Assembly (NCBI RefSeq): GCF_025143985.1
Contig: NZ_CP083564.1
Span: forward strand, 1,675,501-1,739,500
DNA length: 64,000 bases
Source: Sulfitobacter sp. W027
GTDB lineage: Bacteria > Pseudomonadota > Alphaproteobacteria > Rhodobacterales > Rhodobacteraceae
Reading direction: 5' to 3'
The notes beneath the pieces were generated by a model. That model had not been told where the DNA came from and searched no databases. It was given only the letters and a program-made list of their open reading frames with translations. Positions 1-64,000 of the stretch are shown here, in pieces (within the stretch, counting starts at the first letter, position 1; every line of letters starts with the position of its first letter). The position numbers and the translations under genes are program-made.

Positions 1-35
1 TGATCTTGAGACCACGCTGCGCGACCTTTAACGTG

Positions 36-446
36 TTACGCTTCCTGGGCTGCGGTCTCTCGGACACGTTCGATCATCGCCCGCAACCCGTTTGAGCGTT
101 GCGCCGACAGGTGGTCGTTCAACCCCAGACGTGCGAGTTCCGCCTTGGCATCAACAGCGCCTACCGCGGCAGGTGTCAAGCCGTTGTAAAGTTTGCGCAA
201 AACCGCGATCAATCCCGACACAATCATCGCGTCGCTCGCCCCGTCGAAATGCAGCTTCCCACCGTCAAACTGCGCATGCAGCCAGACCTGTGAGGCGCAG
301 CCGTCGACTTTGGTCGCGGGCACGCGCAGCGGTTCCGGAAGCGGATCCATCGCTTTGCCAAGGTCGATCACATGGCGATAGCGGTCTTCCCAGTCGTCCA
401 GAAACTCGAAATCTTCGACCAGTTCTTCAAAAGCGGGCGTGGCCAT
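36..446 (-). CDS. sufE: SufE family cysteine desulfuration protein
   Basis: Cytoplasmic sulfur-transfer protein of the SUF iron-sulfur assembly system. It accepts persulfide sulfur from the cysteine desulfurase SufS and hands it to the SufBCD scaffold. The 136-residue length is normal for the family. The acceptor cysteine is Cys50 in the motif VDGCASQVW, and the conserved DRYRHVIDLGK segment lies near residues 21-31. The other suf genes are not in this window, so this is a detached copy. It is divergent from the lipoprotein gene at 573, with about 126 bp between them. The family call is firm; the physiological partner is inferred. Confidence 0.93.
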   Translation of the reverse strand: MATPAFEELVEDFEFLDDWEDRYRHVIDLGKAMDPLPEPLRVPATKVDGCASQVWLHAQFDGGKLHFDGASDAMIVSGLIAVLRKLYNGLTPAAVGAVDAKAELARLGLNDHLSAQRSNGLRAMIERVRETAAQEA

Positions 447-572
447 CTGTGCACTCTCTTTGGGTAGATTTCACTGCCTGACAGGTAGGATGCCGATGCG
501 CAAAGGTCCACCCCCTTCCCAAGGCTGGCGTGATGGGGTAGCACAAGACAAGTTAACTTTACGGCGGATCCC

Positions 573-1091
573 ATGCGCAAGACACTCCTCGCTCTTTTGG
601 CCTCGACCCTTTTGGTATCCGCCTGTGGCACGGTCCGTGACAGCCGCATCAATCCGCTGAACTGGTTCGGCTCTGCCCGCTCGGTTGACGCCGAGCCTTC
701 GGAAAGCGCCAACCCGCTGATCCCCCAACGTCGCGGGCTTTTTGCCAGGCGTTCGGTTGAGGTCGACACCTATGAGGGCCGCCCCTTTGAGCAGATCACC
801 GATTTGACGATTGAGCCGGTGCCGGGCGGTGCGATCCTGCGGGCCACTGGGCTTGCCGCGCGGCAGGGGATCTATGCGGTCCGACTGACCCCTGCGACGA
901 TCGAAGAACAGCCCGTAGATGGCGTACTCACCTACCGTTTGGAAGGGATCCGTCCCGACAAAGCGACCCCGCAGGGCAGCCGCCCCACCCGCGAAGTGAT
1001 CGCCGCGCGCCGTCTCACCGATCAAACGCTGAGTGGTGTGCGGGAGATTCGGGTCGAAGGGCAGATGAACACGCTAGTCTCGCGCCGCTAA
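573..1091 (+). CDS. Putative outer-membrane or periplasmic lipoprotein of unknown function
   Basis: A 172-residue protein with a classic lipoprotein signal: basic N-terminus (MRK), hydrophobic core and lipobox LVSAC, with the lipidated cysteine at residue 18. I do not recognise a catalytic domain in the mature part. It is polar with short beta-like stretches and ends RVEGQMNTLVSRR. It stands alone between divergent sufE and convergent rnd, and a perfect hairpin follows its stop. Homologues annotated as hypothetical lipoproteins are common in Rhodobacteraceae (from memory). Function unknown. Confidence 0.82.
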   Translation: MRKTLLALLASTLLVSACGTVRDSRINPLNWFGSARSVDAEPSESANPLIPQRRGLFARRSVEVDTYEGRPFEQITDLTIEPVPGGAILRATGLAARQGIYAVRLTPATIEEQPVDGVLTYRLEGIRPDKATPQGSRPTREVIAARRLTDQTLSGVREIRVEGQMNTLVSRR

Positions 1092-1110
1092 GGCTATACC
1101 GCGTATTACT

Positions 1111-1144
1111 GATGAGAGCCGCCCTCAATCGGGCGGCTCTCATC
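1111..1144. terminator. Bidirectional intrinsic terminator between the lipoprotein gene and rnd
   Basis: A perfect 14-bp stem: GATGAGAGCCGCCC at 1111-1124 pairs with GGGCGGCTCTCATC at 1131-1144 around a six-base loop. It sits between two convergent genes and ends 3 bp before the rnd stop, so it can serve both strands. No long T run follows. Confidence 0.75.
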
Positions 1145-1147
1145 GTA

Positions 1148-2305
1148 TCAGACCTTTACGGTTTTCACGTCATTCCCGTCCGCCGCCAAAGCGATCTTGC
1201 CCTCGCAGAGCAGCAGCGCATCGGCACCAAAGACTTCGTGCCGCCAGCCGCGCAGCGCCTGCACATCACGCTCTCCCGCCGAGAGCATATCCAGATCACT
1301 GGCCGAAGCGATTAACTTGGCCGCAACGCCTGCGCTTTCAGTCTTGGCCTTGAGCAGAACCCGCAAAAGATCGGCCAAGGCAGGGTTGACCTGCAACTTG
1401 TCACGCTTGCGGTCGGGCTGCGGCATATCTGCGGGTTTGCAAGCCACGCCTGCGGCCACTGCCTTCAAAATGCCGTCGGCAATCTCACCCTTGCGCGCCT
1501 CGCGCAGCAGCAGACGCGCGCGGTTCAACTCTTCGCCATTGGTCGGTTTTAGGCTTGCCAGTTCGACCAATGCATCATCCTTAAACACCCGATTGCGCGG
1601 GATGTTGCGGGTGCGGGCGTAGTCCTCTCGAAACGCGGCCAGTTCCTGCACGATGGCGAGGAACTTGGGCGAGTTGGTCCGTGTCTTCACGCGCTTCCAC
1701 GCATCCTGCGGCTGGGTCACATAAGTCTCGGGGCTGAGCAGCGTTTCCAGCTCTTCGGCCACCCACCGCGCACGACCAGTCTGCTCAAGCTTCGCGGCCA
1801 GGAATTCGTAAATCTGGCGCAGATGCGTTACGTCGGCCAATGCATAGGTCTTTTGCGCCTCCGTCAGGGGGCGGCGGGACCAATCAGTGAAACGCGAGGT
1901 CTTATCCAGCGCCTGATGCGCGATCTTGCGCACCAGCGTTTCATAGCCCACCTGCTCGCCAAAGCCACAGACCATGGCAGCGACCTGAGTGTCGAACAGC
2001 GGTTCAGGGAAGACTTCGGCATCGACAAAGAAAATCTCAAGATCCTGTCGCGCCGCGTGGAAAACCTTTACCACTGACGTATCACGGAAGAGCGTGTAGA
2101 GCGGCTCAAGCGAAATGCCCTCGGCCAGCGGGTCGACCAGTACGGCGTTGCTGTCGTCGGTGCCGGGCATGGCCAGTTGAACGAGGCAGAGCTTGGAATA
2201 GTAGGTGCGTTCGCGCAGAAATTCGGTGTCGACGGTCACATAATCATGGCGGGCCGCCTCTTCACAGAATTGCGCGAGATCGGCTGTCGTGGTGATGGTT
2301 TTCAT
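1148..2305 (-). CDS. rnd: Ribonuclease D
   Basis: 3'-5' exoribonuclease that trims tRNA precursors and other structured RNAs. The 385-residue protein has the DEDD exonuclease fold at the N-terminus, with VTVDTEFLRE holding the first two acidic ligands (Asp26 and Glu28), then HAARQDLEIF and YALADVTHLRQIY. An HRDC domain follows at roughly residues 205-285. I start at the ATG at 2305 (MKTITTTADL); the frame is open about 20 codons further upstream but the extra residues look random. It lies downstream of purM-purN on the same strand, about 80 bp away. Confidence 0.93.
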   Translation of the reverse strand: MKTITTTADLAQFCEEAARHDYVTVDTEFLRERTYYSKLCLVQLAMPGTDDSNAVLVDPLAEGISLEPLYTLFRDTSVVKVFHAARQDLEIFFVDAEVFPEPLFDTQVAAMVCGFGEQVGYETLVRKIAHQALDKTSRFTDWSRRPLTEAQKTYALADVTHLRQIYEFLAAKLEQTGRARWVAEELETLLSPETYVTQPQDAWKRVKTRTNSPKFLAIVQELAAFREDYARTRNIPRNRVFKDDALVELASLKPTNGEELNRARLLLREARKGEIADGILKAVAAGVACKPADMPQPDRKRDKLQVNPALADLLRVLLKAKTESAGVAAKLIASASDLDMLSAGERDVQALRGWRHEVFGADALLLCEGKIALAADGNDVKTVKV

Positions 2306-2385
2306 AAATGCTCTTTGACAAGTTGCATGCCCGGTCATCGGGCTTTGTGCCAAGAGGTACATCACGTACGAAGGTTTGACCAGCG

Positions 2386-2982
2386 TCAGCCCGTGAGCAT
2401 GACTGGCTGCCGCTCACCAGCGGCAAAGCGGCGCAGCACGGCGGGGTAAAGGCGGTGTTCCTGCACCAGCACGCGCTCGGCCAAAGTCTCCGCCGTGTCG
2501 CCCGGCAGAACCGTAATGCGCGCTTGGCCGAGGATCGGGCCATCATCCAAAGCCGCAGTGACTTCATGCACGGTGCAGCCGTGTTCGGTATCGCCAGCCT
2601 CCAGCGCGCGGGCATGGGTGTGCAGCCCGCGGTATTTTGGCAGTAGCGAGGGGTGGATGTTGATCATCCGCCCGGCCCAAGCATCGGTAAACCCTTCGGT
2701 CAATTTGCGCATAAAACCGGCAAGGCAGATGATGTCTGGCGCATGGGCCTCAAGCGCGGCGCTGAGCGCCGCCTCAAAGGCCGGGCGATCCTTGCCGAAG
2801 GGGCGGTGATCGACCACTTCCGTCGCGATCCCCTGCCCCTGCGCCCAAGCGATTCCGCCCGCATCCGCGTTGTTGGACAGCACCAAACAGGGGCGGCCTG
2901 CATGGTCGCCGGTCATATCCTCGACCAGCGCTCGCATGTTGGAGCCGCCGCCCGAGACGAAAATCGCAACCCGCTTGGTCAA
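2386..2982 (-). CDS. purN: Phosphoribosylglycinamide formyltransferase (GART)
   Basis: Third step of de novo purine synthesis: transfers a formyl group from 10-formyl-THF to GAR. At 198 residues it is typical of the monofunctional enzyme. The phosphate-binding loop is FVSGGGSNM (residues 8-16). The catalytic Asn108 and His110 lie in [13 protein letters not shown], and the aspartate follows in ALDDGPI (146-147). The start codon appears to be TTG: its last two bases overlap the purM stop (TTGA), which indicates translational coupling. The next Met (residue 16) would delete the substrate loop, so TTG is preferred. Confidence 0.95.
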
Positions 2983-4031
2983 AGCAGCGCGCCTGAGTAG
3001 GTGACGCCATTGCCGGTGGTGATGCGCCCGATCTCGATGGCGGCGTGGCCATCCTCGGCGAAGGCAGCTTTGGCCGCCTCGACCTTATCGGCAGAGACGA
3101 CGGCAACCATGCCAATGCCAGCGTTAAAGGTCTTGAGCATCTCGGCCTCGGCCATGCCCCCTTCGGCGGCCAGCCATTTGAAGACCGGTGGCAAGTCCCA
3201 TGCGTTGAGGTCAATCTCAGCAGCCAACCCAACGGGCAACACGCGCGGCAGGTTCTCGGTCAGGCCGCCGCCGGTGATATGCGCCAGCGCCGACACGGCA
3301 TCGGCGCGCAGGGCCGCCACGGCGCCTTTGACGTAGAGCTTCGTGGGTGTCAGCAGTGCACTGCCCAGATCACCTTCGCCCCATGGGCAATCGTCACCCC
3401 AACCCAGACCGCTACGCTCGACAATCTTGCGCACGAGGCTGTAGCCGTTGGAGTGCACCCCGTCGCTCGGCAGCCCCAAGAGCACATCGCCCTCCTTCAC
3501 ATCGCGCGGCAGTTCCGTCCCCCGCTCCATTGCGCCGACCGAGAAACCGGCGAGGTCAAAATCGCCCGCGTGATACATGCCCGGCATTTCAGCCGTCTCG
3601 CCGCCGATCAAGGCGCAACCGGAATCGGCGCAGCCCTTGGCGATGCCTTCGATGATCCGCGCGGCACTGTCGAGCTCAAGCTTTCCGGTGGCGAAGTAGT
3701 CGAGGAAGAAGAGCGGCTCGGCCCCCTGACAGACCAGATCGTTGACGCACATGGCGACCAGATCAATGCCGATGCTGTCCACATTGCCGGTGTCGATGGC
3801 GATGCGCAGCTTGGTGCCCACACCGTCCGTCGCGGCAACCAGCACCGGGTCGGTGAAACCTGCGCCCTTCAGATCGAACAGCGCGCCAAAGCCGCCAAGG
3901 CCGGACATAACGCCGGGCCGCGCGGTGGATTTCGCCGCCGGTTTGATCCGCTCTACAAGCGCGTTGCCTGCGTCAATATCCACGCCTGCTTCGGCATAGG
4001 TGATTCCGTTGTCGGATTTTGTCATGGTCAT
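2979..4031 (-). CDS. purM: Phosphoribosylformylglycinamidine cyclo-ligase (AIR synthetase)
   Basis: ATP-dependent ring closure of FGAM to AIR, the fifth step of purine synthesis. About 350 residues. The N-terminus has the typical [14 protein letters not shown] sequence, followed by [27 protein letters not shown] and [13 protein letters not shown]. These are the nucleotide and metal motifs of the PurM/SelD fold. I start at the ATG at 4031; the ATG at 4025 is an equal alternative. The frame stays open upstream but loses similarity. It overlaps purN by four bases, so purM-purN form an operon, which is the usual bacterial order. Confidence 0.95.
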
Positions 4032-4153
4032 GGCCCCCGGCGCGCATTTTCCCTTGCGCGCGGAGTTAGAGTATTGCGCCGCCCACTGCAATCATTTGGT
4101 GCAGCTAATGTCTTGACGCTCGGCCTGTGGCGTCATACCCAAACGCCCATGGC

Positions 4154-4230
4154 GGGCCTGTAGCTCAATTGGTTAGAGCAGAGCGCTCATAACGCTTTGG
4201 TTGCGGGTTCAAGTCCTGCCGGGCCTACCA
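4154..4230 (+). tRNA. ileX: tRNA with CAT anticodon, most like tRNA-Ile2 (lysidine type)
   Basis: A 77-nt cloverleaf with encoded CCA. The acceptor arms GGGCCTG and CGGGCCT pair with two G-U wobbles. The D arm starts GCTC. The anticodon stem GAGCG/CGCTT encloses loop CTCATAA (anticodon CAT), and the T loop GTTCAAGTCC is intact. The CAT anticodon could mean Met or AUA-reading Ile2. The acceptor sequence and the variable/T region (CGCTTTGGTTGCGGG) resemble Ile2, whose C34 is modified to lysidine by TilS, rather than elongator Met. Identity by resemblance only. Confidence 0.85.
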
Positions 4231-4256
4231 TACCGCCCCCGCCTTTCGCGCAGACC

Positions 4257-4706
4257 TCAGCGTTTGGCGCTGACATGCCAGTTCACCTGCATCTCAACGA
4301 CCGTCTCGCCCGCCTCATTCTGGATGTCGACCGCCACGTCAAAGGCGACTTTTCCGTCCTCTTGCAGCGCGGTCAGCAGCTCGGCCCCGGGGCGCGAGGT
4401 TTCAGCGTGGGCCGTCAGCATGCCTTCGGCGATCTTTTTGAATGTGATCTGCCCCATGGCCGCCACGGGGCGCATGTCCATAATCACCGGGGCAATCGCC
4501 CCGGCCATGGCGGCACCCGAGGCCGCCTCTCCCAGCGTGAACATCGCCCCTGCGTGCTGCGTGCCGATATGGTTCGAGGTTTCATGCCGCTGCACCAGTT
4601 CGGCGCTGGCGGTGCCATCGCCGATCTTGAGCAATCTCACTCCAACATGGGCCGCGAAGGGCACTGCCGAATCGAGATGGGATTTGATCATGTCATAGGG
4701 GGTCAT
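4257..4706 (-). CDS. Hot-dog fold thioesterase-like protein (PaaI/DUF4442 type)
   Basis: A 149-residue single-domain protein of the hot-dog fold. The stretch ETSNHIGTQHAGAMFTLGE carries the histidine-glycine pattern of the central helix in acyl-CoA thioesterases of the PaaI/YiiD group, and a later strand reads VAAMGQITFKKIAEG. Substrate unknown; probably an acyl-CoA. The start at 4706 is supported by GGAG a few bases upstream in the minus orientation; the frame is open for 19 more codons without a better signal. It follows the histidine kinase on the same strand, with about 70 bp between. Confidence 0.75.
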   Translation of the reverse strand: MTPYDMIKSHLDSAVPFAAHVGVRLLKIGDGTASAELVQRHETSNHIGTQHAGAMFTLGEAASGAAMAGAIAPVIMDMRPVAAMGQITFKKIAEGMLTAHAETSRPGAELLTALQEDGKVAFDVAVDIQNEAGETVVEMQVNWHVSAKR

Positions 4707-4776
4707 GGCTGCGCTCCGCTTTAAAAGTTGGTTCACTCTGGCAAAGGCGCGCGCATGGCACAATCATGCCGCCGGG

Positions 4777-6099
4777 TCACCGCGCAATGACGATATCCGC
4801 GCGCAGCCCGCCCAACCGTTCTGATTCTCCTAGCCGAAGCACCCCGCCATGGGCGCGGGCGATGTCAGTGGCGATGGCAAGACCAAGGCCCACGCCGCCG
4901 CCCTTGTCCTGATTGCGCGCAGGATCAAGCCGCGAGAACGGGCGCGTCGCCTCGTCGCGGCGTTCTTCAGGGATGCCGGGGCCATCGTCTTCGACGCGGA
5001 TGCGCAGGGTACGGTCGCTCAACATGACCGCGACTTCGGCCTGCGTGCCATAACGCACGGCGTTGGAAATCAGGTTGTCCACCGCCCGACGCATCGCCAC
5101 CTTGCGCAGCTTTACCATGCCCTCGCCAGTGCCTTCGGGCGGTAGAAGCGTGACTTGACGCCCCCCGCGCTGCGCATCTTCGACGATTGCGCGTACAAAT
5201 CCATGCGGCTCCACCTTCTCCGGCTCGCCCTCGGCGGCACCCTTGGCGAAGTTTAGGAACTCATCCAGCATCCGCTGCATGTCATCCACATCGGCCAAAA
5301 GCGGCGCGGCATCCTCTTCATCAATCATCGATAAACCAAGCCGCATTCGCGTCAACGGGGTGCGCAGGTCGTGGCTGACGCCTGAGAGCATCAAGGTTCG
5401 CTGTTCAATCTGCCGCTCAATCCGGGCGCGCATGTCGACAAAGGCGTTACCCGCCGCGCGGACTTCGACGGCACCGGTAGGCGTGTAGGGTTCATGCCGC
5501 CCCCGGCCAAAAGCCTCCGCCGCGCGGGCCAAGCGCTTGATCGGGCGCAGCTGGTTGCGCAGGTAAATCGAGGCGATGAGGCTTAGGAGCACGCCAAAGA
5601 ACACCGTATAGACGAAAAGCTGATGCGGGTTCGAGGCCGAGATCCGCCGCCGTTCAAACTGAATGCGCAGGGGACCATGCACGCTTTCGACATAGAGCAC
5701 GACAAAATCATCATCGCTGAGGTCGAATGCCTTGATCCCCTCCATCCGGCTTCTCATACGCGGCATCAGCACCCGGCCTGAATAATCGTACCACAGCAGG
5801 CTATCCTTTTCGGGCAGCGGGCGATTGGGGAGGGTTATTACGAAATCCAACGGACCCGCCCGCGCCTCCACCGCCATTGGGACCGACTGGGCATCGGGCG
5901 CGGTACCAACGGCCAGCATCACCAGTTCCAACTCCCTCAGAACCGTGTCGGTCATCTGGTTGGTGACGCCTTCGAAATGCCGCTGAGCGAAAATCACCAC
6001 CACGACCAATTGCAAAAACACCACTGGTAACAGCAGGATCAACGCGGCGCGTCCGTAGATGCCGCGCGGCACATATCGTTTGAGCCAAGCAAAATTCAT
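4777..6099 (-). CDS. EnvZ-like membrane sensor histidine kinase
   Basis: A 440-residue sensor kinase. Membrane helices are at about residues 19-38 and 160-180, with a periplasmic loop of about 120 residues between. A HAMP segment follows (about 181-232). The HisKA motif SGVSHDLRTPLTRMR puts the phospho-acceptor at His243. The ATPase domain has NLISNAVRYG, VEDDGPGIPEE and GGGVGLGLAIA boxes. The layout matches EnvZ and the PetP-type kinases of Rhodobacter. Unlike the usual arrangement, no response regulator flanks it: upstream is a divergent hydrolase and downstream a thioesterase. The signal sensed is unknown. Confidence 0.88.
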   Translation of the reverse strand: MNFAWLKRYVPRGIYGRAALILLLPVVFLQLVVVVIFAQRHFEGVTNQMTDTVLRELELVMLAVGTAPDAQSVPMAVEARAGPLDFVITLPNRPLPEKDSLLWYDYSGRVLMPRMRSRMEGIKAFDLSDDDFVVLYVESVHGPLRIQFERRRISASNPHQLFVYTVFFGVLLSLIASIYLRNQLRPIKRLARAAEAFGRGRHEPYTPTGAVEVRAAGNAFVDMRARIERQIEQRTLMLSGVSHDLRTPLTRMRLGLSMIDEEDAAPLLADVDDMQRMLDEFLNFAKGAAEGEPEKVEPHGFVRAIVEDAQRGGRQVTLLPPEGTGEGMVKLRKVAMRRAVDNLISNAVRYGTQAEVAVMLSDRTLRIRVEDDGPGIPEERRDEATRPFSRLDPARNQDKGGGVGLGLAIATDIARAHGGVLRLGESERLGGLRADIVIAR

Positions 6100-6143
6100 G
6101 GCTAGACCTTAGCCAGCCCCCTGCCCCAGCGAAAGGTTAATCC

Positions 6144-7058
6144 ATGCTGCCGCCCGACAACTTCGACCCCGAGATTGGCCTTGCCGAAACCTTGGAGCCC
6201 GGGCTGCGCCGTATCGTGGCGCCCAACCCTTCGCCGATGACCTATCGCGGCACGAATACCTATCTGTTGGGCAGCACCGACATCGCCGTCATCGATCCCG
6301 GTCCCGAAAGCCCCGCGCATCTTGAAGCGATCCTCGCTGCGATAGAGCCGGGGCAGCGGATCAGCCATATCATCGTGACCCATACGCATCTCGACCACTC
6401 ACCGCTCGCCCGCCCTTTGGCCGCGCGCTCAGGGGCCGAGATCTGGGCTTTTGGCCCCGCCACGGCGGGCCGCTCCCCGGTGATGCAGGGGCTGGCCGAG
6501 GCGGGGTTGATGGGCGGTGGCGAGGGGGTGGATCATGACTTCAGCCCCGACCATACGCTGATTGATGGTGAAATGCTGGAGGGCCAAGACTGGGCGCTGC
6601 AAGCGCTGCACACGCCCGGTCATATCGGCAATCACCTCTGCCTTGCGTGGGGGGATGCCTGTCTGACGGCGGATCACGTTATGGGCTGGGCCACCTCGCT
6701 GGTCTCCCCTCCGGACGGGGATTTGACTGATTTCATGACCTCTTGCGAAAAACTGGGTGCGCGGCAATGGCGAGTCTTTTACCCCGGCCACGGTGCACCG
6801 GTCACGGACCCGACTGCGCGGCTTGATTGGCTGGTCGCTCACCGCCGCGCCCGGGAGGCGTCGATCCTTGAAGCATTGACAGCCGGCCCCGCTACGGCAG
6901 AAGAACTTGCCCGCCTGATCTATACTGAGACCCCTGCCGCGCTGCTCGGTGCGGCCCGGCGAAATGTGCTGGCCCATTTGGTCGATCTCACTGGTCGCGG
7001 ACGTGTCGGCCCTCAAGGGGCACTGCAGGCGGACGCCCGTTTCAGCCTTAACCCATAG
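6144..7058 (+). CDS. Metallo-beta-lactamase fold hydrolase (LACTB2-like)
   Basis: A 304-residue zinc hydrolase. The metal motif THTHLDHS (His80-x-His82-x-Asp84-His85) is complete. Further ligands are in ALHTPGHIGNH, CLTADHVMGW and VFYPGHGAPV. The C-terminal 60-70 residues (AEELARLIYTETPAALLGA onward) look like the small winged-helix tail of the LACTB2/glyoxalase-II-like branch. Human LACTB2 is an RNA endonuclease; the bacterial substrate is not known. It is divergent from the histidine kinase with 44 bp between starts, so the two probably share a regulatory region. Confidence 0.85.
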   Translation: MLPPDNFDPEIGLAETLEPGLRRIVAPNPSPMTYRGTNTYLLGSTDIAVIDPGPESPAHLEAILAAIEPGQRISHIIVTHTHLDHSPLARPLAARSGAEIWAFGPATAGRSPVMQGLAEAGLMGGGEGVDHDFSPDHTLIDGEMLEGQDWALQALHTPGHIGNHLCLAWGDACLTADHVMGWATSLVSPPDGDLTDFMTSCEKLGARQWRVFYPGHGAPVTDPTARLDWLVAHRRAREASILEALTAGPATAEELARLIYTETPAALLGAARRNVLAHLVDLTGRGRVGPQGALQADARFSLNP

Positions 7059-7203
7059 CTGAAAGCAGCGGATTCCGTCGCAAAATCGCAACAAAATCCT
7101 CATTCTGGGCATAATCCAGCCCAATTTTGGACCTGAACCGCGCCGAAGCTTGTTTCAGGGGTGAGAGACTTCAAACCCCAGCGAGCAGCAAAGGAGCTAC
7201 CCG

Positions 7204-7326
7204 ATGGCCCGACTAGACAGGACGCCGCAACCGCAAAAACCCAAGCCTGAGCAGACGCCGAAAGGCACCTCGGCTCAGCCACCGCAGCGGCCCACGCCTT
7301 TGATTACCGACTACGCCAGTCTCTGA
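7204..7326 (+). CDS. Putative 40-residue proline/glutamine-rich small protein
   Basis: ATG at 7204 is preceded by AAAGGAG about 7 bases upstream, a near-perfect ribosome binding site. It opens a 40-codon frame with a strongly biased product: MARLDRTPQPQKPKPEQTP at the start and PLITDYASL at the end. About a quarter of the residues are proline, with Gln, Lys and Thr making up much of the rest; there is no hydrophobic segment. It lies alone in the gap between the hydrolase and the DUF4112 gene. The good binding site and biased composition argue for a real gene. I recognise no family; an intrinsically disordered peptide is likely. Confidence 0.5.
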   Translation: MARLDRTPQPQKPKPEQTPKGTSAQPPQRPTPLITDYASL

Positions 7327-7422
7327 ATTTGCTTTCCGATGCATTTGAAGGAGCCGATGCTCGGGGGGAACTTTGGTGCCTAACTGCGCGTTTGCAGCCT
7401 AGAGCAACACGCAAGGACTGAT

Positions 7423-7845
7423 ATGGAACCCCACGTCCCCTCTCACGAAGCCGACCTCGCCCGTCTGCGCCGCCTGGCGGTCAGCATGGACAGCGCTTTT
7501 AAATTGCCGATTGTCGGCGTGCGCATGGGATGGGATTCGATTTTGGGTTTCGTGCCCGTCGTGGGCGATACGCTCGCCCTGCTCCCTTCGGCCTATATCC
7601 TTAAAGAATCGCACCGGATGGGCGCGCCAAAGGGGATGCTGGCGAAGATGCTGGTGAACACCGGGATCGACTACGTTATCGGTTCGGTCCCGTTGGTGGG
7701 TGATCTTTTCGACATTGGTTGGAAGTCGAAGCTGCGCAACGTCGATCTGCTGGAACGTCACCTGAAAGACCAAGCCGCCAAAGCACCGCCTACGGGAAAC
7801 GTCGAAGGGCGCATGTCCTCGCATCACCCCACGCTCAATAACTGA
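7423..7845 (+). CDS. DUF4112 domain membrane protein
   Basis: A 140-residue protein that fits the DUF4112 family throughout. The paired motifs GFVPVVGDTLALLPSAYIL and GSVPLVGDLFDIGWKSKLRN each look like a short membrane-associated helix ending in a VGD turn. The family is widespread, small and uncharacterised; membrane association is inferred from the hydrophobic stretches. AAGGA precedes the start. It is monocistronic, and its transcript probably ends at the hairpin just after the stop. Confidence 0.85.
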   Translation: MEPHVPSHEADLARLRRLAVSMDSAFKLPIVGVRMGWDSILGFVPVVGDTLALLPSAYILKESHRMGAPKGMLAKMLVNTGIDYVIGSVPLVGDLFDIGWKSKLRNVDLLERHLKDQAAKAPPTGNVEGRMSSHHPTLNN

Positions 7846-7857
7846 TCCCCAAGCGCA

Positions 7858-7884
7858 AAAGGGCCGCCCGAAGGCGACCCTTTC
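7858..7884. terminator. Hairpin between convergent DUF4112 gene and ndk
   Basis: AAGGGCCGCC and GGCGACCCTT pair around a CGAA loop with one internal mismatch. A short T-rich segment (TTTCATTCATT) follows on the plus strand. It sits between convergent genes and can act on both. Confidence 0.7.
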
Positions 7885-7908
7885 ATTCATTGTCCGAAGA
7901 ACGGTGGC

Positions 7909-8331
7909 TTAGCCGACCAATTCAAGACCGGAGAAGAAGTATGCGATCTCAACCGCTGCGGTTTCCGGCGCGTCGGAACCGTGAACGGAGTTTTCGCCAA
8001 CGCTTTCAGCGAATTCTGCGCGAATGGTGCCCTCTGCCGCGTCAGCAGGGTTGGTTGCGCCCATGACTTCGCGGTTTTTCGCGATGGCATTCTCGCCTTC
8101 GAGAACCTGAGCAACGATCGGCGCGGAGGCCATGAATTCGCACAGTTCGTCATAGAAGGGACGCTCGGCGTGCACCTTGTAGAACTCACCCGCCTGCGCT
8201 TTTGTCAGGTGGATGCGCTTTTGTGCGACAACGCGCAGGCCCGCGTCTTCGAATTTCTTGACGATGGCGCCGGTCAGGTTGCGGCGGGTTGCGTCGGGCT
8301 TGATGATCGAGAAAGTGCGTTCGAGGGCCAT
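7909..8331 (-). CDS. ndk: Nucleoside diphosphate kinase
   Basis: Balances NTP and dNTP pools by phosphate transfer from ATP through a phosphohistidine. The 140-residue length is standard. The N-terminus [15 protein letters not shown] is diagnostic and the catalytic His117 lies in the motif NSVHGSDA. I start at 8331 (MALERTFS); upstream codons in frame do not belong to the family. It is divergent from the ABC-F gene. Confidence 0.97.
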
Positions 8332-8437
8332 TGGCTGTACTCCATAGCAAGTGTTGATTTGCGCGCTCCCTAGCATGGGGTCATGCACATGAAAAGCCGC
8401 GATTGACCTTCTGCTCAGGTTGCTCCAAACGGCATCC

Positions 8438-10303
8438 ATGTTACGCATTTCAGAAATCAACTACTCCGTCGAAGGTCGCCCTCTGTTCGAGGAAGCCTCC
8501 GCCGTTATCCCCGAGGGCCACAAAGTGGGCATCGTCGGGCGCAATGGCGCGGGCAAGACCACGCTGTTCAAACTCATCCGTGGCGAACTCACGCTCGACA
8601 GCGGCGAGTTGTCCCTGCCCTCGCGCGCCAAGATCGGCGGCGTGGCGCAGGAAGTGCCCTCCTCCGAGACTTCGCTGATCGACACGGTGCTGGAAGCCGA
8701 CGTAGAACGCGCGCGTTTGATGAAAGAGGCCGAGTCCGCCGAGGACCCGACCCGCATTGCCGACATCCAGACCCGTCTGGCCGACATCGACGCATGGTCC
8801 GCCGAAGGCCGCGCGGCCTCGATCCTCAAGGGTCTGGGTTTCGACGACGACGAACAGTTGATGCCCTGCTCTGCCTTCTCGGGCGGCTGGCGGATGCGCG
8901 TGGCGCTGGCTGCGGTGCTCTTTGCCCAGCCCGATCTGCTGCTCCTCGATGAGCCGACCAACTACCTCGACCTCGAAGGCGCGCTCTGGCTGGAAAGCTA
9001 TCTGGCGAAATACCCCCATACGGTGCTAATCATCAGCCACGACCGTGGCCTGTTGAACCGCGCGGTGGGCGGTATTCTGCATCTTGAAGACCGCAAGCTG
9101 ACCTTTTACCAAGGCCCCTACGATCAATTCGCCCGCCAGCGCGCCGAGAAACGCGCATTGCAAGCGGCGATGGCCAAGAAGCAGCAAGCGCGGCGCGACC
9201 ATATGCAAAGCTTCGTGGACCGCTTTAAGGCCAAGGCATCTAAAGCGAAACAGGCCCAATCGCGCCTGAAGATGATCGAGAAGATGGACATGATCACCGC
9301 GCCTGAGGATGTGGCGCGCAAGGTCTTTACCTTCCCGGAGCCTGAAGAACTCTCGCCGCCGATCATTAACATCGAGAACGGCTCCGTCGGCTATACCGAC
9401 GACAACCCGGTGCTGACCCGCCTGAACCTGCGCATTGACCAAGACGACCGTATCGCCCTCTTGGGCAAGAACGGTCAGGGCAAGTCGACGCTGGCAAAAC
9501 TGCTGTCAGATCGTCTGCCGTTGATGGCGGGCAAACAGGTCAATTCCAGCAAGCTGCGGGTCGGTTTCTTTGCCCAGCACCAAGTGGATGAGCTGATCGT
9601 CGAAGAGACGCCGCTTCAGCATATGATCGCCGCCCGTCCCGGTGTGATGCAGTCAAAACTACGCGCGCAGCTGGCGGGCTTCGGCCTTGGCCCTGAGCAG
9701 GCGGAAACCGAGGTGGGGCGGCTCTCGGGCGGGCAAAAGGCGCGTTTGTCGCTGCTCTTGGCGACGCTGCACGCACCGCATCTGCTGATCCTCGATGAGC
9801 CGACCAACCACCTCGACATCGAATCCCGCGAGGCGCTGGTCGAGGCGTTGACCCGCTATTCCGGCGCGGTGATCCTTGTCAGCCACGACATGCACCTGCT
9901 GTCGCTGGTGGCCGACCGGCTGTGGCTAGTGTCCAACGGCACGGTCAAACCTTATGAGGACGATCTCGAGGCCTATCGCAAGATGCTGCTTACGCCCGAA
10001 AAGCCGGTCAGCAAAAAGCCGTCGAAACAGCCCAAGGAAACCCCCAAGCCGAAACGCGCCAGCCGCGACGAGGTGCTGGCGCTGCGCAGCGAGGTTCGCA
10101 AGGCCGAGGCGCGGATGGAAAAGATCAACGAGATGCGCGACAAACTGGCTAAGAAACTAGCCGATCCCGCGCTCTATGAGGACGCCAAGACCGGTGAGCT
10201 TGAGGTCTGGAACAAGAAATACGCCGAGGTGATGGAGGCGCTCGATCGCGCGGAATCGCTTTGGATGGGCGCACAGGAGAAGCTGGAGAAGGCCACAGCC
10301 TGA
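8438..10303 (+). CDS. ABC-F family ATPase (YheS/Uup-like)
   Basis: A soluble 621-residue protein with two nucleotide-binding domains and no membrane part, the mark of the ribosome-associated ABC-F family. Domain 1: [33 protein letters not shown]. Domain 2: [33 protein letters not shown]. The interdomain linker is basic and helical (residues about 230-290, rich in K, A and Q). A Lys/Pro hinge leads to a C-terminal coiled coil (about 535-620), as in Uup and YheS. Likely role: relieving stalled ribosomes. The ATG at 8438 (MLRISEIN) fits the family; one at 8420 adds six codons. A second ABC-F gene is at 44.5 kb. Confidence 0.9.
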
Positions 10304-10333
10304 CCCGGCAGCGTTCAAATTATCACATCGCGG

Positions 10334-10354
10334 GGGTCGCCTAAGGGGCGGCCC
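10334..10354 (+). terminator. Probable terminator after the ABC-F gene
   Basis: GGGTCGCC at 10334-10341 pairs with GGCGGCCC at 10347-10354 (one G-T pair) around a five-base loop. It lies 30 bp after the ABC-F stop and 40 bp before the marC-like start. No strong T tract follows. Confidence 0.5.
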
Positions 10355-10395
10355 TCGTGCATTCTGACAAGACTGCCCCGCGCCAAGGAAGATCC

Positions 10396-11034
10396 ATGAC
10401 CCTCGACACCGCCTATATGATCACCGCCCTCGTCACGATGTTCGTGGTGATCGACCCCATCGCCATCGCGCCGGTCTTCCTCGCGCTTACACGTGGGATG
10501 AGCAACGCACAACGCCGGCTGATCGCATGGCGTGCTGTGGGCGTGGCCGGGCTGGTGCTTTTGATCTTTGCCGCTTTTGGCGAAGCGGTGTTGAACTTCA
10601 TTGGCATCTCCATGCCCGCCTTCCGGGTGGCGGGCGGCATCCTCTTGTTTATCACCGCGCTCGACATGCTGTTCGACCGCCGCACCAAACGGCGCGAAGA
10701 CCGGGCGGATGAGGATGACCATGACGATCCGTCGGTTTTCCCTATGGCCATTCCCCTGATTGCTGGCCCCGGCTCCATCGCCTCTGTCATCCTGCTGACG
10801 GGCGAGAAACCGGGCGGCGAAGGGTTGCTGACCATTATTGTGATCACCGCGCTGACACTGGTGGTGATGGCGCTGACGATGCAGGTCAGCGGCGCGTTGG
10901 AGCGGGCGATGGGTAAAACCGGGATCAACATCGTCACCCGCCTTCTGGGAATGTTGCTGGCCGCCCTCTCGGTTCAATTCGTGCTCGACGGTCTGGCGGC
11001 CTTCGGCTTTGGCCCCGGCCCGATGCCCGGCTGA
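10396..11034 (+). CDS. MarC family integral membrane protein
   Basis: A 212-residue membrane protein with about six hydrophobic helices. The family pattern is clear: the N-terminal helix with FVVIDPIAIAPVFLALT, then RVAGGILLFITALDMLF, and a C-terminal helix RLLGMLLAALSVQFVLDG. MarC/UPF0056 proteins are inner-membrane proteins of uncertain transport function; the old link to multiple antibiotic resistance has not held up. AAGGAAG precedes the ATG at 10396. A further 13 upstream codons are open but unlikely. The aspartic protease gene follows on the same strand with 45 bp between. Confidence 0.9.
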   Translation: MTLDTAYMITALVTMFVVIDPIAIAPVFLALTRGMSNAQRRLIAWRAVGVAGLVLLIFAAFGEAVLNFIGISMPAFRVAGGILLFITALDMLFDRRTKRREDRADEDDHDDPSVFPMAIPLIAGPGSIASVILLTGEKPGGEGLLTIIVITALTLVVMALTMQVSGALERAMGKTGINIVTRLLGMLLAALSVQFVLDGLAAFGFGPGPMPG

Positions 11035-11079
11035 CATTTGGCCGCTTCCTTCCTATATCAGAGGTAAGGGAGCGCGTTC

Positions 11080-11661
11080 ATGGCCGAATTTGAGATTGCA
11101 CATCTGATCTATCTGATTGTCCTGCTGGTCATGGTCGCTGGCTGGTTCTTCATGCAGAGCCGTCCGAACATGAACAAGTCGTTGCAACAGGCGGCGGTTT
11201 GGGGGCTGATCTTCACCGGGGCCGCTGCAGGGGTTGGTCTGTGGCAAGACATCACCCGCGACACTGCCCGTCAACAGCTTACCATCAGCGAAGAGGGTGA
11301 GATTGTCCTGCCGCGCGGGCGCGATGGGCATTACTACCTGACGGCTGAGATCAACGGCGCGGCGGTGCGCTTTGTTGTCGACACGGGCGCGTCGGACATT
11401 GTGCTGACCAAAGCGGATGCTGCGCGGATTGGCATTGACCCCGAAGCGCTCGACTACCTTGGCCGCGCGGGCACCGCCAATGGAGAGACGCGCACCGCAT
11501 TCGTTCGCTTGGATGAGGTCGTCGTGGGCCCGGCGGTCGATCACAATGTGCCCGCTGTGGTGAACGACGGCGATATGAGCCAATCGCTTTTGGGCATGGG
11601 GTATCTGCAACGCTGGGGGCGCATTGAAATCAGCGGCGGCGAGCTGCGGCTTAGCCGCTGA
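11080..11661 (+). CDS. Membrane-anchored retropepsin-like aspartic protease (TIGR02281 type)
   Basis: A 193-residue protein with two hydrophobic segments at the N-terminus (about residues 9-25 and 38-54), then a single aspartic protease domain with FVVDTGASDIVLT (catalytic Asp101, DTGAS) and a second conserved stretch near LLGMGYLQRWGRIEI. One catalytic half per chain means it must dimerise, as retropepsins do. Bacterial members of this clan-AA group are periplasmic or membrane-tethered and poorly studied. It may be co-transcribed with the marC-like gene. Confidence 0.85.
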   Translation: MAEFEIAHLIYLIVLLVMVAGWFFMQSRPNMNKSLQQAAVWGLIFTGAAAGVGLWQDITRDTARQQLTISEEGEIVLPRGRDGHYYLTAEINGAAVRFVVDTGASDIVLTKADAARIGIDPEALDYLGRAGTANGETRTAFVRLDEVVVGPAVDHNVPAVVNDGDMSQSLLGMGYLQRWGRIEISGGELRLSR

Positions 11662-11810
11662 ATCTGGGTCTGGCCGGGCCTCGATTGTGCAGAAAGGATG
11701 TAATTCGCCGCAAAATGACGCCGTATTTGCCGTGAATTGGACAGGTTTTCGCCCTTTTGCTCGGATATCTGCAGGGCATAACTGTATCTGATTTTGGAGA
11801 ACATGCTGCT

Positions 11811-12257
11811 ATGCTGTCAAGTATTCTAGGGGGGTCTTCCTCCTACCAACAAAGCAAACCCCCGGCGTCTGAACCTGCTTCGGCCCCTGAGGAGAACCAA
11901 AACGACGCCCAGCAGGCTGAAACAAAGGCTGCCAGCGAACCTCAGGCCAAGCAAGGCACCACTGCCGCGCAGGAGACGACCAAATCTCAATCGGTTCAGG
12001 CCACCGCTCAGGCAAAACCGGCAGAGGCGGCCCCCAAAGCTTCGGACGCTGAGAACGAAGCCTTCGCCCGCGCGGCGGCCCAGCGGAACGTTGACAGTGT
12101 GCGCACCCGTGCGCTGCTCGACACCATTTCGCCGGTGAACAACAGCGCTGTGGAAGCTGCCAAGTCCTACGTCAGCAAGGTTGAGCCGGAAGCGCAGAAT
12201 ACGAAGGCGGGCTACGCCGCCTCTGTCGCGAAACCCGCGCTCGACAAAGCTGCCTAA
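11811..12257 (+). CDS. Low-complexity Ala/Gln/Glu-rich hypothetical protein
   Basis: 148 residues, no recognised domain. The first half (about residues 10-85) is a disordered tract of Ala, Gln, Pro, Glu, Lys and Thr. The second half is more regular, with AFARAAAQRNVDSVRTRALL and SAVEAAKSYVSKV likely helices. There is no signal peptide and no membrane helix. The start at 11811 (MLSSILGG) is chosen because GGAG lies about 11 bases upstream; the frame is open earlier without a better signal. It looks cytoplasmic or an exported substrate without a Sec signal; function unknown. Confidence 0.7.
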   Translation: MLSSILGGSSSYQQSKPPASEPASAPEENQNDAQQAETKAASEPQAKQGTTAAQETTKSQSVQATAQAKPAEAAPKASDAENEAFARAAAQRNVDSVRTRALLDTISPVNNSAVEAAKSYVSKVEPEAQNTKAGYAASVAKPALDKAA

Positions 12258-12269
12258 ACCGCCATCGGG

Positions 12270-12299
12270 GGCGGGGGTCGTCTGGCCTCTGCCCCCGCC
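12270..12299. terminator. GC-rich hairpin between convergent genes
   Basis: GGCGGGGG at 12270-12277 pairs with CCCCCGCC at 12292-12299 around a 14-base loop. It lies between the low-complexity protein gene and holC, which converge here. No T run, so termination is inferred from position. Confidence 0.5.
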
Positions 12300-12315
12300 A
12301 CTTCTTGGCCGGTGT

Positions 12316-12774
12316 TCAGGTTTCGGCCTTCTTCTCCCAGCGACCGCTTTCTTCTGACCAATATTGCGCCGATGCGCCTTCGGATTTCAGCCGCTTCCAC
12401 AGGCCGCGCGCCTGATCCAACGCCATCGGGTCATGCCCGTCGAACAATACGCAGACCCGCTGAAGCGACGCGATTTCCTCGGCGGTAACATTGGCTCCAT
12501 GCACCGCCATCAGACAATCCGCGCGATTGGGCGTGCCGTCTTCCAAAGTTAGCAGCACCGGCTGATCCACGTCCTGCGGTCCGCCCGCCATGCCATGGGG
12601 CAAAAAGCTGTCTTCGGAATACGTCCAAAGCGCCCGGTCGAGTGCTTGCAGCCCTTCGCGGTCGCTCCCGCGTAAGGCCACGCGCCAACCGTTGGCGAGC
12701 GACTTTTCCAGCAGCATCGTCAACGTCTCGACCAGAGGTCGCTGGGTCAGGTGGTAGAAGTAAGCCGCCCCCAT
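12316..12774 (-). CDS. holC: DNA polymerase III chi subunit
   Basis: 152 residues matching the chi subunit, which links the clamp loader to single-strand binding protein. The N-terminal AAYFYHLTQRPLVETL, the central LPHGMAGGPQDVDQPVLLT and the VCVLFDG strand are typical of the alphaproteobacterial form. It lies 7 bp downstream of pepA, the same pepA-holC neighbourhood found in Escherichia coli, so the two are probably one transcript. Confidence 0.93.
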   Translation of the reverse strand: MGAAYFYHLTQRPLVETLTMLLEKSLANGWRVALRGSDREGLQALDRALWTYSEDSFLPHGMAGGPQDVDQPVLLTLEDGTPNRADCLMAVHGANVTAEEIASLQRVCVLFDGHDPMALDQARGLWKRLKSEGASAQYWSEESGRWEKKAET

Positions 12775-12781
12775 CTCCGGC

Positions 12782-14254
12782 TCAGCCCTTTTCGAAACGG
12801 TCGGCGACCAGACGGTTCAGTGCCGCCACGCCCCAGCCCGTCGCGCCCGCGGGTGCCAGCGTGCTCTCGGACTTCAACGAGGCGACCCCAGCGATGTCGA
12901 GGTGAATCCAAGGTGTTTCATCCTTGACGAAGCGCTTGAGGAATTGCGCCGCGGTGATCGACCCCGCCGGACGCCCGCCGATGTTTTTCATATCGGCGAT
13001 CCGGCTTTTCAGCTGATCGTCATAGCCTTGTCCCAGCGGCAGACGCCATGCGCCCTCGCCTTCACTCTCGGCGGCCTTCAGGAAATCGTTGCACAGCCCG
13101 TCGTCGTTCGAGAAGACGCCAGCGTTTTCATGGCCCAGCCCGATAATGACCGCACCGGTCAGCGTGGCCAGATCGATCATCGCCGCAGGTTTGAAGCGGT
13201 CTTGCGCGTACCACATGACATCGCAGAGCACCAAGCGCCCCTCGGCGTCGGTGTTGATAACCTCCACCGTGTCGCCCTTCATGGTGGTGATCACATCGCC
13301 CGGACGGGTCGCGTTGCCCGATGGCATGTTTTCCACGATCCCAACCAGCCCGACGACATTCGCCTTGGCCTTGCGCAGCGCCAGCGTGCGCATCACGCCC
13401 GACACCACACCTGCGCCGCCCATATCCATGGTCATGTCTTCCATGCCCGCGCCGGGTTTGAGGCTGATGCCGCCTGTGTCAAAGACGACCCCCTTGCCGA
13501 CCAGCGCCAGCGGAGCCGTGCCCTCAGCGCCACCTTCCCACCGCATGACCACGACCTTAGAGGGGCTATCAGAGCCCTGCCCGACCGACAAAAGCGTTCT
13601 CATTCCGAGCGTTGCAAGATCTTCTTCATCCAGAACTTCAACTTTAAGGCCTAAGCTCTCCATCTCGGTCAGACGTTCGGCAAAGTTGGTGGTCGTCAGG
13701 ATGTTGGCAGGGGCATTGGTCAGATCGCGCGTCATGAAAGCGCCCTCCGCTACGGCCATCAATGGCGCCGCAGCTTCGCGTGCATCCTCAGGCTTGGAAC
13801 ACATCACCTCAACACTGCCCTTACGGGGTTTGGGGGATGATTTGTGATCCTCAAACCCATAGTCCCGCATTGCCAAACCAAAGGCCACATCCGCCACCCG
13901 GCGCGTGCCTGCGGCGAGCAACAGAAGGTCACTGTCGCCCCGGCGCTTGGCCAGCGCCGCGCCAGCCCTGCGCGCGGTCATCACCTCGGCTCGGCGCGGC
14001 AGGTGGATCACATCAACCGCCTCTGCCGCCATGCCAGCCGGATAGCCCATGCTGAGCACATCGCCGGGCTTCAGCTTGGCAAAACGCTCGCTTTCCACCA
14101 GCCGCTGCAAAGCACCTTTGGTCAGCCGGTTGACCCGCCGCGCTCCGGCATCAAGCCGACCCTCAGGCTCAAGAAAGACCGCGATCCGCCCGGAATGCCC
14201 CGCGATACGGTCGATGTCAGTCTCGGCGAAAGTGATGGGGGTCAGATCGGTCAT
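12782..14254 (-). CDS. pepA: Leucyl aminopeptidase (M17 family)
   Basis: Two-zinc aminopeptidase, 490 residues, hexameric in characterised members. The catalytic C-terminal domain is complete: GKGVVFDTGGISLKP supplies Lys254, Asp259 and Lys266; DMTMDMGGAG supplies a metal aspartate (about Asp277); NTDAEGRLVL (334-343) is the family signature. The N-terminal 170 residues form the M17 cap domain. Some PepA proteins also bind DNA as regulators; nothing here tests that. I start at 14254 (MTDLTP) because GAGG precedes it; an ATG four codons earlier is possible. Confidence 0.95.
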   Translation of the reverse strand: MTDLTPITFAETDIDRIAGHSGRIAVFLEPEGRLDAGARRVNRLTKGALQRLVESERFAKLKPGDVLSMGYPAGMAAEAVDVIHLPRRAEVMTARRAGAALAKRRGDSDLLLLAAGTRRVADVAFGLAMRDYGFEDHKSSPKPRKGSVEVMCSKPEDAREAAAPLMAVAEGAFMTRDLTNAPANILTTTNFAERLTEMESLGLKVEVLDEEDLATLGMRTLLSVGQGSDSPSKVVVMRWEGGAEGTAPLALVGKGVVFDTGGISLKPGAGMEDMTMDMGGAGVVSGVMRTLALRKAKANVVGLVGIVENMPSGNATRPGDVITTMKGDTVEVINTDAEGRLVLCDVMWYAQDRFKPAAMIDLATLTGAVIIGLGHENAGVFSNDDGLCNDFLKAAESEGEGAWRLPLGQGYDDQLKSRIADMKNIGGRPAGSITAAQFLKRFVKDETPWIHLDIAGVASLKSESTLAPAGATGWGVAALNRLVADRFEKG

Positions 14255-14385
14255 GGGGTGCCTCATGGTTGGTTTTGTCCCAGACCTACCGCGCCGCGCC
14301 GCGCATGGCCAGATAGCAGTTTTCCCGCCCCGAGAATTGCTTTACGATCTCCACAAACGCCGTCAGAGCATCTCGGGGGATCAGA

Positions 14386-15519
14386 GTGGCACGAATTGAC
14401 CGCTACATGCTGTCGCAACTTCTGGTTATGTTCGGCTTTTTCGCGCTGGTGCTGGTGGCCCTGTTCTGGATCAACCGTGCGGTCGTTCTGTTCGACCGGC
14501 TGATTGGCGATGGTCAATCTGCATTGGTGTTTTTGGAGTTCACGGCCCTTGGCCTGCCCAAGCTTATCGTCACCGTCCTGCCAATCGCGACCTTTGCCGC
14601 TTCGGTCTATGTCACCAACCGCATGTCGGGCGAATCCGAGTTGACTGTGCTGCAGGCCGCAGGCTCCGGCCCATGGCGTTTGGCGCGGCCTGTCTTTGTC
14701 TTTGGCCTGTGCGTGGCGCTGATGATGACAGTGCTGAGCCATTTTCTGGTTCCCATGGCGCAGGGGCAGTTAAAGCAGCGCGAGGCCGAAATCTCACGCA
14801 ACCTTACCGCCCGGCTGCTGACCGAGGGGACTTTTCTGCATCCCTCTGATGAGGTTACCTTCTACACCCGCGCCATCGACAACGACGGTGTGCTGCGCGA
14901 TGTCTTCCTGTCGGATCGGCGCAAGGCTGATGAAGGGGTGATCTATACCGCCGCCGAAGCCTATCTGGCACGCAATGGAGACAACACCACGCTGATTATG
15001 CTTAACGGCATGGCGCAGCGGCTGGATACCGAGCAGAACCGGCTGGCAACGGCCAAGTTTCGTGACTTTTCCTTTGATATCTCCCCTCTGGTCAGCAGCG
15101 GTGACGCGATTGACCAGTCCGTCAGTTCCATGGTGACCCCCGACTTGCTGTGGGACTGGGCCGGGATTGCAGCTGAGACCGAGACGACAGAGGGCGTTGT
15201 TGCCGAAGAGTTACACAGCCGCCTTGCCCAACCGCTGTTTTGTATCGTCGCAGCGATGATCGGTTTTGCCACGTTGATCCTTGGCGGCTTCTCGCGCTTT
15301 GGGGTCTGGCGGGAGGCGGTGATCGCCTTTGGCCTGCTCATCGCGATTGACGGGCTGCGGGGGACTTTGGTGGTGCAGATACGTGAAACCGCGGCGCTTT
15401 GGCCTCTGGCCTATCTGCCCTCGCTGATCGGGGCGGCGCTGACACTGGCAATGCTCTGGCAAGCCGCGCACCCGCGCTGGATCAGGCGGCATCTGCGTGG
15501 CAAGGGGGCAACCGCATGA
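14386..15519 (+). CDS. lptF: LPS export permease LptF
   Basis: One of two permease subunits of the LptB2FG transporter, which extracts lipopolysaccharide from the inner membrane. 377 residues with three N-terminal helices (the first about 9-30), a large periplasmic beta-jellyroll region and three C-terminal helices. The motif RMSGESELTVLQAAGSG is the coupling helix for the ATPase LptB, which is not in this window. The start is GTG at 14386, preceded by CGGGGGA; the next Met (residue 8, 14407) would clip the first helix. First gene of a six- to seven-gene operon. Confidence 0.93.
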   Translation: MARIDRYMLSQLLVMFGFFALVLVALFWINRAVVLFDRLIGDGQSALVFLEFTALGLPKLIVTVLPIATFAASVYVTNRMSGESELTVLQAAGSGPWRLARPVFVFGLCVALMMTVLSHFLVPMAQGQLKQREAEISRNLTARLLTEGTFLHPSDEVTFYTRAIDNDGVLRDVFLSDRRKADEGVIYTAAEAYLARNGDNTTLIMLNGMAQRLDTEQNRLATAKFRDFSFDISPLVSSGDAIDQSVSSMVTPDLLWDWAGIAAETETTEGVVAEELHSRLAQPLFCIVAAMIGFATLILGGFSRFGVWREAVIAFGLLIAIDGLRGTLVVQIRETAALWPLAYLPSLIGAALTLAMLWQAAHPRWIRRHLRGKGATA

Positions 15520-16613
15520 TCCTGCACCTTTATTTCGCACGCCGCTTTTTCACGAGCTTTCTTGTCATCGCCGGCGTGCTGGTCGCCTTGGTGATGCTGG
15601 TCGACGGTGTGGATCAGGCACGACGTTTTGCCGATGATGATGTCGGCTGGGATCAGGTGCTGGGCATGACGCTGCTGCACATGCCGCAGACGATCAATAT
15701 GATCCTGCCGCTGATCATGATCCTTGCCACCGTAGCGCTCTTCATCGGTTTGGCGCGGTCCTCGGAGTTGGTGGTGACCCGCGCGGCGGGCCGCTCTGCT
15801 CTGCGTGCGCTGGTCGCGCCGGTGGTGGTGGCGCTGATCATCGGCACGTTGGCGGTGGCCATGCTCAACCCCATCGTCGCGGCAACCAGCGAGCGGGCCG
15901 AGCAGCTAACGCAAAAATACCGCTCCAACGGCCGTTCGGCCCTGTCGGTGAGCGACGAGGGTCTGTGGCTGCGTCAAGGCACGGAGGAAGGCCAATCGGT
16001 CATTCGCGCGTGGCGCACCAACAGCGACGCCTCTGTCCTCTATAACGTGACCATCATCAGCTATGACGCCGAAAAAGGCCCGATCCGCCGGATTGAAGCC
16101 GAAAGCGCGGAACTGCGCGGGGGGGACTGGCAGTTGACCGGGGCCAAGATCTGGCCACTGGAAGCTGGTGTGAACGCCGAAGGCGCGTCTGAGGAGCATG
16201 AGACCCTCACTATCCCCTCGTCCCTCACCGTGGAGCGGATCCGCGAGAGCATTGGCCGGGTGGCCGCCGTTTCCATCTATGAGTTGCCCGAGTTCATTCG
16301 CCAATTGGAACAGGCAGGGTTCAGCACGCGCCAGCATGAGGTCTGGTTGCAGGCTGAACTGGCGCGGCCCTTCTTTCTGGTCGCCATGGTTCTGGTTGCG
16401 AGCGCATTCACCATGCGCCATACCCGCTTTGGGGGGACCGGCATTGCTGTGCTGGCCTCGATCTTGCTGGGGTTCGGTTTGTATTTCATTCGCAGTTTTG
16501 CACAGATCCTTGGCGAAAACGGCCAGATCCCCGTAACCCTCGCCGCTTGGGCACCGCCCGTGGCCGCGATTTTTCTGGCGTTAGGCCTGCTTTTGCACGC
16601 GGAGGACGGCTGA
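15516..16613 (+). CDS. lptG: LPS export permease LptG
   Basis: Partner of LptF. 365 residues, the same topology: N-terminal helix in RRFFTSFLVIAGVLVALVML, a periplasmic jellyroll with ALSVSDEGLWLRQG, and C-terminal helices from about residue 270. The coupling segment reads ELVVTRAAGRSALRAL. The ATG at 15516 overlaps the lptF stop by four bases (ATGA), which suggests translational coupling and balanced subunit production. Confidence 0.94.
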   Translation: MILHLYFARRFFTSFLVIAGVLVALVMLVDGVDQARRFADDDVGWDQVLGMTLLHMPQTINMILPLIMILATVALFIGLARSSELVVTRAAGRSALRALVAPVVVALIIGTLAVAMLNPIVAATSERAEQLTQKYRSNGRSALSVSDEGLWLRQGTEEGQSVIRAWRTNSDASVLYNVTIISYDAEKGPIRRIEAESAELRGGDWQLTGAKIWPLEAGVNAEGASEEHETLTIPSSLTVERIRESIGRVAAVSIYELPEFIRQLEQAGFSTRQHEVWLQAELARPFFLVAMVLVASAFTMRHTRFGGTGIAVLASILLGFGLYFIRSFAQILGENGQIPVTLAAWAPPVAAIFLALGLLLHAEDG

Positions 16614-16614
16614 C

Positions 16615-18765
16615 ATGCGCGCGGCCCTTGTTGGACTTGCCCTTAGTTTTGCGCCCCTGACGATCAGCGCGCAAACCGCCCCGGCCACCGACCGACCGGC
16701 CGTTCTGGTGGCTGATCAGGTATTCATTACCCGTGATAAGGTCTTGGTCGCGCAGGGTAATGTCGAAGCCTTCCAAGGCGAGACGCGGCTGCGTGCCACG
16801 GCGATCCGCTATGACCAGGGCACCGGCGCTTTAAGCATTGAAGGGCCGATTGTCCTGTCAGAGGGGGAAAATACCACGATCCTCGCCGATGCGGCCTCTC
16901 TCGATGCGGGGCTCCAATCGGGGCTGCTGCGCGGGGCGCGGATGATTTTAGAGCAGCAGTTGCAGCTTGCCGCTGTGCAGATCAACCGTGTCGAAGGGCG
17001 CTATAGCCAGCTTTACAAAGCTGCCGTAACGTCCTGTAAAGTCTGCGAAGATGGCGAAACGCCGCTTTGGCAGATCCGCGCCAAACGGGTTGTACACGAC
17101 CAATTGGCCCAGCAACTTTACTTTGACGAGGCGCAGTTTCGCATCAAGAATGTGCCCGTCGCCTATCTGCCGCGCCTGCGCCTGCCCGATCCGACGCTGG
17201 ACCGCGCGACCGGCTTCCTCGCCCCTTCGGTGCGCTCAACTTCGCAATTGGGTGTGGGGTTGAAATTGCCTTATTTCATAAAAATAGGTGATCACCGCGA
17301 TCTGACCCTGACACCCTATCTCTCTGCCGAGACCCGCACGCTCGAATTCCGCTACCGTCAGGCCTTTGTCTCTGGCCGGATCGAATTTGACGGCGCAATC
17401 ACTGATGACGATCTGGAGCCGGGTGAGACCCGTGGCTACCTCTTTGGCACTGGCTCCTTTGATCTGCGGCGCGACTATAAACTTTATTTCGGGATCGAGG
17501 TCACCAGCGACCGGTCCTACCTCAGTGACTATGGCTATTCCGACAAGGACCGTCTGACGAGCGAGCTGACCGTCAGCCGTGCGCGGCGGGATCAATATGT
17601 CCGGGCAAGCCTGTTGAACTACCAATCGCTGCGCGATGGCGAAGACAACGATCTTCTGCCCAACCTTGTCTTGGACGGCGAACACCAACGGCGCTATTTC
17701 CCAACCTCGATTGGCGGCGAAGTCCGGCTGACGCTGGAGGCCCATAGCCACCGCCGGGCCTCTGACCTCAGCACCGATGGCGATGGGGATGGCGAGGCTG
17801 ATGGGCGCGATGTGTCGCGGCTCAACGGTGAGGCTGACTGGCTGCGGCGCTTTACCTTTGGCAACGGTCTGGTGACCGATCTCCGCGCCGGGGCGAGCTT
17901 TGGTCTGTTCAACATCGCACAGGATGCCTTTTACAGCGAACGCCACTCTGATCTCGTGCCGCATGCCTCTGTTGCATTTCGCTACCCCATGCAACGTCGC
18001 GAGGCGGGCGGCGTGGTGCAACAGCTTGAGCCGCTCGTACAATTTGGCTGGACCGGGGGCGACAGGCTTAACATTCCGAATGAGGAAAGCACGCTGGTCG
18101 AATATGACGAGGGCAACCTTCTCGCGCTCAGCCGCTTTCCCCGCCCTGACCGACGTGAACGCGGCGCGGTTGCGGCCTTTGGCGTGAACTGGGCGCGGAT
18201 TGACCCGACCGGGTTTGATAGCAGTTTCTCATTCGGTCAGGTGATCCGGGCCAATGCGGATGATGCATTCACCTTTAGCTCGGGCCTACAGGGCACCCAT
18301 TCGGATTTCCTTCTTGCCGGGCAATTGCGCAGCGACAACGGTCTGGCCATCATTGGCCGGGGATTGGTCGATGACGATTTCGAAGTCGCCAAGGCCGAAG
18401 TGCGCGGCATCTGGGATTTCAAACGCGGGCAGATTGCGGGCAGCTATGTCTGGCTGCAGGAAGATGCCGCAGAAGACCGCGACGAGAATGTGTCAGAGAT
18501 CACCTTTGACGGCAGCTATTCGATCAGCAGCCAATGGCAAGCCTCGGCTGATTGGCGCTTTGACCTTGCGGACGAACGCGCGGCGACGGCGGGTCTTGGC
18601 CTGAGCTACAACAATGAATGCGTGCAGGTCGACCTTTCCGTCAGCCGGCGCTATTCCTCCTCAACAAGTGTTGAGCCCTCAACGGATTTCGGTTTTAACA
18701 TCGGCCTCAGGGGCTTTGCCGCCAACACCGGAACAGAAAGATACGTACGCTCATGTGGGAAGTAA
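16615..18765 (+). CDS. lptD: LPS-assembly outer-membrane protein LptD
   Basis: The outer-membrane barrel that inserts lipopolysaccharide into the outer leaflet. 716 residues with a signal peptide of about 19 residues, then a short periplasmic OstA-like domain (VLVADQVFITRDKVLVAQGN onward) and a long C-terminal barrel full of alternating hydrophobic strands. Cys140 and Cys143 fall in TSCKVCEDGE near the N-terminus and another cysteine lies near the C-terminus, as expected for the LptD disulfides. It begins 1 bp after the lptG stop and overlaps surA by 13 bases. Confidence 0.93.
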   Translation: MRAALVGLALSFAPLTISAQTAPATDRPAVLVADQVFITRDKVLVAQGNVEAFQGETRLRATAIRYDQGTGALSIEGPIVLSEGENTTILADAASLDAGLQSGLLRGARMILEQQLQLAAVQINRVEGRYSQLYKAAVTSCKVCEDGETPLWQIRAKRVVHDQLAQQLYFDEAQFRIKNVPVAYLPRLRLPDPTLDRATGFLAPSVRSTSQLGVGLKLPYFIKIGDHRDLTLTPYLSAETRTLEFRYRQAFVSGRIEFDGAITDDDLEPGETRGYLFGTGSFDLRRDYKLYFGIEVTSDRSYLSDYGYSDKDRLTSELTVSRARRDQYVRASLLNYQSLRDGEDNDLLPNLVLDGEHQRRYFPTSIGGEVRLTLEAHSHRRASDLSTDGDGDGEADGRDVSRLNGEADWLRRFTFGNGLVTDLRAGASFGLFNIAQDAFYSERHSDLVPHASVAFRYPMQRREAGGVVQQLEPLVQFGWTGGDRLNIPNEESTLVEYDEGNLLALSRFPRPDRRERGAVAAFGVNWARIDPTGFDSSFSFGQVIRANADDAFTFSSGLQGTHSDFLLAGQLRSDNGLAIIGRGLVDDDFEVAKAEVRGIWDFKRGQIAGSYVWLQEDAAEDRDENVSEITFDGSYSISSQWQASADWRFDLADERAATAGLGLSYNNECVQVDLSVSRRYSSSTSVEPSTDFGFNIGLRGFAANTGTERYVRSCGK

Positions 18766-19991
18766 CGAAACAGACAGTCCGTGCCGGGATCCGTGGCACT
18801 GCGGCGCTCGCCCTTGCATTGGTGATCGGCCAGTCCGCAGCGGCGCAGAACCTCTTTGCGCCCGTGGCCCGTGTCAACGATGAGGTCATCACCGGTTACG
18901 AAGTGCAGCAGCGTCAGCGTTTCATGCAGCTGATCGGCGCACCGGGGGCGGATACCAAAAGCGTTATCGACGGTCTGATCGACGACCGGCTGCGCGGCCA
19001 AATCCTTGATCAAGCCGGGCTTGAAGTCACGCCCGAAGGCATTCAATCCGGCATGGCCGAATTTGCCAGCCGTGCGGATTTGACCACTGAGGAATTCCTG
19101 AAAGTATTGGGCCAAGCGCAGATCTCAGAAGAGACCTTCCGCGACTTCATCGTGATCAGCGCTGCATGGCGCGACCTGATCCGCGCGCGCTATAATAGCC
19201 GTGTTAACATCACCGACGAAGAGGTTGACCGCGCCCTCGGCAGCAGCCGAGGCAATAACGGCCTGCGCGTGCTTTTGTCCGAGATCATCATCCCCGCACC
19301 GCCCCAGAACGCCGATCAGGTGAATGCGCTGGCCGAGCGGATCGCGCAAAGCCGTTCTGAGGCTGAGTTCTCCTCCTATGCGAGCAAATATTCCGCCACC
19401 GCGTCGCGCGGGCGCGGCGGCAAGATGCCTTGGACACCGCTTGAAAACCTGCCCGCCAGCCTGCGCCCGATCCTTCTGGCACTGTCGCCGGGTGAGGTGA
19501 CAGCCCCGCTGCCGATCCCCAATGCCGTGGCGCTGTTCCAACTGCGCGGCATCGAAGAGACCGGCAAGCCAAGCGTGGAGTATTCAGAGATTGACTATGC
19601 GGCCTATTACATCCCCGGTGGCCGTTCCGAGGCCGCCCTGTCGCGCGCCGCGCAACTGCGCGGTCAGGTGGACCAGTGCGATGACCTCTATGGCGTCGCC
19701 AAGGGCCAGCCCGCGAATGTGCTCGACCGTGGCACCAAGGCTCCGGGTGAGATCCCACAGGACGTAGCCATTGAACTGGCCAAACTCGATCCCGGCGAAG
19801 TCTCGACCACGCTGACCCGTGCCGATGGGCAAACGCTGGTGTTCCTGATGCTCTGCAACCGCACCACGGCGGCCAATGCGGAGGTGGACCGCGACGCGGT
19901 GGTAAGCTCGATCCGGCAGCGCAAGCTTGAGGGCTATGCTACGCAGCTGTTGGAACAGGCACGCGCCGAAGCCCGCATCACCCGCCAATGA
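18753..19991 (+). CDS. surA: SurA-like periplasmic peptidyl-prolyl isomerase/chaperone
   Basis: Periplasmic chaperone for outer-membrane proteins. 412 residues. The signal sequence runs to about residue 33 (ALALALVIGQSAAAQN). A SurA N-terminal chaperone domain with VARVNDEVITGYEVQQRQR follows. One parvulin-type isomerase domain lies around 175-275 (RVLLSEIIIPAP, ASRGRGGKMPW), then a divergent second unit. It starts inside the end of lptD, so the chaperone is made together with a main client, the LptD barrel. Confidence 0.88.
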   Translation: MWEVTKQTVRAGIRGTAALALALVIGQSAAAQNLFAPVARVNDEVITGYEVQQRQRFMQLIGAPGADTKSVIDGLIDDRLRGQILDQAGLEVTPEGIQSGMAEFASRADLTTEEFLKVLGQAQISEETFRDFIVISAAWRDLIRARYNSRVNITDEEVDRALGSSRGNNGLRVLLSEIIIPAPPQNADQVNALAERIAQSRSEAEFSSYASKYSATASRGRGGKMPWTPLENLPASLRPILLALSPGEVTAPLPIPNAVALFQLRGIEETGKPSVEYSEIDYAAYYIPGGRSEAALSRAAQLRGQVDQCDDLYGVAKGQPANVLDRGTKAPGEIPQDVAIELAKLDPGEVSTTLTRADGQTLVFLMLCNRTTAANAEVDRDAVVSSIRQRKLEGYATQLLEQARAEARITRQ

Positions 19992-20962
19992 GCCGCCCGT
20001 CCCGGCCGGTGGCCATCACCTGCGGTGAACCTGCCGGAATTGGCCCAGAAATCGCCGCCCGTGCTTGGGCGGCGCTTTCGTCTGACATCCCGATGTTCTG
20101 GATTGGCGACCCGCGCCACCTGCCTGAAGATGTGCCGCACCGTTTGATCGATAGCCCCGAAGATGCAGGCGCACCGAGCACCGATGCGCTGCCTGTGCTG
20201 TCTCATGCTTTTGACAGTGCCGCGCTCGTCGGTGTGCCGCAGCCCGGCCACGCGCAGGGGGTGATCGACGTGATCGCCCGCGCCGTTGATTTGGTGCAGA
20301 CCGGAGGCGCCTGCGCCATCTGCACTGCGCCGATCCACAAAAAAGCCCTGCAGGATGGCGCGAATTTCGCCTATCCCGGCCATACTGAATACCTCGCAGC
20401 ACTGGCAGGGGTTGAGGATGTGGTGATGTTGCTGGCCTCCGACCAGTTGCGCGTCGTGCCTGCCACGATCCATATCGCGTTGGATCAGGTGCCGCAGGCG
20501 CTGACCCCTGCGGGCCTGCGCCGCACGATCGAAATCACTGCGCAGGAATTGCAAAACCGCTTTGGCATCGCCCGGCCCCGCATCGCCGTCGCCGGGCTGA
20601 ACCCCCACGCGGGCGAAGGCGGCAGCATGGGCCGGCAAGAGATCGACTGGATCGCGCCGCTGATTATCGAGATGCAGGGCGAAGGCTACGCGCTGACCGG
20701 GCCGTTGCCCGCCGATACGATGTTCCATGCCCGCGCCCGCGCAGGCTATGACGCGGCGGTGGCGATGTATCACGACCAAGCGCTGATCCCGATCAAGACG
20801 CTCGACTTCGACCGGGGCGTGAACGTGACGCTGGGGTTGCCCTTCGTGCGCACCTCCCCCGATCACGGAACAGCTTTTGACATCGCGGGCCAAGGGCGCG
20901 CCAACCCGACCAGCATGATCGAAGCGATCAAACTGGCATGGCAGATGGGCCAGAAAACATGA
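19988..20962 (+). CDS. pdxA: 4-hydroxythreonine-4-phosphate dehydrogenase
   Basis: NAD-dependent step of DXP-dependent pyridoxal phosphate synthesis. 324 residues. The N-terminal [14 protein letters not shown], the central [11 protein letters not shown] and the C-terminal [19 protein letters not shown] and [13 protein letters not shown] motifs hold the metal and substrate ligands. It overlaps surA by four bases and rsmA by four. The surA-pdxA-rsmA order is the classic one in proteobacteria. Confidence 0.96.
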
Positions 20963-21801
20963 GTGCAATCGACAACCTTCCGCCGCTGCGCGAGGTGATC
21001 AACACCCACGAGTTGGCCGCGCGGAAATCGCTGGGCCAGAACTTCCTGCTGGATCTGAACCTGACCGCCAAGATCGCGCGTCAGGCCGGGGACATGGCCG
21101 ATTGTGACGTGCTGGAAATCGGCCCCGGCCCCGGTGGACTGACCCGCGGTCTGTTGGCGGAAGGCGCGCGTCATGTGCTGGCGATTGAGAAAGACCGCCG
21201 CTGCCTGCCTGCGCTGGCCGAAGTGGCGGAACACTATCCTGGCCGGCTCACGGTGATCGAAGGCGACGCGCTGGAGATCGACCCTCTCAGCCACCTGACC
21301 CCGCCGATCCGCGTCGCCGCCAACCTGCCCTATAACGTCGGGACCGAGTTGCTGGTGCGCTGGCTGACCCCGCCGCAATGGCCCCCTTTCTGGCAAAGCC
21401 TCACGCTGATGTTCCAACGCGAGGTGGCTGAGCGGATCGTGGCGACACCCGGCTCCAAAGCCTATGGGCGGCTGGCCGTGCTGGCGCAGTGGCGCAGCGA
21501 TGCGCGCATCGTCATGCAAGTGCCGCCTGGGGCTTTCACGCCGCCCCCAAAGGTATCGTCAAGCGTGGTGCATCTGACCGCCCTGCCCGAGCCGCGTTTT
21601 CCAGCTGATCCCGCCGTGCTCAGCCGTGTGGTGGCCATGGCGTTTAACCAACGCCGCAAGATGCTGCGCTCGGCGCTTAAAGGGGCCGCGCCCGATATCG
21701 AAGACCGCCTTCATGCCGCCGGGCTGAAACCTACTGACAGGGCCGAGCAAGTGCCGCTTGAGGGCTTTTGCGCCCTTGCCCGTGAAATTGCCAAAGGATG
21801 A
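20959..21801 (+). CDS. rsmA: 16S rRNA dimethyladenosine transferase (KsgA)
   Basis: SAM-dependent methyltransferase that dimethylates A1518 and A1519 in helix 45 of 16S rRNA, a late 30S maturation step. 280 residues. Motifs: [10 protein letters not shown] (22-31), [15 protein letters not shown] (the SAM loop), [13 protein letters not shown] (catalytic NLPY). I choose the ATG at 20959, which overlaps the pdxA stop (ATGA) and gives the normal N-terminus; an in-frame Met seven codons earlier lies inside pdxA. Confidence 0.96.
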
Positions 21802-22382
21802 AAATGTTCTACCGTCTATTGCTCGTCTGCGCACTGCTGATGGGGCTCTCTGCCTGTGCCTTGCCACGCAACGGGCCGCCTCCGCCGGGAACAGAGGCCG
21901 ACATCGCGGCGCTGACCCGTGCCATTAGCGGGCTCTCTCCTAACGTGGATCCCGCAGAGGCTGCCCGTGCGGCGCGGATCACCTATCGCCATACGCATGA
22001 ACTGGCGATTGCCTATCAGATCACCGACCCGCCACTGATCCACAACGTGAAGGTCAACAACGGCAGCAAGCCCCGCGGTCTGTGTTGGCATTGGGCAGAG
22101 GATCTTGAGAAACGACTGCTGGCCGAAGATTTCGCCACGCTCGACATGCACCGCGCCATTGCCAATGGCGACACGCGGCTGCTGATTGACCATTCCACCG
22201 CCATCATCTCGGCCGCAGGGGCACCGATGCAGGCGGGGATCGTGCTTGATCCTTGGCGGCAGAGCGGCGTGCTGTTCTGGTCCCCGGTCATGAGCGATCC
22301 GCGCTATGACTGGGAGCCGCGCGAAGAGGTGCTGCGCCGCAACGGGCGGGTCAGATATGTTCAGGCAGGGATGGAAGGTTAA
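21798..22382 (+). CDS. Putative lipoprotein of unknown function
   Basis: 194 residues with a lipoprotein signal: [14 protein letters not shown], the lipidated cysteine at residue 20. The mature part has [19 protein letters not shown] and [16 protein letters not shown], and a later segment [21 protein letters not shown] know no named domain. The cysteine and histidine pattern (CWHW... and DHST) could be catalytic, but that is a guess. It overlaps rsmA by four bases and ends the lpt operon, so it may act in envelope assembly. Confidence 0.8.
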
Positions 22383-22408
22383 GACAGCCCGGCCCTTCCC
22401 CCACAACG

Positions 22409-22437
22409 AAAAAGCCCCGCAATTTGCGGGGCTTTTC
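22409..22437 (+). terminator. Strong intrinsic terminator of the lptF-rsmA operon
   Basis: AAAAGCCCCGC pairs perfectly with GCGGGGCTTTT around a five-base AATTT loop, followed by CTTATTCT. It lies 25 bp after the last gene of the operon and directly touches the stop of the convergent DUF4167 gene, so it can work both ways. Confidence 0.9.
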
Positions 22438-23040
22438 TTATTCTGCGGCCTTGGCGGTGTCGCCGTTGCCGTCGCTGCCATTGTCCTGCGGCTGCGCATC
22501 TGCCACTTTCGGCTTGGGCTTGCGGCGCGGGGCGCGTTTCGGCTTGGGCTTGCTCTCAGGCGTCTCAACCAGCGTGCTTTCGTCGCTATTTGTTTCGGGC
22601 TCAGCTTGCTGTTCAACCGGCGCGCTGTCCTGCTCAGGCTGCTCGTCCGCTTGCGGCTGATCGCTTTGTGGCTGGCCGCCCTGCTGTGCTTCGCGCTCCT
22701 GACGTTCGGCGCGCTCGCGATCCCGCTCGGCCTGACGCTCGCGGTTCTGGCGTTCTTGCTCTTCGCGGCGCTGATCGACCTCGCGCTGTGCTTCGCTAAG
22801 CAGACGCAGGTAATGTTCAGCGTGCTGTTGAAAGTTCTCAGCCGCCACACGGTCATTGCTAAGCTGCGCGTCGCGGGCCAGCTGGTTGTATTTCTCGATA
22901 ACCTGCTGCGGCGTGCCGCGCACCTTACCCTCAGGACCGGAGCTGTCGAACACCCGATTGACGACATTGCCGCCGCCACCACCATGTGGGGAGCGTTTGC
23001 GATTGTTCTTCGACCGGGAGCGTGATCTGGGAGAATTCAT
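22438..23040 (-). CDS. DUF4167 domain protein, possible RNA-binding
   Basis: 200 residues. The N-terminal 90 residues fit DUF4167: a basic, Gly-rich start (RSRSRSKNNRKRSPHGGGGG), then VFDSSGPEGKVRGTPQQVIEKY and AENFQQHAEHYLRLLSEAQR. The rest is a charged helix (EEQERQNRERQAERDRERAE), a Gln/Glu tract, and a basic tail with PKPKRAPRRKPKP. The family is common in alphaproteobacteria; RNA binding is suggested only by composition. It sits downstream of prfA-prmC with about 200 bp between, so it may have its own promoter. Confidence 0.88.
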   Translation of the reverse strand: MNSPRSRSRSKNNRKRSPHGGGGGNVVNRVFDSSGPEGKVRGTPQQVIEKYNQLARDAQLSNDRVAAENFQQHAEHYLRLLSEAQREVDQRREEQERQNRERQAERDRERAERQEREAQQGGQPQSDQPQADEQPEQDSAPVEQQAEPETNSDESTLVETPESKPKPKRAPRRKPKPKVADAQPQDNGSDGNGDTAKAAE

Positions 23041-23248
23041 GGAATGATGTCAGCCTTGTGTGCTGTGTGTCGTTCACCGGGGGTGCAAAGCACGTCTTTA
23101 ACCCGGCCTAAGCGATATGTTGGGCATAGTGCCGCGCGGGACCGCCTATGGCATCCACCGCTGCAACACTTCTGACTAACCATGCCAGAAAGCATTGGGC
23201 AAGAAGAAACTGCGACTTAACCTGCCAAAGTATCGTTTTTTCGCGATT

Positions 23249-24091
23249 TCATGCCGGTTTATCAGCACAAACGACCCGTGGCCGCCCACCCAGGTCATGG
23301 GCCAGTGTCACCCGTCCCCAGCCCGCTGTGGTGAAGATATCCTGCACCGCTTCGCCCTGTTGCCAGCCGATTTCGACCATGACGCGGCCTTCGGGCGTCA
23401 GATAGCCCTGCGCCTCGGCGGCGATGATGCGGTAGATGCTCAGCCCGTCCTGACCATCGGTCAGCGCCATTTCCGGCTCATGCTGGCGCAATTCGGGAGA
23501 GACATCGGCCATCTCTTCGGCGGCAAGATAGGGCGGGTTCGACAGAATCAGGTCAAAGCGACCGTCGACCGTGCTGAACCAATCTGACTGGCGGATGTCG
23601 GCACGTTCTGCCACGCCGTGCTGCACCGCATTGGCACTGGCCTGAAGGCAAGCGGCTTCCGAGAGGTCCACGCCCAGCCCCGTGGCCTGTGGGCGTTCGG
23701 CGAGCAGCGTGACAAGGATACAGCCCGATCCGGTGCCAAGGTCCAATATCCGGTTGAAATCACCGCTAAGGGCAAGGTCTATTAACGTTTCCGTCTCTGG
23801 CCGAGGGTCCAGCACATCGCGGCTGATGCTGAAATCGCGGCCATAGAACGCGCGCCTCCCGATCAGTTGCGAGACAGGCACCCGCACGGCGCGCAGGGCG
23901 ATGAGTTGATCAAACCGTTCGGCCACGTCGGGGGCAATTTCTTCGGGCGCGATCAGGGTCACGCGGGCGGCATCCACGGCTGCGGCATGGGCCAAGAGCA
24001 GCCGCGCGTCCCGTGCCGGGTCGGGCACGCCCGCGGCACGGAGCCGGCCAGCAGCGGCGGCCATGGCTTGGGCGGCAGTCTGGGGGCTCAC
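23249..24091 (-). CDS. prmC: Release factor glutamine N5-methyltransferase
   Basis: Methylates the glutamine of the GGQ motif in release factors. 280 residues with an N-terminal helical domain, the SAM motif [15 protein letters not shown] and the catalytic [11 protein letters not shown]. The start is GTG at 24091, whose last two bases lie in the prfA stop (GTGA overlap). It is coupled to its own substrate gene prfA, the usual order. Confidence 0.95.
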
Positions 24092-25143
24092 CCCTCCATC
24101 TCCGACAATTGACGTGCTTGGGCGTCGGCGGTCAGCGCATCGACGATCTCATCCAGATCGCCCTGCATCACGGCCTCAAGACGGTAGAGCGTCAGGTTGA
24201 TCCGGTGGTCGGTCATCCGCCCTTGTGGGAAGTTGTAGGTCCGGATGCGCTCGGACCGGTCGCCGGTTCCGACCTGCGCCGCGCGGTCGGCGGAACGTGC
24301 GCTGTCAATCCGGCTGCGCTCCATGTCATAAAGCCGCGCTTTGAGCACCTGCATCGCCTTGTCGCGGTTGCGGTGCTGGGATTTTTCCGACGAAGTGACG
24401 ACGATCCCGGTCGGAATATGGGTGATGCGCACGGCGGAATCGGTTGTGTTGACGTGCTGGCCACCCGCGCCGGAAGAACGCATTGTGTCGATCCGCAGGT
24501 CATTGGCGTTGATCTCAATATCCACGTCCTCGGCTTCGGGTAGCACCGCCACGGTGGCTGCTGAGGTGTGGATACGCCCGCCGCTTTCTGTCGAAGGCAC
24601 GCGTTGGACGCGGTGCACGCCGCTTTCAAATTTCAATCGGGCAAAGACGTTCTGGCCAGTAATATGGGCCACAACCTCTTTCACGCCGCCAAGTTCGGTC
24701 ATCTGGCTTTCGATCAGGTCAAATCCCCAGCCGCGCGCTTCGGCATAGCGCTGGTACATGCGCAGCAAATCGCCCGCGAACAGAGCGGCCTCATCGCCGC
24801 CGGTGCCGGGCCGGATCTCTAGCATCGCGGGTTTCGCATCGGCGGAATCGCGCGGCAGAAGCGCCAGTTGCAAGCCCTGCTCAACCTCCGGCAGGCGCGC
24901 CTTTAGACGGGGCAGTTCTTCGCGGGCAAGCTCGGCCATCTCGGGGTCTTTCAACATCAACTCGGCCTCTTCGAGGTCCCGCTGAAGCTGCTGGTAAAGG
25001 TCGATCTGATCCACCACGGGCTTGAGATCGCTGTATTCCTTGGCGAGGGCTGCAAAATCGGCCCCATCGGAGCCCGCAGACATGCTGGCCTCCAGAAACT
25101 GGAAGCGTTGCGAGATTTGCGCGAGGCGGTGCATCGGGATCAT
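24088..25143 (-). CDS. prfA: Peptide chain release factor 1
   Basis: Terminates translation at UAA and UAG. 351 residues, normal length. The codon-recognition tripeptide of RF1 lies in [10 protein letters not shown] (PST at 183-185, the PxT motif) and the hydrolysis motif GGQ is at 227-229 in SGAGGQHVN. The start at 25143 is ATG. It lies upstream of prmC, which modifies Gln229. Confidence 0.97.
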
Positions 25144-25203
25144 GGGGTTCCTGTCGCTTATGCAAATGCTTTGGTCAAGAGGCGGCTTATGCTATCATAG
25201 GTT

Positions 25204-25503
25204 ATGAAACGCATCTTGCCGCTGTCCTGCCTCTTGGCCCTGACGGCCCTGCACCCTGCCCTTGCGGATGTCAAAGCGCCGGGCGGGAAGACGATTGATT
25301 GCTATTGCACCAACAGCACCGGCGACCGTGTGGAACTGGGTGAAACCATCTGTCTACAGGTCGGCGGCCGCATGTTCATGGCCCAGTGTCAGATGTCGCT
25401 CAATGTGCCGATGTGGCGCGAAGTGCAGCAGGGCTGCCTGTCATCGCGCCTCGATCTGAGCGAGCCAAGCATTGACCCGCTTGGCGTTGACGCCCATATC
25501 TGA
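25204..25503 (+). CDS. Small cysteine-containing secreted protein
   Basis: 99 residues. A signal peptide of about 21 residues (LLALTALHPALA) leads to a mature chain with five cysteines (DCYC, ETICLQ, MAQCQ, QQGC), which suggests periplasmic disulfides. The stretch LGETICLQVGGRMFMAQCQM is conserved-looking, and I recall similar short proteins in Rhodobacteraceae without a known function. Its last 63 bases overlap the convergent DUF1499 gene on the other strand. It is divergent from prfA. Confidence 0.72.
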   Translation: MKRILPLSCLLALTALHPALADVKAPGGKTIDCYCTNSTGDRVELGETICLQVGGRMFMAQCQMSLNVPMWREVQQGCLSSRLDLSEPSIDPLGVDAHI

Positions 25504-25866
25504 CCGCCCAAAGCGCGAGCGGCCATAGACCTCAATGTAGCGCGGATCTGCACCATAGACGCCGATGGTGGTGAAGTCGGGATAGCCCATCAGTTTGGTA
25601 CGGGTCACGTAAGTGACTTGGCCCTCAGCCAGTGAGCCTGCGACAACCTCGGTGCGCGGTGTCTGCATGATTGCACGGTCGAGCTGTGCCAATGTCTCTT
25701 GCCCGTCACCTTCGACCGGGGCGCGCCAGATATAGCTATTGGCCGCTTGGGTCTTGCCCATCTTCTGCCCCTCGGCCTGTCCGTGCCAGCGTGCAGTATC
25801 AATAGGTGCAAGCCGAACATAGGCCACCAGAGCGACAAGAGCGATAACGATGATCCAGAACAACAT
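25441..25866 (-). CDS. DUF1499 domain protein with N-terminal membrane anchor
   Basis: 141 residues. One membrane helix at the N-terminus (LFWIIVIALVALVAYV), then a DUF1499 domain with a short strand pattern: TEVVAGSLAEGQVTYVTRT and RYIEVYGRSRFGRSDMGVN. The SRSR/GRSD-type end is typical of the family, whose function is unknown. I start at the ATG at 25866 because AAAGG lies 8 bases upstream; a GTG three codons earlier is the alternative. Its 3' end overlaps the secreted-protein gene on the plus strand. Confidence 0.82.
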   Translation of the reverse strand: MLFWIIVIALVALVAYVRLAPIDTARWHGQAEGQKMGKTQAANSYIWRAPVEGDGQETLAQLDRAIMQTPRTEVVAGSLAEGQVTYVTRTKLMGYPDFTTIGVYGADPRYIEVYGRSRFGRSDMGVNAKRVNAWLAQIEAR

Positions 25867-25924
25867 TTTAAGCACCTTTCAAAGGTCCGCAGAATTGCGC
25901 GACAAAAGATGTCGCGGGGATGTT

Positions 25925-25950
25925 GGCGGCCCTCAGTCCTAAGGGCCGCC
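25925..25950 (-). terminator. Terminator after the agmatinase gene
   Basis: GGCGGCCCT at 25925-25933 and AGGGCCGCC at 25942-25950 form a perfect 9-bp stem with an eight-base loop, 22 bp past the speB stop on the minus strand. It separates the M20-speB transcript from the DUF1499 gene. Confidence 0.65.
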
Positions 25951-25971
25951 GCTTTGGTTCGCCGTCTCGGT

Positions 25972-26937
25972 TCACGCCGTTCTCATGCGGTGGCCTAGCA
26001 GCGACAGAATTTCGGTCGCCACATGCGCGCCTGCGATCGCCGTGGCCCCGGTGGTGTCGAAGGGCGGAGAGACCTCAACCACATCACCACCCATGATATT
26101 GATCCCGGCCAGATCACGCAGCATGATAGAGGTCTGCGCCGAGGTCAGCCCGCCCCAAACCGGCGTGCCGGTACCGGGGGCAAAGGCCGGATCCAGTGCG
26201 TCGATGTCGAAGGTCAGGTAACAGGGCCGATCGCCGAGGATTTCTTTGATCTTAGCCACGGTGGCCTGCGGCCCCTTCTCATGTACCTCACGGGCATCGA
26301 TAATGTTGACGCCCATCGTGTCTTCGTTGGTTGTGCGTATGCCAACCTGCACGCTGGTCGAAGGGTCAACGATGCCGGACTTGACCGCCTTGTAGAACAT
26401 CGTGCCGTGGTCGATCCGGTCCATGTCGTCGTCTTGCCATGTGTCCGTGTGTGCATCGAACTGTAACAGGCTGATCGAACCGTATTTCTCAGCATAGGCC
26501 TTGACGATCGGGAATGAGATATAGTGATCCCCGCCCAGTACGACAGAGGCCGCGCCGGCATCCAAAATGGTCTTGATATGCGCGGTCAGAGCGGCGGGAA
26601 ACTGGCTGACATGGCCATAATCAAACGCCAGATCGCCATAGTCCGCGATGGCGAATTCGCTCAGCACGTCAAAGTCCCAGCCATAGGGCGCGTCAGGCGC
26701 TTGCAAGGCACTCGCCTCGCGGATGGCGCGGGGGCCAAGGCGGGTGCCGGGGCGGTTGGTGACCGCTTGGTCGAAGGGCACGCCGGTCACAGCGATGTCC
26801 ACGCCAGTCAAATCCTTGGTGTATTTACGTCGCAAGAAAGAGGTCGCCCCGCCAAAGGTCAACTCATAGCTCGGCCCTTTGAGGTCCTCGCGGGTAAAGG
26901 CCATATCCATCTGTTTGGCCGCGTCTTCCAGTGCCAT
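25972..26937 (-). CDS. speB: Agmatinase/ureohydrolase family enzyme
   Basis: Manganese ureohydrolase of 321 residues. Metal ligands are visible in VVLGGDHYISF, LLQFDAHTDTWQ and LTFDIDALDPAFAPGTGTP. The family splits guanidino compounds to urea; agmatine (giving putrescine) is the default substrate, but guanidinobutyrate or guanidine are possible, since these branches look alike by motif. It overlaps the stop of an M20 amidohydrolase by one base (TAATG), so the two are made together. No guanidine riboswitch is apparent upstream. Confidence 0.85.
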   Translation of the reverse strand: MALEDAAKQMDMAFTREDLKGPSYELTFGGATSFLRRKYTKDLTGVDIAVTGVPFDQAVTNRPGTRLGPRAIREASALQAPDAPYGWDFDVLSEFAIADYGDLAFDYGHVSQFPAALTAHIKTILDAGAASVVLGGDHYISFPIVKAYAEKYGSISLLQFDAHTDTWQDDDMDRIDHGTMFYKAVKSGIVDPSTSVQVGIRTTNEDTMGVNIIDAREVHEKGPQATVAKIKEILGDRPCYLTFDIDALDPAFAPGTGTPVWGGLTSAQTSIMLRDLAGINIMGGDVVEVSPPFDTTGATAIAGAHVATEILSLLGHRMRTA

Positions 26938-28106
26938 TACTTGCCTCCTGCTGGCTGTGCCCGCTCAACGATACGGGCGAAAAAGGATGCGCCGAGCGGC
27001 GCGATCTCGTCGTTGAAGTCGTATTCAGGGTGGTGCAGCCCTGCGCCTTCGCCGGTCCCGAGGAACAGATAGGCACCGGGGCGTTTTTCAAGCATGAAGC
27101 TGAAATCTTCCGCGCCCATTTCGCGGCCATAGTCGCCATGCACGCGGTCCGCACCCACCACTTCGCTTGCCGCCGCGATGGCGGTTTCGGTCTTGGCCGG
27201 ATCGTTGACCGTGGCGGGATAGCCGACCTCATAGACCAGCTCTGCTGAAACGTCATAGCTCGCCGCCTGCCCGTCCACGATCTGCTGCATGCGGCGTATC
27301 ACCATCTCCTGCACCTCGCGGTCAAAGGTGCGCACGGTTCCGTTGATATAGGCGGTCTCAGGAATGATGTTATCGGCGCTGCCGGTGTGGATTTGCGTGA
27401 CCGAGACCACCAAATCCTGCGAGGCGAGATGATTGCGGCTGACGATGGTCTGGATCGCCGTGGCGATGCCGCAGGCCGCCACCACAGGGTCGCGGGTGTC
27501 ATGGGGCATCGCGCCATGGCCGCCTTTGCCTTTGATGTGAATGTGAAACTCGTCCACCGCTGCCATGAATGGCCCCGGGGTGGTGAAAAACGCGCCTTCG
27601 TCCAACCCGGGCATATTGTGGATGCCGTAGACCTGCGCGATGTCGAACCGCTCCATGATGCCTTCTTCGACCATGATACCAGCGCCGCCGCTGGCCTCTT
27701 CAGCAGGTTGAAAGATCAGCGCCACCCGACCCGAGAAATTGCGCGTTTCGGCCAAGTAGCGGGCAGCGCCCAGCAACATTGTGGTATGCCCGTCATGCCC
27801 GCAGGCGTGCATTTTGCCCATGCGGGTGCTGGCGTAGTCCTTGCCCGTCGCTTCATGTATGGGCAGGGCATCCATATCGGCGCGCAGGCCGATTGTCGGC
27901 CCTGCGCCTTGCCCGTTGATGATGGCAACCAGACCGGTTGTCGCGATGCCTTCGTGCAATTCATCGACGCCAAATTCCCGCAGCCGTTCGGCGACAAAGG
28001 CCGCCGTCTCATGACATTCCAGATCCAACTCAGGGATGCTATGCAAATGGCGCCGCCACGCTGTCATATCCTCCGCAAAGGCATTGATGCGGTTTACCAC
28101 GGGCAT
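26937..28106 (-). CDS. M20 family amidohydrolase (hippurate hydrolase/aminoacylase type)
   Basis: 389 residues. Metal-binding motifs KMHACGHDGHTTMLLGAAR and FQPAEEASGGAGIMVEEG are complete, with RADMDALPI before them and EMGAEDFSFMLEKRPGAY near the end. The dimerisation domain lies between about 180 and 290. This branch hydrolyses N-acylated or amide-linked amino acids; the real substrate is unknown. It is translated with the downstream ureohydrolase and is divergent from mazG with 64 bp between the starts, a likely shared promoter region. Confidence 0.88.
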   Translation of the reverse strand: MPVVNRINAFAEDMTAWRRHLHSIPELDLECHETAAFVAERLREFGVDELHEGIATTGLVAIINGQGAGPTIGLRADMDALPIHEATGKDYASTRMGKMHACGHDGHTTMLLGAARYLAETRNFSGRVALIFQPAEEASGGAGIMVEEGIMERFDIAQVYGIHNMPGLDEGAFFTTPGPFMAAVDEFHIHIKGKGGHGAMPHDTRDPVVAACGIATAIQTIVSRNHLASQDLVVSVTQIHTGSADNIIPETAYINGTVRTFDREVQEMVIRRMQQIVDGQAASYDVSAELVYEVGYPATVNDPAKTETAIAAASEVVGADRVHGDYGREMGAEDFSFMLEKRPGAYLFLGTGEGAGLHHPEYDFNDEIAPLGASFFARIVERAQPAGGK

Positions 28107-28170
28107 GGGCTGGACTCCTTGGGGTTGGTTTGGTCAGGGTGCATCTGACACCAGACACATGGGGCCTGCA

Positions 28171-28995
28171 ATGCCGGACAACACAAAAGCCGATCTCATT
28201 CACGATTCCGATGCGGGCATTGAACGGCTGCTTGAAATTATGCGCCGCCTGCGTGATCCCGACACCGGCTGCCCCTGGGATATCGAGCAGGATTTCGACA
28301 GTATCGCCCCCTATACCATTGAAGAGGCGTATGAAGTTGCCGATGCCATTGCCCGCCGCGATTGGGCGGAACTTGAGGGCGAGTTGGGCGATCTACTGCT
28401 CCAATCGGTCTATCACACGGCCATGGGCGAAGAGGCCGGGCATTTCACCTTCCAATCCGTGGTGCGCAACATCAGCGATAAGATGGTGGCGCGGCACCCG
28501 CATGTCTTTGGCGACGAATCCCGCGACAAAAGCGCCGAACAGCAGACCGCCGACTGGGAGAAGATCAAAGCCACCGAGCGCGCTGGCAAGGCGCAGGGGG
28601 GCACGTTGGATGGGGTGGCGATTGGCCTTCCCGCGCTTTTACGCGCGATGAAACTGCAAAAACGTGCAGCGCGGGTGGGGTTTGATTGGCCCGAGACGAC
28701 GCAGGTGCTGGATAAGATCACCGAAGAGGCCGCGGAACTGGTCGAGGCGAAGGACACGCTTTCGCAGGCTGAGGTTGAGGAGGAATACGGCGATCTTCTC
28801 TTTGTCATGGCCAATCTGGGCCGCCACCTTGGGCTCGACCCCGAAGCCGCTCTGCGCGCCGCCAATGCCAAATTCACCCGGCGTTTCGAGGGCATTGAGG
28901 CCCGGCTCGCGGCAATGGGCAAAACCCCGCAAGACAGTGATCTGGCCGAGATGGATGCGCTTTGGGATGCAGTGAAACTGGCGGAACGCGGCTAA
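28171..28995 (+). CDS. mazG: Nucleoside triphosphate pyrophosphohydrolase MazG
   Basis: Hydrolyses NTPs and dNTPs to monophosphates and pyrophosphate as a house-cleaning enzyme. 274 residues with two MazG domains. Domain 1 has CPWDIEQDFDSIAPYTIEEA and the acidic ELGDLLLQ motif. Domain 2 has ITEEAAELVEAKD and EEEYGDLLFVMAN. The length and double domain match the E. coli type. I start at 28171 (MPDNTKAD); the frame is open further upstream inside the divergent M20 gene. Confidence 0.93.
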   Translation: MPDNTKADLIHDSDAGIERLLEIMRRLRDPDTGCPWDIEQDFDSIAPYTIEEAYEVADAIARRDWAELEGELGDLLLQSVYHTAMGEEAGHFTFQSVVRNISDKMVARHPHVFGDESRDKSAEQQTADWEKIKATERAGKAQGGTLDGVAIGLPALLRAMKLQKRAARVGFDWPETTQVLDKITEEAAELVEAKDTLSQAEVEEEYGDLLFVMANLGRHLGLDPEAALRAANAKFTRRFEGIEARLAAMGKTPQDSDLAEMDALWDAVKLAERG

Positions 28996-29072
28996 TCGCC
29001 GGGTCTGCGGCTGGACAAAGACATGAGCCTCCGGCAAGGCTCTGCCCCAAGCAATTTGACGAAAGTAAGCCC

Positions 29073-30014
29073 ATGACCCCGCGCAAAATCATTATCGACA
29101 CCGACCCCGGACAGGACGACGCCGTCGCGATCCTCCTCGCGCTGGCCAGCCCCGAAGAGATCGACGTGCTGGGCATCACCTGTGTCGCGGGCAACGTGCC
29201 GCTGGAGCTGACCTCGAAAAACGCCCGCATCGTTTGCGAGTTGGCGGGGCACCGGGATATAAAGGTCTTTGCCGGTTGCGACCGCCCGCTGGGCCGTGAC
29301 TTGGTGACGGCAGAACATGTGCACGGCAAGACCGGCCTTGATGGCCCCGACCTGCCCGACCCCACCATGCCGCTGGCCGAGGGGCATGGCGTCGATTTTA
29401 TCATCGAGCAGGTTCGCGCCCATCCCGCAGGCAGCGTGACCCTCTGCCCCTTGGGCCCGCTCACCAATATCGCGACGGCGCTGCAAAAGGCGCCCGATAT
29501 CGCCGAGAAGGTGCAAGAGATCGTGCTGATGGGCGGCGGCTATTTCGAGGGGGGCAACATCACCCCCACGGCGGAGTTCAACATTTATGTCGACCCGCAT
29601 GCCGCTGATATCGTTTTTAAATCCGGCATCCCCATCGTTGTGATGCCGCTCGATGTGACGCACAAGGCGCTGGTCACCAAACCGCGCAATGACGCCTTCC
29701 GCGCGCTTGGCACGCCGGTAGGCGTCGCCGTGGCCGAGATGACCGATTTCTTCGAGCGGTTCGACAAAGAGAAATACGGCTCCGAAGGCGCGCCGCTACA
29801 TGACCCTTGCGTCACCGCCTATCTGATAAATCCAGACCTGTTCAAAGGTCGCCACATCAACGTCGAGATCGAAACCCAGTCAGAACTGACCATGGGCATG
29901 ACCGTGGCCGACTGGTGGGGGGTAACCGACCGCGCGCCCAACGCAGTTTTCGTAGGCGACCTTGACGCCGATGGGTTCTTTGCCTTGCTCACCGAAAGGC
30001 TGGCCCGCCTATGA
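29073..30014 (+). CDS. Inosine-uridine preferring nucleoside hydrolase
   Basis: 313 residues. The calcium-binding motif IIIDTDPGQDDAVAILLA near the N-terminus (Asp11, Asp15, Asp16) is diagnostic. Later parts include VLMGGGYFEGGNITPTAEFN and PLHDPCVTAYLI (metal Asp). It splits ribonucleosides into base and ribose for salvage. The start at 29073 is chosen on family length; the frame continues upstream without similarity. It overlaps the GNAT gene by four bases. Confidence 0.93.
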   Translation: MTPRKIIIDTDPGQDDAVAILLALASPEEIDVLGITCVAGNVPLELTSKNARIVCELAGHRDIKVFAGCDRPLGRDLVTAEHVHGKTGLDGPDLPDPTMPLAEGHGVDFIIEQVRAHPAGSVTLCPLGPLTNIATALQKAPDIAEKVQEIVLMGGGYFEGGNITPTAEFNIYVDPHAADIVFKSGIPIVVMPLDVTHKALVTKPRNDAFRALGTPVGVAVAEMTDFFERFDKEKYGSEGAPLHDPCVTAYLINPDLFKGRHINVEIETQSELTMGMTVADWWGVTDRAPNAVFVGDLDADGFFALLTERLARL

Positions 30015-30460
30015 GCGCACATCTCACCCTCGGCGCGCCTGAACACCTCGACAAACTGGTCGGGCTGGTCACGGCCTTTCACGCCGAAGCGGGCATTGAG
30101 ATGACTGATGAGCAGCGCCGCAACGGGCTTGCGCCGCTGCTGGAGGGGATCCCCCATGGCGCCGCCTATCTGATCGGCCCGCCCCGTGCGCCGATTGGCT
30201 ATGTGGTGATTTGTTTCGGCTGGTCTGTTGAATTCGGCGGGCTGGACGCCATCATTGATGAAATCTACGTCCGTCCCGGCGTGCGGGGACGCGGGATCGC
30301 TTCAGAGACGCTGATCGCTCTGCCGCGCGCGCTGGCTGCGGGCGGGTTGAAGGCCATACATCTCGAAGTTGACCGCACCAATAGGGCGGCGCTCAAAGTC
30401 TACACCCGTGCGGGCTTCCGCCCCCGCGAGGATTACATGCTTATGTCTCGGAAACTGTGA
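30011..30460 (+). CDS. GNAT family acetyltransferase
   Basis: 149 residues. The acetyl-CoA loop is in [19 protein letters not shown], followed by [23 protein letters not shown], the typical GNAT end. The acceptor is not deducible. It overlaps the nucleoside hydrolase by four bases and touches selO, so the three are coupled. Confidence 0.9.
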
Positions 30461-31869
30461 TGCGTATTCCCTTTGATAACAGCTATGCCGCCTTGCCTGA
30501 GGGGTTCTTTACCCGGCTGGACCCCACGCCGGTGAAAGAACCCAAGCTCTTGGCATGGAACGCTGATCTGGCGGCATTGCTGGGGATCGAAGGGGGCGAC
30601 GCTGAGACCCGCGCGCAGGTTTTCGGCGGCAATGCGGTGCCCGAAGGGGCAGCACCCTTGGCGCAACTCTATGCCGGACATCAGTTCGGTAATTTCAATC
30701 CGCAGCTTGGCGACGGCCGTGCGATCCTGCTGGGTGAGGTCATCGACAGCGATGGCAAGCGCCGGGATATCCAACTTAAAGGTTCCGGCCCCACGCCCTA
30801 TTCACGTATGGGAGATGGCCGCGCATGGGTCGGGCCGGTACTGCGTGAATATCTAATTAGCGAAGCGATGCATGCACTTGGCGTGCCGACCACCCGCGCC
30901 TTGGCTGCTGTCGCCACGGGCGAGCCGATTCTGCGCGAAACCGGCGCCCTGCCCGGCGCTATCATCACCCGCGTCGCGGCCAGCCATCTACGCGTCGGTA
31001 CCTTTCAGGTCTTTGCACATCGCGGTGAGACGGAGGCGCTCAAAACACTCACCGACTATGCCATCGCGCGGCATTACCCCGACGCGGATGGCCCACTTGG
31101 CCTCTTGCGCGCGGTCTGTGCTGCGCAGGCGGAACTGGTGGCGCAGTGGATGTCCTTCGGCTTTATTCACGGGGTGATGAACACCGACAATTGCAGCATT
31201 TCGGGCGAGACGATCGACTATGGCCCATGCGCCTTTATGGATGCGTTTCATCAGGGCCGTGTGTTCAGTTCTATCGACCGGCAGGGCCGCTATGCCTACG
31301 GCAATCAGCCGCAGATCGTTGTGTGGAACATGGCGCAACTGGCGACCTCGCTTTTGCAGCAGATGGACGACAAAGAGACCGCCGTCGAAGAGGCCACCGA
31401 GATTGTGCACACCATGCCCGAGTTGATCGAAGCCGCATGGCTGCGCCGTTTCGCGGCCAAGGTTGGAATTTCCACCCCCCGCCCCGAAGATGTTGATCTG
31501 ATCAATGAACTGCTGAGCCTGATGCAAACGGACGGCGCGGATTTCACCAACACGTTCCGCGCCCTTGGGACCGAGCAAGCGCGTGATCAGTTCACCAACC
31601 GTGACGCCCTTGATACATGGGCGGAAAGCTGGCGCGCCCGGATTGAGGATGAGCCAGACCCGCAGGTGGTCATGCAATCGGCAAACCCTGCCGTGATCCC
31701 GCGAAACCACCGGATTGAGCAGATGATCGAAGCCGCCGTCGCAGGCGACATGGCCCCGTTTGAGCGGTTAATGAAGGCGCTATCTTCGCCCTTTGAAGAG
31801 ACCAACCCAGAGTTGCAGCGCCCGCCGACCGAAGATGAGATTGTGCCGGCGACCTTTTGCGGTACCTGA
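30460..31869 (+). CDS. selO: SelO family protein AMPylase (YdiU, Cys form)
   Basis: Pseudokinase-fold enzyme that transfers AMP to protein side chains; in bacteria it is tied to oxidative stress. 469 residues. Visible motifs: [53 protein letters not shown] (NTDN at 241-244 and the metal DYG). The chain ends FCGT, where eukaryotic SelO has selenocysteine. The ATG at 30460 overlaps the previous stop by one base; GTG at 30457 is equally possible. It is convergent with the transporter at 31873 with three bases between stops. Confidence 0.95.
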
Positions 31870-31872
31870 CCC

Positions 31873-32760
31873 CTAGCGCGCTCGGGGTTTGCGGTTGATC
31901 AGGTAAATCCCTGCCGCGACCAGCAGCAGTGCGAGCCAAACGGTAAGCCCGATCTCCTCCGACAGGATCAGCCAACCCAAGAGCACCGCAAAGACGGGCG
32001 AGAGGAAGCTGAAGGACGCCACCGAGGCTGCAGGATAGACGGTTAGCAGCCAAAACCACGCCAGAAACCCAAAGCTCGCCACCGCGATGATCTGATAGGC
32101 GAGACCTGCCAGATGCACCGGCTCGACCTCGCGCAGCAAGGGGCCAAAGAGCGGCGCAAGCAGCAAAAGCACCGGGGCCGAGATGATCAGTTGCATCATC
32201 AACTGCTGCGCGGGCGGTACTTTTGACAGCGGTGTGATCCGAACGCAAAGCGCAATGCCAGCCCAGCAAAGCGCCGCAAGCAGGGCCAGTAGATCGCCAA
32301 GCCAGCTCGCCCCCTCGGCCCCGCCATCGCTCAGCGCTAGTGCCACGCCGCCCATGGCCAGCCCCATGCCCAACAGGCGCGCCCCGCTCAGGCGCTCGCC
32401 GGGCAGCCACAGATGGGCCGCTATCCCAAGCCAGACAGGCATGGAATAGAGCAAGATCGACGCACGGCTGACCGTGGTCAGATCGAGCGCAAGGAAGAGG
32501 CAGACAAACTCAAGCGTGAAGAAAGCCCCAGCTGCCAGCCCGCCCATCAGCGCAGAGCGCGGAAGCGATAGGCTCACGTCCCGAAGCCGCATCCAGATCA
32601 GCAGTAAAAACACAGCACCGAGAGACCGCAATCCGGCCAGAAAGACAGGATTGAACCCACCGGTGCTTACTTTGATTACAACTTGGTTAAAGCCCAAATT
32701 TAGCGCAAAGAGCACCAAGGCCACAGCGCCAAAACCATCGATGTGCAATTTGCGTTCCAT
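31873..32760 (-). CDS. EamA/DMT family membrane transporter
   Basis: 295 residues with about ten hydrophobic helices in two repeated EamA halves. The first half starts GAVALVLFALNLGFNQVVIKV, and the second half has WLGDLLALLAALCWAGIALCV. The tail is basic (NRKPRAR). Substrate unknown: drug, metabolite or amino acid export are all possible. The gene follows the DEAD-box gene on the same strand, past a strong hairpin, so it probably has its own promoter. Confidence 0.87.
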   Translation of the reverse strand: MERKLHIDGFGAVALVLFALNLGFNQVVIKVSTGGFNPVFLAGLRSLGAVFLLLIWMRLRDVSLSLPRSALMGGLAAGAFFTLEFVCLFLALDLTTVSRASILLYSMPVWLGIAAHLWLPGERLSGARLLGMGLAMGGVALALSDGGAEGASWLGDLLALLAALCWAGIALCVRITPLSKVPPAQQLMMQLIISAPVLLLLAPLFGPLLREVEPVHLAGLAYQIIAVASFGFLAWFWLLTVYPAASVASFSFLSPVFAVLLGWLILSEEIGLTVWLALLLVAAGIYLINRKPRAR

Positions 32761-32792
32761 TCCGCCAGAAGCGCCATCCGGCCCGGATAAGT

Positions 32793-32827
32793 CAATGGCG
32801 CGCCGTGGTTTTCACGGCGCGCCATTG
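32793..32827 (-). terminator. Perfect 15-bp hairpin after the DEAD-box gene
   Basis: CAATGGCGCGCCGTG at 32793-32807 pairs exactly with CACGGCGCGCCATTG at 32813-32827 around a five-base loop. It lies 26 bp after the helicase stop and 33 bp before the start of the next minus-strand gene. There is no T tract, so it may terminate transcription or protect the 3' end. Confidence 0.7.
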
Positions 32828-32852
32828 GATCGTTCAACTTCTAAGCGTCGGC

Positions 32853-34160
32853 TTAGGCTGCCTGTTGGCCGCCCGGCTTCCCGCCGCCACCACCGCGCCG
32901 ACGACGACGGCCACCGCTTGGTTTGCCAGCAGCTTCACCGCCACCACCACCGGGACGACCACCGCCGCCACCGGGACGGCCACCGCGCCCACGGCCACGG
33001 CCTTTGGGTTTGGACGGCTCCTCAATCACTTCCCAAGGACGGCCCGAGGCCACAGGGATCGAAATGCCCATGGTCTTTTGGATCGCCTTCAATTCGCCCA
33101 TCTCGTCCGGTGCGCAAAAGGCCACGGCGGCGCCGTCCTTGCCCGCCCGCGCGGTCCGACCAATGCGGTGCACATAGTTGTCCGGCACATTCGGGAGGTC
33201 GAAGTTGTAGACGTGTTTAACGTCCGGGATATCAAGGCCACGGGCCGCTACATCGGTGGCCACTAGCACAGTGATCTCGCCACCTTTGAAGCCCGCGATG
33301 GCCCGGTCACGCTGGCCTTGGCTTTTGTTGCCATGGATCGAAGCTGCGTCAAACCCGGCTTTCACAAGCGTCTTCATCAGCTTTTCCGAGCCATGTTTGG
33401 TGCGGCCAAAGACCAACGCCCGCTCGCCCTTGTGCTTGGCCAGCAGTTCCTTCAGCAACTCAGTCTTCTCGGCCTTGGCGATGAAGTGTACCTCTTGGGT
33501 CACCTTGTCCGCCGCCTTGCCCGGAGGCGAGACTTCGATGCGGATCGGGCTGTTGAGATAGCTGTTGGCGATCTCGTTCATCAGCTTGGGCATGGTCGCC
33601 GAGAACAGCATCGTCTGACGCTCTTTCGGGATCAGGTTTGAGATTTTGCGCAGGTCATGGATGAAGCCCATGTCGAGCATCTGGTCGGCCTCATCCAGCA
33701 CAAGGAAGGTCGTCGTGTCGAGCTTGACCGCGCGGCGGTCGAGCAGGTCCAGCAGACGGCCCGGCGTGGCGATCAACAGATCGACACCACGTTCCAGACG
33801 CTTGATCTGCGTGTTGATCGACTGGCCGCCAACCACCATCGCCACTTTGATCGGCGTGCCTTCGGCATAGCCGCGCAGGTTCACGGCGATCTGCTGCGCC
33901 AACTCACGGGTCGGGGCAAGCACCAGACCGCGCACGGAGCGCGGCGCGGGGCGGCCTTCCAGCTCCATCATCTGCGCGATAAGCGGCACACCAAAGGCCG
34001 CCGTCTTGCCGGTGCCGGTCTGGGCAAGGCCCATCACGTCACGGCCATTCATGGCTTGGGGGATTGCTTGGCGTTGGATCGGGGTTGGATCTTTCAGACC
34101 CATTTCATTCAACCGGGCTACCAGTTTCTTTGGCAGGCCCATCATGTCAAAATCGCTCAT
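32853..34160 (-). CDS. DEAD-box ATP-dependent RNA helicase (RhlE-like)
   Basis: 435 residues. Motifs in order: Q motif at FDMMGLPKKLVARLNEMGL...TPIQ, Walker A AQTGTGKT, PTRELAQQ, VLDEADQM (DEAD), LFSATMP (SAT), ARGLDIPDV and HRIGRTARAG. The tail after about residue 375 is Gly/Arg/Pro-rich with GRGRGGRPGGGGGRPGG, a typical flexible RNA-binding extension. Likely roles are ribosome assembly and RNA decay in the cold. I start at 34160 (MSDFDMMG); the frame is open upstream without similarity. Confidence 0.93.
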   Translation of the reverse strand: MSDFDMMGLPKKLVARLNEMGLKDPTPIQRQAIPQAMNGRDVMGLAQTGTGKTAAFGVPLIAQMMELEGRPAPRSVRGLVLAPTRELAQQIAVNLRGYAEGTPIKVAMVVGGQSINTQIKRLERGVDLLIATPGRLLDLLDRRAVKLDTTTFLVLDEADQMLDMGFIHDLRKISNLIPKERQTMLFSATMPKLMNEIANSYLNSPIRIEVSPPGKAADKVTQEVHFIAKAEKTELLKELLAKHKGERALVFGRTKHGSEKLMKTLVKAGFDAASIHGNKSQGQRDRAIAGFKGGEITVLVATDVAARGLDIPDVKHVYNFDLPNVPDNYVHRIGRTARAGKDGAAVAFCAPDEMGELKAIQKTMGISIPVASGRPWEVIEEPSKPKGRGRGRGGRPGGGGGRPGGGGGEAAGKPSGGRRRRRGGGGGKPGGQQAA

Positions 34161-34507
34161 TCGTTCACTTTCCGGCACGCAGAAGCGCGCGCCATCCTTA
34201 GTCGCCGCGCCCATTTCAGGCGCCACGGGGTCGCGCAAGCCAGATCGCGGGCGCAGGCCACATGCCTCACACCCGTCTGTCGCGCTTGGCCCCACGCGTG
34301 ATTTTGGGAACATCGGCGGGCCTTGTCGTCAGCATCCAGTGGCCCCTCATGGGACTTGGCGCTGATACTGCTCACGCGGCAGAAGGCTTCGCTTAACCCC
34401 CACATGGGCGGTGCGCGGGCAAAAGTCAACCGGCAGGGTTCAATTGCGGTGGCGTCTGGCCGCGCTAGAATGCTAGGAACGTGGTCCGACGGACGAAGGG
34501 CGAAACG
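34161..34507. other. Intergenic region between divergent helicase and fur genes
   Basis: About 347 bp without a convincing gene. It must hold the promoters of the minus-strand helicase and the plus-strand Fur/Mur gene. The only clear element I see is a candidate promoter at 34444-34471 for fur. Short open frames here lack a binding site and family resemblance. Confidence 0.6.
34444..34471 (+). promoter_or_regulatory. Candidate sigma-70 type promoter of the Fur/Mur gene
   Basis: TTGCGG at 34444-34449 and TAGAAT at 34466-34471 with a 16-base spacer, placed 37 bp before the ATG. The two hexamers are the best match in the gap. Not tested. Confidence 0.4.
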
Positions 34508-34927
34508 ATGCGCAACCCGATCATCAAACGGTGCGAGGCCATGGGCCTGCGCATGACAGGTCAACGCCGGATCATCGCGCAGGTGATTCACGACAGTGAC
34601 GACCACCCCGATGCCGAGGAATTGCTGGCCCGCGCCACTAAGATCGACAGCGGCATCTCTATTGCCACGGTCTACCGCACGGTGAAACTGTTTGAAGAGG
34701 CAGGCATCCTCGACAAGTTAGAGTTCGGCGATGGACGTGCGCGCTATGAGGATGCGCAGCGAGAACATCACGACCACCTGATTGACGTGAGTTCCGGCGA
34801 GGTGATCGAATTCGTCGACGCGGAAATCGAAGAGCTTCAGGAACGGATCGCGCGCAAGCTGGGTTACAGATTGCAGGGGCATCGGATGGAACTCTACGGT
34901 GTGCCGATCAAAAAGGATGATTCATGA
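34508..34927 (+). CDS. fur: Fur family transcriptional regulator (Fur/Mur)
   Basis: 139 residues. The winged helix has GLRMTGQRRIIAQVI and the recognition helix SIATVYRTVKLFEEAG. The metal region reads REHHDHLIDVSSGEVIEF (His87, His88, His90), the pattern of the iron/manganese sensors. The C-terminal CxxC zinc sites of Zur and of E. coli Fur are missing; the only cysteine is Cys9. In alphaproteobacteria this form is often the manganese regulator Mur, while Irr controls iron, so the metal cannot be read from the sequence. It overlaps the NYN gene by four bases. Confidence 0.88.
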   Translation: MRNPIIKRCEAMGLRMTGQRRIIAQVIHDSDDHPDAEELLARATKIDSGISIATVYRTVKLFEEAGILDKLEFGDGRARYEDAQREHHDHLIDVSSGEVIEFVDAEIEELQERIARKLGYRLQGHRMELYGVPIKKDDS

Positions 34928-35622
34928 CCGAACGTGACCGCCCCCTGCTGGCCGTGTTGATTGATGCCGACAATGTCCCGGCCAAACACGCCGCAGCCAT
35001 CATGCGGGAGGTCACGACGATTGGCGAGCCTGCCCTGCGCCGGGTCTATGGCGATTGGTCGAATGACCACCTCAAGGGTTGGAAAGCCCCGATCCGGGAA
35101 CTGGGTCTGGTTGCCCATCAGGAGACCGCGAACACCAAGGGCAAGAACGCCAGCGACATCGGGCTGGTCATTCAGGCGATGGACATCCTGCACAGCCGCC
35201 GGTTCGATATCATCGTGATCGTCTCGTCCGACAGTGACTTTACCGCGCTGGTGAACCGTCTGCGCGAAGATGGGGTGACGGTTATCGGCATCGGCGAAAA
35301 GAAGACCCACGATTCGCTGCGCAACGTCTACAACCGTTTCATCCTGATCGAAAACCTTGATGGAGCCGAGCCGGACACAACGTCACGCTCCAGCGCCAAG
35401 GTGGCCGACGCCCTGCCCCTGTTCAAAGCGGCGATGGACAAGATCGACACCGAAGACGATTGGTACAACCTCGGCCAGATCGGCCAGACCATTCAGGCGG
35501 CGCATCCGGATTTCGACAGCCGGACATACGGCCATGGCAAGCTGAGCGCCTTGGCGGCGGACCTGAAAGCGTTGGAGACGCGCAAGACCGGCAACCGGTT
35601 AATGGTGCGGCTGAAACCCTGA
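34924..35622 (+). CDS. NYN domain (PIN-like) protein with C-terminal OST-HTH/LOTUS domain
   Basis: 232 residues. The NYN nuclease-like fold has VLIDADNVPAKHAA (Asp14, Asp16), GKNASDIGLVIQAMD (Asp78) and IVIVSSDSDFTALVN (Asp103, Asp105), the complete acidic set of LabA/limkain-type domains. A segment around EDDWYNLGQIGQTIQ to the end fits the small winged-helix OST-HTH (LOTUS) domain, which in eukaryotes binds RNA G-quadruplexes or partners. An RNase or RNA-binding role is likely. ATGA overlap with fur gives translational coupling with a metal regulator. Confidence 0.85.
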   Translation: MTERDRPLLAVLIDADNVPAKHAAAIMREVTTIGEPALRRVYGDWSNDHLKGWKAPIRELGLVAHQETANTKGKNASDIGLVIQAMDILHSRRFDIIVIVSSDSDFTALVNRLREDGVTVIGIGEKKTHDSLRNVYNRFILIENLDGAEPDTTSRSSAKVADALPLFKAAMDKIDTEDDWYNLGQIGQTIQAAHPDFDSRTYGHGKLSALAADLKALETRKTGNRLMVRLKP

Positions 35623-35632
35623 AGCCTGCGTA

Positions 35633-36694
35633 TCACTCGGCGGGGCGCTTCTCACGTCGGGACACGCGGGCGAGCATGGCGGGCAATAGAACGCTCAGCA
35701 CGACCAGTCGCATGATATGGCAGGCGGCGACAAACCCTGGCACCACGGCCAGCACCGCGCCAAGCGCGATCATCGTCTCAAGCCCACCGGGCGCGAAGGC
35801 CACCAGCACATGCCCCAGCGGCATGCCAAGCGCCCAAGCCACCGGCACCGCGCCCAACCCCGCCAGCCCGACGGCCACGCCGGTAATCGCCAGCCCCGCA
35901 CCAAGGCCGCTGACAAACCGCGCGGGCGTGATCCCAGAGAACCGCGTGCCGATCAGGCAGCCCAGCACCAGATAGGCGATAAGGGTCAGCCACCCCGGCA
36001 GTACCCCTGTCTCCAACTTGGTCAGATGCGCGATGGCAGAGACCACCATCGCCCCCATCAAAAGCGGTGCGGGCACCGAAAGTCGGGCAAAGATCAGCCC
36101 CACGACCACTGACGCACAGATCATCACGAAGATCGAGAGTACCCCCATGCCTTCGCCTACCGGGGCGATATTGCCAGTCATATCGACACCCATGAGCAGG
36201 GCCGCAAAAGGCACGACGATGGTCAACGCCAAGAGCCGCACCGACTGGGTGATCGAAATCCGCGGCACGTCAGAGCCGCTGTCGCTGGCAATCGCCATCA
36301 CAAAACTAAGATGCCCCGGTGCCGAAGCCAAAAGCGCTGAACGCGCGTCAAACCCGAAATATCGCGCCAGCATCCAGCGGCAGACGGCCATGATGCCCCA
36401 GATCACCAGGGTCATAAAGACAAAGGCCAGCGGCCAGCGCACCATGGCGTTGACCGCATCTTGGTTAAAACCTGCCCCCACGGCGATTCCCAAAACTACA
36501 AAACAGGCATCCCGCAGCCGTGGATCAACCGCTGTGCGCACACCGGCCAGCCCAAGACCACTCACCGCGATCACCGGGCCGAGCAGCATATAGACCGGCG
36601 CATTGAGCCACCAAAACAGCAGCGCGCCGAACGTGCCAGCCCCGAGGGTCAGCACGGTATCACGCGGGGCAAGGGAAAGGGTGGGCCATCTCAT
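35633..36694 (-). CDS. AbrB family membrane protein
   Basis: 353 residues with about ten hydrophobic helices and two related halves, the layout of the AbrB/ammonia monooxygenase-like membrane family (Pfam AbrB). The central SAPGHLSFVMAIASDSGSD and the late FAPGGLETMIALGAVL are the repeated APGG motifs of that family. The name is misleading: it is not the Bacillus DNA-binding AbrB. Function unknown, possibly regulatory or transport. It is convergent with the NYN gene, 10 bp apart. Confidence 0.82.
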   Translation of the reverse strand: MRWPTLSLAPRDTVLTLGAGTFGALLFWWLNAPVYMLLGPVIAVSGLGLAGVRTAVDPRLRDACFVVLGIAVGAGFNQDAVNAMVRWPLAFVFMTLVIWGIMAVCRWMLARYFGFDARSALLASAPGHLSFVMAIASDSGSDVPRISITQSVRLLALTIVVPFAALLMGVDMTGNIAPVGEGMGVLSIFVMICASVVVGLIFARLSVPAPLLMGAMVVSAIAHLTKLETGVLPGWLTLIAYLVLGCLIGTRFSGITPARFVSGLGAGLAITGVAVGLAGLGAVPVAWALGMPLGHVLVAFAPGGLETMIALGAVLAVVPGFVAACHIMRLVVLSVLLPAMLARVSRREKRPAE

Positions 36695-36744
36695 GCAACA
36701 GGGCTAGCACCCTGCTACAACGGGCGCCAGAGCTACACGCATAA

Positions 36745-36757
36745 CGCGTATTACGCG
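36745..36757. promoter_or_regulatory. Perfect inverted repeat CGCGTA-T-TACGCG in a divergent promoter region
   Basis: A 13-bp palindrome with a one-base centre lies between the start of the AbrB-type gene (minus strand) and the transporter gene (plus strand), about 50 bp and 66 bp from the two starts. Such a site may bind a regulator, but palindromes of this GC content also arise by chance. Confidence 0.3.
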
Positions 36758-36823
36758 CCCTTGCCCTTTCTTCGCAAAAGGTTCATGCGCGACTGGCAAG
36801 ACCACGGGTGAAAGGACACGAAC

Positions 36824-37726
36824 ATGGACAATCTGCGCGGCGCGATGCTGATGGTGCTGGCAATGGCCGGTTTCGCCATTGAAGACATGTTTATCAAACT
36901 GACGAGCGATGCTCTCCCCGTGGGCCAGATCATTGCGCTTTTGGGCGCAGGTGGCGGGGCGATCTTTGCCGTGATCCTGCGCATTCAGGGGCGGCGGTTG
37001 TTCTCTGCAGATATGCTGACCGGGCCGATCCTGCTGCGCGCTGTGGGTGAGGTGCTGGGCACCTTGTGTTTCGTGACTGCCATTGTGTTGACGCCGCTCT
37101 CCTCGGCCTCTGCCATCCTTCAGGCCACGCCGCTCGCCGTGACCCTTGGGGCCGCACTGTTTCTGGGTGAACCCGTCGGCTGGCGCCGGTGGAGCGCGAT
37201 TGTCGTGGGTTTTCTTGGCGTGCTGCTGATCGTCCGCCCAGGGTTGGAAGGGTTCAACGCGCTGTCGCTCTTTGCCGTGGCAGGTGTCATCGGCCTTGCC
37301 CTGCGCGATCTGGCGACGCGCAAGGTTCCCAAAAGCATCAGTTCCATGCAGCTTAGCTTTCTCGCCTTTATCGTGCTAGTCCCGGCGGGGTTGATCCTGA
37401 TGGCCGCCGCCGGCACCCCCGCCGTGATGCCGGGCGGAGACGAAGTGATTTATCTTACCGCGGCGATGGTGATCGGTGTGATGGCCTATTACGCCATCGT
37501 GGCCGCCATGCGCGTGGGCGAAGTGAGCTTTGTCACGCCATTTCGCTACATGCGGATGCTCTTTGCGCTGGTTGCAGGGATCTTGGTCTTTAAGGAAACT
37601 CCCGACACGCTGACGCTGGTTGGGGCCGCGATCATCATCGCGTCGGGGGTCTATACCCTCCTGCGGGAACGCAAAATCACCCCCCGGCCCCGCCGCGGTC
37701 TTTCCAAGCCGGGTCTGCCGGGGTAA
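36824..37726 (+). CDS. EamA/DMT family membrane transporter
   Basis: 300 residues, about ten hydrophobic helices in two EamA repeats. It starts DNLRGAMLMVLAMAGFAIEDMF; the second repeat has LSLFAVAGVIGLALRDLATRK and ends with IIIASGVYTLLRERK. AAAGGA precedes the ATG. It is distinct from the transporter at 31.9 kb. Substrate unknown. Transcription may continue into eno, 33 bp downstream. Confidence 0.87.
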   Translation: MDNLRGAMLMVLAMAGFAIEDMFIKLTSDALPVGQIIALLGAGGGAIFAVILRIQGRRLFSADMLTGPILLRAVGEVLGTLCFVTAIVLTPLSSASAILQATPLAVTLGAALFLGEPVGWRRWSAIVVGFLGVLLIVRPGLEGFNALSLFAVAGVIGLALRDLATRKVPKSISSMQLSFLAFIVLVPAGLILMAAAGTPAVMPGGDEVIYLTAAMVIGVMAYYAIVAAMRVGEVSFVTPFRYMRMLFALVAGILVFKETPDTLTLVGAAIIIASGVYTLLRERKITPRPRRGLSKPGLPG

Positions 37727-39036
<1,310 letters not shown>

Positions 39037-39037
<1 letters not shown>

Positions 39038-39573
39038 TGTATAAAGTTGATATTCGTCCTGTCACCACCGCTGCGGATCTCGCGGCGGTGGTTGAACTTT
39101 GCTGGGCCTACCGCGACTTTCTGTACAACTTCGCCCCGACCGAGCGGCGGATTGTTGAGACATTCTACCCCCACGACAAATACAGCGCCCTGATGGACCG
39201 TCTGGCCGAAGAACACGCCCGCCCGCGTGGAATCATCCTGCTGGCCGAGCGTAACGGCATCCCCCTTGGCTGCGGCATGTCCCATGCGCTCAGCGATCGG
39301 GAGAGCGAGATTAAGCGCGTCTTCGTCACGGACGCGGCGCGCGGCACCGGTGCAGGCCGTGCGATTTGCCAAAGGTTGATTGATCAGGCGCGCGCGGATG
39401 GGTTTGAGAAGGTCTATCTTGACACCTCCATCGCCTTTGCACCTGCCCGCGCGCTCTATGCTTCACTTGGGTTTGCCGAGCGTGGCCCCTACCAGCCGAT
39501 GCCCGATTTCGCACGTGAGGCGATCTGCTTTTATGAGCTGCCGTTGACCGACACTGCCGCCCAGTCCCGGTAA
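39037..39573 (+). CDS. GNAT family acetyltransferase
   Basis: 178 residues. The acetyl-CoA site is in VTDAARGTGAGRAICQRLIDQ, and the C-terminal part has YLDTSIAFAPARALYASLGF, typical GNAT. A HExx-like segment is absent and the acceptor unknown. The ATG overlaps the eno stop by one base, so its expression is coupled to enolase. A hairpin follows. Confidence 0.88.
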
Positions 39574-39582
39574 TGCGTGAAA

Positions 39583-39608
39583 AAGGGGCGGATGGTTCCC
39601 CGCCCCTT
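39583..39608. terminator. Terminator between the GNAT gene and the glycine-repeat gene
   Basis: AAGGGGCGG at 39583-39591 and CCGCCCCTT at 39600-39608 form a perfect 9-bp stem with an eight-base loop between two convergent genes. Confidence 0.7.
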
Positions 39609-39628
39609 GCCTCTCACTTTACTGCCGA

Positions 39629-40315
39629 TCAGCCTGCGAAAAGCTGCAGGAACTTCTGTTTCGAATAGCCCAAAAGCAGCGCTCCCCGGTCAGACAGACG
39701 CGGCGCGACCCGCATGCGAATAATGTCTTTGTCGCTTTTCAGGGCTGCGTTAAGGCGCAGAATAGCGTCGACCTTACCGTTGGGTCCGGGTTTGACTTCC
39801 TCGATCATCCCCACCAAGACGCGGTCTTTGCTCCAAACAGGCGCGCCGATAAGCGTCGCGATGTTGATCGGTTTTGCCGAGGTCGCACTGCTGTCGGCCA
39901 CGCCCGTTGCCCGGCCTGCAGCTGTACCGGGGACAGCGCCCTGACCGCCCGTAGCGATATTGCCGCTGCCAGAGCCACCGACCGAGACACCCGCCCCAGC
40001 CCCGGCACCGTGACTGCCGCCGCCAATAGATGCGCCGGCGCCTGCGTTCACGCCATCACCGCCGCCGATTGACGCGCCGACGCCTGCGTTCACGCCATCA
40101 CCGCCGCCGATTGATGCGCCGGCCCCGGCTCCGATGCCGTCACTTCCGCCGACCGAGGCACCCACACCAACGTCCGCGCCACCGTGGCTCCCATGACCGC
40201 CGACGCTGACGCCCACCCCCAGACCGATTTCCGCATGGGTAGCAGGCGCAAGCAAAATCGCCGTTGCTGTGATTGCCATGGCGTTTGTAAAGGTTCTGTT
40301 TTGAAAGATAGTCAT
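39629..40315 (-). CDS. Secreted glycine-repeat protein with PRC-barrel-like C-terminus
   Basis: 228 residues. A signal peptide (AMAITATAILLAPATHA, cleavage after about residue 28) is followed by a Gly/Ala/Ser-rich region with about five imperfect 14-residue repeats of the type GAGASIGGGDGVNA (residues about 48-116). A linker rich in Ala, Gly and Thr leads to a C-terminal domain (about 150-226: LIGAPVWSKDRVLVGMIEEV) that resembles a PRC barrel. The start at 40315 is supported by GAAGGAG. It looks like an exported, surface-exposed or periplasmic protein; function unknown. Repeat number could vary between strains. Confidence 0.8.
   Translation of the reverse strand: MTIFQNRTFTNAMAITATAILLAPATHAEIGLGVGVSVGGHGSHGGADVGVGASVGGSDGIGAGAGASIGGGDGVNAGVGASIGGGDGVNAGAGASIGGGSHGAGAGAGVSVGGSGSGNIATGGQGAVPGTAAGRATGVADSSATSAKPINIATLIGAPVWSKDRVLVGMIEEVKPGPNGKVDAILRLNAALKSDKDIIRMRVAPRLSDRGALLLGYSKQKFLQLFAG
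39968..40174 (-). repeat. In-frame 42-bp tandem repeats encoding 14-residue units
   Basis: Two units differ by only a few bases: CCTGCGTTCACGCCATCACC recurs at 40041 and 40083, exactly 42 bases apart. Flanking units are more degenerate. The phase keeps the reading frame of the glycine-repeat gene, so units can be gained or lost without a frameshift. Confidence 0.85.
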
Positions 40316-40563
40316 TTCGAATCTCCTTCTTTTGATCGGTAGCGCTAGGACCCAGCTCATCTGCCAGCCCTTGGCTCCCATGCTATAATCACGCATCAGA
40401 ATGAGGTTTTGTTTCAAATAATTGCGCAAATGGCATCTTTCTTGAAACTTTGTTAAAAATATGCCGGGATTGGCAGCTTGGCAGCGCAAAAGCTGCACCC
40501 TGTCGCCCTATTAGGCGCCAGTTGGCAAATTCCCGTCAGAATTGAAATGCCAGCGCCCGTGTT
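40316..40563. other. AT-richer gap upstream of the glycine-repeat gene
   Basis: About 250 bp with no gene. It is the leader of the minus-strand glycine-repeat gene and the region downstream of anmK. On the minus strand GATTATAGC (complement of 40382-40390) is a plausible -10 element, but I see no good -35. The composition around 40420-40465 is markedly AT-rich for this window. Confidence 0.5.
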
Positions 40564-41691
40564 TCAGTTGCGATTGACGGTGCCGCCACCCACAGCGGCC
40601 CGCACGCCAGTTGTGCCGGGACATGAGGTCGGCAAGCCCCGTGCCACCCGCACAGCGAGATATGCGAAAGCCTGTGCCTCTAGCATATCGCCGTCCAGCC
40701 CGATGTCCTCCACCGGAGCGACAGGGCAATCAAGGCTGACGTCCAGCATCCGCATCAGCACCGGGTTATGTCGCCCGCCCCCCGTGACATAGACCCGCTC
40801 AGGCGGGGCCGGGCAATGCTGCATTGCTTCGGCGACGCCAGCGGCGCACATGGCGGTCAGGGTGGCACAGGCGTCAGCGTCGGACAGTTCGCCCACCAGC
40901 GCCACCATTTCCGCGAAGTCATTCCGGTCGAGCGATTTGGGCGGCATGCGTGCGAAGTATGGCTCGGCGAGGAAGAGCTCCAGCGCACCATGCTCCACCC
41001 TGCCCCGCGCGGCCAGCTTGCCACCTTCGTCAAAGTCTTGGCCAAGGCGGGCTTGCATCAGATCGTTGATCGGCGCATTTGCCGGACCGGTATCGAAAGC
41101 CAGCAGCGCGCCTGCTTCCTCGGGCCGCGCAATACGCGGATCGACCCAGGTGAGGTTTCCCACACCCCCAAGGTTTAAAAAGGCCAACGGGCCCTCCCGA
41201 CCGGCAAATCGCGCGCAGGCATGGTGAAAGAACGGGGCCAAAGGCGCGCCCTCTCCACCCAGTTCCACATCGGCGCTGCGGAAATCCCAGACCACGGGAA
41301 GATTGATCTGTCGCGCCAACAGGGCCCCGTCGCCCACTTGCAGCGTGCCTTGCATCCGCGGCGCATGGGCAAGGGTCTGGCCGTGGAAACCGACAAGCTC
41401 AACGGCAGGCTCATCTTTCAACAGATCATCCAACAGCGCCAGATGCGCGGTCTCGACCGCTTGGGCTGCCGCCTCAACCTCGGCCCCGTGCCATTTTCCG
41501 AATCCGGCGGCGATCACCCGACGCTCTTCGGCCGAATAGCTGCGATAGGCGCTGCGGCCAAAACTGGTGATGTCATAGCCGTCGGTGCGCAAAATCGCGG
41601 CGTCCACCCCGTCTAAAGAGGTGCCCGACATCATTCCCAATGCCGTCACCACACCGGTTCCGACATGTTGCCTGTGCATGGCCCTATTCAT
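40564..41691 (-). CDS. anmK: Anhydro-N-acetylmuramic acid kinase
   Basis: Recycles cell-wall sugar: opens 1,6-anhydro-MurNAc and phosphorylates it to MurNAc-6-phosphate. 375 residues. Motifs: [57 protein letters not shown] and [17 protein letters not shown], all typical of AnmK. The start is uncertain between 41691 and 41679. It works in the same route as NagZ at 55.2 kb, which releases anhydro-muropeptide sugars. Divergent from tyrS. Confidence 0.95.
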
Positions 41692-41757
41692 GGCCTTTTC
41701 CTTTGCCGCTCGTGCGCATATAGATTGCCCCGCAATACAGTTTTGAGGCAAGTCACC

Positions 41758-43008
41758 ATGACATACCATCCCAAATCGGAGTTCATCCACACGATGATGC
41801 AGCGCGGCTTTCTGGCCGATTGCACCGATTATCAGGGATTGGACGACGCCCTGATGAAAGGTGCCGCTCCTGCTTATGTGGGCTATGACGCCACAGCCAA
41901 ATCGCTGCACGTGGGGCATCTGGTCAATATCATGATGCTGCGGTGGTTGCAGAAGTGCGGCGGCAAGCCGATCACCCTGATGGGCGGCGGCACGACCAAG
42001 GTGGGCGATCCGTCGTTCCGCTCGGACGAACGCCCCCTGCTGACGCCCGAGGCGATTGACGACAATATCGAAGGTATCCGTCAGGTCTTTGCCCGCTACC
42101 TTGATTATGGGGATGGGCCGAGCGACGCGCTGATGCTTAACAACGCTGAATGGCTTGATGAGTTGAACTATCTCGATTTCCTGCGGGACATCGGGCGGCA
42201 TTTCTCGATCAATCGGATGCTCAGCTTTGAAAGCGTGAAATCACGGTTGGACCGCGAGCAATCACTGTCATTCCTCGAATTCAACTACATGATCTTGCAA
42301 GCCTATGACTTCATGGAGTTGCACCGCCGTTATGGGTGTATCCTGCAGATGGGCGGCTCGGATCAATGGGGCAATATCGTCAACGGGATCGACCTGACGC
42401 GCCGCGTGATCGACGGCGAAGTCTACGGCCTGACCTCACCGCTACTGACCACCAGCGACGGCAAGAAGATGGGCAAATCGGCAGGGGGCGCGGTCTGGCT
42501 GAACGGCGACATGCTTTCGCCTTACGAGTTCTGGCAGTTCTGGCGCAATTGCACCGATGCCGACGTGGGCCGGTTCCTCAAGCTCTATACCGAGCTGCCG
42601 GTCGACGAATGCGACCGTCTGGGCGGGCTTGCCGGGTCTGAGATCAATGAGGCGAAGGTGCGACTGGCCAATGAGGTCACCGGCCTGCTGCACGGCGAAG
42701 AAGCGGCGCGGAACGCCGAAGCCACGGCGCGCGAGGTCTTTGAAAAAGGCGGCGTGGGCGACGATCTGCCTACATTGACTCTTACGGCGGCGGATGTGGG
42801 CGATGGGGTCTCGATCGTTCAACTGCTGGTGAAATCCGGCCTTGCGGGCTCCGGTAAAGAGGCCAAGCGCCTGATTGCCGAGAATGGTGCGCGGATTGAT
42901 GATCAGCCGCTGACAGATGCGGGCTTGATGCTCGATGCGGGCGCGCTCTCGTCTCCTATCAAGCTGAGCGCAGGTAAGAAACGCCACGCGCTGGTGCAGA
43001 TCGGCTAA
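41758..43008 (+). CDS. tyrS: Tyrosyl-tRNA synthetase
   Basis: 416 residues, class I synthetase. The HIGH-type motif is HVGH in [14 protein letters not shown], the KMSKS-type motif is KMGKS, and the tyrosine pocket has [14 protein letters not shown] and GGSDQWGNI. An S4-like RNA-binding domain forms the C-terminus ([20 protein letters not shown]). I start at 41758 (MTYHPKSEF). A hairpin follows the stop. Confidence 0.97.
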
Positions 43009-43022
43009 AGTCTTAACTTAAC

Positions 43023-43043
43023 GGGGGCTGCCTTACGGCCCCC
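43023..43043 (+). terminator. Probable terminator after tyrS
   Basis: GGGGGC at 43023-43028 pairs with GCCCCC at 43038-43043 around a nine-base loop, 14 bp after the tyrS stop. A weak pyrimidine run (AGTCTCCTCC) follows. Confidence 0.5.
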
Positions 43044-43110
43044 AGTCTCCTCCTGCTCATCACCTGTTCCAGCAAGCATGGCTTGCATGGGGCCAAACTT
43101 CGTGTTGAAC

Positions 43111-43124
43111 TGAACAAGCGTTCA
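43111..43124. promoter_or_regulatory. Inverted repeat TGAAC-AAGC-GTTCA, candidate TetR-type operator
   Basis: A dyad with 5-bp arms and a 4-bp centre lies 18 bp before the ATG of the SDR gene. Similar GTTCA/TGAAC dyads are bound by TetR-family repressors of acyl-CoA and branched-chain metabolism (PsrA, LiuR type). No such regulator is in this window, so the link is an inference. Confidence 0.4.
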
Positions 43125-43141
43125 TATCGGGGGGAGCCATC

Positions 43142-43897
43142 ATGAAACTAGACAGCACAGCCGCCATCATCACCGGGGGTGCCTCGGGGCTTGGCGAAGC
43201 CACGGCGCGCTATTTCGCTTCGCAAGGTGCGCAGGTCACCCTGCTGGATCGTGACGCCGACCGGGGCGAATCCGTCGCGAAAGAGATCGGCGGCCATTTC
43301 GTCATGACGGACGTGACGGATGAGACATCCGTGCAAGAGGCGGTGGACTATGCCCAAGACAAGATGGGCTGGATCACAGCAGCGGTGAACTGCGCCGGGA
43401 TCGCTCTTGGCATCAAGACCACAGGCCGCGATGGCCCGCACCCATTGGACGCCTTCCAGCGCACGGTCGACATTAACCTTGTCGGCAGCTTCAACGTGGC
43501 GCGGCTCGCGGCGGTGGCTATGGCCAAGAACAGCCCCGAAGACGACGGCGCGCGCGGGGTGATCATCAACACTGCCTCCATCGCCGCTTTCGATGGGCAA
43601 AAGGGCCAAGCCGCCTATGCCGCGTCCAAAGGCGGGATCGTTGGCATGACCCTGCCCATGGCGCGGGATTTGGCCAAAGACGGTATCCGCGTCATGACCA
43701 TCGCGCCGGGCATTTTCAAAACGCCGATGCTGGCCGGTCTGCCGGAAGAGGTTCAGGCTGAATTGGCTAAGGATGTGCCCAACCCTGCCCGCCTCGGCGA
43801 TCCGTCGGAATACGGGCGACTGGCTGGGTTCATCGTTGAGATGGGATATCTCAACGGCGAAGTGATCCGCCTCGACGGGGCGCTCAGGATGCGGTGA
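43142..43897 (+). CDS. SDR family 3-hydroxyacyl-CoA dehydrogenase (HSD17B10 type)
   Basis: 251 residues of the classical short-chain dehydrogenase fold. NAD loop TGGASGLGEATARYF (12-26), VNCAGIALGIKT, and the catalytic set NTASIAAFDGQ...YAASK with Tyr and Lys. The sequence FDGQKGQAAYAASKGGIVGM is characteristic of type-2 3-hydroxyacyl-CoA dehydrogenase (3-hydroxy-2-methylbutyryl-CoA dehydrogenase), which acts in isoleucine and branched acyl-CoA degradation. GGGGGAG precedes the start. The operator-like dyad upstream suits acyl-CoA control. Its stop overlaps the next gene by one base. Confidence 0.9.
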   Translation: MKLDSTAAIITGGASGLGEATARYFASQGAQVTLLDRDADRGESVAKEIGGHFVMTDVTDETSVQEAVDYAQDKMGWITAAVNCAGIALGIKTTGRDGPHPLDAFQRTVDINLVGSFNVARLAAVAMAKNSPEDDGARGVIINTASIAAFDGQKGQAAYAASKGGIVGMTLPMARDLAKDGIRVMTIAPGIFKTPMLAGLPEEVQAELAKDVPNPARLGDPSEYGRLAGFIVEMGYLNGEVIRLDGALRMR

Positions 43898-44508
43898 TGC
43901 CGCTGCAGAACCGCGTTCAGCCGGATGGAGAGATCATCGCCCACCCCGCGCGAGGTGGCTTCATGGGCAACCGCGGTATCCTGCACGATGAAGGCGGCCT
44001 GCACCCGACACGCCGATGGGCGCATCAGAACTGGGTGTGTTGTGTGCTGAGCTTCAAGGGGCGTCAGCGTCGCCTCATGGCCCCACGCCACTATACCGAG
44101 CTTTTCTTTTTCGATGAGGCCGTGGCCTTTGCCGCCGGGCACCGACCCTGCGCCGAATGCCGGGGCACAGACTATAGGCGGTTTCGGGCCTGCTGCGATG
44201 TGCCGGGGCCTGCTGCCGCCCTAGACCGTCAGCTGCACGCCGAACGCGCCGTACCGCGCGTGTTTCAGCAGCGCCGCCATCCAGAGGTGGAGGCGCGTGA
44301 CCTGCCGACAGGGAGCTTCATCTTAGATCATGAGGGGCGCTGCGGGGTGCTTTTTGGTGACGCCTTTTACCCCTATGCCCCTTCAGGCTACGGTTCGCCA
44401 AAATCGCGCCCTTGGGGACATGTCACCTTGCTTACCCCGCCCAGTAGCGTTGCGGCTTTTCGCGCCGGATACCGGCCGCAGATCGCCCTGAAGGACTCAG
44501 CCGATTAA
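43897..44508 (+). CDS. Conserved unknown protein with an Ada-like CxxC motif
   Basis: 203 residues, no named family that I can place. The segment FFFDEAVAFAAGHRPCAECR (about 70-89) resembles the second half of the zinc domain of Ada, where a DEALAAGYRPCKRC motif supplies two cysteine ligands; here Cys85 and Cys88 fit. Other cysteines sit at 48-49 and 99-100. A large aromatic and proline-rich second half (FYPYAPSGYGSPKSRPWGH) has no clear match. A zinc-binding fold is possible. The ATG overlaps the SDR stop by one base (TGATG), so the two are coupled. Convergent with uup. Confidence 0.7.
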   Translation: MPLQNRVQPDGEIIAHPARGGFMGNRGILHDEGGLHPTRRWAHQNWVCCVLSFKGRQRRLMAPRHYTELFFFDEAVAFAAGHRPCAECRGTDYRRFRACCDVPGPAAALDRQLHAERAVPRVFQQRRHPEVEARDLPTGSFILDHEGRCGVLFGDAFYPYAPSGYGSPKSRPWGHVTLLTPPSSVAAFRAGYRPQIALKDSAD

Positions 44509-46316
44509 CCCTGCGCCTTCTCTTCAAGCGCCATCCACTCTTCTTCAGCGTTCTGGAGCTTTTCGTGCCTCTGAACCAGCGCATCGGTGGCTTTTTGGAA
44601 CTTCACCGGCTCGCGGGTGAACAATTCCGCGTCGCTGAGCAGTTCTTCGAGCTTGCCGATTTCCGCCTCAAGGCGCTCGATCTCACCCGGCAGCGCTTCG
44701 AGCCGGTGCTTTTCGGTAAAGCTCAGACCCGAGGCGGCCGGCTTTTTCTCAGCCTTCGGCTCGGCCTTGCCGGGTTTGGACTTTACCACGCTGTCCGAAA
44801 AATCGTCCTGCCCGCGCTGCGCCAGATAGTCGGTCCAACCGCCCGCATAGACCGTGGCACGCCCGTCGCCCTCCATGGCGATGGTGGTGGCGGCCACCCG
44901 GTCGAGGAAGTCGCGGTCGTGGCTGACCAGCAGCACGGTGCCGTCATAGGTGCTGAGAAGCTCCTGCATGAGGTCGAGGGTTTCGACATCCAGATCGTTG
45001 GTCGGCTCGTCGAGCACCAAAAGGTTCGAGGATCGCGCCATAATCTTGGCCAGCAACAGCCGGGCCTTTTCCCCGCCCGAGAGCGAGCGGACCGGCGCGC
45101 GGGCCTGTGCTTCGTCAAAGAGAAACTCTTTCAGGTAGCCCACCACATGTTTCGGCTGTCCGCGCACCAGCACCTGATCGGCCTTGCCCGAGACGCGCAT
45201 GTCAGGATCGCCGGTCAGGCTTTCCCAAAGCGTCATATTGCCATCAAGCTGCGCACGTGCCTGATCGAAAAGCGCGAGTTCCAGATTGGTGCCGAGCTTG
45301 ATCTCGCCGGTGTCGGGCTGCTCTTTCCCGATCATCATGTTAAGCAGCGTGGTCTTGCCCACCCCATTCGGTCCCACCAGCGCAATGCGGTCGCCGCGTT
45401 GCACAGTGATCGAAAAGTCGCGCAGGATCTGTTTGTCGCCGAACTTCTTAGCCACGCCTGTCGCTTCGATCACTTTGCGCCCTGACTTTGGCCCGGCTTC
45501 CAGCGCCATCGCGGCGGTCCCTTGACGGGTGATCTGGGCTGAGCGTTCGGCCCTCAGGTCTTGCAAGGCGCGCACGCGGCCTTGGTTGCGCTTGCGCCGG
45601 GCCGAGATGCCCTCAACCGCCCAACGCGCTTCGGCCTTGATCTTGCGGTTGAGCTTGTGGCGCTGCATGTCCTCTTCTTCCCAGATCTGATCGCGCCATG
45701 CTTCAAACCCCTCAAAACCGATCTCTTGACGGCGCACGGCGCCGCGGTCGATCCAGAGGGTGGCGCGGGTCAGATTGCGCAGGAAGGCGCGGTCGTGGCT
45801 GATGATGACAAAGGCGGTCCGGGTGCTTTTGAGTTCAGCTTCAAGCCAAGCGATGGCTTCGATATCAAGGTGGTTGGTCGGCTCATCCAGCAGCATCAGC
45901 TCGGGCTCTTCGGCCATCAGCCGCGCCAGTGCCGCGCGGCGGCGTTCACCGCCCGAAGCGGTGGCGACGGGGCGTGCGGGATCGAACTTTAGCCCCTCGC
46001 CCGCGCGCTCGACTTTGTACATCTCGCCCGGGTCAAGGCCATGCGCCGCGAAATCGCCCAGCGTCTCGAAACCCGACAGATCCGGCTCCTGTTCCATATA
46101 GCCGACCGACACGCCGGGCCCGGCAATGACCGCCCCGCTGTCCGGCTCAACAAGCCCGGCCATCACCTTCATTAGCGTGGATTTGCCCGAGCCATTGCGA
46201 CCAACCAAAGCCAGCCGGTCGCCGGTCTGAACCACTAGTGAAAGGTCTTCGAAAACAGGATCGCCGCCAAAGGTCAGCGAAATGTCGGTGAGTTGTAAAA
46301 GGGGTGCGCGTGCCAT
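44505..46316 (-). CDS. uup: ABC-F family ATPase Uup
   Basis: 603 residues, two nucleotide-binding domains without membrane helices. Domain 1: [36 protein letters not shown]. Domain 2: GPNGVGKTTL, LSGGEKARLLLA, LLVLDEPTNDLD. The interdomain arm is basic (MQRHKLNRKIKAEARW). A C-terminal coiled coil follows KPAASGLSFTEKHRLE (about 520-600), which is typical of Uup, known to suppress transposon precise excision and to bind DNA and ribosomes. It differs from the ABC-F protein at 8.4 kb. Confidence 0.92.
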   Translation of the reverse strand: MARAPLLQLTDISLTFGGDPVFEDLSLVVQTGDRLALVGRNGSGKSTLMKVMAGLVEPDSGAVIAGPGVSVGYMEQEPDLSGFETLGDFAAHGLDPGEMYKVERAGEGLKFDPARPVATASGGERRRAALARLMAEEPELMLLDEPTNHLDIEAIAWLEAELKSTRTAFVIISHDRAFLRNLTRATLWIDRGAVRRQEIGFEGFEAWRDQIWEEEDMQRHKLNRKIKAEARWAVEGISARRKRNQGRVRALQDLRAERSAQITRQGTAAMALEAGPKSGRKVIEATGVAKKFGDKQILRDFSITVQRGDRIALVGPNGVGKTTLLNMMIGKEQPDTGEIKLGTNLELALFDQARAQLDGNMTLWESLTGDPDMRVSGKADQVLVRGQPKHVVGYLKEFLFDEAQARAPVRSLSGGEKARLLLAKIMARSSNLLVLDEPTNDLDVETLDLMQELLSTYDGTVLLVSHDRDFLDRVAATTIAMEGDGRATVYAGGWTDYLAQRGQDDFSDSVVKSKPGKAEPKAEKKPAASGLSFTEKHRLEALPGEIERLEAEIGKLEELLSDAELFTREPVKFQKATDALVQRHEKLQNAEEEWMALEEKAQG

Positions 46317-46387
46317 GCCCGCCAGCTATCTCTCGGCGCGGCCAAGGTCAATGTCCCTTGAGGTTGGGCGCTGTGCTTTCGCGCGCT

Positions 46388-47110
46388 TTAGGCCAAGGCG
46401 CGCAGGAGCCGCGCGCGGTTCGGCGGGATCGCCGCGATCTCGAGCCCGGTAAAGACATGTAACGTGTCCATCTGCCGGTCGATCACCGCGTGATCGCTGA
46501 CCCAGCCGCCCATGGCAAGGTAGCTGCGCAGCAGCGGCGGGGTCTGTTGGCGCGCGCGGCGGAGGTCAGCGGTATGCGTTTCGCGGGCGTAGGCGAAGGT
46601 CCAGTCGGCTTTCATGGCGGGCCGCCATTGCGTAGGGGCAAGGTGCTTTTGCTTCAATTGGGCAAAGGCATCGCGATAGGCGGTCGGGTCTGTGCCTGTG
46701 AAGGATGAGCAGCCGAACAGCAATGCAGCGCCGTTGCGGTCCACCTCCCGCGCCAACTGCCCCCAGGCGAGACGTTGAATATCGGGGTCTTGCCAGTCTG
46801 GATCGACGCAGAAACGCCCCAACTCCAGCAGAGCGCCATTGATCCGGGTGAGATTATTGAGGTCATAGAATTGCGCGGCATAGCTCTGCGCGAGGGTCGC
46901 GGCGCGAAACAGCGTGAGGCGAAAGCAACAGACCAGCGCGCCGCTGGCACGGTCCTCAACCAGAAAATGCCGGGCCTTTGCGTCAAAAGCATCAGTGTCA
47001 CGCGTTGCACCGGTCTGAAAACACCGTGCCCGCAGCATTTGCGCACGGGTTATATCAGCGGGCGTTGTGGCTTCGCGCGTCAGATATCGGCCCGGGGGCG
47101 CTTGGGTCAT
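46388..47110 (-). CDS. olsB: Ornithine-acyl-ACP N-acyltransferase, lyso-ornithine lipid synthase (OlsB-like)
   Basis: 240 residues of the acyl-homoserine-lactone-synthase-like GNAT group. It fits OlsB throughout: RYLTREATTPADITRAQMLR, FLVEDRASGALVCCFRL, LELGRFCVDPDWQDPDI, FGCSSFTGTDPTAYRDAF and LLRSYLAMGGWVSDHAVID. OlsB puts a 3-hydroxyacyl chain on ornithine, the first step of ornithine lipid synthesis. The second enzyme, OlsA, is usually adjacent but is not in this window. I cannot exclude a different amino donor. Confidence 0.78.
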   Translation of the reverse strand: MTQAPPGRYLTREATTPADITRAQMLRARCFQTGATRDTDAFDAKARHFLVEDRASGALVCCFRLTLFRAATLAQSYAAQFYDLNNLTRINGALLELGRFCVDPDWQDPDIQRLAWGQLAREVDRNGAALLFGCSSFTGTDPTAYRDAFAQLKQKHLAPTQWRPAMKADWTFAYARETHTADLRRARQQTPPLLRSYLAMGGWVSDHAVIDRQMDTLHVFTGLEIAAIPPNRARLLRALA

Positions 47111-47180
47111 CTGCGAGATCGCCTTCGGTTGTCCGCAGCCCTGCCCCGCCGATCACGCGCCGGGACCTGCTGGAGGTAAC

Positions 47181-47645
47181 TTAGCTGCCGAATGCCGAGG
47201 GGCTAAAGCGGCCGAGGTTGCCCAGAATCTGACGCAGGAAGGTGTTGTCGGCCACTGGTGATGTTGTCACACGGCGCGACAGCGGCACCACCTGCCCACG
47301 CTCAAGACCGAAGCGTTCGACGTTTTCTACCACGCCCGCTTGGTTAAAGCTGACGGTGACCACCTCGCGCTCGATCTCTTTCGGGGCCATGAACCCCAAG
47401 GCGCGTTGGCGCATCTTAACGTAATAGTAACTATCATCGCTCAAAACACCCGAAGCGGTGGGCACACCGATCTTTTGGGCGACGCTTTCCTTGGTATCGC
47501 TGCCAACCACGATCTGCTCTAGCTGATCTTCTGGCGGCACATAACCGTGGTTTTGATACTGCGGGCTGCAGGCCATCAGAAGCAGTGCAAGGCCCATACC
47601 TGCGAGCCGAAGGCTTGTCTTGCCGATCTGTTTCGTGTTGCGCAT
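47181..47645 (-). CDS. bamE: Outer-membrane assembly lipoprotein BamE (SmpA/OmlA)
   Basis: 154 residues with a lipoprotein signal (LALLLMAC, Cys26) and a BamE fold: LEQIVVGSDTKESVAQKIGVP, then SYYYVKMRQRALGF and VTVSFNQAGVVENVERFGL. It is a subunit of the BAM complex that inserts beta barrels into the outer membrane and so supports LptD. The start at 47645 gives a normal signal sequence. It is divergent from yceD with about 90 bp between. Confidence 0.92.
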   Translation of the reverse strand: MRNTKQIGKTSLRLAGMGLALLLMACSPQYQNHGYVPPEDQLEQIVVGSDTKESVAQKIGVPTASGVLSDDSYYYVKMRQRALGFMAPKEIEREVVTVSFNQAGVVENVERFGLERGQVVPLSRRVTTSPVADNTFLRQILGNLGRFSPSAFGS

Positions 47646-47735
47646 TTGGTCTGCCCTCTTGCCCTGACGGATTATGGCTTTTATTTCGCATACACCAAGG
47701 CACCCCAAGTGTACAAGAAACGAAAGTCGGATCTC

Positions 47736-48287
47736 ATGTCGCGCAAATCACCTACGCCAACCGCTCTACGGGTCGCTGACCTGTCTCAGACGGAGCCAAA
47801 CGGCTTTGCGCTGCGCCCCGATGCGGAGGCTTTATCGCAAATCGCTGAGGAGTTGGAGCTGTCCGCCCTGCGCAAACTCAGCTTCTCGGGCAGCATCAAA
47901 CCTCTGGGCAAGCAAGATTGGCAACTCAAGGGCACCTTGGGCGCCACGGTGGTTCAGCCCTGCGTTGTGACGCTGGAGCCGGTGACCACGCGTATCGACG
48001 TCAATATCACCCGCCGTTTTGTCCATGATTTCGAACTTCCCGATGAGGAAGAGGTCGAGATGCCCGAAGATGACACGACCGAACCTCTGGGCAAGTGGAT
48101 CGACCCGGCTCAAGTGATGATCGAGGCGCTGGCGCTGGAAGTGCCGGAATATCCCCGCAAGGGCGATGTTGAGCTGGGTCAGATGGTCCATGCAGAACCG
48201 GGCCAGGAGCCAATGACCGACGAAGACGCCCGACCCTTTGCGGGGCTGGGTGCATTGCGCGATGCGCTAAAGAAAGACCAAACCTAA
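47736..48287 (+). CDS. yceD: YceD/DUF177 family protein (23S rRNA accumulation protein)
   Basis: 183 residues. The central part KLSFSGSIKPLGKQDWQLKG, VVQPCVVTLEPVTTRIDV and the acidic DFELPDEEEVEMPEDD region are the family features. YceD affects 23S rRNA levels and lies upstream of rpmF in most bacteria, as here. The start at 47736 follows a weak binding site. Confidence 0.92.
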   Translation: MSRKSPTPTALRVADLSQTEPNGFALRPDAEALSQIAEELELSALRKLSFSGSIKPLGKQDWQLKGTLGATVVQPCVVTLEPVTTRIDVNITRRFVHDFELPDEEEVEMPEDDTTEPLGKWIDPAQVMIEALALEVPEYPRKGDVELGQMVHAEPGQEPMTDEDARPFAGLGALRDALKKDQT

Positions 48288-48488
48288 GAAAACGGGCGGA
48301 AAACCGCGGAAATACCGGGTTGCATCGCGCCGGTTTCGCGTTATTTTGCCGCCCTCACCCGAATTAAGGTTGGACATTGCGCGGCTGCGGCCCTAAAGCG
48401 TCGTCACGCCCGAAACGGGGTCCGAATTGAAACACGGTTGCGGCCTGCCCTATGCATGTCAGCAACCCCGAAGGCAAAGGCACCAGAC
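48288..48488 (+). promoter_or_regulatory. Leader of the L32-fatty acid-IHF operon
   Basis: A 200-bp region without a gene between yceD and rpmF. The best promoter candidate is TTGAAA at 48427-48432 with CTATGC at 48450-48455 (17-base spacer); TTGGAC at 48370 with CTAAAG at 48393 is a second. No hairpin or riboswitch-like fold is evident. Confidence 0.35.
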
Positions 48489-48695
48489 ATGGCTGTCCAA
48501 CAGAATAAAGTATCCAAATCGCGCCGCAACAACCGTCGCGCCCACGATTCGCTCACAGCAGCGAACCCGAACGAATGTTCGAACTGTGGTGAGCTGAAGC
48601 GTCCGCACCACATCTGCGCCGCTTGCGGTCACTACGATGACACCGAAGTTGTCGCCCTGACCGAAGAAGTAGACCTGGAAGACGACGCAGCCTAA
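48489..48695 (+). CDS. rpmF: 50S ribosomal protein L32
   Basis: 68 residues. A basic N-terminus ([19 protein letters not shown]) and the four-cysteine zinc ribbon [21 protein letters not shown] identify L32 of the zinc-binding form. The start is ATG at 48489. The acidic tail ([10 protein letters not shown]) is usual in alphaproteobacteria. First gene of the plsX-fabH group, which links ribosome and lipid synthesis. Confidence 0.97.
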
Positions 48696-48745
48696 GCTGC
48701 CGCTGTTTCCAAGGTTTTCTCTAAGGCAGTGAGGCATTCGCACCG

Positions 48746-49822
48746 ATGACGGCACAGCCCGATCACCCCAACGCGAAAGCCGGACACACCCTGATCTCGG
48801 TCGACGCGATGGGGGGTGACGAAGGCCCGGCAGCAGTTGTTGCCGGGTGTGCGCTTTCTGCGACAGCAAATCCCGACATCGGTTTTATCCTGCATGGTCC
48901 CCGCGATCAGCTGGAGCCTTTGGTCGCCAAACGTGGTGAGTTGTCGGGCCGCTGCGAGATACGTCACGCCACGGATGTCGTCACGATGGACGACAAGCCG
49001 AGTCAGGTCGTACGTACCGGCAAAGACAGCTCCATGTGGTCGGCTATCGAATCCGTGCGCAGCGGCGAGGCGGCTGTGGCTGTCTCATGCGGTAATACCG
49101 GCGCGCTGATGGCGATGTCGATGATACGGCTGCGTAAGCTGCCGGGCGTTAACCGCCCTGCGATTGCCGTGCTCTACCCTTCTTCCAATCCTCAGGGCTT
49201 TAACGTGATGCTTGACGTAGGCGCCGATGTACGTGCCGACGCCGATGATCTGTTGCGTTTTGCGCTAATGGGCACCTCCTATGCCCGCAACGGCATGGAT
49301 CTGGACCGCCCCCGCGTCGGCCTGCTGAATGTCGGCACCGAAGAGCACAAGGGCCGTACGGAACTCAAAGAAGCCTACGATCTGATTCGCGCCCAAGGTG
49401 ATGCCACGGGGTTTGAATTCGTGGGTTTCGTCGAAGGTGGCGATATCTCAGGCAACCGCGCCGATGTCATCGTTACCGATGGGTTCACCGGGAACGTGGC
49501 GATCAAGACCGGCGAGGGCACTGCCAACATGATCGGCAACCGCCTGCGCGAAGCTTTCAAATATTCGCCCCTGTCGCGTCTAGCCTCGCTGCTGGCCTAT
49601 ACCTCACTCCGCCGCCTCAGCAAAAAGATCGACCCACGCCGCGTGAACGGTGGCGTCTTTCTGGGTTTGAACGGGACGGTCGTAAAATCGCACGGCTCTG
49701 CCGATGCAACCGGCATCTCTGCGGCGATCAAGCTCGCCGCGCAGTTGTCGCAGAATAAATTCAATGACAAGTTGGCCGCTCGCGTCGCCGCGACGCTGCC
49801 ATCTGAGGAGTCCGTCAAATGA
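48746..49822 (+). CDS. plsX: Phosphate acyltransferase PlsX
   Basis: Makes acyl-phosphate from acyl-ACP, the first step of phosphatidic acid synthesis. 358 residues. Features: ISVDAMGGDEGP, SCGNTGALMAMSMIRL, LLNVGTEEHKG, VTDGFTGNVAIKTGEGTA. ATGA overlap with fabH. Peripheral membrane enzyme in studied cases. Confidence 0.96.
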   Translation: MTAQPDHPNAKAGHTLISVDAMGGDEGPAAVVAGCALSATANPDIGFILHGPRDQLEPLVAKRGELSGRCEIRHATDVVTMDDKPSQVVRTGKDSSMWSAIESVRSGEAAVAVSCGNTGALMAMSMIRLRKLPGVNRPAIAVLYPSSNPQGFNVMLDVGADVRADADDLLRFALMGTSYARNGMDLDRPRVGLLNVGTEEHKGRTELKEAYDLIRAQGDATGFEFVGFVEGGDISGNRADVIVTDGFTGNVAIKTGEGTANMIGNRLREAFKYSPLSRLASLLAYTSLRRLSKKIDPRRVNGGVFLGLNGTVVKSHGSADATGISAAIKLAAQLSQNKFNDKLAARVAATLPSEESVK

Positions 49823-50790
49823 GCCTGCGCGCCGTTGTCACTGGTTGTGGCCACTACCTGCCCGCCCGTGTCGTGGAAAATGCTGAATTTGAAGCGACCC
49901 TCGACACGAATGACGAATGGATTCGCTCGCGCTCTGGCATCGAACGCCGACATTTCGCTGCTGAAGGGGAGAATACCTCCTCTATGGCCAGCGCCGCGGC
50001 GCGTAAAGCGCTTGAGGCTGCGGGCCGCGAAGTCTCTGACGTCGACGCGATCATTGTGGCGACCTCCACCCCTGACCTCACCTTCCCCTCTGCTGCGACC
50101 ATGGTGCAGGCTGAATTGGGCATGACCAGTGGTTTTGCCTTTGACGTGCAGGCGGTCTGCGCGGGCTTTGTCTATGCGCTGGCGAACGCCAATGCGTTGA
50201 TCGTTTCGGGCCAAGCGCGCAACGTGCTGGTGATCGGGGCTGAGACCTTTAGCCGGATCATGGACTGGACCGACCGCTCGACCTGCGTGCTCTTTGGCGA
50301 TGGCGCGGGGGCGCTGCTGCTCGAAGCGCAGGAAGGCAAAGGCAGCCCCGAAGATCGCGGCATCCTTGCGACTGACCTGAATTCCGATGGCCGCTACCGG
50401 GACTTGCTCTATGTCGATGGCGGTGTTTCCACTGGCACCACAGGCTATCTGCGGATGCAGGGCAACCAAGTTTTCCGTCACGCGGTGGAAAAGCTCGCCG
50501 CCACGGCAAATACCGCAATGGAACGTGCGGGCGTTAGTGCCGATGATGTCGATTGGATCGTACCGCATCAGGCCAACATCCGCATTATCCAAGGCACCGC
50601 AAAGAAATTGAACCTGCCGATGGAGCGCGTGGTTGTAACCGTACAGGACCACGGCAACACCTCTGCAGCCTCGATCCCGCTTGCCTTGTCTGTGGGCCGT
50701 GAGCGCGGCCAGATCAAAGAGGGTGATCTCATCGTTACCGAAGCCATTGGCGGTGGTTTGGCCTGGGGCTCTGTTGTCCTGCGCTGGTAA
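49819..50790 (+). CDS. fabH: 3-oxoacyl-ACP synthase III
   Basis: Initiates fatty acid synthesis from acetyl-CoA and malonyl-ACP. 323 residues. The active-site triad is visible: Cys in VQAVCAGFVYA, His in WIVPHQANIRI and Asn in DHGNTSAAS. It overlaps plsX by four bases. Gap of about 110 bp to ihfA. Confidence 0.97.
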   Translation: MSLRAVVTGCGHYLPARVVENAEFEATLDTNDEWIRSRSGIERRHFAAEGENTSSMASAAARKALEAAGREVSDVDAIIVATSTPDLTFPSAATMVQAELGMTSGFAFDVQAVCAGFVYALANANALIVSGQARNVLVIGAETFSRIMDWTDRSTCVLFGDGAGALLLEAQEGKGSPEDRGILATDLNSDGRYRDLLYVDGGVSTGTTGYLRMQGNQVFRHAVEKLAATANTAMERAGVSADDVDWIVPHQANIRIIQGTAKKLNLPMERVVVTVQDHGNTSAASIPLALSVGRERGQIKEGDLIVTEAIGGGLAWGSVVLRW

Positions 50791-50899
50791 GTCCCTGAGC
50801 TAACGCAGAAAATTTCCGCCGAATCGCGCGCGATCCGGGCATTGATGTTGACTCTAAAATTCTGAGCAGCATATGCTGTTGCAAAGCATGGGGGATATA

Positions 50900-51202
50900 A
50901 TGCCGAACAAGACATTGACGCGCATGGATTTAAGCGAAGCTGTATTTCGTGAAGTCGGTCTTTCACGCAATGAGAGCGCCCAATTGGTAGAAGCGGTGCT
51001 TGAACATATGTCCGACGCCTTGGTCGAGGGGGAGCAGGTTAAGATCTCTTCCTTCGGCACATTCTCGGTGCGCGACAAGACCGCGCGCGTGGGGCGCAAT
51101 CCGAAGACTGGCGAAGAGGTTCCGATCAACCCGCGCCGCGTGCTGACCTTCCGCCCTTCGCATCTGATGAAAGACCGCGTTGCCGAAGGCAACAAGTCCT
51201 GA
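50900..51202 (+). CDS. ihfA: Integration host factor alpha subunit
   Basis: 100-residue DNA-bending protein of the HU/IHF family. It reads [33 protein letters not shown] and the DNA-arm sequence [19 protein letters not shown]; together these distinguish alpha-type IHF. GGGGGAT is 6 bases upstream of the ATG at 50900. The beta subunit is elsewhere. It sits between fabH and merR, a usual place in alphaproteobacteria. Confidence 0.95.
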
Positions 51203-51205
51203 CCC

Positions 51206-52186
51206 ATGGTCAAATCGCCGGACGCTTTTCGCACCATCTCCGAAGTCGCTGACTGGCTCGGCATCCAGGCCCACGTTCTGCGGTTCTGGGAGAGCAAGTT
51301 CACGCAGGTAAAGCCCATCAAACGGGCTGGCGGACGGCGTTACTACCGTCCGGCGGATATGCTGCTGTTGGGGGGGATCAAAAAGCTTCTCCATGATGAT
51401 GGGCTGACCATCAAAGGCGTCCAAAAGATCCTGCGCGAAGAAGGGATGACCCATGTGTCCTCCCTCTCCGCACCGCTGGATGAGTTGGACTTTGTGGAGC
51501 CTCGGTCCGCCCCCAAACCGGACATAGTCCGCCCGGAAACCGGTGTGGTTTTGAGCTTTGGCAGCACGAAGGCTGAAGCGCCGGACGCTGCTGGTTCGGA
51601 TAAGCAAACTGCAGAAGCGAAATCGGCTGACAATACGCCCGCTGCTTCGCCCGTTCCCACACCACCAAGCGCGCCGCAGGTCACCCCCGCAGAGCCCACG
51701 CCCCCCGCTCCTGTGCCACCTGCCGACGATCACCCGCGCGCGACGCCTGATCCGTTGGCACCGTCGGACAGCACCACACCCGACGCGCCGCAGCTGGATC
51801 CAACCGTCGGCCCCGAAGTCGAAGAGACCCCAGCCGATCCCGAGACGCAGGCCGCGGCAAATGCCAGCCTGCCCGACTTCCTAAAACGCCCCCTCGCGTC
51901 TGAACCCGAAGCGCCGACCGATGTGGAACCTGTATCCCCTGCAGATGAAGCGCCCACTGAGCCGGGAATCGAAGAGTTTGACGATACGCCCAGACCCGCG
52001 ATCATCGACCTGCCGGACTTCACCCCCGAGGCTGAATTCCCAGCCCGTCCGGGTCTGTTGAGTGCGGCGACCCGTGTGCATTACCTGCCCCGCGATGTGC
52101 AGCCGCTCGTGGCTGGTCTGCTGCTCGATTTGGCCGAGTTGCGGGCGCGGATGGCCGCTGAACCCGGCTTTGAAAGTAATTACTGA
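51206..52186 (+). CDS. MerR family transcriptional regulator with long disordered tail
   Basis: 326 residues. Only the first about 85 form the MerR winged helix ([43 protein letters not shown]). The next roughly 180 residues are rich in Pro, Ala, Thr, Asp and Glu with no predicted fold. A short end segment ([21 protein letters not shown]) is helical and conserved-looking. The gene begins 3 bp after ihfA, the common order in Rhodobacteraceae. No metal ligand cysteines are seen, so the effector is unknown. Confidence 0.88.
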
Positions 52187-52253
52187 TCGCAATGAAAAGA
52201 TCGGCAATTCCCCCTTGCGCCCCCTGCGAGATCGGGTATGAAGCCCACGTAGT

Positions 52254-52330
52254 CGGGCTATGGCGCAGCCTGGTAGCGCGTCCGTCTGGGGGACGGAAGG
52301 TCGCAGGTTCGAGTCCTGCTAGCCCGACCA
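52254..52330 (+). tRNA. proL: tRNA-Pro (GGG)
   Basis: 77-nt cloverleaf with encoded CCA. The acceptor arms CGGGCTA and TAGCCCG pair fully, the anticodon stem TCCGT/ACGGA encloses loop CTGGGGG (anticodon GGG), and the T loop GTTCGAGTCC is intact. It follows the merR gene by about 67 bp. Confidence 0.95.
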
Positions 52331-52343
52331 ACCGACTACAACA

Positions 52344-52374
52344 AAACGCCCGCGCCGGTAACGCGCGGGCGTTT
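52344..52374 (+). terminator. Strong terminator after tRNA-Pro
   Basis: AAACGCCCGCGC at 52344-52355 pairs perfectly with GCGCGGGCGTTT at 52363-52374 (12-bp stem, seven-base loop), followed by GTCATTTG. It closes the tRNA transcript just before dcd. Confidence 0.85.
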
Positions 52375-52396
52375 GTCATTTGAAAGGCCCCGCTTG

Positions 52397-53485
52397 ATGC
52401 CCAATGCGATGAACGGGGTGCTCCCCAACCAGCAGATTTCAGCGATGATCGAAAGCGGTGCCATTGCCGCTGATCCGGCGGTCACCGCTGCCCAGATCCA
52501 GCCTGCCAGCCTTGATCTGCGCCTCGGCAACGTCGCCTATCGCGTACGGGCATCCTTCCTTGCCGGGCAAGGGGCCAAGGTCGCGGATCGCCTGGCAGAG
52601 TTCGAGATGCACCGTGTGGACCTTAGCGATGGGGCCGTGTTGGAAAAGGGCTGCGTCTATGTCGTGCCTTTGATGGAAACACTCGCGCTGTCTGAAAATG
52701 TCTCTGCGGTCGCTAATGCCAAAAGCTCCACCGGGCGGCTCGATCTTTTGACACGCACCATCACCGATGGCGGGACCGAATTTGACCGGATCGCGCCGGG
52801 CTACACAGGGCCGCTCTATGCCGAGATCTGCCCCCGCTCCTTTTCCGTGCTTGTGCGCCCTGGCATGCGGTTGAACCAGATCCGCTTCGGCAGCGGCGAC
52901 GCGACGCTGGATGATGACGCCCTGCGTGCGCTGCATGATAAAACCCCCTTGGTAGATGGCACAGCCGTGATCGACGAAGGCTTGGGCTTTTCCGTCGATC
53001 TGCGCCTACCCGGCACCAGCCTCGTTGGCTACCGCGCCAAGCCGCATACCGGGGTGATTGATCTGGATAAAATCGGCCACTACGCACCGGCGGATTATTG
53101 GGAAGAGGTGCACAGCACCAATGGGCAGATCATCCTTGATCCCGGTGCTTTCTACATTCTGGTTAGCCGCGAGGCCGTGACGATCCCCCCCGCCTATGCT
53201 GCTGAAATGGCGCCCTATTTAGCGATGGTGGGTGAATTCCGTGTGCATTACGCGGGCTTCTTCGATCCCGGCTTTGGACATGCCGAGGCGGGCGGTACAG
53301 GTTCACGCGGGGTGCTGGAAGTGCGCTGCCATGAGGCACCTTTCGTGCTGGAGCATGGTCAGGTCGTGGGTCGCTTGGTCTATGAGCATATGGCACAGGT
53401 CCCCGGCCAGCTCTACGGGGCCGACATCGCATCGAATTACCAAGGTCAGGGTCTGAAACTCTCGAAGCACTTCCGCTCCGGCTGA
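52397..53485 (+). CDS. dcd: 2'-deoxycytidine 5'-triphosphate deaminase, long two-domain form
   Basis: 362 residues, almost twice the usual Dcd length of about 190. Two dUTPase/Dcd-type folds can be seen: the first with PASLDLRLGNVAYRVRA and NAKSSTGRLDLLTRTITDGG, the second with PGAFYILVSREAVTIPP and GFFDPGFGHAEAGGTGSRG. Both keep the S-x-x-G-x-x-D type motif, one clear and one altered. The reaction is dCTP to dUTP plus ammonia. GAAAGG precedes the ATG at 52397. The long form is common in alphaproteobacteria. Confidence 0.88.
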   Translation: MPNAMNGVLPNQQISAMIESGAIAADPAVTAAQIQPASLDLRLGNVAYRVRASFLAGQGAKVADRLAEFEMHRVDLSDGAVLEKGCVYVVPLMETLALSENVSAVANAKSSTGRLDLLTRTITDGGTEFDRIAPGYTGPLYAEICPRSFSVLVRPGMRLNQIRFGSGDATLDDDALRALHDKTPLVDGTAVIDEGLGFSVDLRLPGTSLVGYRAKPHTGVIDLDKIGHYAPADYWEEVHSTNGQIILDPGAFYILVSREAVTIPPAYAAEMAPYLAMVGEFRVHYAGFFDPGFGHAEAGGTGSRGVLEVRCHEAPFVLEHGQVVGRLVYEHMAQVPGQLYGADIASNYQGQGLKLSKHFRSG

Positions 53486-53497
53486 TGGCGCGGAGGC

Positions 53498-53656
53498 TTA
53501 CCTTGATCGCAATAAACGCCGCAGCAGCCGAATGCCCTGCTGCGCAGTGCCTGCGTTAAATGCGCCACCCCTGCGGGTCCCGTGTTTGCCAATACGCCGC
53601 GCACCAGCACCTACCCCGCGCGACAGCAGGCGGCGCATGAGGTGACGTATGACCAT
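53498..53656 (-). CDS. Putative 52-residue basic protein (uncertain)
   Basis: A 53-codon frame on the minus strand reads MVIRHLMRRLLSRGVGAGAR at the start and QQGIRLLRRLLRSR at the end. It has a heavy Arg/Leu bias and amphipathic helices at both ends, a style I recall for short basic proteins of Rhodobacteraceae. However, the strong binding site GAAGGAG just upstream points to another ATG at 53679 in a different frame (38 codons, ending at 53556). Either the frame was shifted, or the gene is broken, or only one is real. It lies between dcd and scpB. Confidence 0.35.
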   Translation of the reverse strand: MVIRHLMRRLLSRGVGAGARRIGKHGTRRGGAFNAGTAQQGIRLLRRLLRSR

Positions 53657-53739
53657 TGACGAACGGTTTCATCGGCCCTCTCCTTCGGATCAGCCCGCTT
53701 GATGTAGGTGCGCGGGGCCGGAATCCAGCCCCTTGCCCA

Positions 53740-54396
53740 TCAATCTTCGAACAGCTCGCTTTGGCCCTCGGTGGTCTCCGGCTCGTCTTCGCCATCGCCC
53801 ACGGTGGGCAGCAGACCGGCGGGCGGGCGGTTCTCTAACAGCCCGGCAGAGCGAAGCTCTTTCAGCCCCGGCAGATCTCGCGCGCTTTCCAGACCGAAGT
53901 GATCGAGGAACTCTTGCGTCACCACAAAGGTCACCGGACGGCCCGGTGTCATCTTCCGGCGGCCAAAGCGGATCCACTCCATCTCTAGCAGTTGATCGAC
54001 CGTGCCACGAGAGACCGCGACGCCCCGAATCTCTTCGATCTCGGCGCGGGTGACGGGCTGGTGATAGGCGATGATTGCAAGCGTTTCGATGGCGGCCCGG
54101 CTGAGTTTGCGGGTCTCGACCGTTTCCCGATGCATGAGAAAGCCAAGGTCCGGCGCGGTGCGAAAGGCATAGGCATCACCAACTTTCATCACCTGCACGC
54201 CGCGCCCCTGATAGCGGTGACGTAGAAAGGCCATCGCCTCGCCCACGTCCGAACCGCGCGGTAGGCGCGCTTCGAGTTCACGTAAGGTGATCGGCTCGGA
54301 ACTGGCGAAAAGCACGGCTTCGATCATACGTTCCTGTTCGGCCAGCGAGGGCGCGTCGAACAGCTTCTTTTCTTTTGTTTCAATGTCTTCCGACAC
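53740..54396 (-). CDS. scpB: Segregation and condensation protein B
   Basis: 218 residues. Two winged-helix domains of ScpB: LAEQERMIEAVLFASSEPIT, then ETLAIIAYHQPVTRAEIEEIRG and VSRGTVDQLLEMEWI. With ScpA it links the SMC condensin. The start codon is GTG at 54396, preceded by AAGGA at a good distance; the only nearby ATG is out of frame. It begins 3 bp after the scpA stop. An acidic tail (TVGDGEDEPETTEGQSE) ends the chain. Confidence 0.93.
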   Translation of the reverse strand: MSEDIETKEKKLFDAPSLAEQERMIEAVLFASSEPITLRELEARLPRGSDVGEAMAFLRHRYQGRGVQVMKVGDAYAFRTAPDLGFLMHRETVETRKLSRAAIETLAIIAYHQPVTRAEIEEIRGVAVSRGTVDQLLEMEWIRFGRRKMTPGRPVTFVVTQEFLDHFGLESARDLPGLKELRSAGLLENRPPAGLLPTVGDGEDEPETTEGQSELFED

Positions 54397-54399
54397 GCA

Positions 54400-55194
54400 T
54401 CAATCCTTCTTGCGCAGTTGGATGGGGGCGAAAATCTCTTTTTGGCGGATCTCCAAATGCCCCTCCTTGACCAATTGGAGTGAGGCAGCAAAGGTCGCCG
54501 CCGTGGCCGAGCGTCGCCGCTCAGGATCGCTTTCCCAACCTTCAGGCAGATAGCTGTTCAGATCGCCCCAATCGCCTGCATAGCCAATCAGCCCGCGCAT
54601 CCGTTCCAGCGCTTCTTCCATGGTGAAAACCTTGTCGCGGTCCATCACGAAGGGGCGGAAATCATCGCGGGTGCGAGTGCGCGCGTAGCCTTGCATGAGG
54701 TCCAGCAAGGTGGCGGTATAGGTCACCTTTTTGACGCGGGTGATCTCATGGGTTTGGCCCCGCGCAAAGAAGTCCCGGCCGAGTTGGTCCCGCGCCATGA
54801 GCCTTGCGGCAGCATCGCGCATGGCTTGGAGACGTTCCAATTGGAACGCCAGATGCGCGGCCATCTCTTCGCCTGACGGGCCTTCTTCGGTAGGGTCCGG
54901 AGGCAACAGCAGGCGCGACTTGAGGAACGCCAGCCATGCTGCCATCACAAGGTAGTCTGCCGCCAATTCCAGCCGCAACTCCTTGGCCCGCTCAACAAAA
55001 GCCAGATACTGCCTGGCCAGTTGCAGCACCGAGATCTTGCGCAGATCAACCTTCTGGGTCCGGCTTAACGACAGCAGCAGGTCGAGAGGCCCTTCATAGC
55101 CCTCGACATCGATGATGAAGGCTTCGGCGGCCAGCCGATCGGCCACGGAGCCGCCAGCCCCGTCCCTGTATTCTTCAAATGCCGTTTCAGCCAT
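54400..55194 (-). CDS. scpA: Segregation and condensation protein A
   Basis: 264 residues, kleisin of the bacterial SMC complex. The N-terminal FIIDVEGYEGPLDLLLSLSR binds the SMC neck, the centre DYLVMAAWLAFLKSRLLLP is typical, and the C-terminal winged helix binds the SMC head (LEIRQKEIFAPIQL). I start at 55194 (MAETAFEEYR). It overlaps nagZ by 8 bases and belongs to the nagZ-scpA-scpB run. Confidence 0.94.
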   Translation of the reverse strand: MAETAFEEYRDGAGGSVADRLAAEAFIIDVEGYEGPLDLLLSLSRTQKVDLRKISVLQLARQYLAFVERAKELRLELAADYLVMAAWLAFLKSRLLLPPDPTEEGPSGEEMAAHLAFQLERLQAMRDAAARLMARDQLGRDFFARGQTHEITRVKKVTYTATLLDLMQGYARTRTRDDFRPFVMDRDKVFTMEEALERMRGLIGYAGDWGDLNSYLPEGWESDPERRRSATAATFAASLQLVKEGHLEIRQKEIFAPIQLRKKD

Positions 55195-56194
55195 GCAATG
55201 TCCCGCCCAGAAGCGCCTCAAGCTGGGCGCTGAGGGCGTCGATGTCAACGTCATCGGGGGGGTGCCGCGCATCCATTGCGCGCAGGGCGCGGGTCTGGGC
55301 GGCGGGTGTCATCTCGCCAGCGGCCTCTGCCACAGCGCGGCGCTCTTCCAGCAAGCCATTGCAGAAAAGGGCCACGTCACAGCCCGCAGCGATGGCCGCG
55401 CGGGTGCTCTCCGCAGGGGTCATTTGCAGTGCCTTCATCGAGATGTCGTCGGTCATCACAAGGTTGTCGAAGTCGATATCCTCACGGATGATCCGCATGA
55501 CCTTAGCAGACAGGGTCGCGGGGGTATCATCCAGCGCGTCATAGACCAGATGGGCGGTCATCCCCATAGGCAGTTCCCGCAGGCTGCGGAAGGGCGCAAA
55601 ATCGACCGCCTCCAGATCAATCCGGCGGGCATCGACACGGGGCAGATTGTGGTGGCTGTCGAGCGTGGCGCGGCCATGACCGGGCATATGTTTCATCACC
55701 GGCAACACGCCCCCGGCCAGCAGTGCATCGGCCACGGCGCGGCCAATCTCGGCCACCTGCCCCGGCGTCTCGCCATAGCAGCGGTTGCGCAGGAAGGGAT
55801 GGGTTTCGGGCGATGCCACATCGATCAGCGGCGCGCAGTTGCTATCGATTCCGACGCTGTGCAATTCATGGGCGATGATCCGGTACATGAGATAGAACGC
55901 TCGACGTGCCTGATCCCCGGTGCGTGCAGCAAGGTCCATCGGCGGCATCCAATCGCGCCACTCAGGGGCACGCATGCGCTGCACGCGGCCGCCCTCTTGG
56001 TCGATGGTGATCACCGCGTCATGGCCCGCCGCCTCTCGCATCTCCTCACAAAGCGCGCGAACTTGGTCGGGGCTGTCGATGTTGCGAGAAAAAAGAATGA
56101 AGCCAAAGGGCCGCACGTCCCGGAAGAACGCCTTTTCCTCGACGCTGAGCCGGTGGCCCGTCGCGTCGAGGATCGTGGCCCCGAAGGGGCGCAT
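55187..56194 (-). CDS. nagZ: Beta-N-acetylhexosaminidase NagZ
   Basis: Cytoplasmic GH3 enzyme that removes GlcNAc from anhydro-muropeptides during cell-wall recycling. 335 residues. Motifs: GFILFSRNI, ITIDQEGGRVQRM, VMKHMPGHGRATLDSHHNLP (catalytic His/Asp loop) and MTDDISMKAL (nucleophile Asp). Start 56194 (MRPFGATIL) overlaps the stop of the SPOR gene by one base. It supplies the substrate for AnmK (41 kb). Confidence 0.95.
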   Translation of the reverse strand: MRPFGATILDATGHRLSVEEKAFFRDVRPFGFILFSRNIDSPDQVRALCEEMREAAGHDAVITIDQEGGRVQRMRAPEWRDWMPPMDLAARTGDQARRAFYLMYRIIAHELHSVGIDSNCAPLIDVASPETHPFLRNRCYGETPGQVAEIGRAVADALLAGGVLPVMKHMPGHGRATLDSHHNLPRVDARRIDLEAVDFAPFRSLRELPMGMTAHLVYDALDDTPATLSAKVMRIIREDIDFDNLVMTDDISMKALQMTPAESTRAAIAAGCDVALFCNGLLEERRAVAEAAGEMTPAAQTRALRAMDARHPPDDVDIDALSAQLEALLGGTLHG

Positions 56195-57213
56195 CAGCGC
56201 ATCACCACCGGGATACAATCCGCATTTTCAGCGACGAGAGCCGAACAGAAGCGCCGCGCATCGGCGATATCGTCAAAACCCATGGCGCGCAGGCGGTAGA
56301 ACACCCGGCCACCGCTGGTGGCCTTTTGCACGACGCGGTTCTTGCCTTGCAGATAAGCGCCGAAACGGCTCTGCAGGCGGTCCCACTGTTCACGGGCCAC
56401 TTCGGGGCTGTCAAAGGCGCCAAGCTGGGCCATGCGGGTGCCAGCGGGAAGCGCTGTGGGGTCAACCTCTTGCGTGGCGACTGCGACCGGGTTGCTCTGC
56501 ACGGCGGCGGGTGTCACCACGGCTGCGCCTGCGGGGCGGCGACGCGGGCGCAGTGAATTGCGCACGCCGGGGGCGTTGAGGACGGCTTTGACCACTTTGG
56601 GCTGAACCGATGTATCGGCCAGCGCCATGGCAACGGCAGCATCCACGGGGTTGGCGGAGGCAATCACCTCCCCCCCTGCTCCGGTCAGCGGGGCGACGCC
56701 ATTGGTCAACTGCGCCACCAGGTCTTGAACATTGCCCGAGCGGATCGCGGCGGAGGCGTCGATCAGGTCGCCGTCCGTGTCACGAGCGACGGCTTGGATC
56801 ACATCGTCTTGTGTCTTTGCAGCAACCATTGCCACTTGGACGGGCTGGTCTTCGTCCTGCAATTCGATCTGGCGCGGCGCAAGGCGAAGCTGATCAGCAG
56901 GCCGTCCTGCGCTGCCTTCGGCGGCAACGACGTTCACCGACAGCCCTTGATGGCGCGCCAATTCGCCGCCCGGTTCTTCGGGGCGCACGCGCATCTCGCC
57001 TTCGATCGCGCGCACCACCGGAATGCCGGTCACGTCGCGTACAAGCAGCTTATAGCCCCAAACACCAATCCCTGCCACAAGGGCCAAGGAAACCACGGCG
57101 CCCGCGACATTGGTGAGCGTTGTCAGTGTCTTGGGCGTGGCGCCCACTGCATAACTATGCGCGGAATCGGGCGCATAGCCCGCCGTCGTCGAAGAAGACG
57201 TAAAATCTGCCAT
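56194..57213 (-). CDS. SPOR domain protein, inner-membrane anchored
   Basis: 339 residues. A single membrane helix at about 35-56 (LTNVAGAVVSLALVAGIGVW) with a short cytoplasmic N-terminus. The periplasmic linker of about 200 residues has low complexity. A SPOR domain at the C-terminus (about 265-338: RMAQLGAFDSPEVAREQWDR, RVFYRLRAMGFDDIADARRF) binds denuded peptidoglycan at the division site. It lies between argS and nagZ. A cell-division role is inferred from the SPOR domain. Confidence 0.9.
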   Translation of the reverse strand: MADFTSSSTTAGYAPDSAHSYAVGATPKTLTTLTNVAGAVVSLALVAGIGVWGYKLLVRDVTGIPVVRAIEGEMRVRPEEPGGELARHQGLSVNVVAAEGSAGRPADQLRLAPRQIELQDEDQPVQVAMVAAKTQDDVIQAVARDTDGDLIDASAAIRSGNVQDLVAQLTNGVAPLTGAGGEVIASANPVDAAVAMALADTSVQPKVVKAVLNAPGVRNSLRPRRRPAGAAVVTPAAVQSNPVAVATQEVDPTALPAGTRMAQLGAFDSPEVAREQWDRLQSRFGAYLQGKNRVVQKATSGGRVFYRLRAMGFDDIADARRFCSALVAENADCIPVVMR

Positions 57214-57292
57214 CTCTGCCTCTTTGCCCGGCGTGATACATCGCCACGCGGGTCTGGTCATGGGGTTGCCTGTTTTCGGCGCGCTGGTGCAG

Positions 57293-59038
57293 TTACCGCA
57301 TCTCCTGCGCCGGTGTGACCCCAAGAATACCAAGACCCGCCGCAATTACAATCGCAACGGCACGCGACAGGGCGATTTTTGCCTGCGATGTGGCAGCGTC
57401 CCCTTCCTGCAACGCACGCAGCCCATCTTCGGAGCGGCCAAGGTGATAAAGGCTGTGGAAATCGGACGCGAGTTCATAGAGGTAGAAGGCCACTCGGTGC
57501 GGCTCGTTGCTGCGCGCGGCGGTTTCGACCAGTCGCGGCCATTCGGCCAGTTTGCGCAGCAGGCCAAGCTCGGCGTCATGGTCAAGTTTGGTCAGATCCG
57601 CATCCATCAGCGTGGCATCGGCAACCTCGACCCCGGCCTCTTGCGCCTTGCGCAGGATCGAAGCGACCCGCGCGTGGGCGTATTGCACGTAGAACACCGG
57701 ATTTTCGCGGCTTTGCTCCAGTACCTTGTCGAAGTCAAAGTCGAGCATCGCATCGTTCTTGCGCGTCAGCATCACAAAGCGCGTCACATCAGGGCCCACT
57801 TGATCGACTACATCACGCAGGGTCACAAAGGTCCCTGCCCGTTTGGACATCTTGAACGGCTCGCCGTTCTTATAGAGTTTCACCAGCTGCGTCAGCTTGA
57901 TGTCGAGCGGCACATGACCATCGCTCAGCGCCGAGACTGCTGCCTTCATCCGCTTGACGTAGCCGCCATGGTCCGCGCCAAAGACGTCGATCAGCATGTC
58001 AAAGTCGCGGCTGACCTTGTCGTAGTGATAGGCGATATCGGGGGCGAAATAGGTCCAGGACCCGTCGGATTTCTTGACCGGGCGGTCCACGTCATCGCCG
58101 TGCTCGGTGGATTTGAACAACGTCTGTTCGCGCGGCTCCCAATCTTCTGGCTTCTTGCCCTTTGGTGGCTCCAGCACGCCTTCGTAGATCAGCCCTTTAG
58201 CTTCGAGTGACGCAATCGCCGCTTCGATTTGGCCTGTGCCGTAAAGAGATTTTTCGCTGTAGAAGACATCCATCTCAACGCCAAGTGAGGCCAGATCCTC
58301 ACGGATCAAGTTCATCATCGCATCGGTCGCGAAATCGCGGATATGATCGAGCCACTCGCTTTCAGGCTGATCGACCAGCTTATCGCCATACATTTTCGCC
58401 AGCGCCTCGCCCAGCGGGATCAGGTAGTCACCGGGGTATGTGCCATCGGGGAAAGCCACCTCTTTGCCATTGGCTTCGAGATAGCGCAGGTACACGGACC
58501 GCGCCAGCACATCGACCTGCGCGCCGCCGTCGTTAATATAGTATTCTCGCGTCACATCGTAGCCTGCAAAATCCAGCAGGCTGGCCAGCGCATCGCCAAA
58601 GACCGCGCCACGGGTGTGGCCCACATGCAGCGGGCCGGTGGGGTTGGCCGAGACATATTCGACGTTCACCCGTTGACCGGCCCCGAGGATCGCGCGGCCA
58701 AAGTCGGTGCCTTGGCTGAGCACCTGCCGCGCCACGTTCTGCCAGACCGACGGCGCAAGGCGCAGGTTGATAAAACCCGGACCGGCCACTTCGGCGGAGG
58801 TGATGCGCGGATCGTTCTGCAACTGCGCAGCCAATGCTTCGGCGATATCGCGCGGCTTCATGCCCGCAGGCTTGGCCAGCACCATCGCGGCGTTGGTCGC
58901 CATATCGCCATGCGCGGGGTCGCGCGGGGGCTCGGCGGTGATCGGGTCAAAGTTCAGGGTCGCAGGCAGGGCGTCCTGCGCGACCATCTGTTCCAGCGTC
59001 GCAATGATAAGATGGCGAATTTCGGCAAATAGGTTCAT
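57293..59038 (-). CDS. argS: Arginyl-tRNA synthetase
   Basis: 581 residues, class I. HIGH motif HVGH in [19 protein letters not shown] motif in [11 protein letters not shown], and the N-terminal additional domain with [15 protein letters not shown]. The anticodon-binding domain ends with [19 protein letters not shown] start at 59038 (MNLFAEIRH). First of the run argS-SPOR-nagZ-scpA-scpB, the order usual in Rhodobacteraceae. Confidence 0.96.
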
Positions 59039-59144
59039 GTCGGGTATCCTTGTTCCCCGCCCGTTTATCATGTGCGGGGGTGCAGTCAATGAAGCGGCGG
59101 GCCGCGATGGCCCAAGTCAGGGAATGGCGTTTGAAGCGGCGATC

Positions 59145-59765
59145 TCAGCCGAGGTCCAAACGCCCACTCCGGAGCCGTCGGCCAGCTTCGGACCCAAGGT
59201 ACAGCGCGGTGTCTGCGGCCAACTCAGCCTGCCCCTCGGGCACCGTAATCAGGTGAAAATGCAGCCCGCGTGCGCCAAAGACCTTATCGAGCGCGGCATT
59301 GGCTGCCTCAAAGGCTCCGATCATCCCATGACCAGCAAGCGCCAGCGGCTGGCTGGGGCGCGGCAGGACGGTCACGACAGACCCCTGCCCGGCCACCAAG
59401 CCCCGGCCCAAGGCCCGCACCATGGCAGACAGCCCCCGGATTTGTGCGTCCATTCCTTGGGCGCAATCATCGGGATCAAGCGGCATCAGGTTCAACACCA
59501 GATGCAGCGGCGTGCCGCCCCAGTTGCGGTAAAGCGGCTCGAACCGGTTGACCAGATCCCCGGCAAGCGCCAGCCCTTCGACCCGTGCGGGTGATTGGCT
59601 CATTAGCCGTGCCAGAACGGCGGGGTCGCGGTCCATCGCCACGACTTCGGCCCCCAGACCAGCCGCGCGTTTGGCCACTGTTGGGCCCGGCGCTTGCCCT
59701 GCCGAGAGGATCGCGAAAGTCGCGTCACCGGCCAGACTTTCCGGCAGAACGGGGGTTTGTATCAT
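59145..59765 (-). CDS. SDR-like protein without a visible catalytic tetrad
   Basis: 206 residues with a Rossmann-type layout of the short-chain dehydrogenase group: ATFAILSAGQAPGPTVAKRA in the cofactor-loop position, VVAMDRDPAVL, a central SVVTVLPRPSQ and IGAFEAANAALDKVF. The YxxxK pair of active SDRs is missing at the expected place (HGMIGAFEAANAAL) and the glycine loop is altered. The product may have lost dehydrogenase activity or bind a cofactor only. It lies between argS and dgt on the same strand. Confidence 0.7.
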   Translation of the reverse strand: MIQTPVLPESLAGDATFAILSAGQAPGPTVAKRAAGLGAEVVAMDRDPAVLARLMSQSPARVEGLALAGDLVNRFEPLYRNWGGTPLHLVLNLMPLDPDDCAQGMDAQIRGLSAMVRALGRGLVAGQGSVVTVLPRPSQPLALAGHGMIGAFEAANAALDKVFGARGLHFHLITVPEGQAELAADTALYLGSEAGRRLRSGRLDLG

Positions 59766-59813
59766 GTCAGGTCACCTATGGATCACAGGGGGCAGGCTAC
59801 CATGCCGCAAAGA

Positions 59814-60971
59814 TTAGCGGAAGCTGCGCAAGTCACTGCCAAAGAGGCGGGCGTGTTCTTGCAATGCAAAGCGGTCCGTCATGCCTGCAATGTAGTCAGA
59901 GACCATCCGCGCCAGCGTGGTTTCATCCTCTGCCGCCTCAATCGCCGCGGCCCAATGGCGCGGCAGCAGGTTGGGTTGAGATAGAAACAGCGGAAAGAGG
60001 TCTTCGACCACCTTTGTCACCTTCTCGCGATTCTCCATGACCGAGGGCGCGCGGTACATGCGGGTAAACAGGAACTTTCGAATCTCGCGCAGATCCTGCC
60101 AGACGGGATCCGAAAAGCGGATCACCGGGCGGCCTAGATGACGGATGGCATCGGGGGATTTGGCCTCCGCCTCTTTCAGCAATTTGGACGATGTTTCGAT
60201 CACGTCGCCGACCATCACCCCAAAGACCCGCCGCAGCGCCTCATGGCGACGGCGATAGCTGTCCGTGTCGGGGTAGAGCCGGTCCACTTCCGCATAGGCC
60301 GCGCCAACCATGGGCAGCTCGGCAATCTCGGCTTCGGTGAACAGACCCGCCCGCAGCCCGTCGTGCAGATCGTGGTTGTTGTAGGCAATGTCATCGGAAA
60401 GTGCGGCCACCTGCGCCTCGGCGCTGGCGTGGGTGTGTAGTTCCAGATCATGCCGTGCGTTGTAGTCTGCCAGCGCATGGGGCACCTCTCCGGTAACGGG
60501 CCCATTGTGTTTGGCAATGCCTTCCAGCGTGTCCCACGTCAGGTTCAGCCCGTTAAATTCGGCATAGTGCCGCTCCAGCGTGGTAACGATCTTGATCGCC
60601 TGCGCGTTGTGGTCAAACCCTCCGTAGGGCGCCATCAGCTTATGCAGCGCGTCCTCGCCGGTGTGGCCAAAGGGCGTGTGGCCCAGGTCATGCGCCAGCG
60701 CCACGGCCTCGGTTAGCTCGCCGTTCAGGCGCAACGCCCCTGCGATGGTGCGCGCCACTTGGGCCACTTCGATCGAATGTGTCAGACGGGTGCGGAAATA
60801 ATCGCCCTCATGTTCGACAAAGACCTGCGTCTTATGTTTAAGCCGCCGAAAGGCGGAGGCGTGAATGATCCGGTCTCGGTCCCGCTGATAGCAGGAGCGA
60901 AACGTGCTTTCCTCCTCCGGCACCAACCGTCCCCTGGCGGTGTCCGGATCCGAGGCAAATTCTGCGCGCAT
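59814..60971 (-). CDS. dgt: Deoxyguanosinetriphosphate triphosphohydrolase-like protein (dGTPase)
   Basis: 385 residues of the HD superfamily. HD motif residues: RTRLTHSIEVAQVAR (His), ALAHDLGHTPFGHTGEDAL (His-Asp), LSDDIAYNNHDLHDGLRAG (Asp). Type-1 dGTPase-like proteins of this kind release triphosphate from dNTPs and shape the pool. The N-terminal part (ERDRIIHASAFRRLKHKTQV pattern) is diagnostic. It lies near the end of the argS run; divergent from erpA. Confidence 0.94.
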   Translation of the reverse strand: MRAEFASDPDTARGRLVPEEESTFRSCYQRDRDRIIHASAFRRLKHKTQVFVEHEGDYFRTRLTHSIEVAQVARTIAGALRLNGELTEAVALAHDLGHTPFGHTGEDALHKLMAPYGGFDHNAQAIKIVTTLERHYAEFNGLNLTWDTLEGIAKHNGPVTGEVPHALADYNARHDLELHTHASAEAQVAALSDDIAYNNHDLHDGLRAGLFTEAEIAELPMVGAAYAEVDRLYPDTDSYRRRHEALRRVFGVMVGDVIETSSKLLKEAEAKSPDAIRHLGRPVIRFSDPVWQDLREIRKFLFTRMYRAPSVMENREKVTKVVEDLFPLFLSQPNLLPRHWAAAIEAAEDETTLARMVSDYIAGMTDRFALQEHARLFGSDLRSFR

Positions 60972-61067
60972 TGCGGCTGGTCCTCTCTCGCGGTCCTTGT
61001 GACCTGTCCTTGTGGTTTCTATATGTTAGGGGAACGCGAAAGAAAACCGATGCATCGGAGCCCGCAG

Positions 61068-61391
61068 ATGAACCTGCCCCCCAAAGTCACCCCCCGCGCC
61101 TTTGAACGCCTCGCTGAGATCGGGGCCGCCGAGGAAGGCAAGGCCCTGCGCATCGCTGTCGAAGGCGGCGGCTGCTCGGGGTTTCAGTATGACATCGCAC
61201 TGGACGAACCTGCCGAGGATGACCTCGTTCTGGAAGGCAGTGGTCAGAAGGTGGTGGTCGATAGCGTGTCCCTGCCGTTTCTAGCCGATGCCGTGATCGA
61301 CTTCACCGAAGAGCTGATCGGTGCGCGGTTCACGATTGAGAACCCCAATGCGACGGCGGCCTGCGGCTGCGGCACGTCCTTTTCGATGTAA
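61068..61391 (+). CDS. erpA: Iron-sulfur cluster insertion protein (ErpA/IscA-type)
   Basis: 107 residues of the A-type carrier family. The three cluster cysteines are Cys36 (EGGGCSGFQY), Cys99 and Cys101 (AACGCGTSF). The call ErpA rather than IscA or SufA rests on its solitary location; sequence alone does not separate them. The start at 61068 follows GGAG by 8 bases; an ATG at 61050 is in frame. It functions with SufE-type assembly. Confidence 0.85.
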   Translation: MNLPPKVTPRAFERLAEIGAAEEGKALRIAVEGGGCSGFQYDIALDEPAEDDLVLEGSGQKVVVDSVSLPFLADAVIDFTEELIGARFTIENPNATAACGCGTSFSM

Positions 61392-61407
61392 ACCCTGCCG
61401 GGCGCGC

Positions 61408-62466
61408 TTAGCTACGCGCCCGTGCGAAGCCCTCGAAAAACTGTTCGAAATGCGGGCTGGAACGTTCGGCCTCCAGCAAGATCGCATGGCTCTCTGGTCC
61501 AAGGTAAGACAGGACATGCGGGCGCATGTGCCCCCAATCCGCGCTGCGCTGTGCCCCCATGTCATTCAGGCAAGCCGCCAGCGGGCGCAGCGCCCCCTGC
61601 CCGTTGTGACATGCATGAAAGCGCAGCGCGCCATCGGGGAGGTGGCGGGCGCCCATCGGGCGGCCCGCGATATCTGCCGCCCAGCCAGTGACCAGCCATT
61701 CATGGTAATCGTCCTGCAAAGAAGCACTGATGTTCGGCTGGATGCGGTAGCCGCGGTTGCAGGCGGCAACTGCATTTTCCCACGATTGGCTGGGCTGCAC
61801 CCCGGCAAGGCGCAGCGCGGCGCAGACTTCGGCAAGCAGGTCCATGTCTTGATCAAGAAATGCCAGCAATCCGGTGAACTGCAGGCTCTTTTCCGCTTCA
61901 TTCGGCAAATCGGGGTCGCAGCGGCCATAGTCCGATAGGTAATAAACGATATGGGTCAACTCATAGGCCGCCTTGCGATTGGGCATTGCGAAGGTGGCAC
62001 TGCGTGAGACGAAATCGCGCAACCGCTGGCCAAGCGCACCATCCCCGACCTGCGGCCCCATGCCCCGACGGCGGAGCAGGCGGCGTGCTTCGGCCCGCTG
62101 CAGGTCAGACAGCTCAGCGCCTTCCAGCCCCGCGCGAGCCACTTCATCGCAAAGTGCGGCACCGTGAAGTGCTGGCAGGCCGAGGTCTTCGAGATCAAGA
62201 CAGATCGACAGGATGAAACGGTAGTACTGCGGAAAGTCACGCAGCATGTCTCGGGACCCCGCGTGGAAAGCGCGGAGCGGTTCGAGCGTTTCGCGATCTA
62301 ACCGGTTGCCCGTGCTTGCCAGAACCCCCAGCAATTCCGCGTTTTCCTTCAGCCAAAAGACATCTCCTTGGGCGCGGCGTTCGATCGCAAAGCATCGGAT
62401 CAGCCGAGCCGTCCGGGTGGTAGGATCGCATGTATCGTCAGGTCTGAGCAGAACAACATTGGTCAT
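61408..62466 (-). CDS. Unknown helical protein with AYELTH motif, paired with the FTTGL protein
   Basis: 352 residues, no named function known to me; I think it matches the Rhodobacteraceae family DUF6902 (from memory, not checked). The chain is mostly helical. The best landmark is PNRKAAYELTHIVYYLSDYG (162-181). Others are a DDYHEWLVTGW segment (252-262) and HACHNGQGALRP near 284. There is no signal peptide and no membrane helix. The gene starts 57 bp after the stop of the 87-residue FTTGL protein on the same strand. Similar ELTH motifs occur in helical enzymes, but no catalytic role can be read. Confidence 0.72.
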   Translation of the reverse strand: MTNVVLLRPDDTCDPTTRTARLIRCFAIERRAQGDVFWLKENAELLGVLASTGNRLDRETLEPLRAFHAGSRDMLRDFPQYYRFILSICLDLEDLGLPALHGAALCDEVARAGLEGAELSDLQRAEARRLLRRRGMGPQVGDGALGQRLRDFVSRSATFAMPNRKAAYELTHIVYYLSDYGRCDPDLPNEAEKSLQFTGLLAFLDQDMDLLAEVCAALRLAGVQPSQSWENAVAACNRGYRIQPNISASLQDDYHEWLVTGWAADIAGRPMGARHLPDGALRFHACHNGQGALRPLAACLNDMGAQRSADWGHMRPHVLSYLGPESHAILLEAERSSPHFEQFFEGFARARS

Positions 62467-62523
62467 AGAGACGCCTCCGATAAGGGGAGCAGCGGGCGGA
62501 AGACCCGCCCGCCAACTCAAACT

Positions 62524-62787
62524 TTAACCAGTGAAGGGCAGCACTTGCGTCTCAGCAGGCGCGAGGCCGGTGGTGAAAAGACCAACGCCGGATCCCTGCG
62601 CAATGCTGCCGCTGTTGCGTTGCAATCCGGTGGTGAACATCTCAGTACCCTCGCCCATCAGCATCTCGCTGCCATGGCGGTTAAGACCGGTGGTGAAAAG
62701 ACCAACCCCCGCGCCAAGGCTCATCAGGTTGTCCTGTGTCTCCGGCGCTGTTACGGGGGCAATGTTGCATGCAGAAATAGCAGTCAT
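62524..62787 (-). CDS. 87-residue protein with three FTTGL repeats
   Basis: MTAISACNIAP starts the chain; FTTGL motifs stand at residues 31-35, 51-55 and 71-75, exactly 20 residues apart, each preceded by G-x-[GE]-[LM]. The end reads QVLPFTG. A binding site AAAGGA lies about 7 bases before the ATG. I think it matches family DUF6749 (from memory). There is no signal peptide or membrane segment. The repeat and the adjacent helical protein suggest a substrate and partner, for instance a leader-core peptide and a modifying protein, but no modification enzyme is recognised. Alternatively it is a small scaffold. Confidence 0.75.
   Translation of the reverse strand: MTAISACNIAPVTAPETQDNLMSLGAGVGLFTTGLNRHGSEMLMGEGTEMFTTGLQRNSGSIAQGSGVGLFTTGLAPAETQVLPFTG
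62554..62706 (-). repeat. Three in-frame 60-bp repeats encoding the FTTGL units
   Basis: The motif bases CCGGTGGTGAA recur on the plus strand in all three units (FTTGL codons at 62563-62577, 62623-62637 and 62683-62697), exactly 60 bases apart. Sequence between them differs, so the repeats are ancient or under selection at the motif only. Confidence 0.85.
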
Positions 62788-63134
62788 GTCGTGTCCTTTC
62801 AGAAGGAATTGCAATTTAAAGGTGTAGTGGACTCACTGATGCATCTTAAAGGTGTTTCGCCAAGGAATTTTTCGTTAAGTTATTGTACTGTAAGAGTTAT
62901 CCACATTAATACCGCGCCGCAGTTCTGCCTCAGTGACCAGTTTTTCCTCCTGTGGTCGGGGAAAAATAAGATCCCTCCACAGGGCAGACTCATGACAAAA
63001 GCGGCCATCACCTTCACATCATTCCCGCCAAAGTAGAGGAAGGTGAGAGAGAATCTCCCTAAACGCGCAAGCCTTCCCCTTGCTCCGCAAGGCCATTTGC
63101 GCGATAGCAGTCGGACATCTTAAGGGGGCCGGAT
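62788..63134. other. AT-rich intergenic leader with direct repeats and a DnaA-box match
   Basis: About 347 bp between the divergent FTTGL gene and xth. The first part (to about 62970) is much richer in A and T than the rest of the window. It holds TTAAAGGTGT at 62816-62825 and 62846-62855, a TTATCCACA at 62897-62905, and the inverted pair CCTGTGG/CCACAGG at 62949-62955 and 62977-62983. A 14-codon ATG frame at 62992-63036 lacks a strong binding site. No RNA gene is recognised. Confidence 0.6.
62816..62855 (-). promoter_or_regulatory. Direct repeats TTAAAGGTGT, 30 bp apart
   Basis: Two copies at 62816-62825 and 62846-62855, the same side of the helix at about three turns. They lie about 30 bp before the FTTGL start and could form an operator. 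Read on the coding strand they are ACACCTTTAA. Confidence 0.35.
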
Positions 63135-63917
63135 ATGAAGATCGCGAGTTTCAACATCAATGGTATCAAAGCCCGCGCGGCGGCCCTTCCCGAATGGCTT
63201 GATGAGGCGCAGCCGGACATTGTGGTCCTGCAAGAGATCAAGTCAGTCGATGAGGCCTTCCCCCGCGAAATGCTCGAAGAGCGCGGCTATAACGTTGAAA
63301 CCCACGGGCAGAAATCGTTTAACGGCGTGGCGATCTTGTCGAAACTGCCGTTGGAAGACGTAACCCGTGGTCTGCCCGGTGACGATGAGGATGATCAGTC
63401 CCGCTGGATCGAGGCCACGGTCGTGGGCGACGATATGGCGCTGCGGATCTGTGGGCTCTACCTGCCCAACGGCAACCCGGTGCCGGGGCCAAAGTATGAT
63501 TACAAACTCGCGTGGATGGCGCGGCTTCAGGCCCGCGCCGAGGCGCTGCTGGCAGAAGAAACGCCCTTCCTCATGGCGGGCGATTACAACATCATCCCGC
63601 AGGCCGAAGACGCTGCCAAACCCGAAAGCTGGCGCGAAGACGCGCTGTTTCGCCCCGAGTCCCGCGCCGCATGGCGGCGGTTGGTGAACCTTGGCCTTAC
63701 CGATGCCTTCCGCGCGCGGACCCAAGGGCCGGGGCATTACTCGTTCTGGGATTATCAGGCAGGTGCGTGGAACCGAAACAACGGCATTCGCATAGACCAT
63801 TTTCTGCTGTCACCGACCGTGGCGGACCGGCTGCGCGCTTGCCAGATCGACCGTGACGTGCGCGGGCGCGATAAGCCGTCGGACCATGTGCCGATCTGGG
63901 TCGAGTTGGAAATCTAA
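63135..63917 (+). CDS. xthA: Exodeoxyribonuclease III
   Basis: Repairs abasic sites as AP endonuclease and acts as a 3' exonuclease. 260 residues of the exonuclease/endonuclease/phosphatase fold. Motifs: IASFNINGIKARAAAL, VVLQEIKSVDEAFP (metal Glu), ICGLYLPNGNP, MAGDYNIIPQ and RNNGIRIDHFLLSP (Asp-His). GGGGG precedes the ATG. Divergent from the FTTGL gene. Confidence 0.95.
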   Translation: MKIASFNINGIKARAAALPEWLDEAQPDIVVLQEIKSVDEAFPREMLEERGYNVETHGQKSFNGVAILSKLPLEDVTRGLPGDDEDDQSRWIEATVVGDDMALRICGLYLPNGNPVPGPKYDYKLAWMARLQARAEALLAEETPFLMAGDYNIIPQAEDAAKPESWREDALFRPESRAAWRRLVNLGLTDAFRARTQGPGHYSFWDYQAGAWNRNNGIRIDHFLLSPTVADRLRACQIDRDVRGRDKPSDHVPIWVELEI

Positions 63918-63920
63918 GCG

Positions 63921-64000
63921 TCAGGCTTCCAGCTCGGCATCCCAATAAAGGAAATCCATCCAGCTTTCGTGCAGATGCCCGGGCGGAAATTTGCGCCCCA
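63921..64000 (-). CDS. 3' end of an unidentified gene (partial)
   Basis: The last 80 bases hold the end of a minus-strand gene, 25 residues before a TGA: GRKFPPGHLHESWMDFLYW followed by DAELEA. The tryptophan-rich end looks like a real protein C-terminus. The rest lies outside the window. I do not recognise the family from so few residues. Confidence 0.6.
   Translation of the reverse strand, partial: GRKFPPGHLHESWMDFLYWDAELEA

Follow-up and report, generated by a model that had tools for sequence, protein, structure and literature searches.

Two adjacent genes in the window, by which we mean the whole stretch of 64,000 nucleotides analysed, encode a small protein with three FTTGL repeats and a larger protein of the family DUF6902. 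On balance we favour a multicore RiPP system in which the DUF6902 protein modifies each core, with epimerisation as the most likely, presumptive chemistry. That the pair consists of a dedicated precursor and its modifying enzyme is very probable. If this pairing is accepted, epimerisation is a fairly probable reaction, and the two statements taken jointly have about an even chance of being right.

An earlier note on this DNA had described the two-gene unit, and its direct observations were reproduced: the proteins have 87 and 352 residues, both genes lie on the minus strand with 57 nt between them, the three FTTGL motifs begin at residues 31, 51 and 71, at an exact pitch of 20 residues, and the landmarks AYELTH and DDYHEWLVTGW are found in the larger protein.

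Table 1. Features of the gene pair, in positions of the window
Feature	Position	Strand	Description or basis
Repeat-protein gene	62524..62787	minus	87 aa, three G-x5-FTTGL repeats, tandem-core precursor-like
Core 1 FTTGL, residues 31-35	62683..62697	minus	read from translation
Core 2 FTTGL, residues 51-55	62623..62637	minus	read from translation
Core 3 FTTGL, residues 71-75	62563..62577	minus	read from translation
Shine-Dalgarno-like AAAGGA, 5' of precursor gene ATG	62794..62799	minus	read from sequence
DUF6902 gene, putative core-modifying enzyme, homologous to DUF6895	61408..62466	minus	352 aa; Pfam and AF2 model
Shine-Dalgarno-like GGAGG, 5' of DUF6902 gene ATG	62474..62478	minus	read from sequence
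His172 codon, putative active site	61951..61953	minus	conservation in alignments
Asp209 codon, putative active site	61840..61842	minus	conservation in alignments
Glu213 codon, putative active site	61828..61830	minus	conservation in alignments
His255 codon, putative active site	61702..61704	minus	conservation in alignments

Linkage, distribution and neighbours of the gene pair

The repeat gene lies directly upstream of the DUF6902 gene, on the same strand, in all 111 DUF6902 loci of a set that includes the window and the best 80 of 353 relatives. A further 18 of 18 DUF6902 loci also carry it, giving 129 of 129 loci in the main set. A first pass by regular expression took 70 of the 80 loci, and all loci were then re-read. 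Outside the 129, the DUF6902 loci L128, L129, L130, L135, L170, L189 and L190 all have a repeat gene; L189 coincides with L135, and L191 has too little upstream sequence.

The earlier note had proposed co-occurrence as a check on the pair, and the pair passed it: a profile of the repeat gene matched 42 of the 45 genomes of the family that carry DUF6902 and 0 of the 104 others (Fisher p about 6e-34, kinship ignored). The three genomes missed by the profile were G099, whose repeat gene, with the cores MMCCS, was recognised by eye, G139, which has a fragment at a contig start, and G039, which has none. Three genomes of the same genus (G834, G877 and G897) have neither DUF6902 nor the repeat gene, and the distance between xth and dgt is 0.5-0.9 kb in them versus 2.2 kb in the window. 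In G908 (L171), both genes of the pair have decayed together. The co-occurrence, the joint absence and the joint decay suggest that the pair is gained and lost as a unit.

DUF6902 was present in 45 of 149 sampled genomes of the family (about 30%), in 58 of 196 of the order (57 above the cut-off) and in 4 of 289 of the class; three of these four are above the cut-off and belong to one family, and the fourth, G950, resembles DUF6895. In the order of G587, which is proteobacterial and of another class, 3 of 4 sampled genomes have DUF6902, and the two loci with upstream sequence show repeats with FGCY cores in the retained G-x5-F setting. A tblastn search for DUF6902 on PLSDB plasmids gave no match at E<=0.01.

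The nearest named relatives are from Sulfitobacter, with 80% identity (a MAG) and 78% (S. dubius) among the best 80 of 353 relatives. Among these 80 named loci, a divergent xth no more than 3 kb upstream was seen in 73 of the 74 whose sequence extends far enough; for dgt, no more than 5 kb downstream, the count is 69 of 74. In the window, Pfam identified Exo_endo_phos, Fe-S_biosyn and HD proteins as neighbours, and argS was recognised by reading. ARAGORN placed a tRNA-Pro(tgg) at 60127-60214 on the plus strand, wholly within the minus-strand dgt and probably a false positive. Lasso B peptidase and C cyclase genes were not found among the genes adjoining the window pair.

The earlier note had seen no exporter. 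This holds for the neighbourhood in the window, but not for relatives: a transporter gene stands directly downstream of DUF6902 in 45 of the best 80 of 353 loci (one of the 80, L109, is without downstream sequence), and its start codon overlaps the DUF6902 stop by 4 nt in 43 of those 45. Pfam assigned the copy at L128 to the EamA type (48 bits), and the copies beside DUF6902 in G031 and G082 are 46% identical to it. Precursor genes accompanied by the transporter have a median of 7.5 repeats, versus 4 without it (p 4e-7; 36 versus 31 loci, with six loci at contig ends and duplicates left out and kinship ignored). The window's branch is without an adjoining EamA-type gene, and the best match in its genome is 27% identical.

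Grammar and selection of the repeat protein

The label DUF6749, which the earlier note had suggested for the small protein, was not confirmed: Pfam gave no match at E<=1, and three relatives of the protein gave no DUF6749 match at E<=10. NCBIfam returned low Erm matches alone, which were far below their cut-offs and were rejected.

We read the repeats in 103 distinct precursor genes from the 111 loci, 80 of which are the best 80 of 353 relatives. Each gene has 1 to 20 recognised repeats with a median of 7, some genes being cut by contig ends. The repeat unit runs from G (95%) through five variable positions to F (95%), after which come four residues that vary among species. The core is thus a pentapeptide F-x-x-x-x, with 34 consensus types across the relatives, such as FSSGS, FTSGS, FTSWS, FTTSC and FTTGL (35 were listed, including FGSEA at L058, an error). 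Phe is the sole near-invariant core residue. Of 685 repeats, 88% have T or S at position +1 and 97% have S or T at +2, with V, I, C, P, M or A at +1 and N, C or Q at +2 in some species. The 20-residue spacing, exact in the window, is typical of the relatives but not universal: of 582 spacings, 526 measure 20 or 21 residues and 25 measure 8. Internal cores are followed by A/G-P, with P at +6 in 82% of 612, and the precursor gene terminates exactly at the end of a core in 72 of 103 cases, the window's gene not among them. These two features suggest cleavage at the end of the core.

Eight loci (L084, L009, L075, L085, L097, L102, L105 and L154) have compact arrays with three residues between cores, for example FTSGS-TAL-FTSGS and FTSGL-VQM-FTSGL, which indicates that the full G-x5 stretch is dispensable before some cores. 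Repeat genes were also seen at contig ends (G053 C8/C31 and G027 C6/C20), and draft assemblies therefore probably break within or truncate these genes.

The FTTGL repeats of the window are not explained by chance or recent DNA slippage, since the Gly-Leu codons differ in cores 1, 2 and 3 (GGT CTT, GGA TTG and GGC CTC), and since a repeat gene occupies the equivalent site in the 111 and the further 18 loci. The four residues after Phe are identical in all anchored copies in 75 of 102 genes, and a gene's commonest core is borne by 630 of 672 anchored copies. Of the other 27 genes, five are accounted for by a stray match to the rule and about 22 truly mix core types, many of these being Sulfitobacter-like. 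Mixed-core precursors include L028, L036, L042, L046, L049, L051, L064, L065, L071 and L082 among others, with for example FSTSC followed by FSSGS. They perhaps give two products, or are caught midway in a change from one core to another. With about a fifth of the genes mixed, one gene need not yield one product.

To compare codons, unlike copies within one gene were anchored on G and F/Y only (102 genes, 671 repeats; copy pairs are not independent), and the core was compared without a requirement for 3/5 matches, which would bias the result. The nonsynonymous share of differences was 0.05, 0.12, 0.14 and 0.12 at core positions +1, +2, +3 and +4, each of which also had between 965 and 1188 synonymous differences. 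The share was 0.22 at Phe, 0.56-0.74 at -5 to -1, 0.37 at +5 and 0.23 at +6. A separate comparison, which did require 3/5 core matches, gave 0.76-0.89 at the six linker positions (-9 to -7 and +7 to +9). Judged by these codon differences, the uniformity of the core within a gene is selected and not merely a result of recent duplication. A multicopy peptide precursor would be expected to show just this pattern, with little variation of the core inside a gene and divergence from one species to another.

On the tree of the enzymes, core type required 45 changes, whereas 100 shuffles needed 76.4 on average and never fewer than 73 (the FGSEA error at L058 included). Shared ancestry alone could be enough for this agreement.

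The DUF6902 protein, its DUF6895 relatives and the proposed reaction

The assignment of the 352-residue protein to DUF6902, suggested in the earlier note, was correct: it matches Pfam PF21843 across residues 1-350 with 439.8 bits (gathering score 27 bits). Residues 26-233 also match DUF6895 (PF21836) with 81.6 bits, above the gathering score of 23.8 bits. The AF2 model is nearly all-helical (pLDDT 89.7). A Foldseek search gave no match at E<=0.001; class II terpene cyclases and glycosidases were among the best-ranked folds, and an alpha/alpha toroid of the terpene cyclase kind is a candidate fold. A sequence search of the PDB gave just two matches, at E about 0.9, which were read as chance. 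In a read-through model of both genes, the precursor part was disordered and no docking signal was seen.

DUF6902 and DUF6895 have the motifs Y-x2-T-H, D-x3-E and Y-H in common. In a chosen superfamily alignment of both families, which left out the weak matches L136-L141 and L188, H172, D209 and E213 are present in 22 of 22 rows and H255 in all 21 rows that extend to that position. The DUF6895 rows with these positions kept come from Actinomycetota, Bacillota, Betaproteobacteria and other Pseudomonadota. Each of the four residues is kept in 120 of 121 DUF6902 proteins. The sole exception is the homologue in G039 (L169), which has lost all four and has no repeat gene upstream. Apart from G039, a small precursor-like gene is strictly linked to the candidate modifying enzyme, the arrangement expected of RiPP-type systems.

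Precursor-like small ORFs were recognised by eye upstream of the DUF6895-type gene in 12 of 18 DUF6895-type loci outside DUF6902 (L125, L126, L127, L131, L133, L134, L142, L144, L145, L146, L147 and L188). The partial matches L136-L140, which are above the cut-off, had no precursor-like ORF in the sequence available, and L143 is the ambiguous one of the 18; L123, L124, L141 (below the cut-off) and L132 stand outside the count. L188 is a sub-threshold DUF6902 match placed with DUF6895 by motif alone, and Pfam was run as proteins on L127, L133 and L134 alone of this group. In many of the 12 precursors, the leader has a G-I/L pattern and, further along, a Thr; next comes an aromatic core such as GPWYAY, GPWFVL, AWDKYVLVV or DWTFVSPNYVY. 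At L188 (601-2082, reverse complement), which is from the window's class, the DUF6895-type gene follows a small ORF with the leader MLKLIADAGIIDRRATLDDLIELSERL and the core NAWAFIVKGKFVFKDD. In L137 and L138, the T-H, D-x3-E and H pattern is kept, the N-terminal stretch is hydrophobic and no precursor-like ORF was seen; they are perhaps an exported branch with another substrate.

Three clusters are on Streptomyces/Kitasatospora plasmids (L142 6037-9892, L144 5574-8900 and L146 6611-9606), where the precursor-like ORF ends in, for example, GGLLLSPPAPRPKKG. In all three, a partner gene of 230-250 aa stands between this ORF and the DUF6895-type gene. Two tandem DUF6895-type genes, identified by motif, occur in S. 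fungicidicus (L142) and S. chartreusis (L144), and a beta-lactamase-like or serine hydrolase gene occurs in L142 and L146. We regard these clusters of a precursor-like ORF, a partner and one or two DUF6895-type genes as candidate RiPP clusters. Together with the loci of the G587 order, the DUF6895-type loci extend the linkage to a precursor-like gene past Rhodobacteraceae, which does not imply that it is universal.

The lasso epimerase MslH (PMC10406935) acts on a ribosomal precursor by two-base acid/base catalysis, in which two His/Asp pairs flank the alpha carbon of the precursor's last residue. The H-D-E-H set common to DUF6895 and DUF6902 fits a two-base reaction of this kind, and we propose on this ground that DUF6902 epimerises a residue in every F-x-x-x-x core. 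The upstream gene would give rise to an unfolded precursor with three identical FTTGL cores, each preceded by a G-x5 recognition stretch. The DUF6902 protein would bind these stretches and modify each core, most likely by L-to-D epimerisation with His172, Asp209, Glu213 and His255 serving in two-base acid/base catalysis, as kinship to DUF6895 and the comparable pair of His/Asp dyads in MslH suggest. A host protease may then free the modified cores for export, and the product may have a signal-like role.

More tentatively, DUF6895 and DUF6902 may form one superfamily of toroid-shaped H-D-E-H peptide epimerases. In Rhodobacteraceae these enzymes would act on tandem-core precursors to give species-specific pentapeptides with a D-residue, possibly signals exported by an EamA transporter, and a new bacterial RiPP class would lie hidden in an operon of two or three genes within a housekeeping locus, in nearly a third of the family's sampled genomes.

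If the proposal is true, about 30% of the sampled genomes of the family make undescribed tiny modified peptides, and genome-mining tools, in our judgement, would probably miss the gene pair responsible. Two Pfam families of unknown function would gain a role that can be tested, together with residues that are candidates for catalysis. The at least 34 natural core types are a ready substrate library, and D-residue peptides are relevant to signalling and to resistant organic nitrogen in the sea.

Alternative explanations and known systems

The pair might belong to a lasso or other known RiPP cluster whose remaining genes lie elsewhere in the genome, as could be imagined from a title that has a DUF6895 protein acting in lasso-peptide biosynthesis. 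We consider this very improbable, because the pair is flanked in most relatives by xth and dgt, and in the window by an Fe-S carrier gene and argS, and because the cores have five residues. The earlier note had left room for a scaffold and its client as well as for a RiPP precursor. In a non-catalytic pair, the repeat protein would bind several copies of DUF6902 through F-x-x-x-x and serve as scaffold, decoy or regulator. The prevailing 20-21 residue pitch would suit such multivalent binding, and the match between core type and enzyme tree and the roughly 22 of 102 genes with mixed cores are also compatible with it. Binding alone, however, leaves unaccounted for the near-invariant His, Asp and Glu common to distant DUF6895 proteins, the arrays with three residues between cores, the 72 of 103 genes that finish on a core and the transporter gene found at 45 of the best 80 of 353 loci, and it appears improbable to us. 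A precursor with a modifying enzyme, the other idea of the earlier note, was strengthened by the DUF6895 homology, the near-invariant residues and the codon evidence.

Given an enzyme, the reaction may be a different one, carried out by an adapted helical fold, for example on the hydroxyls of Ser/Thr, on the ring of Phe or on the peptide backbone. The prevalence of S/T at +2 and +1 suits hydroxyl chemistry, terpene cyclases and glycosidases are among the best fold matches, and the kinship of DUF6902 to DUF6895 is distant at 81.6 bits. Against this, the variation of +1 and +2 among species leaves no near-invariant side chain except Phe, and the two conserved His and two acidic residues resemble the two His/Asp pairs of MslH (PMC10406935). 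We regard another reaction as unlikely, though less so than a non-catalytic pair, and prefer core epimerisation by DUF6902.

The open-access literature, which leaves most subscription papers outside the search, contained nothing under DUF6749 or DUF6902 and nothing on the pair of DUF6902 and repeat gene; DUF6895 was named in one paper, in the reference list only. Many near-identical cores that vary among species are known from multicore RiPP precursors such as the fungal Kex2-processed repeat proteins and the multicore graspetides. Set against these, the system described here is bacterial and has DUF6902 as the sole enzyme gene seen adjoining the repeat gene, sometimes together with an EamA-type transporter gene; no ATP-grasp gene was seen adjoining the pair.

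A close comparison is with DUF6895, a member of which is reportedly a lasso-peptide epimerase, going by the title of a paper by Shi et al., ACS Catal 2026. The likeness consists of homology across 208 residues of the DUF6902 protein, the common motifs and the precursor-like ORF upstream in 12 of 18 DUF6895 loci. The precursors differ: many of those of DUF6895, read by eye, combine a single leader helix with one or two cores rich in W/Y/F, whereas those of DUF6902 usually have 3 to 20 short F-x-x-x-x cores. A further difference is that no lasso genes adjoin the pair in the window. MslH acts at the last residue of its precursor, and 72 of 103 DUF6902 precursors likewise end at a core; its fold is calcineurin-like with Ca(II), whereas DUF6902 is modelled as nearly all-helical.
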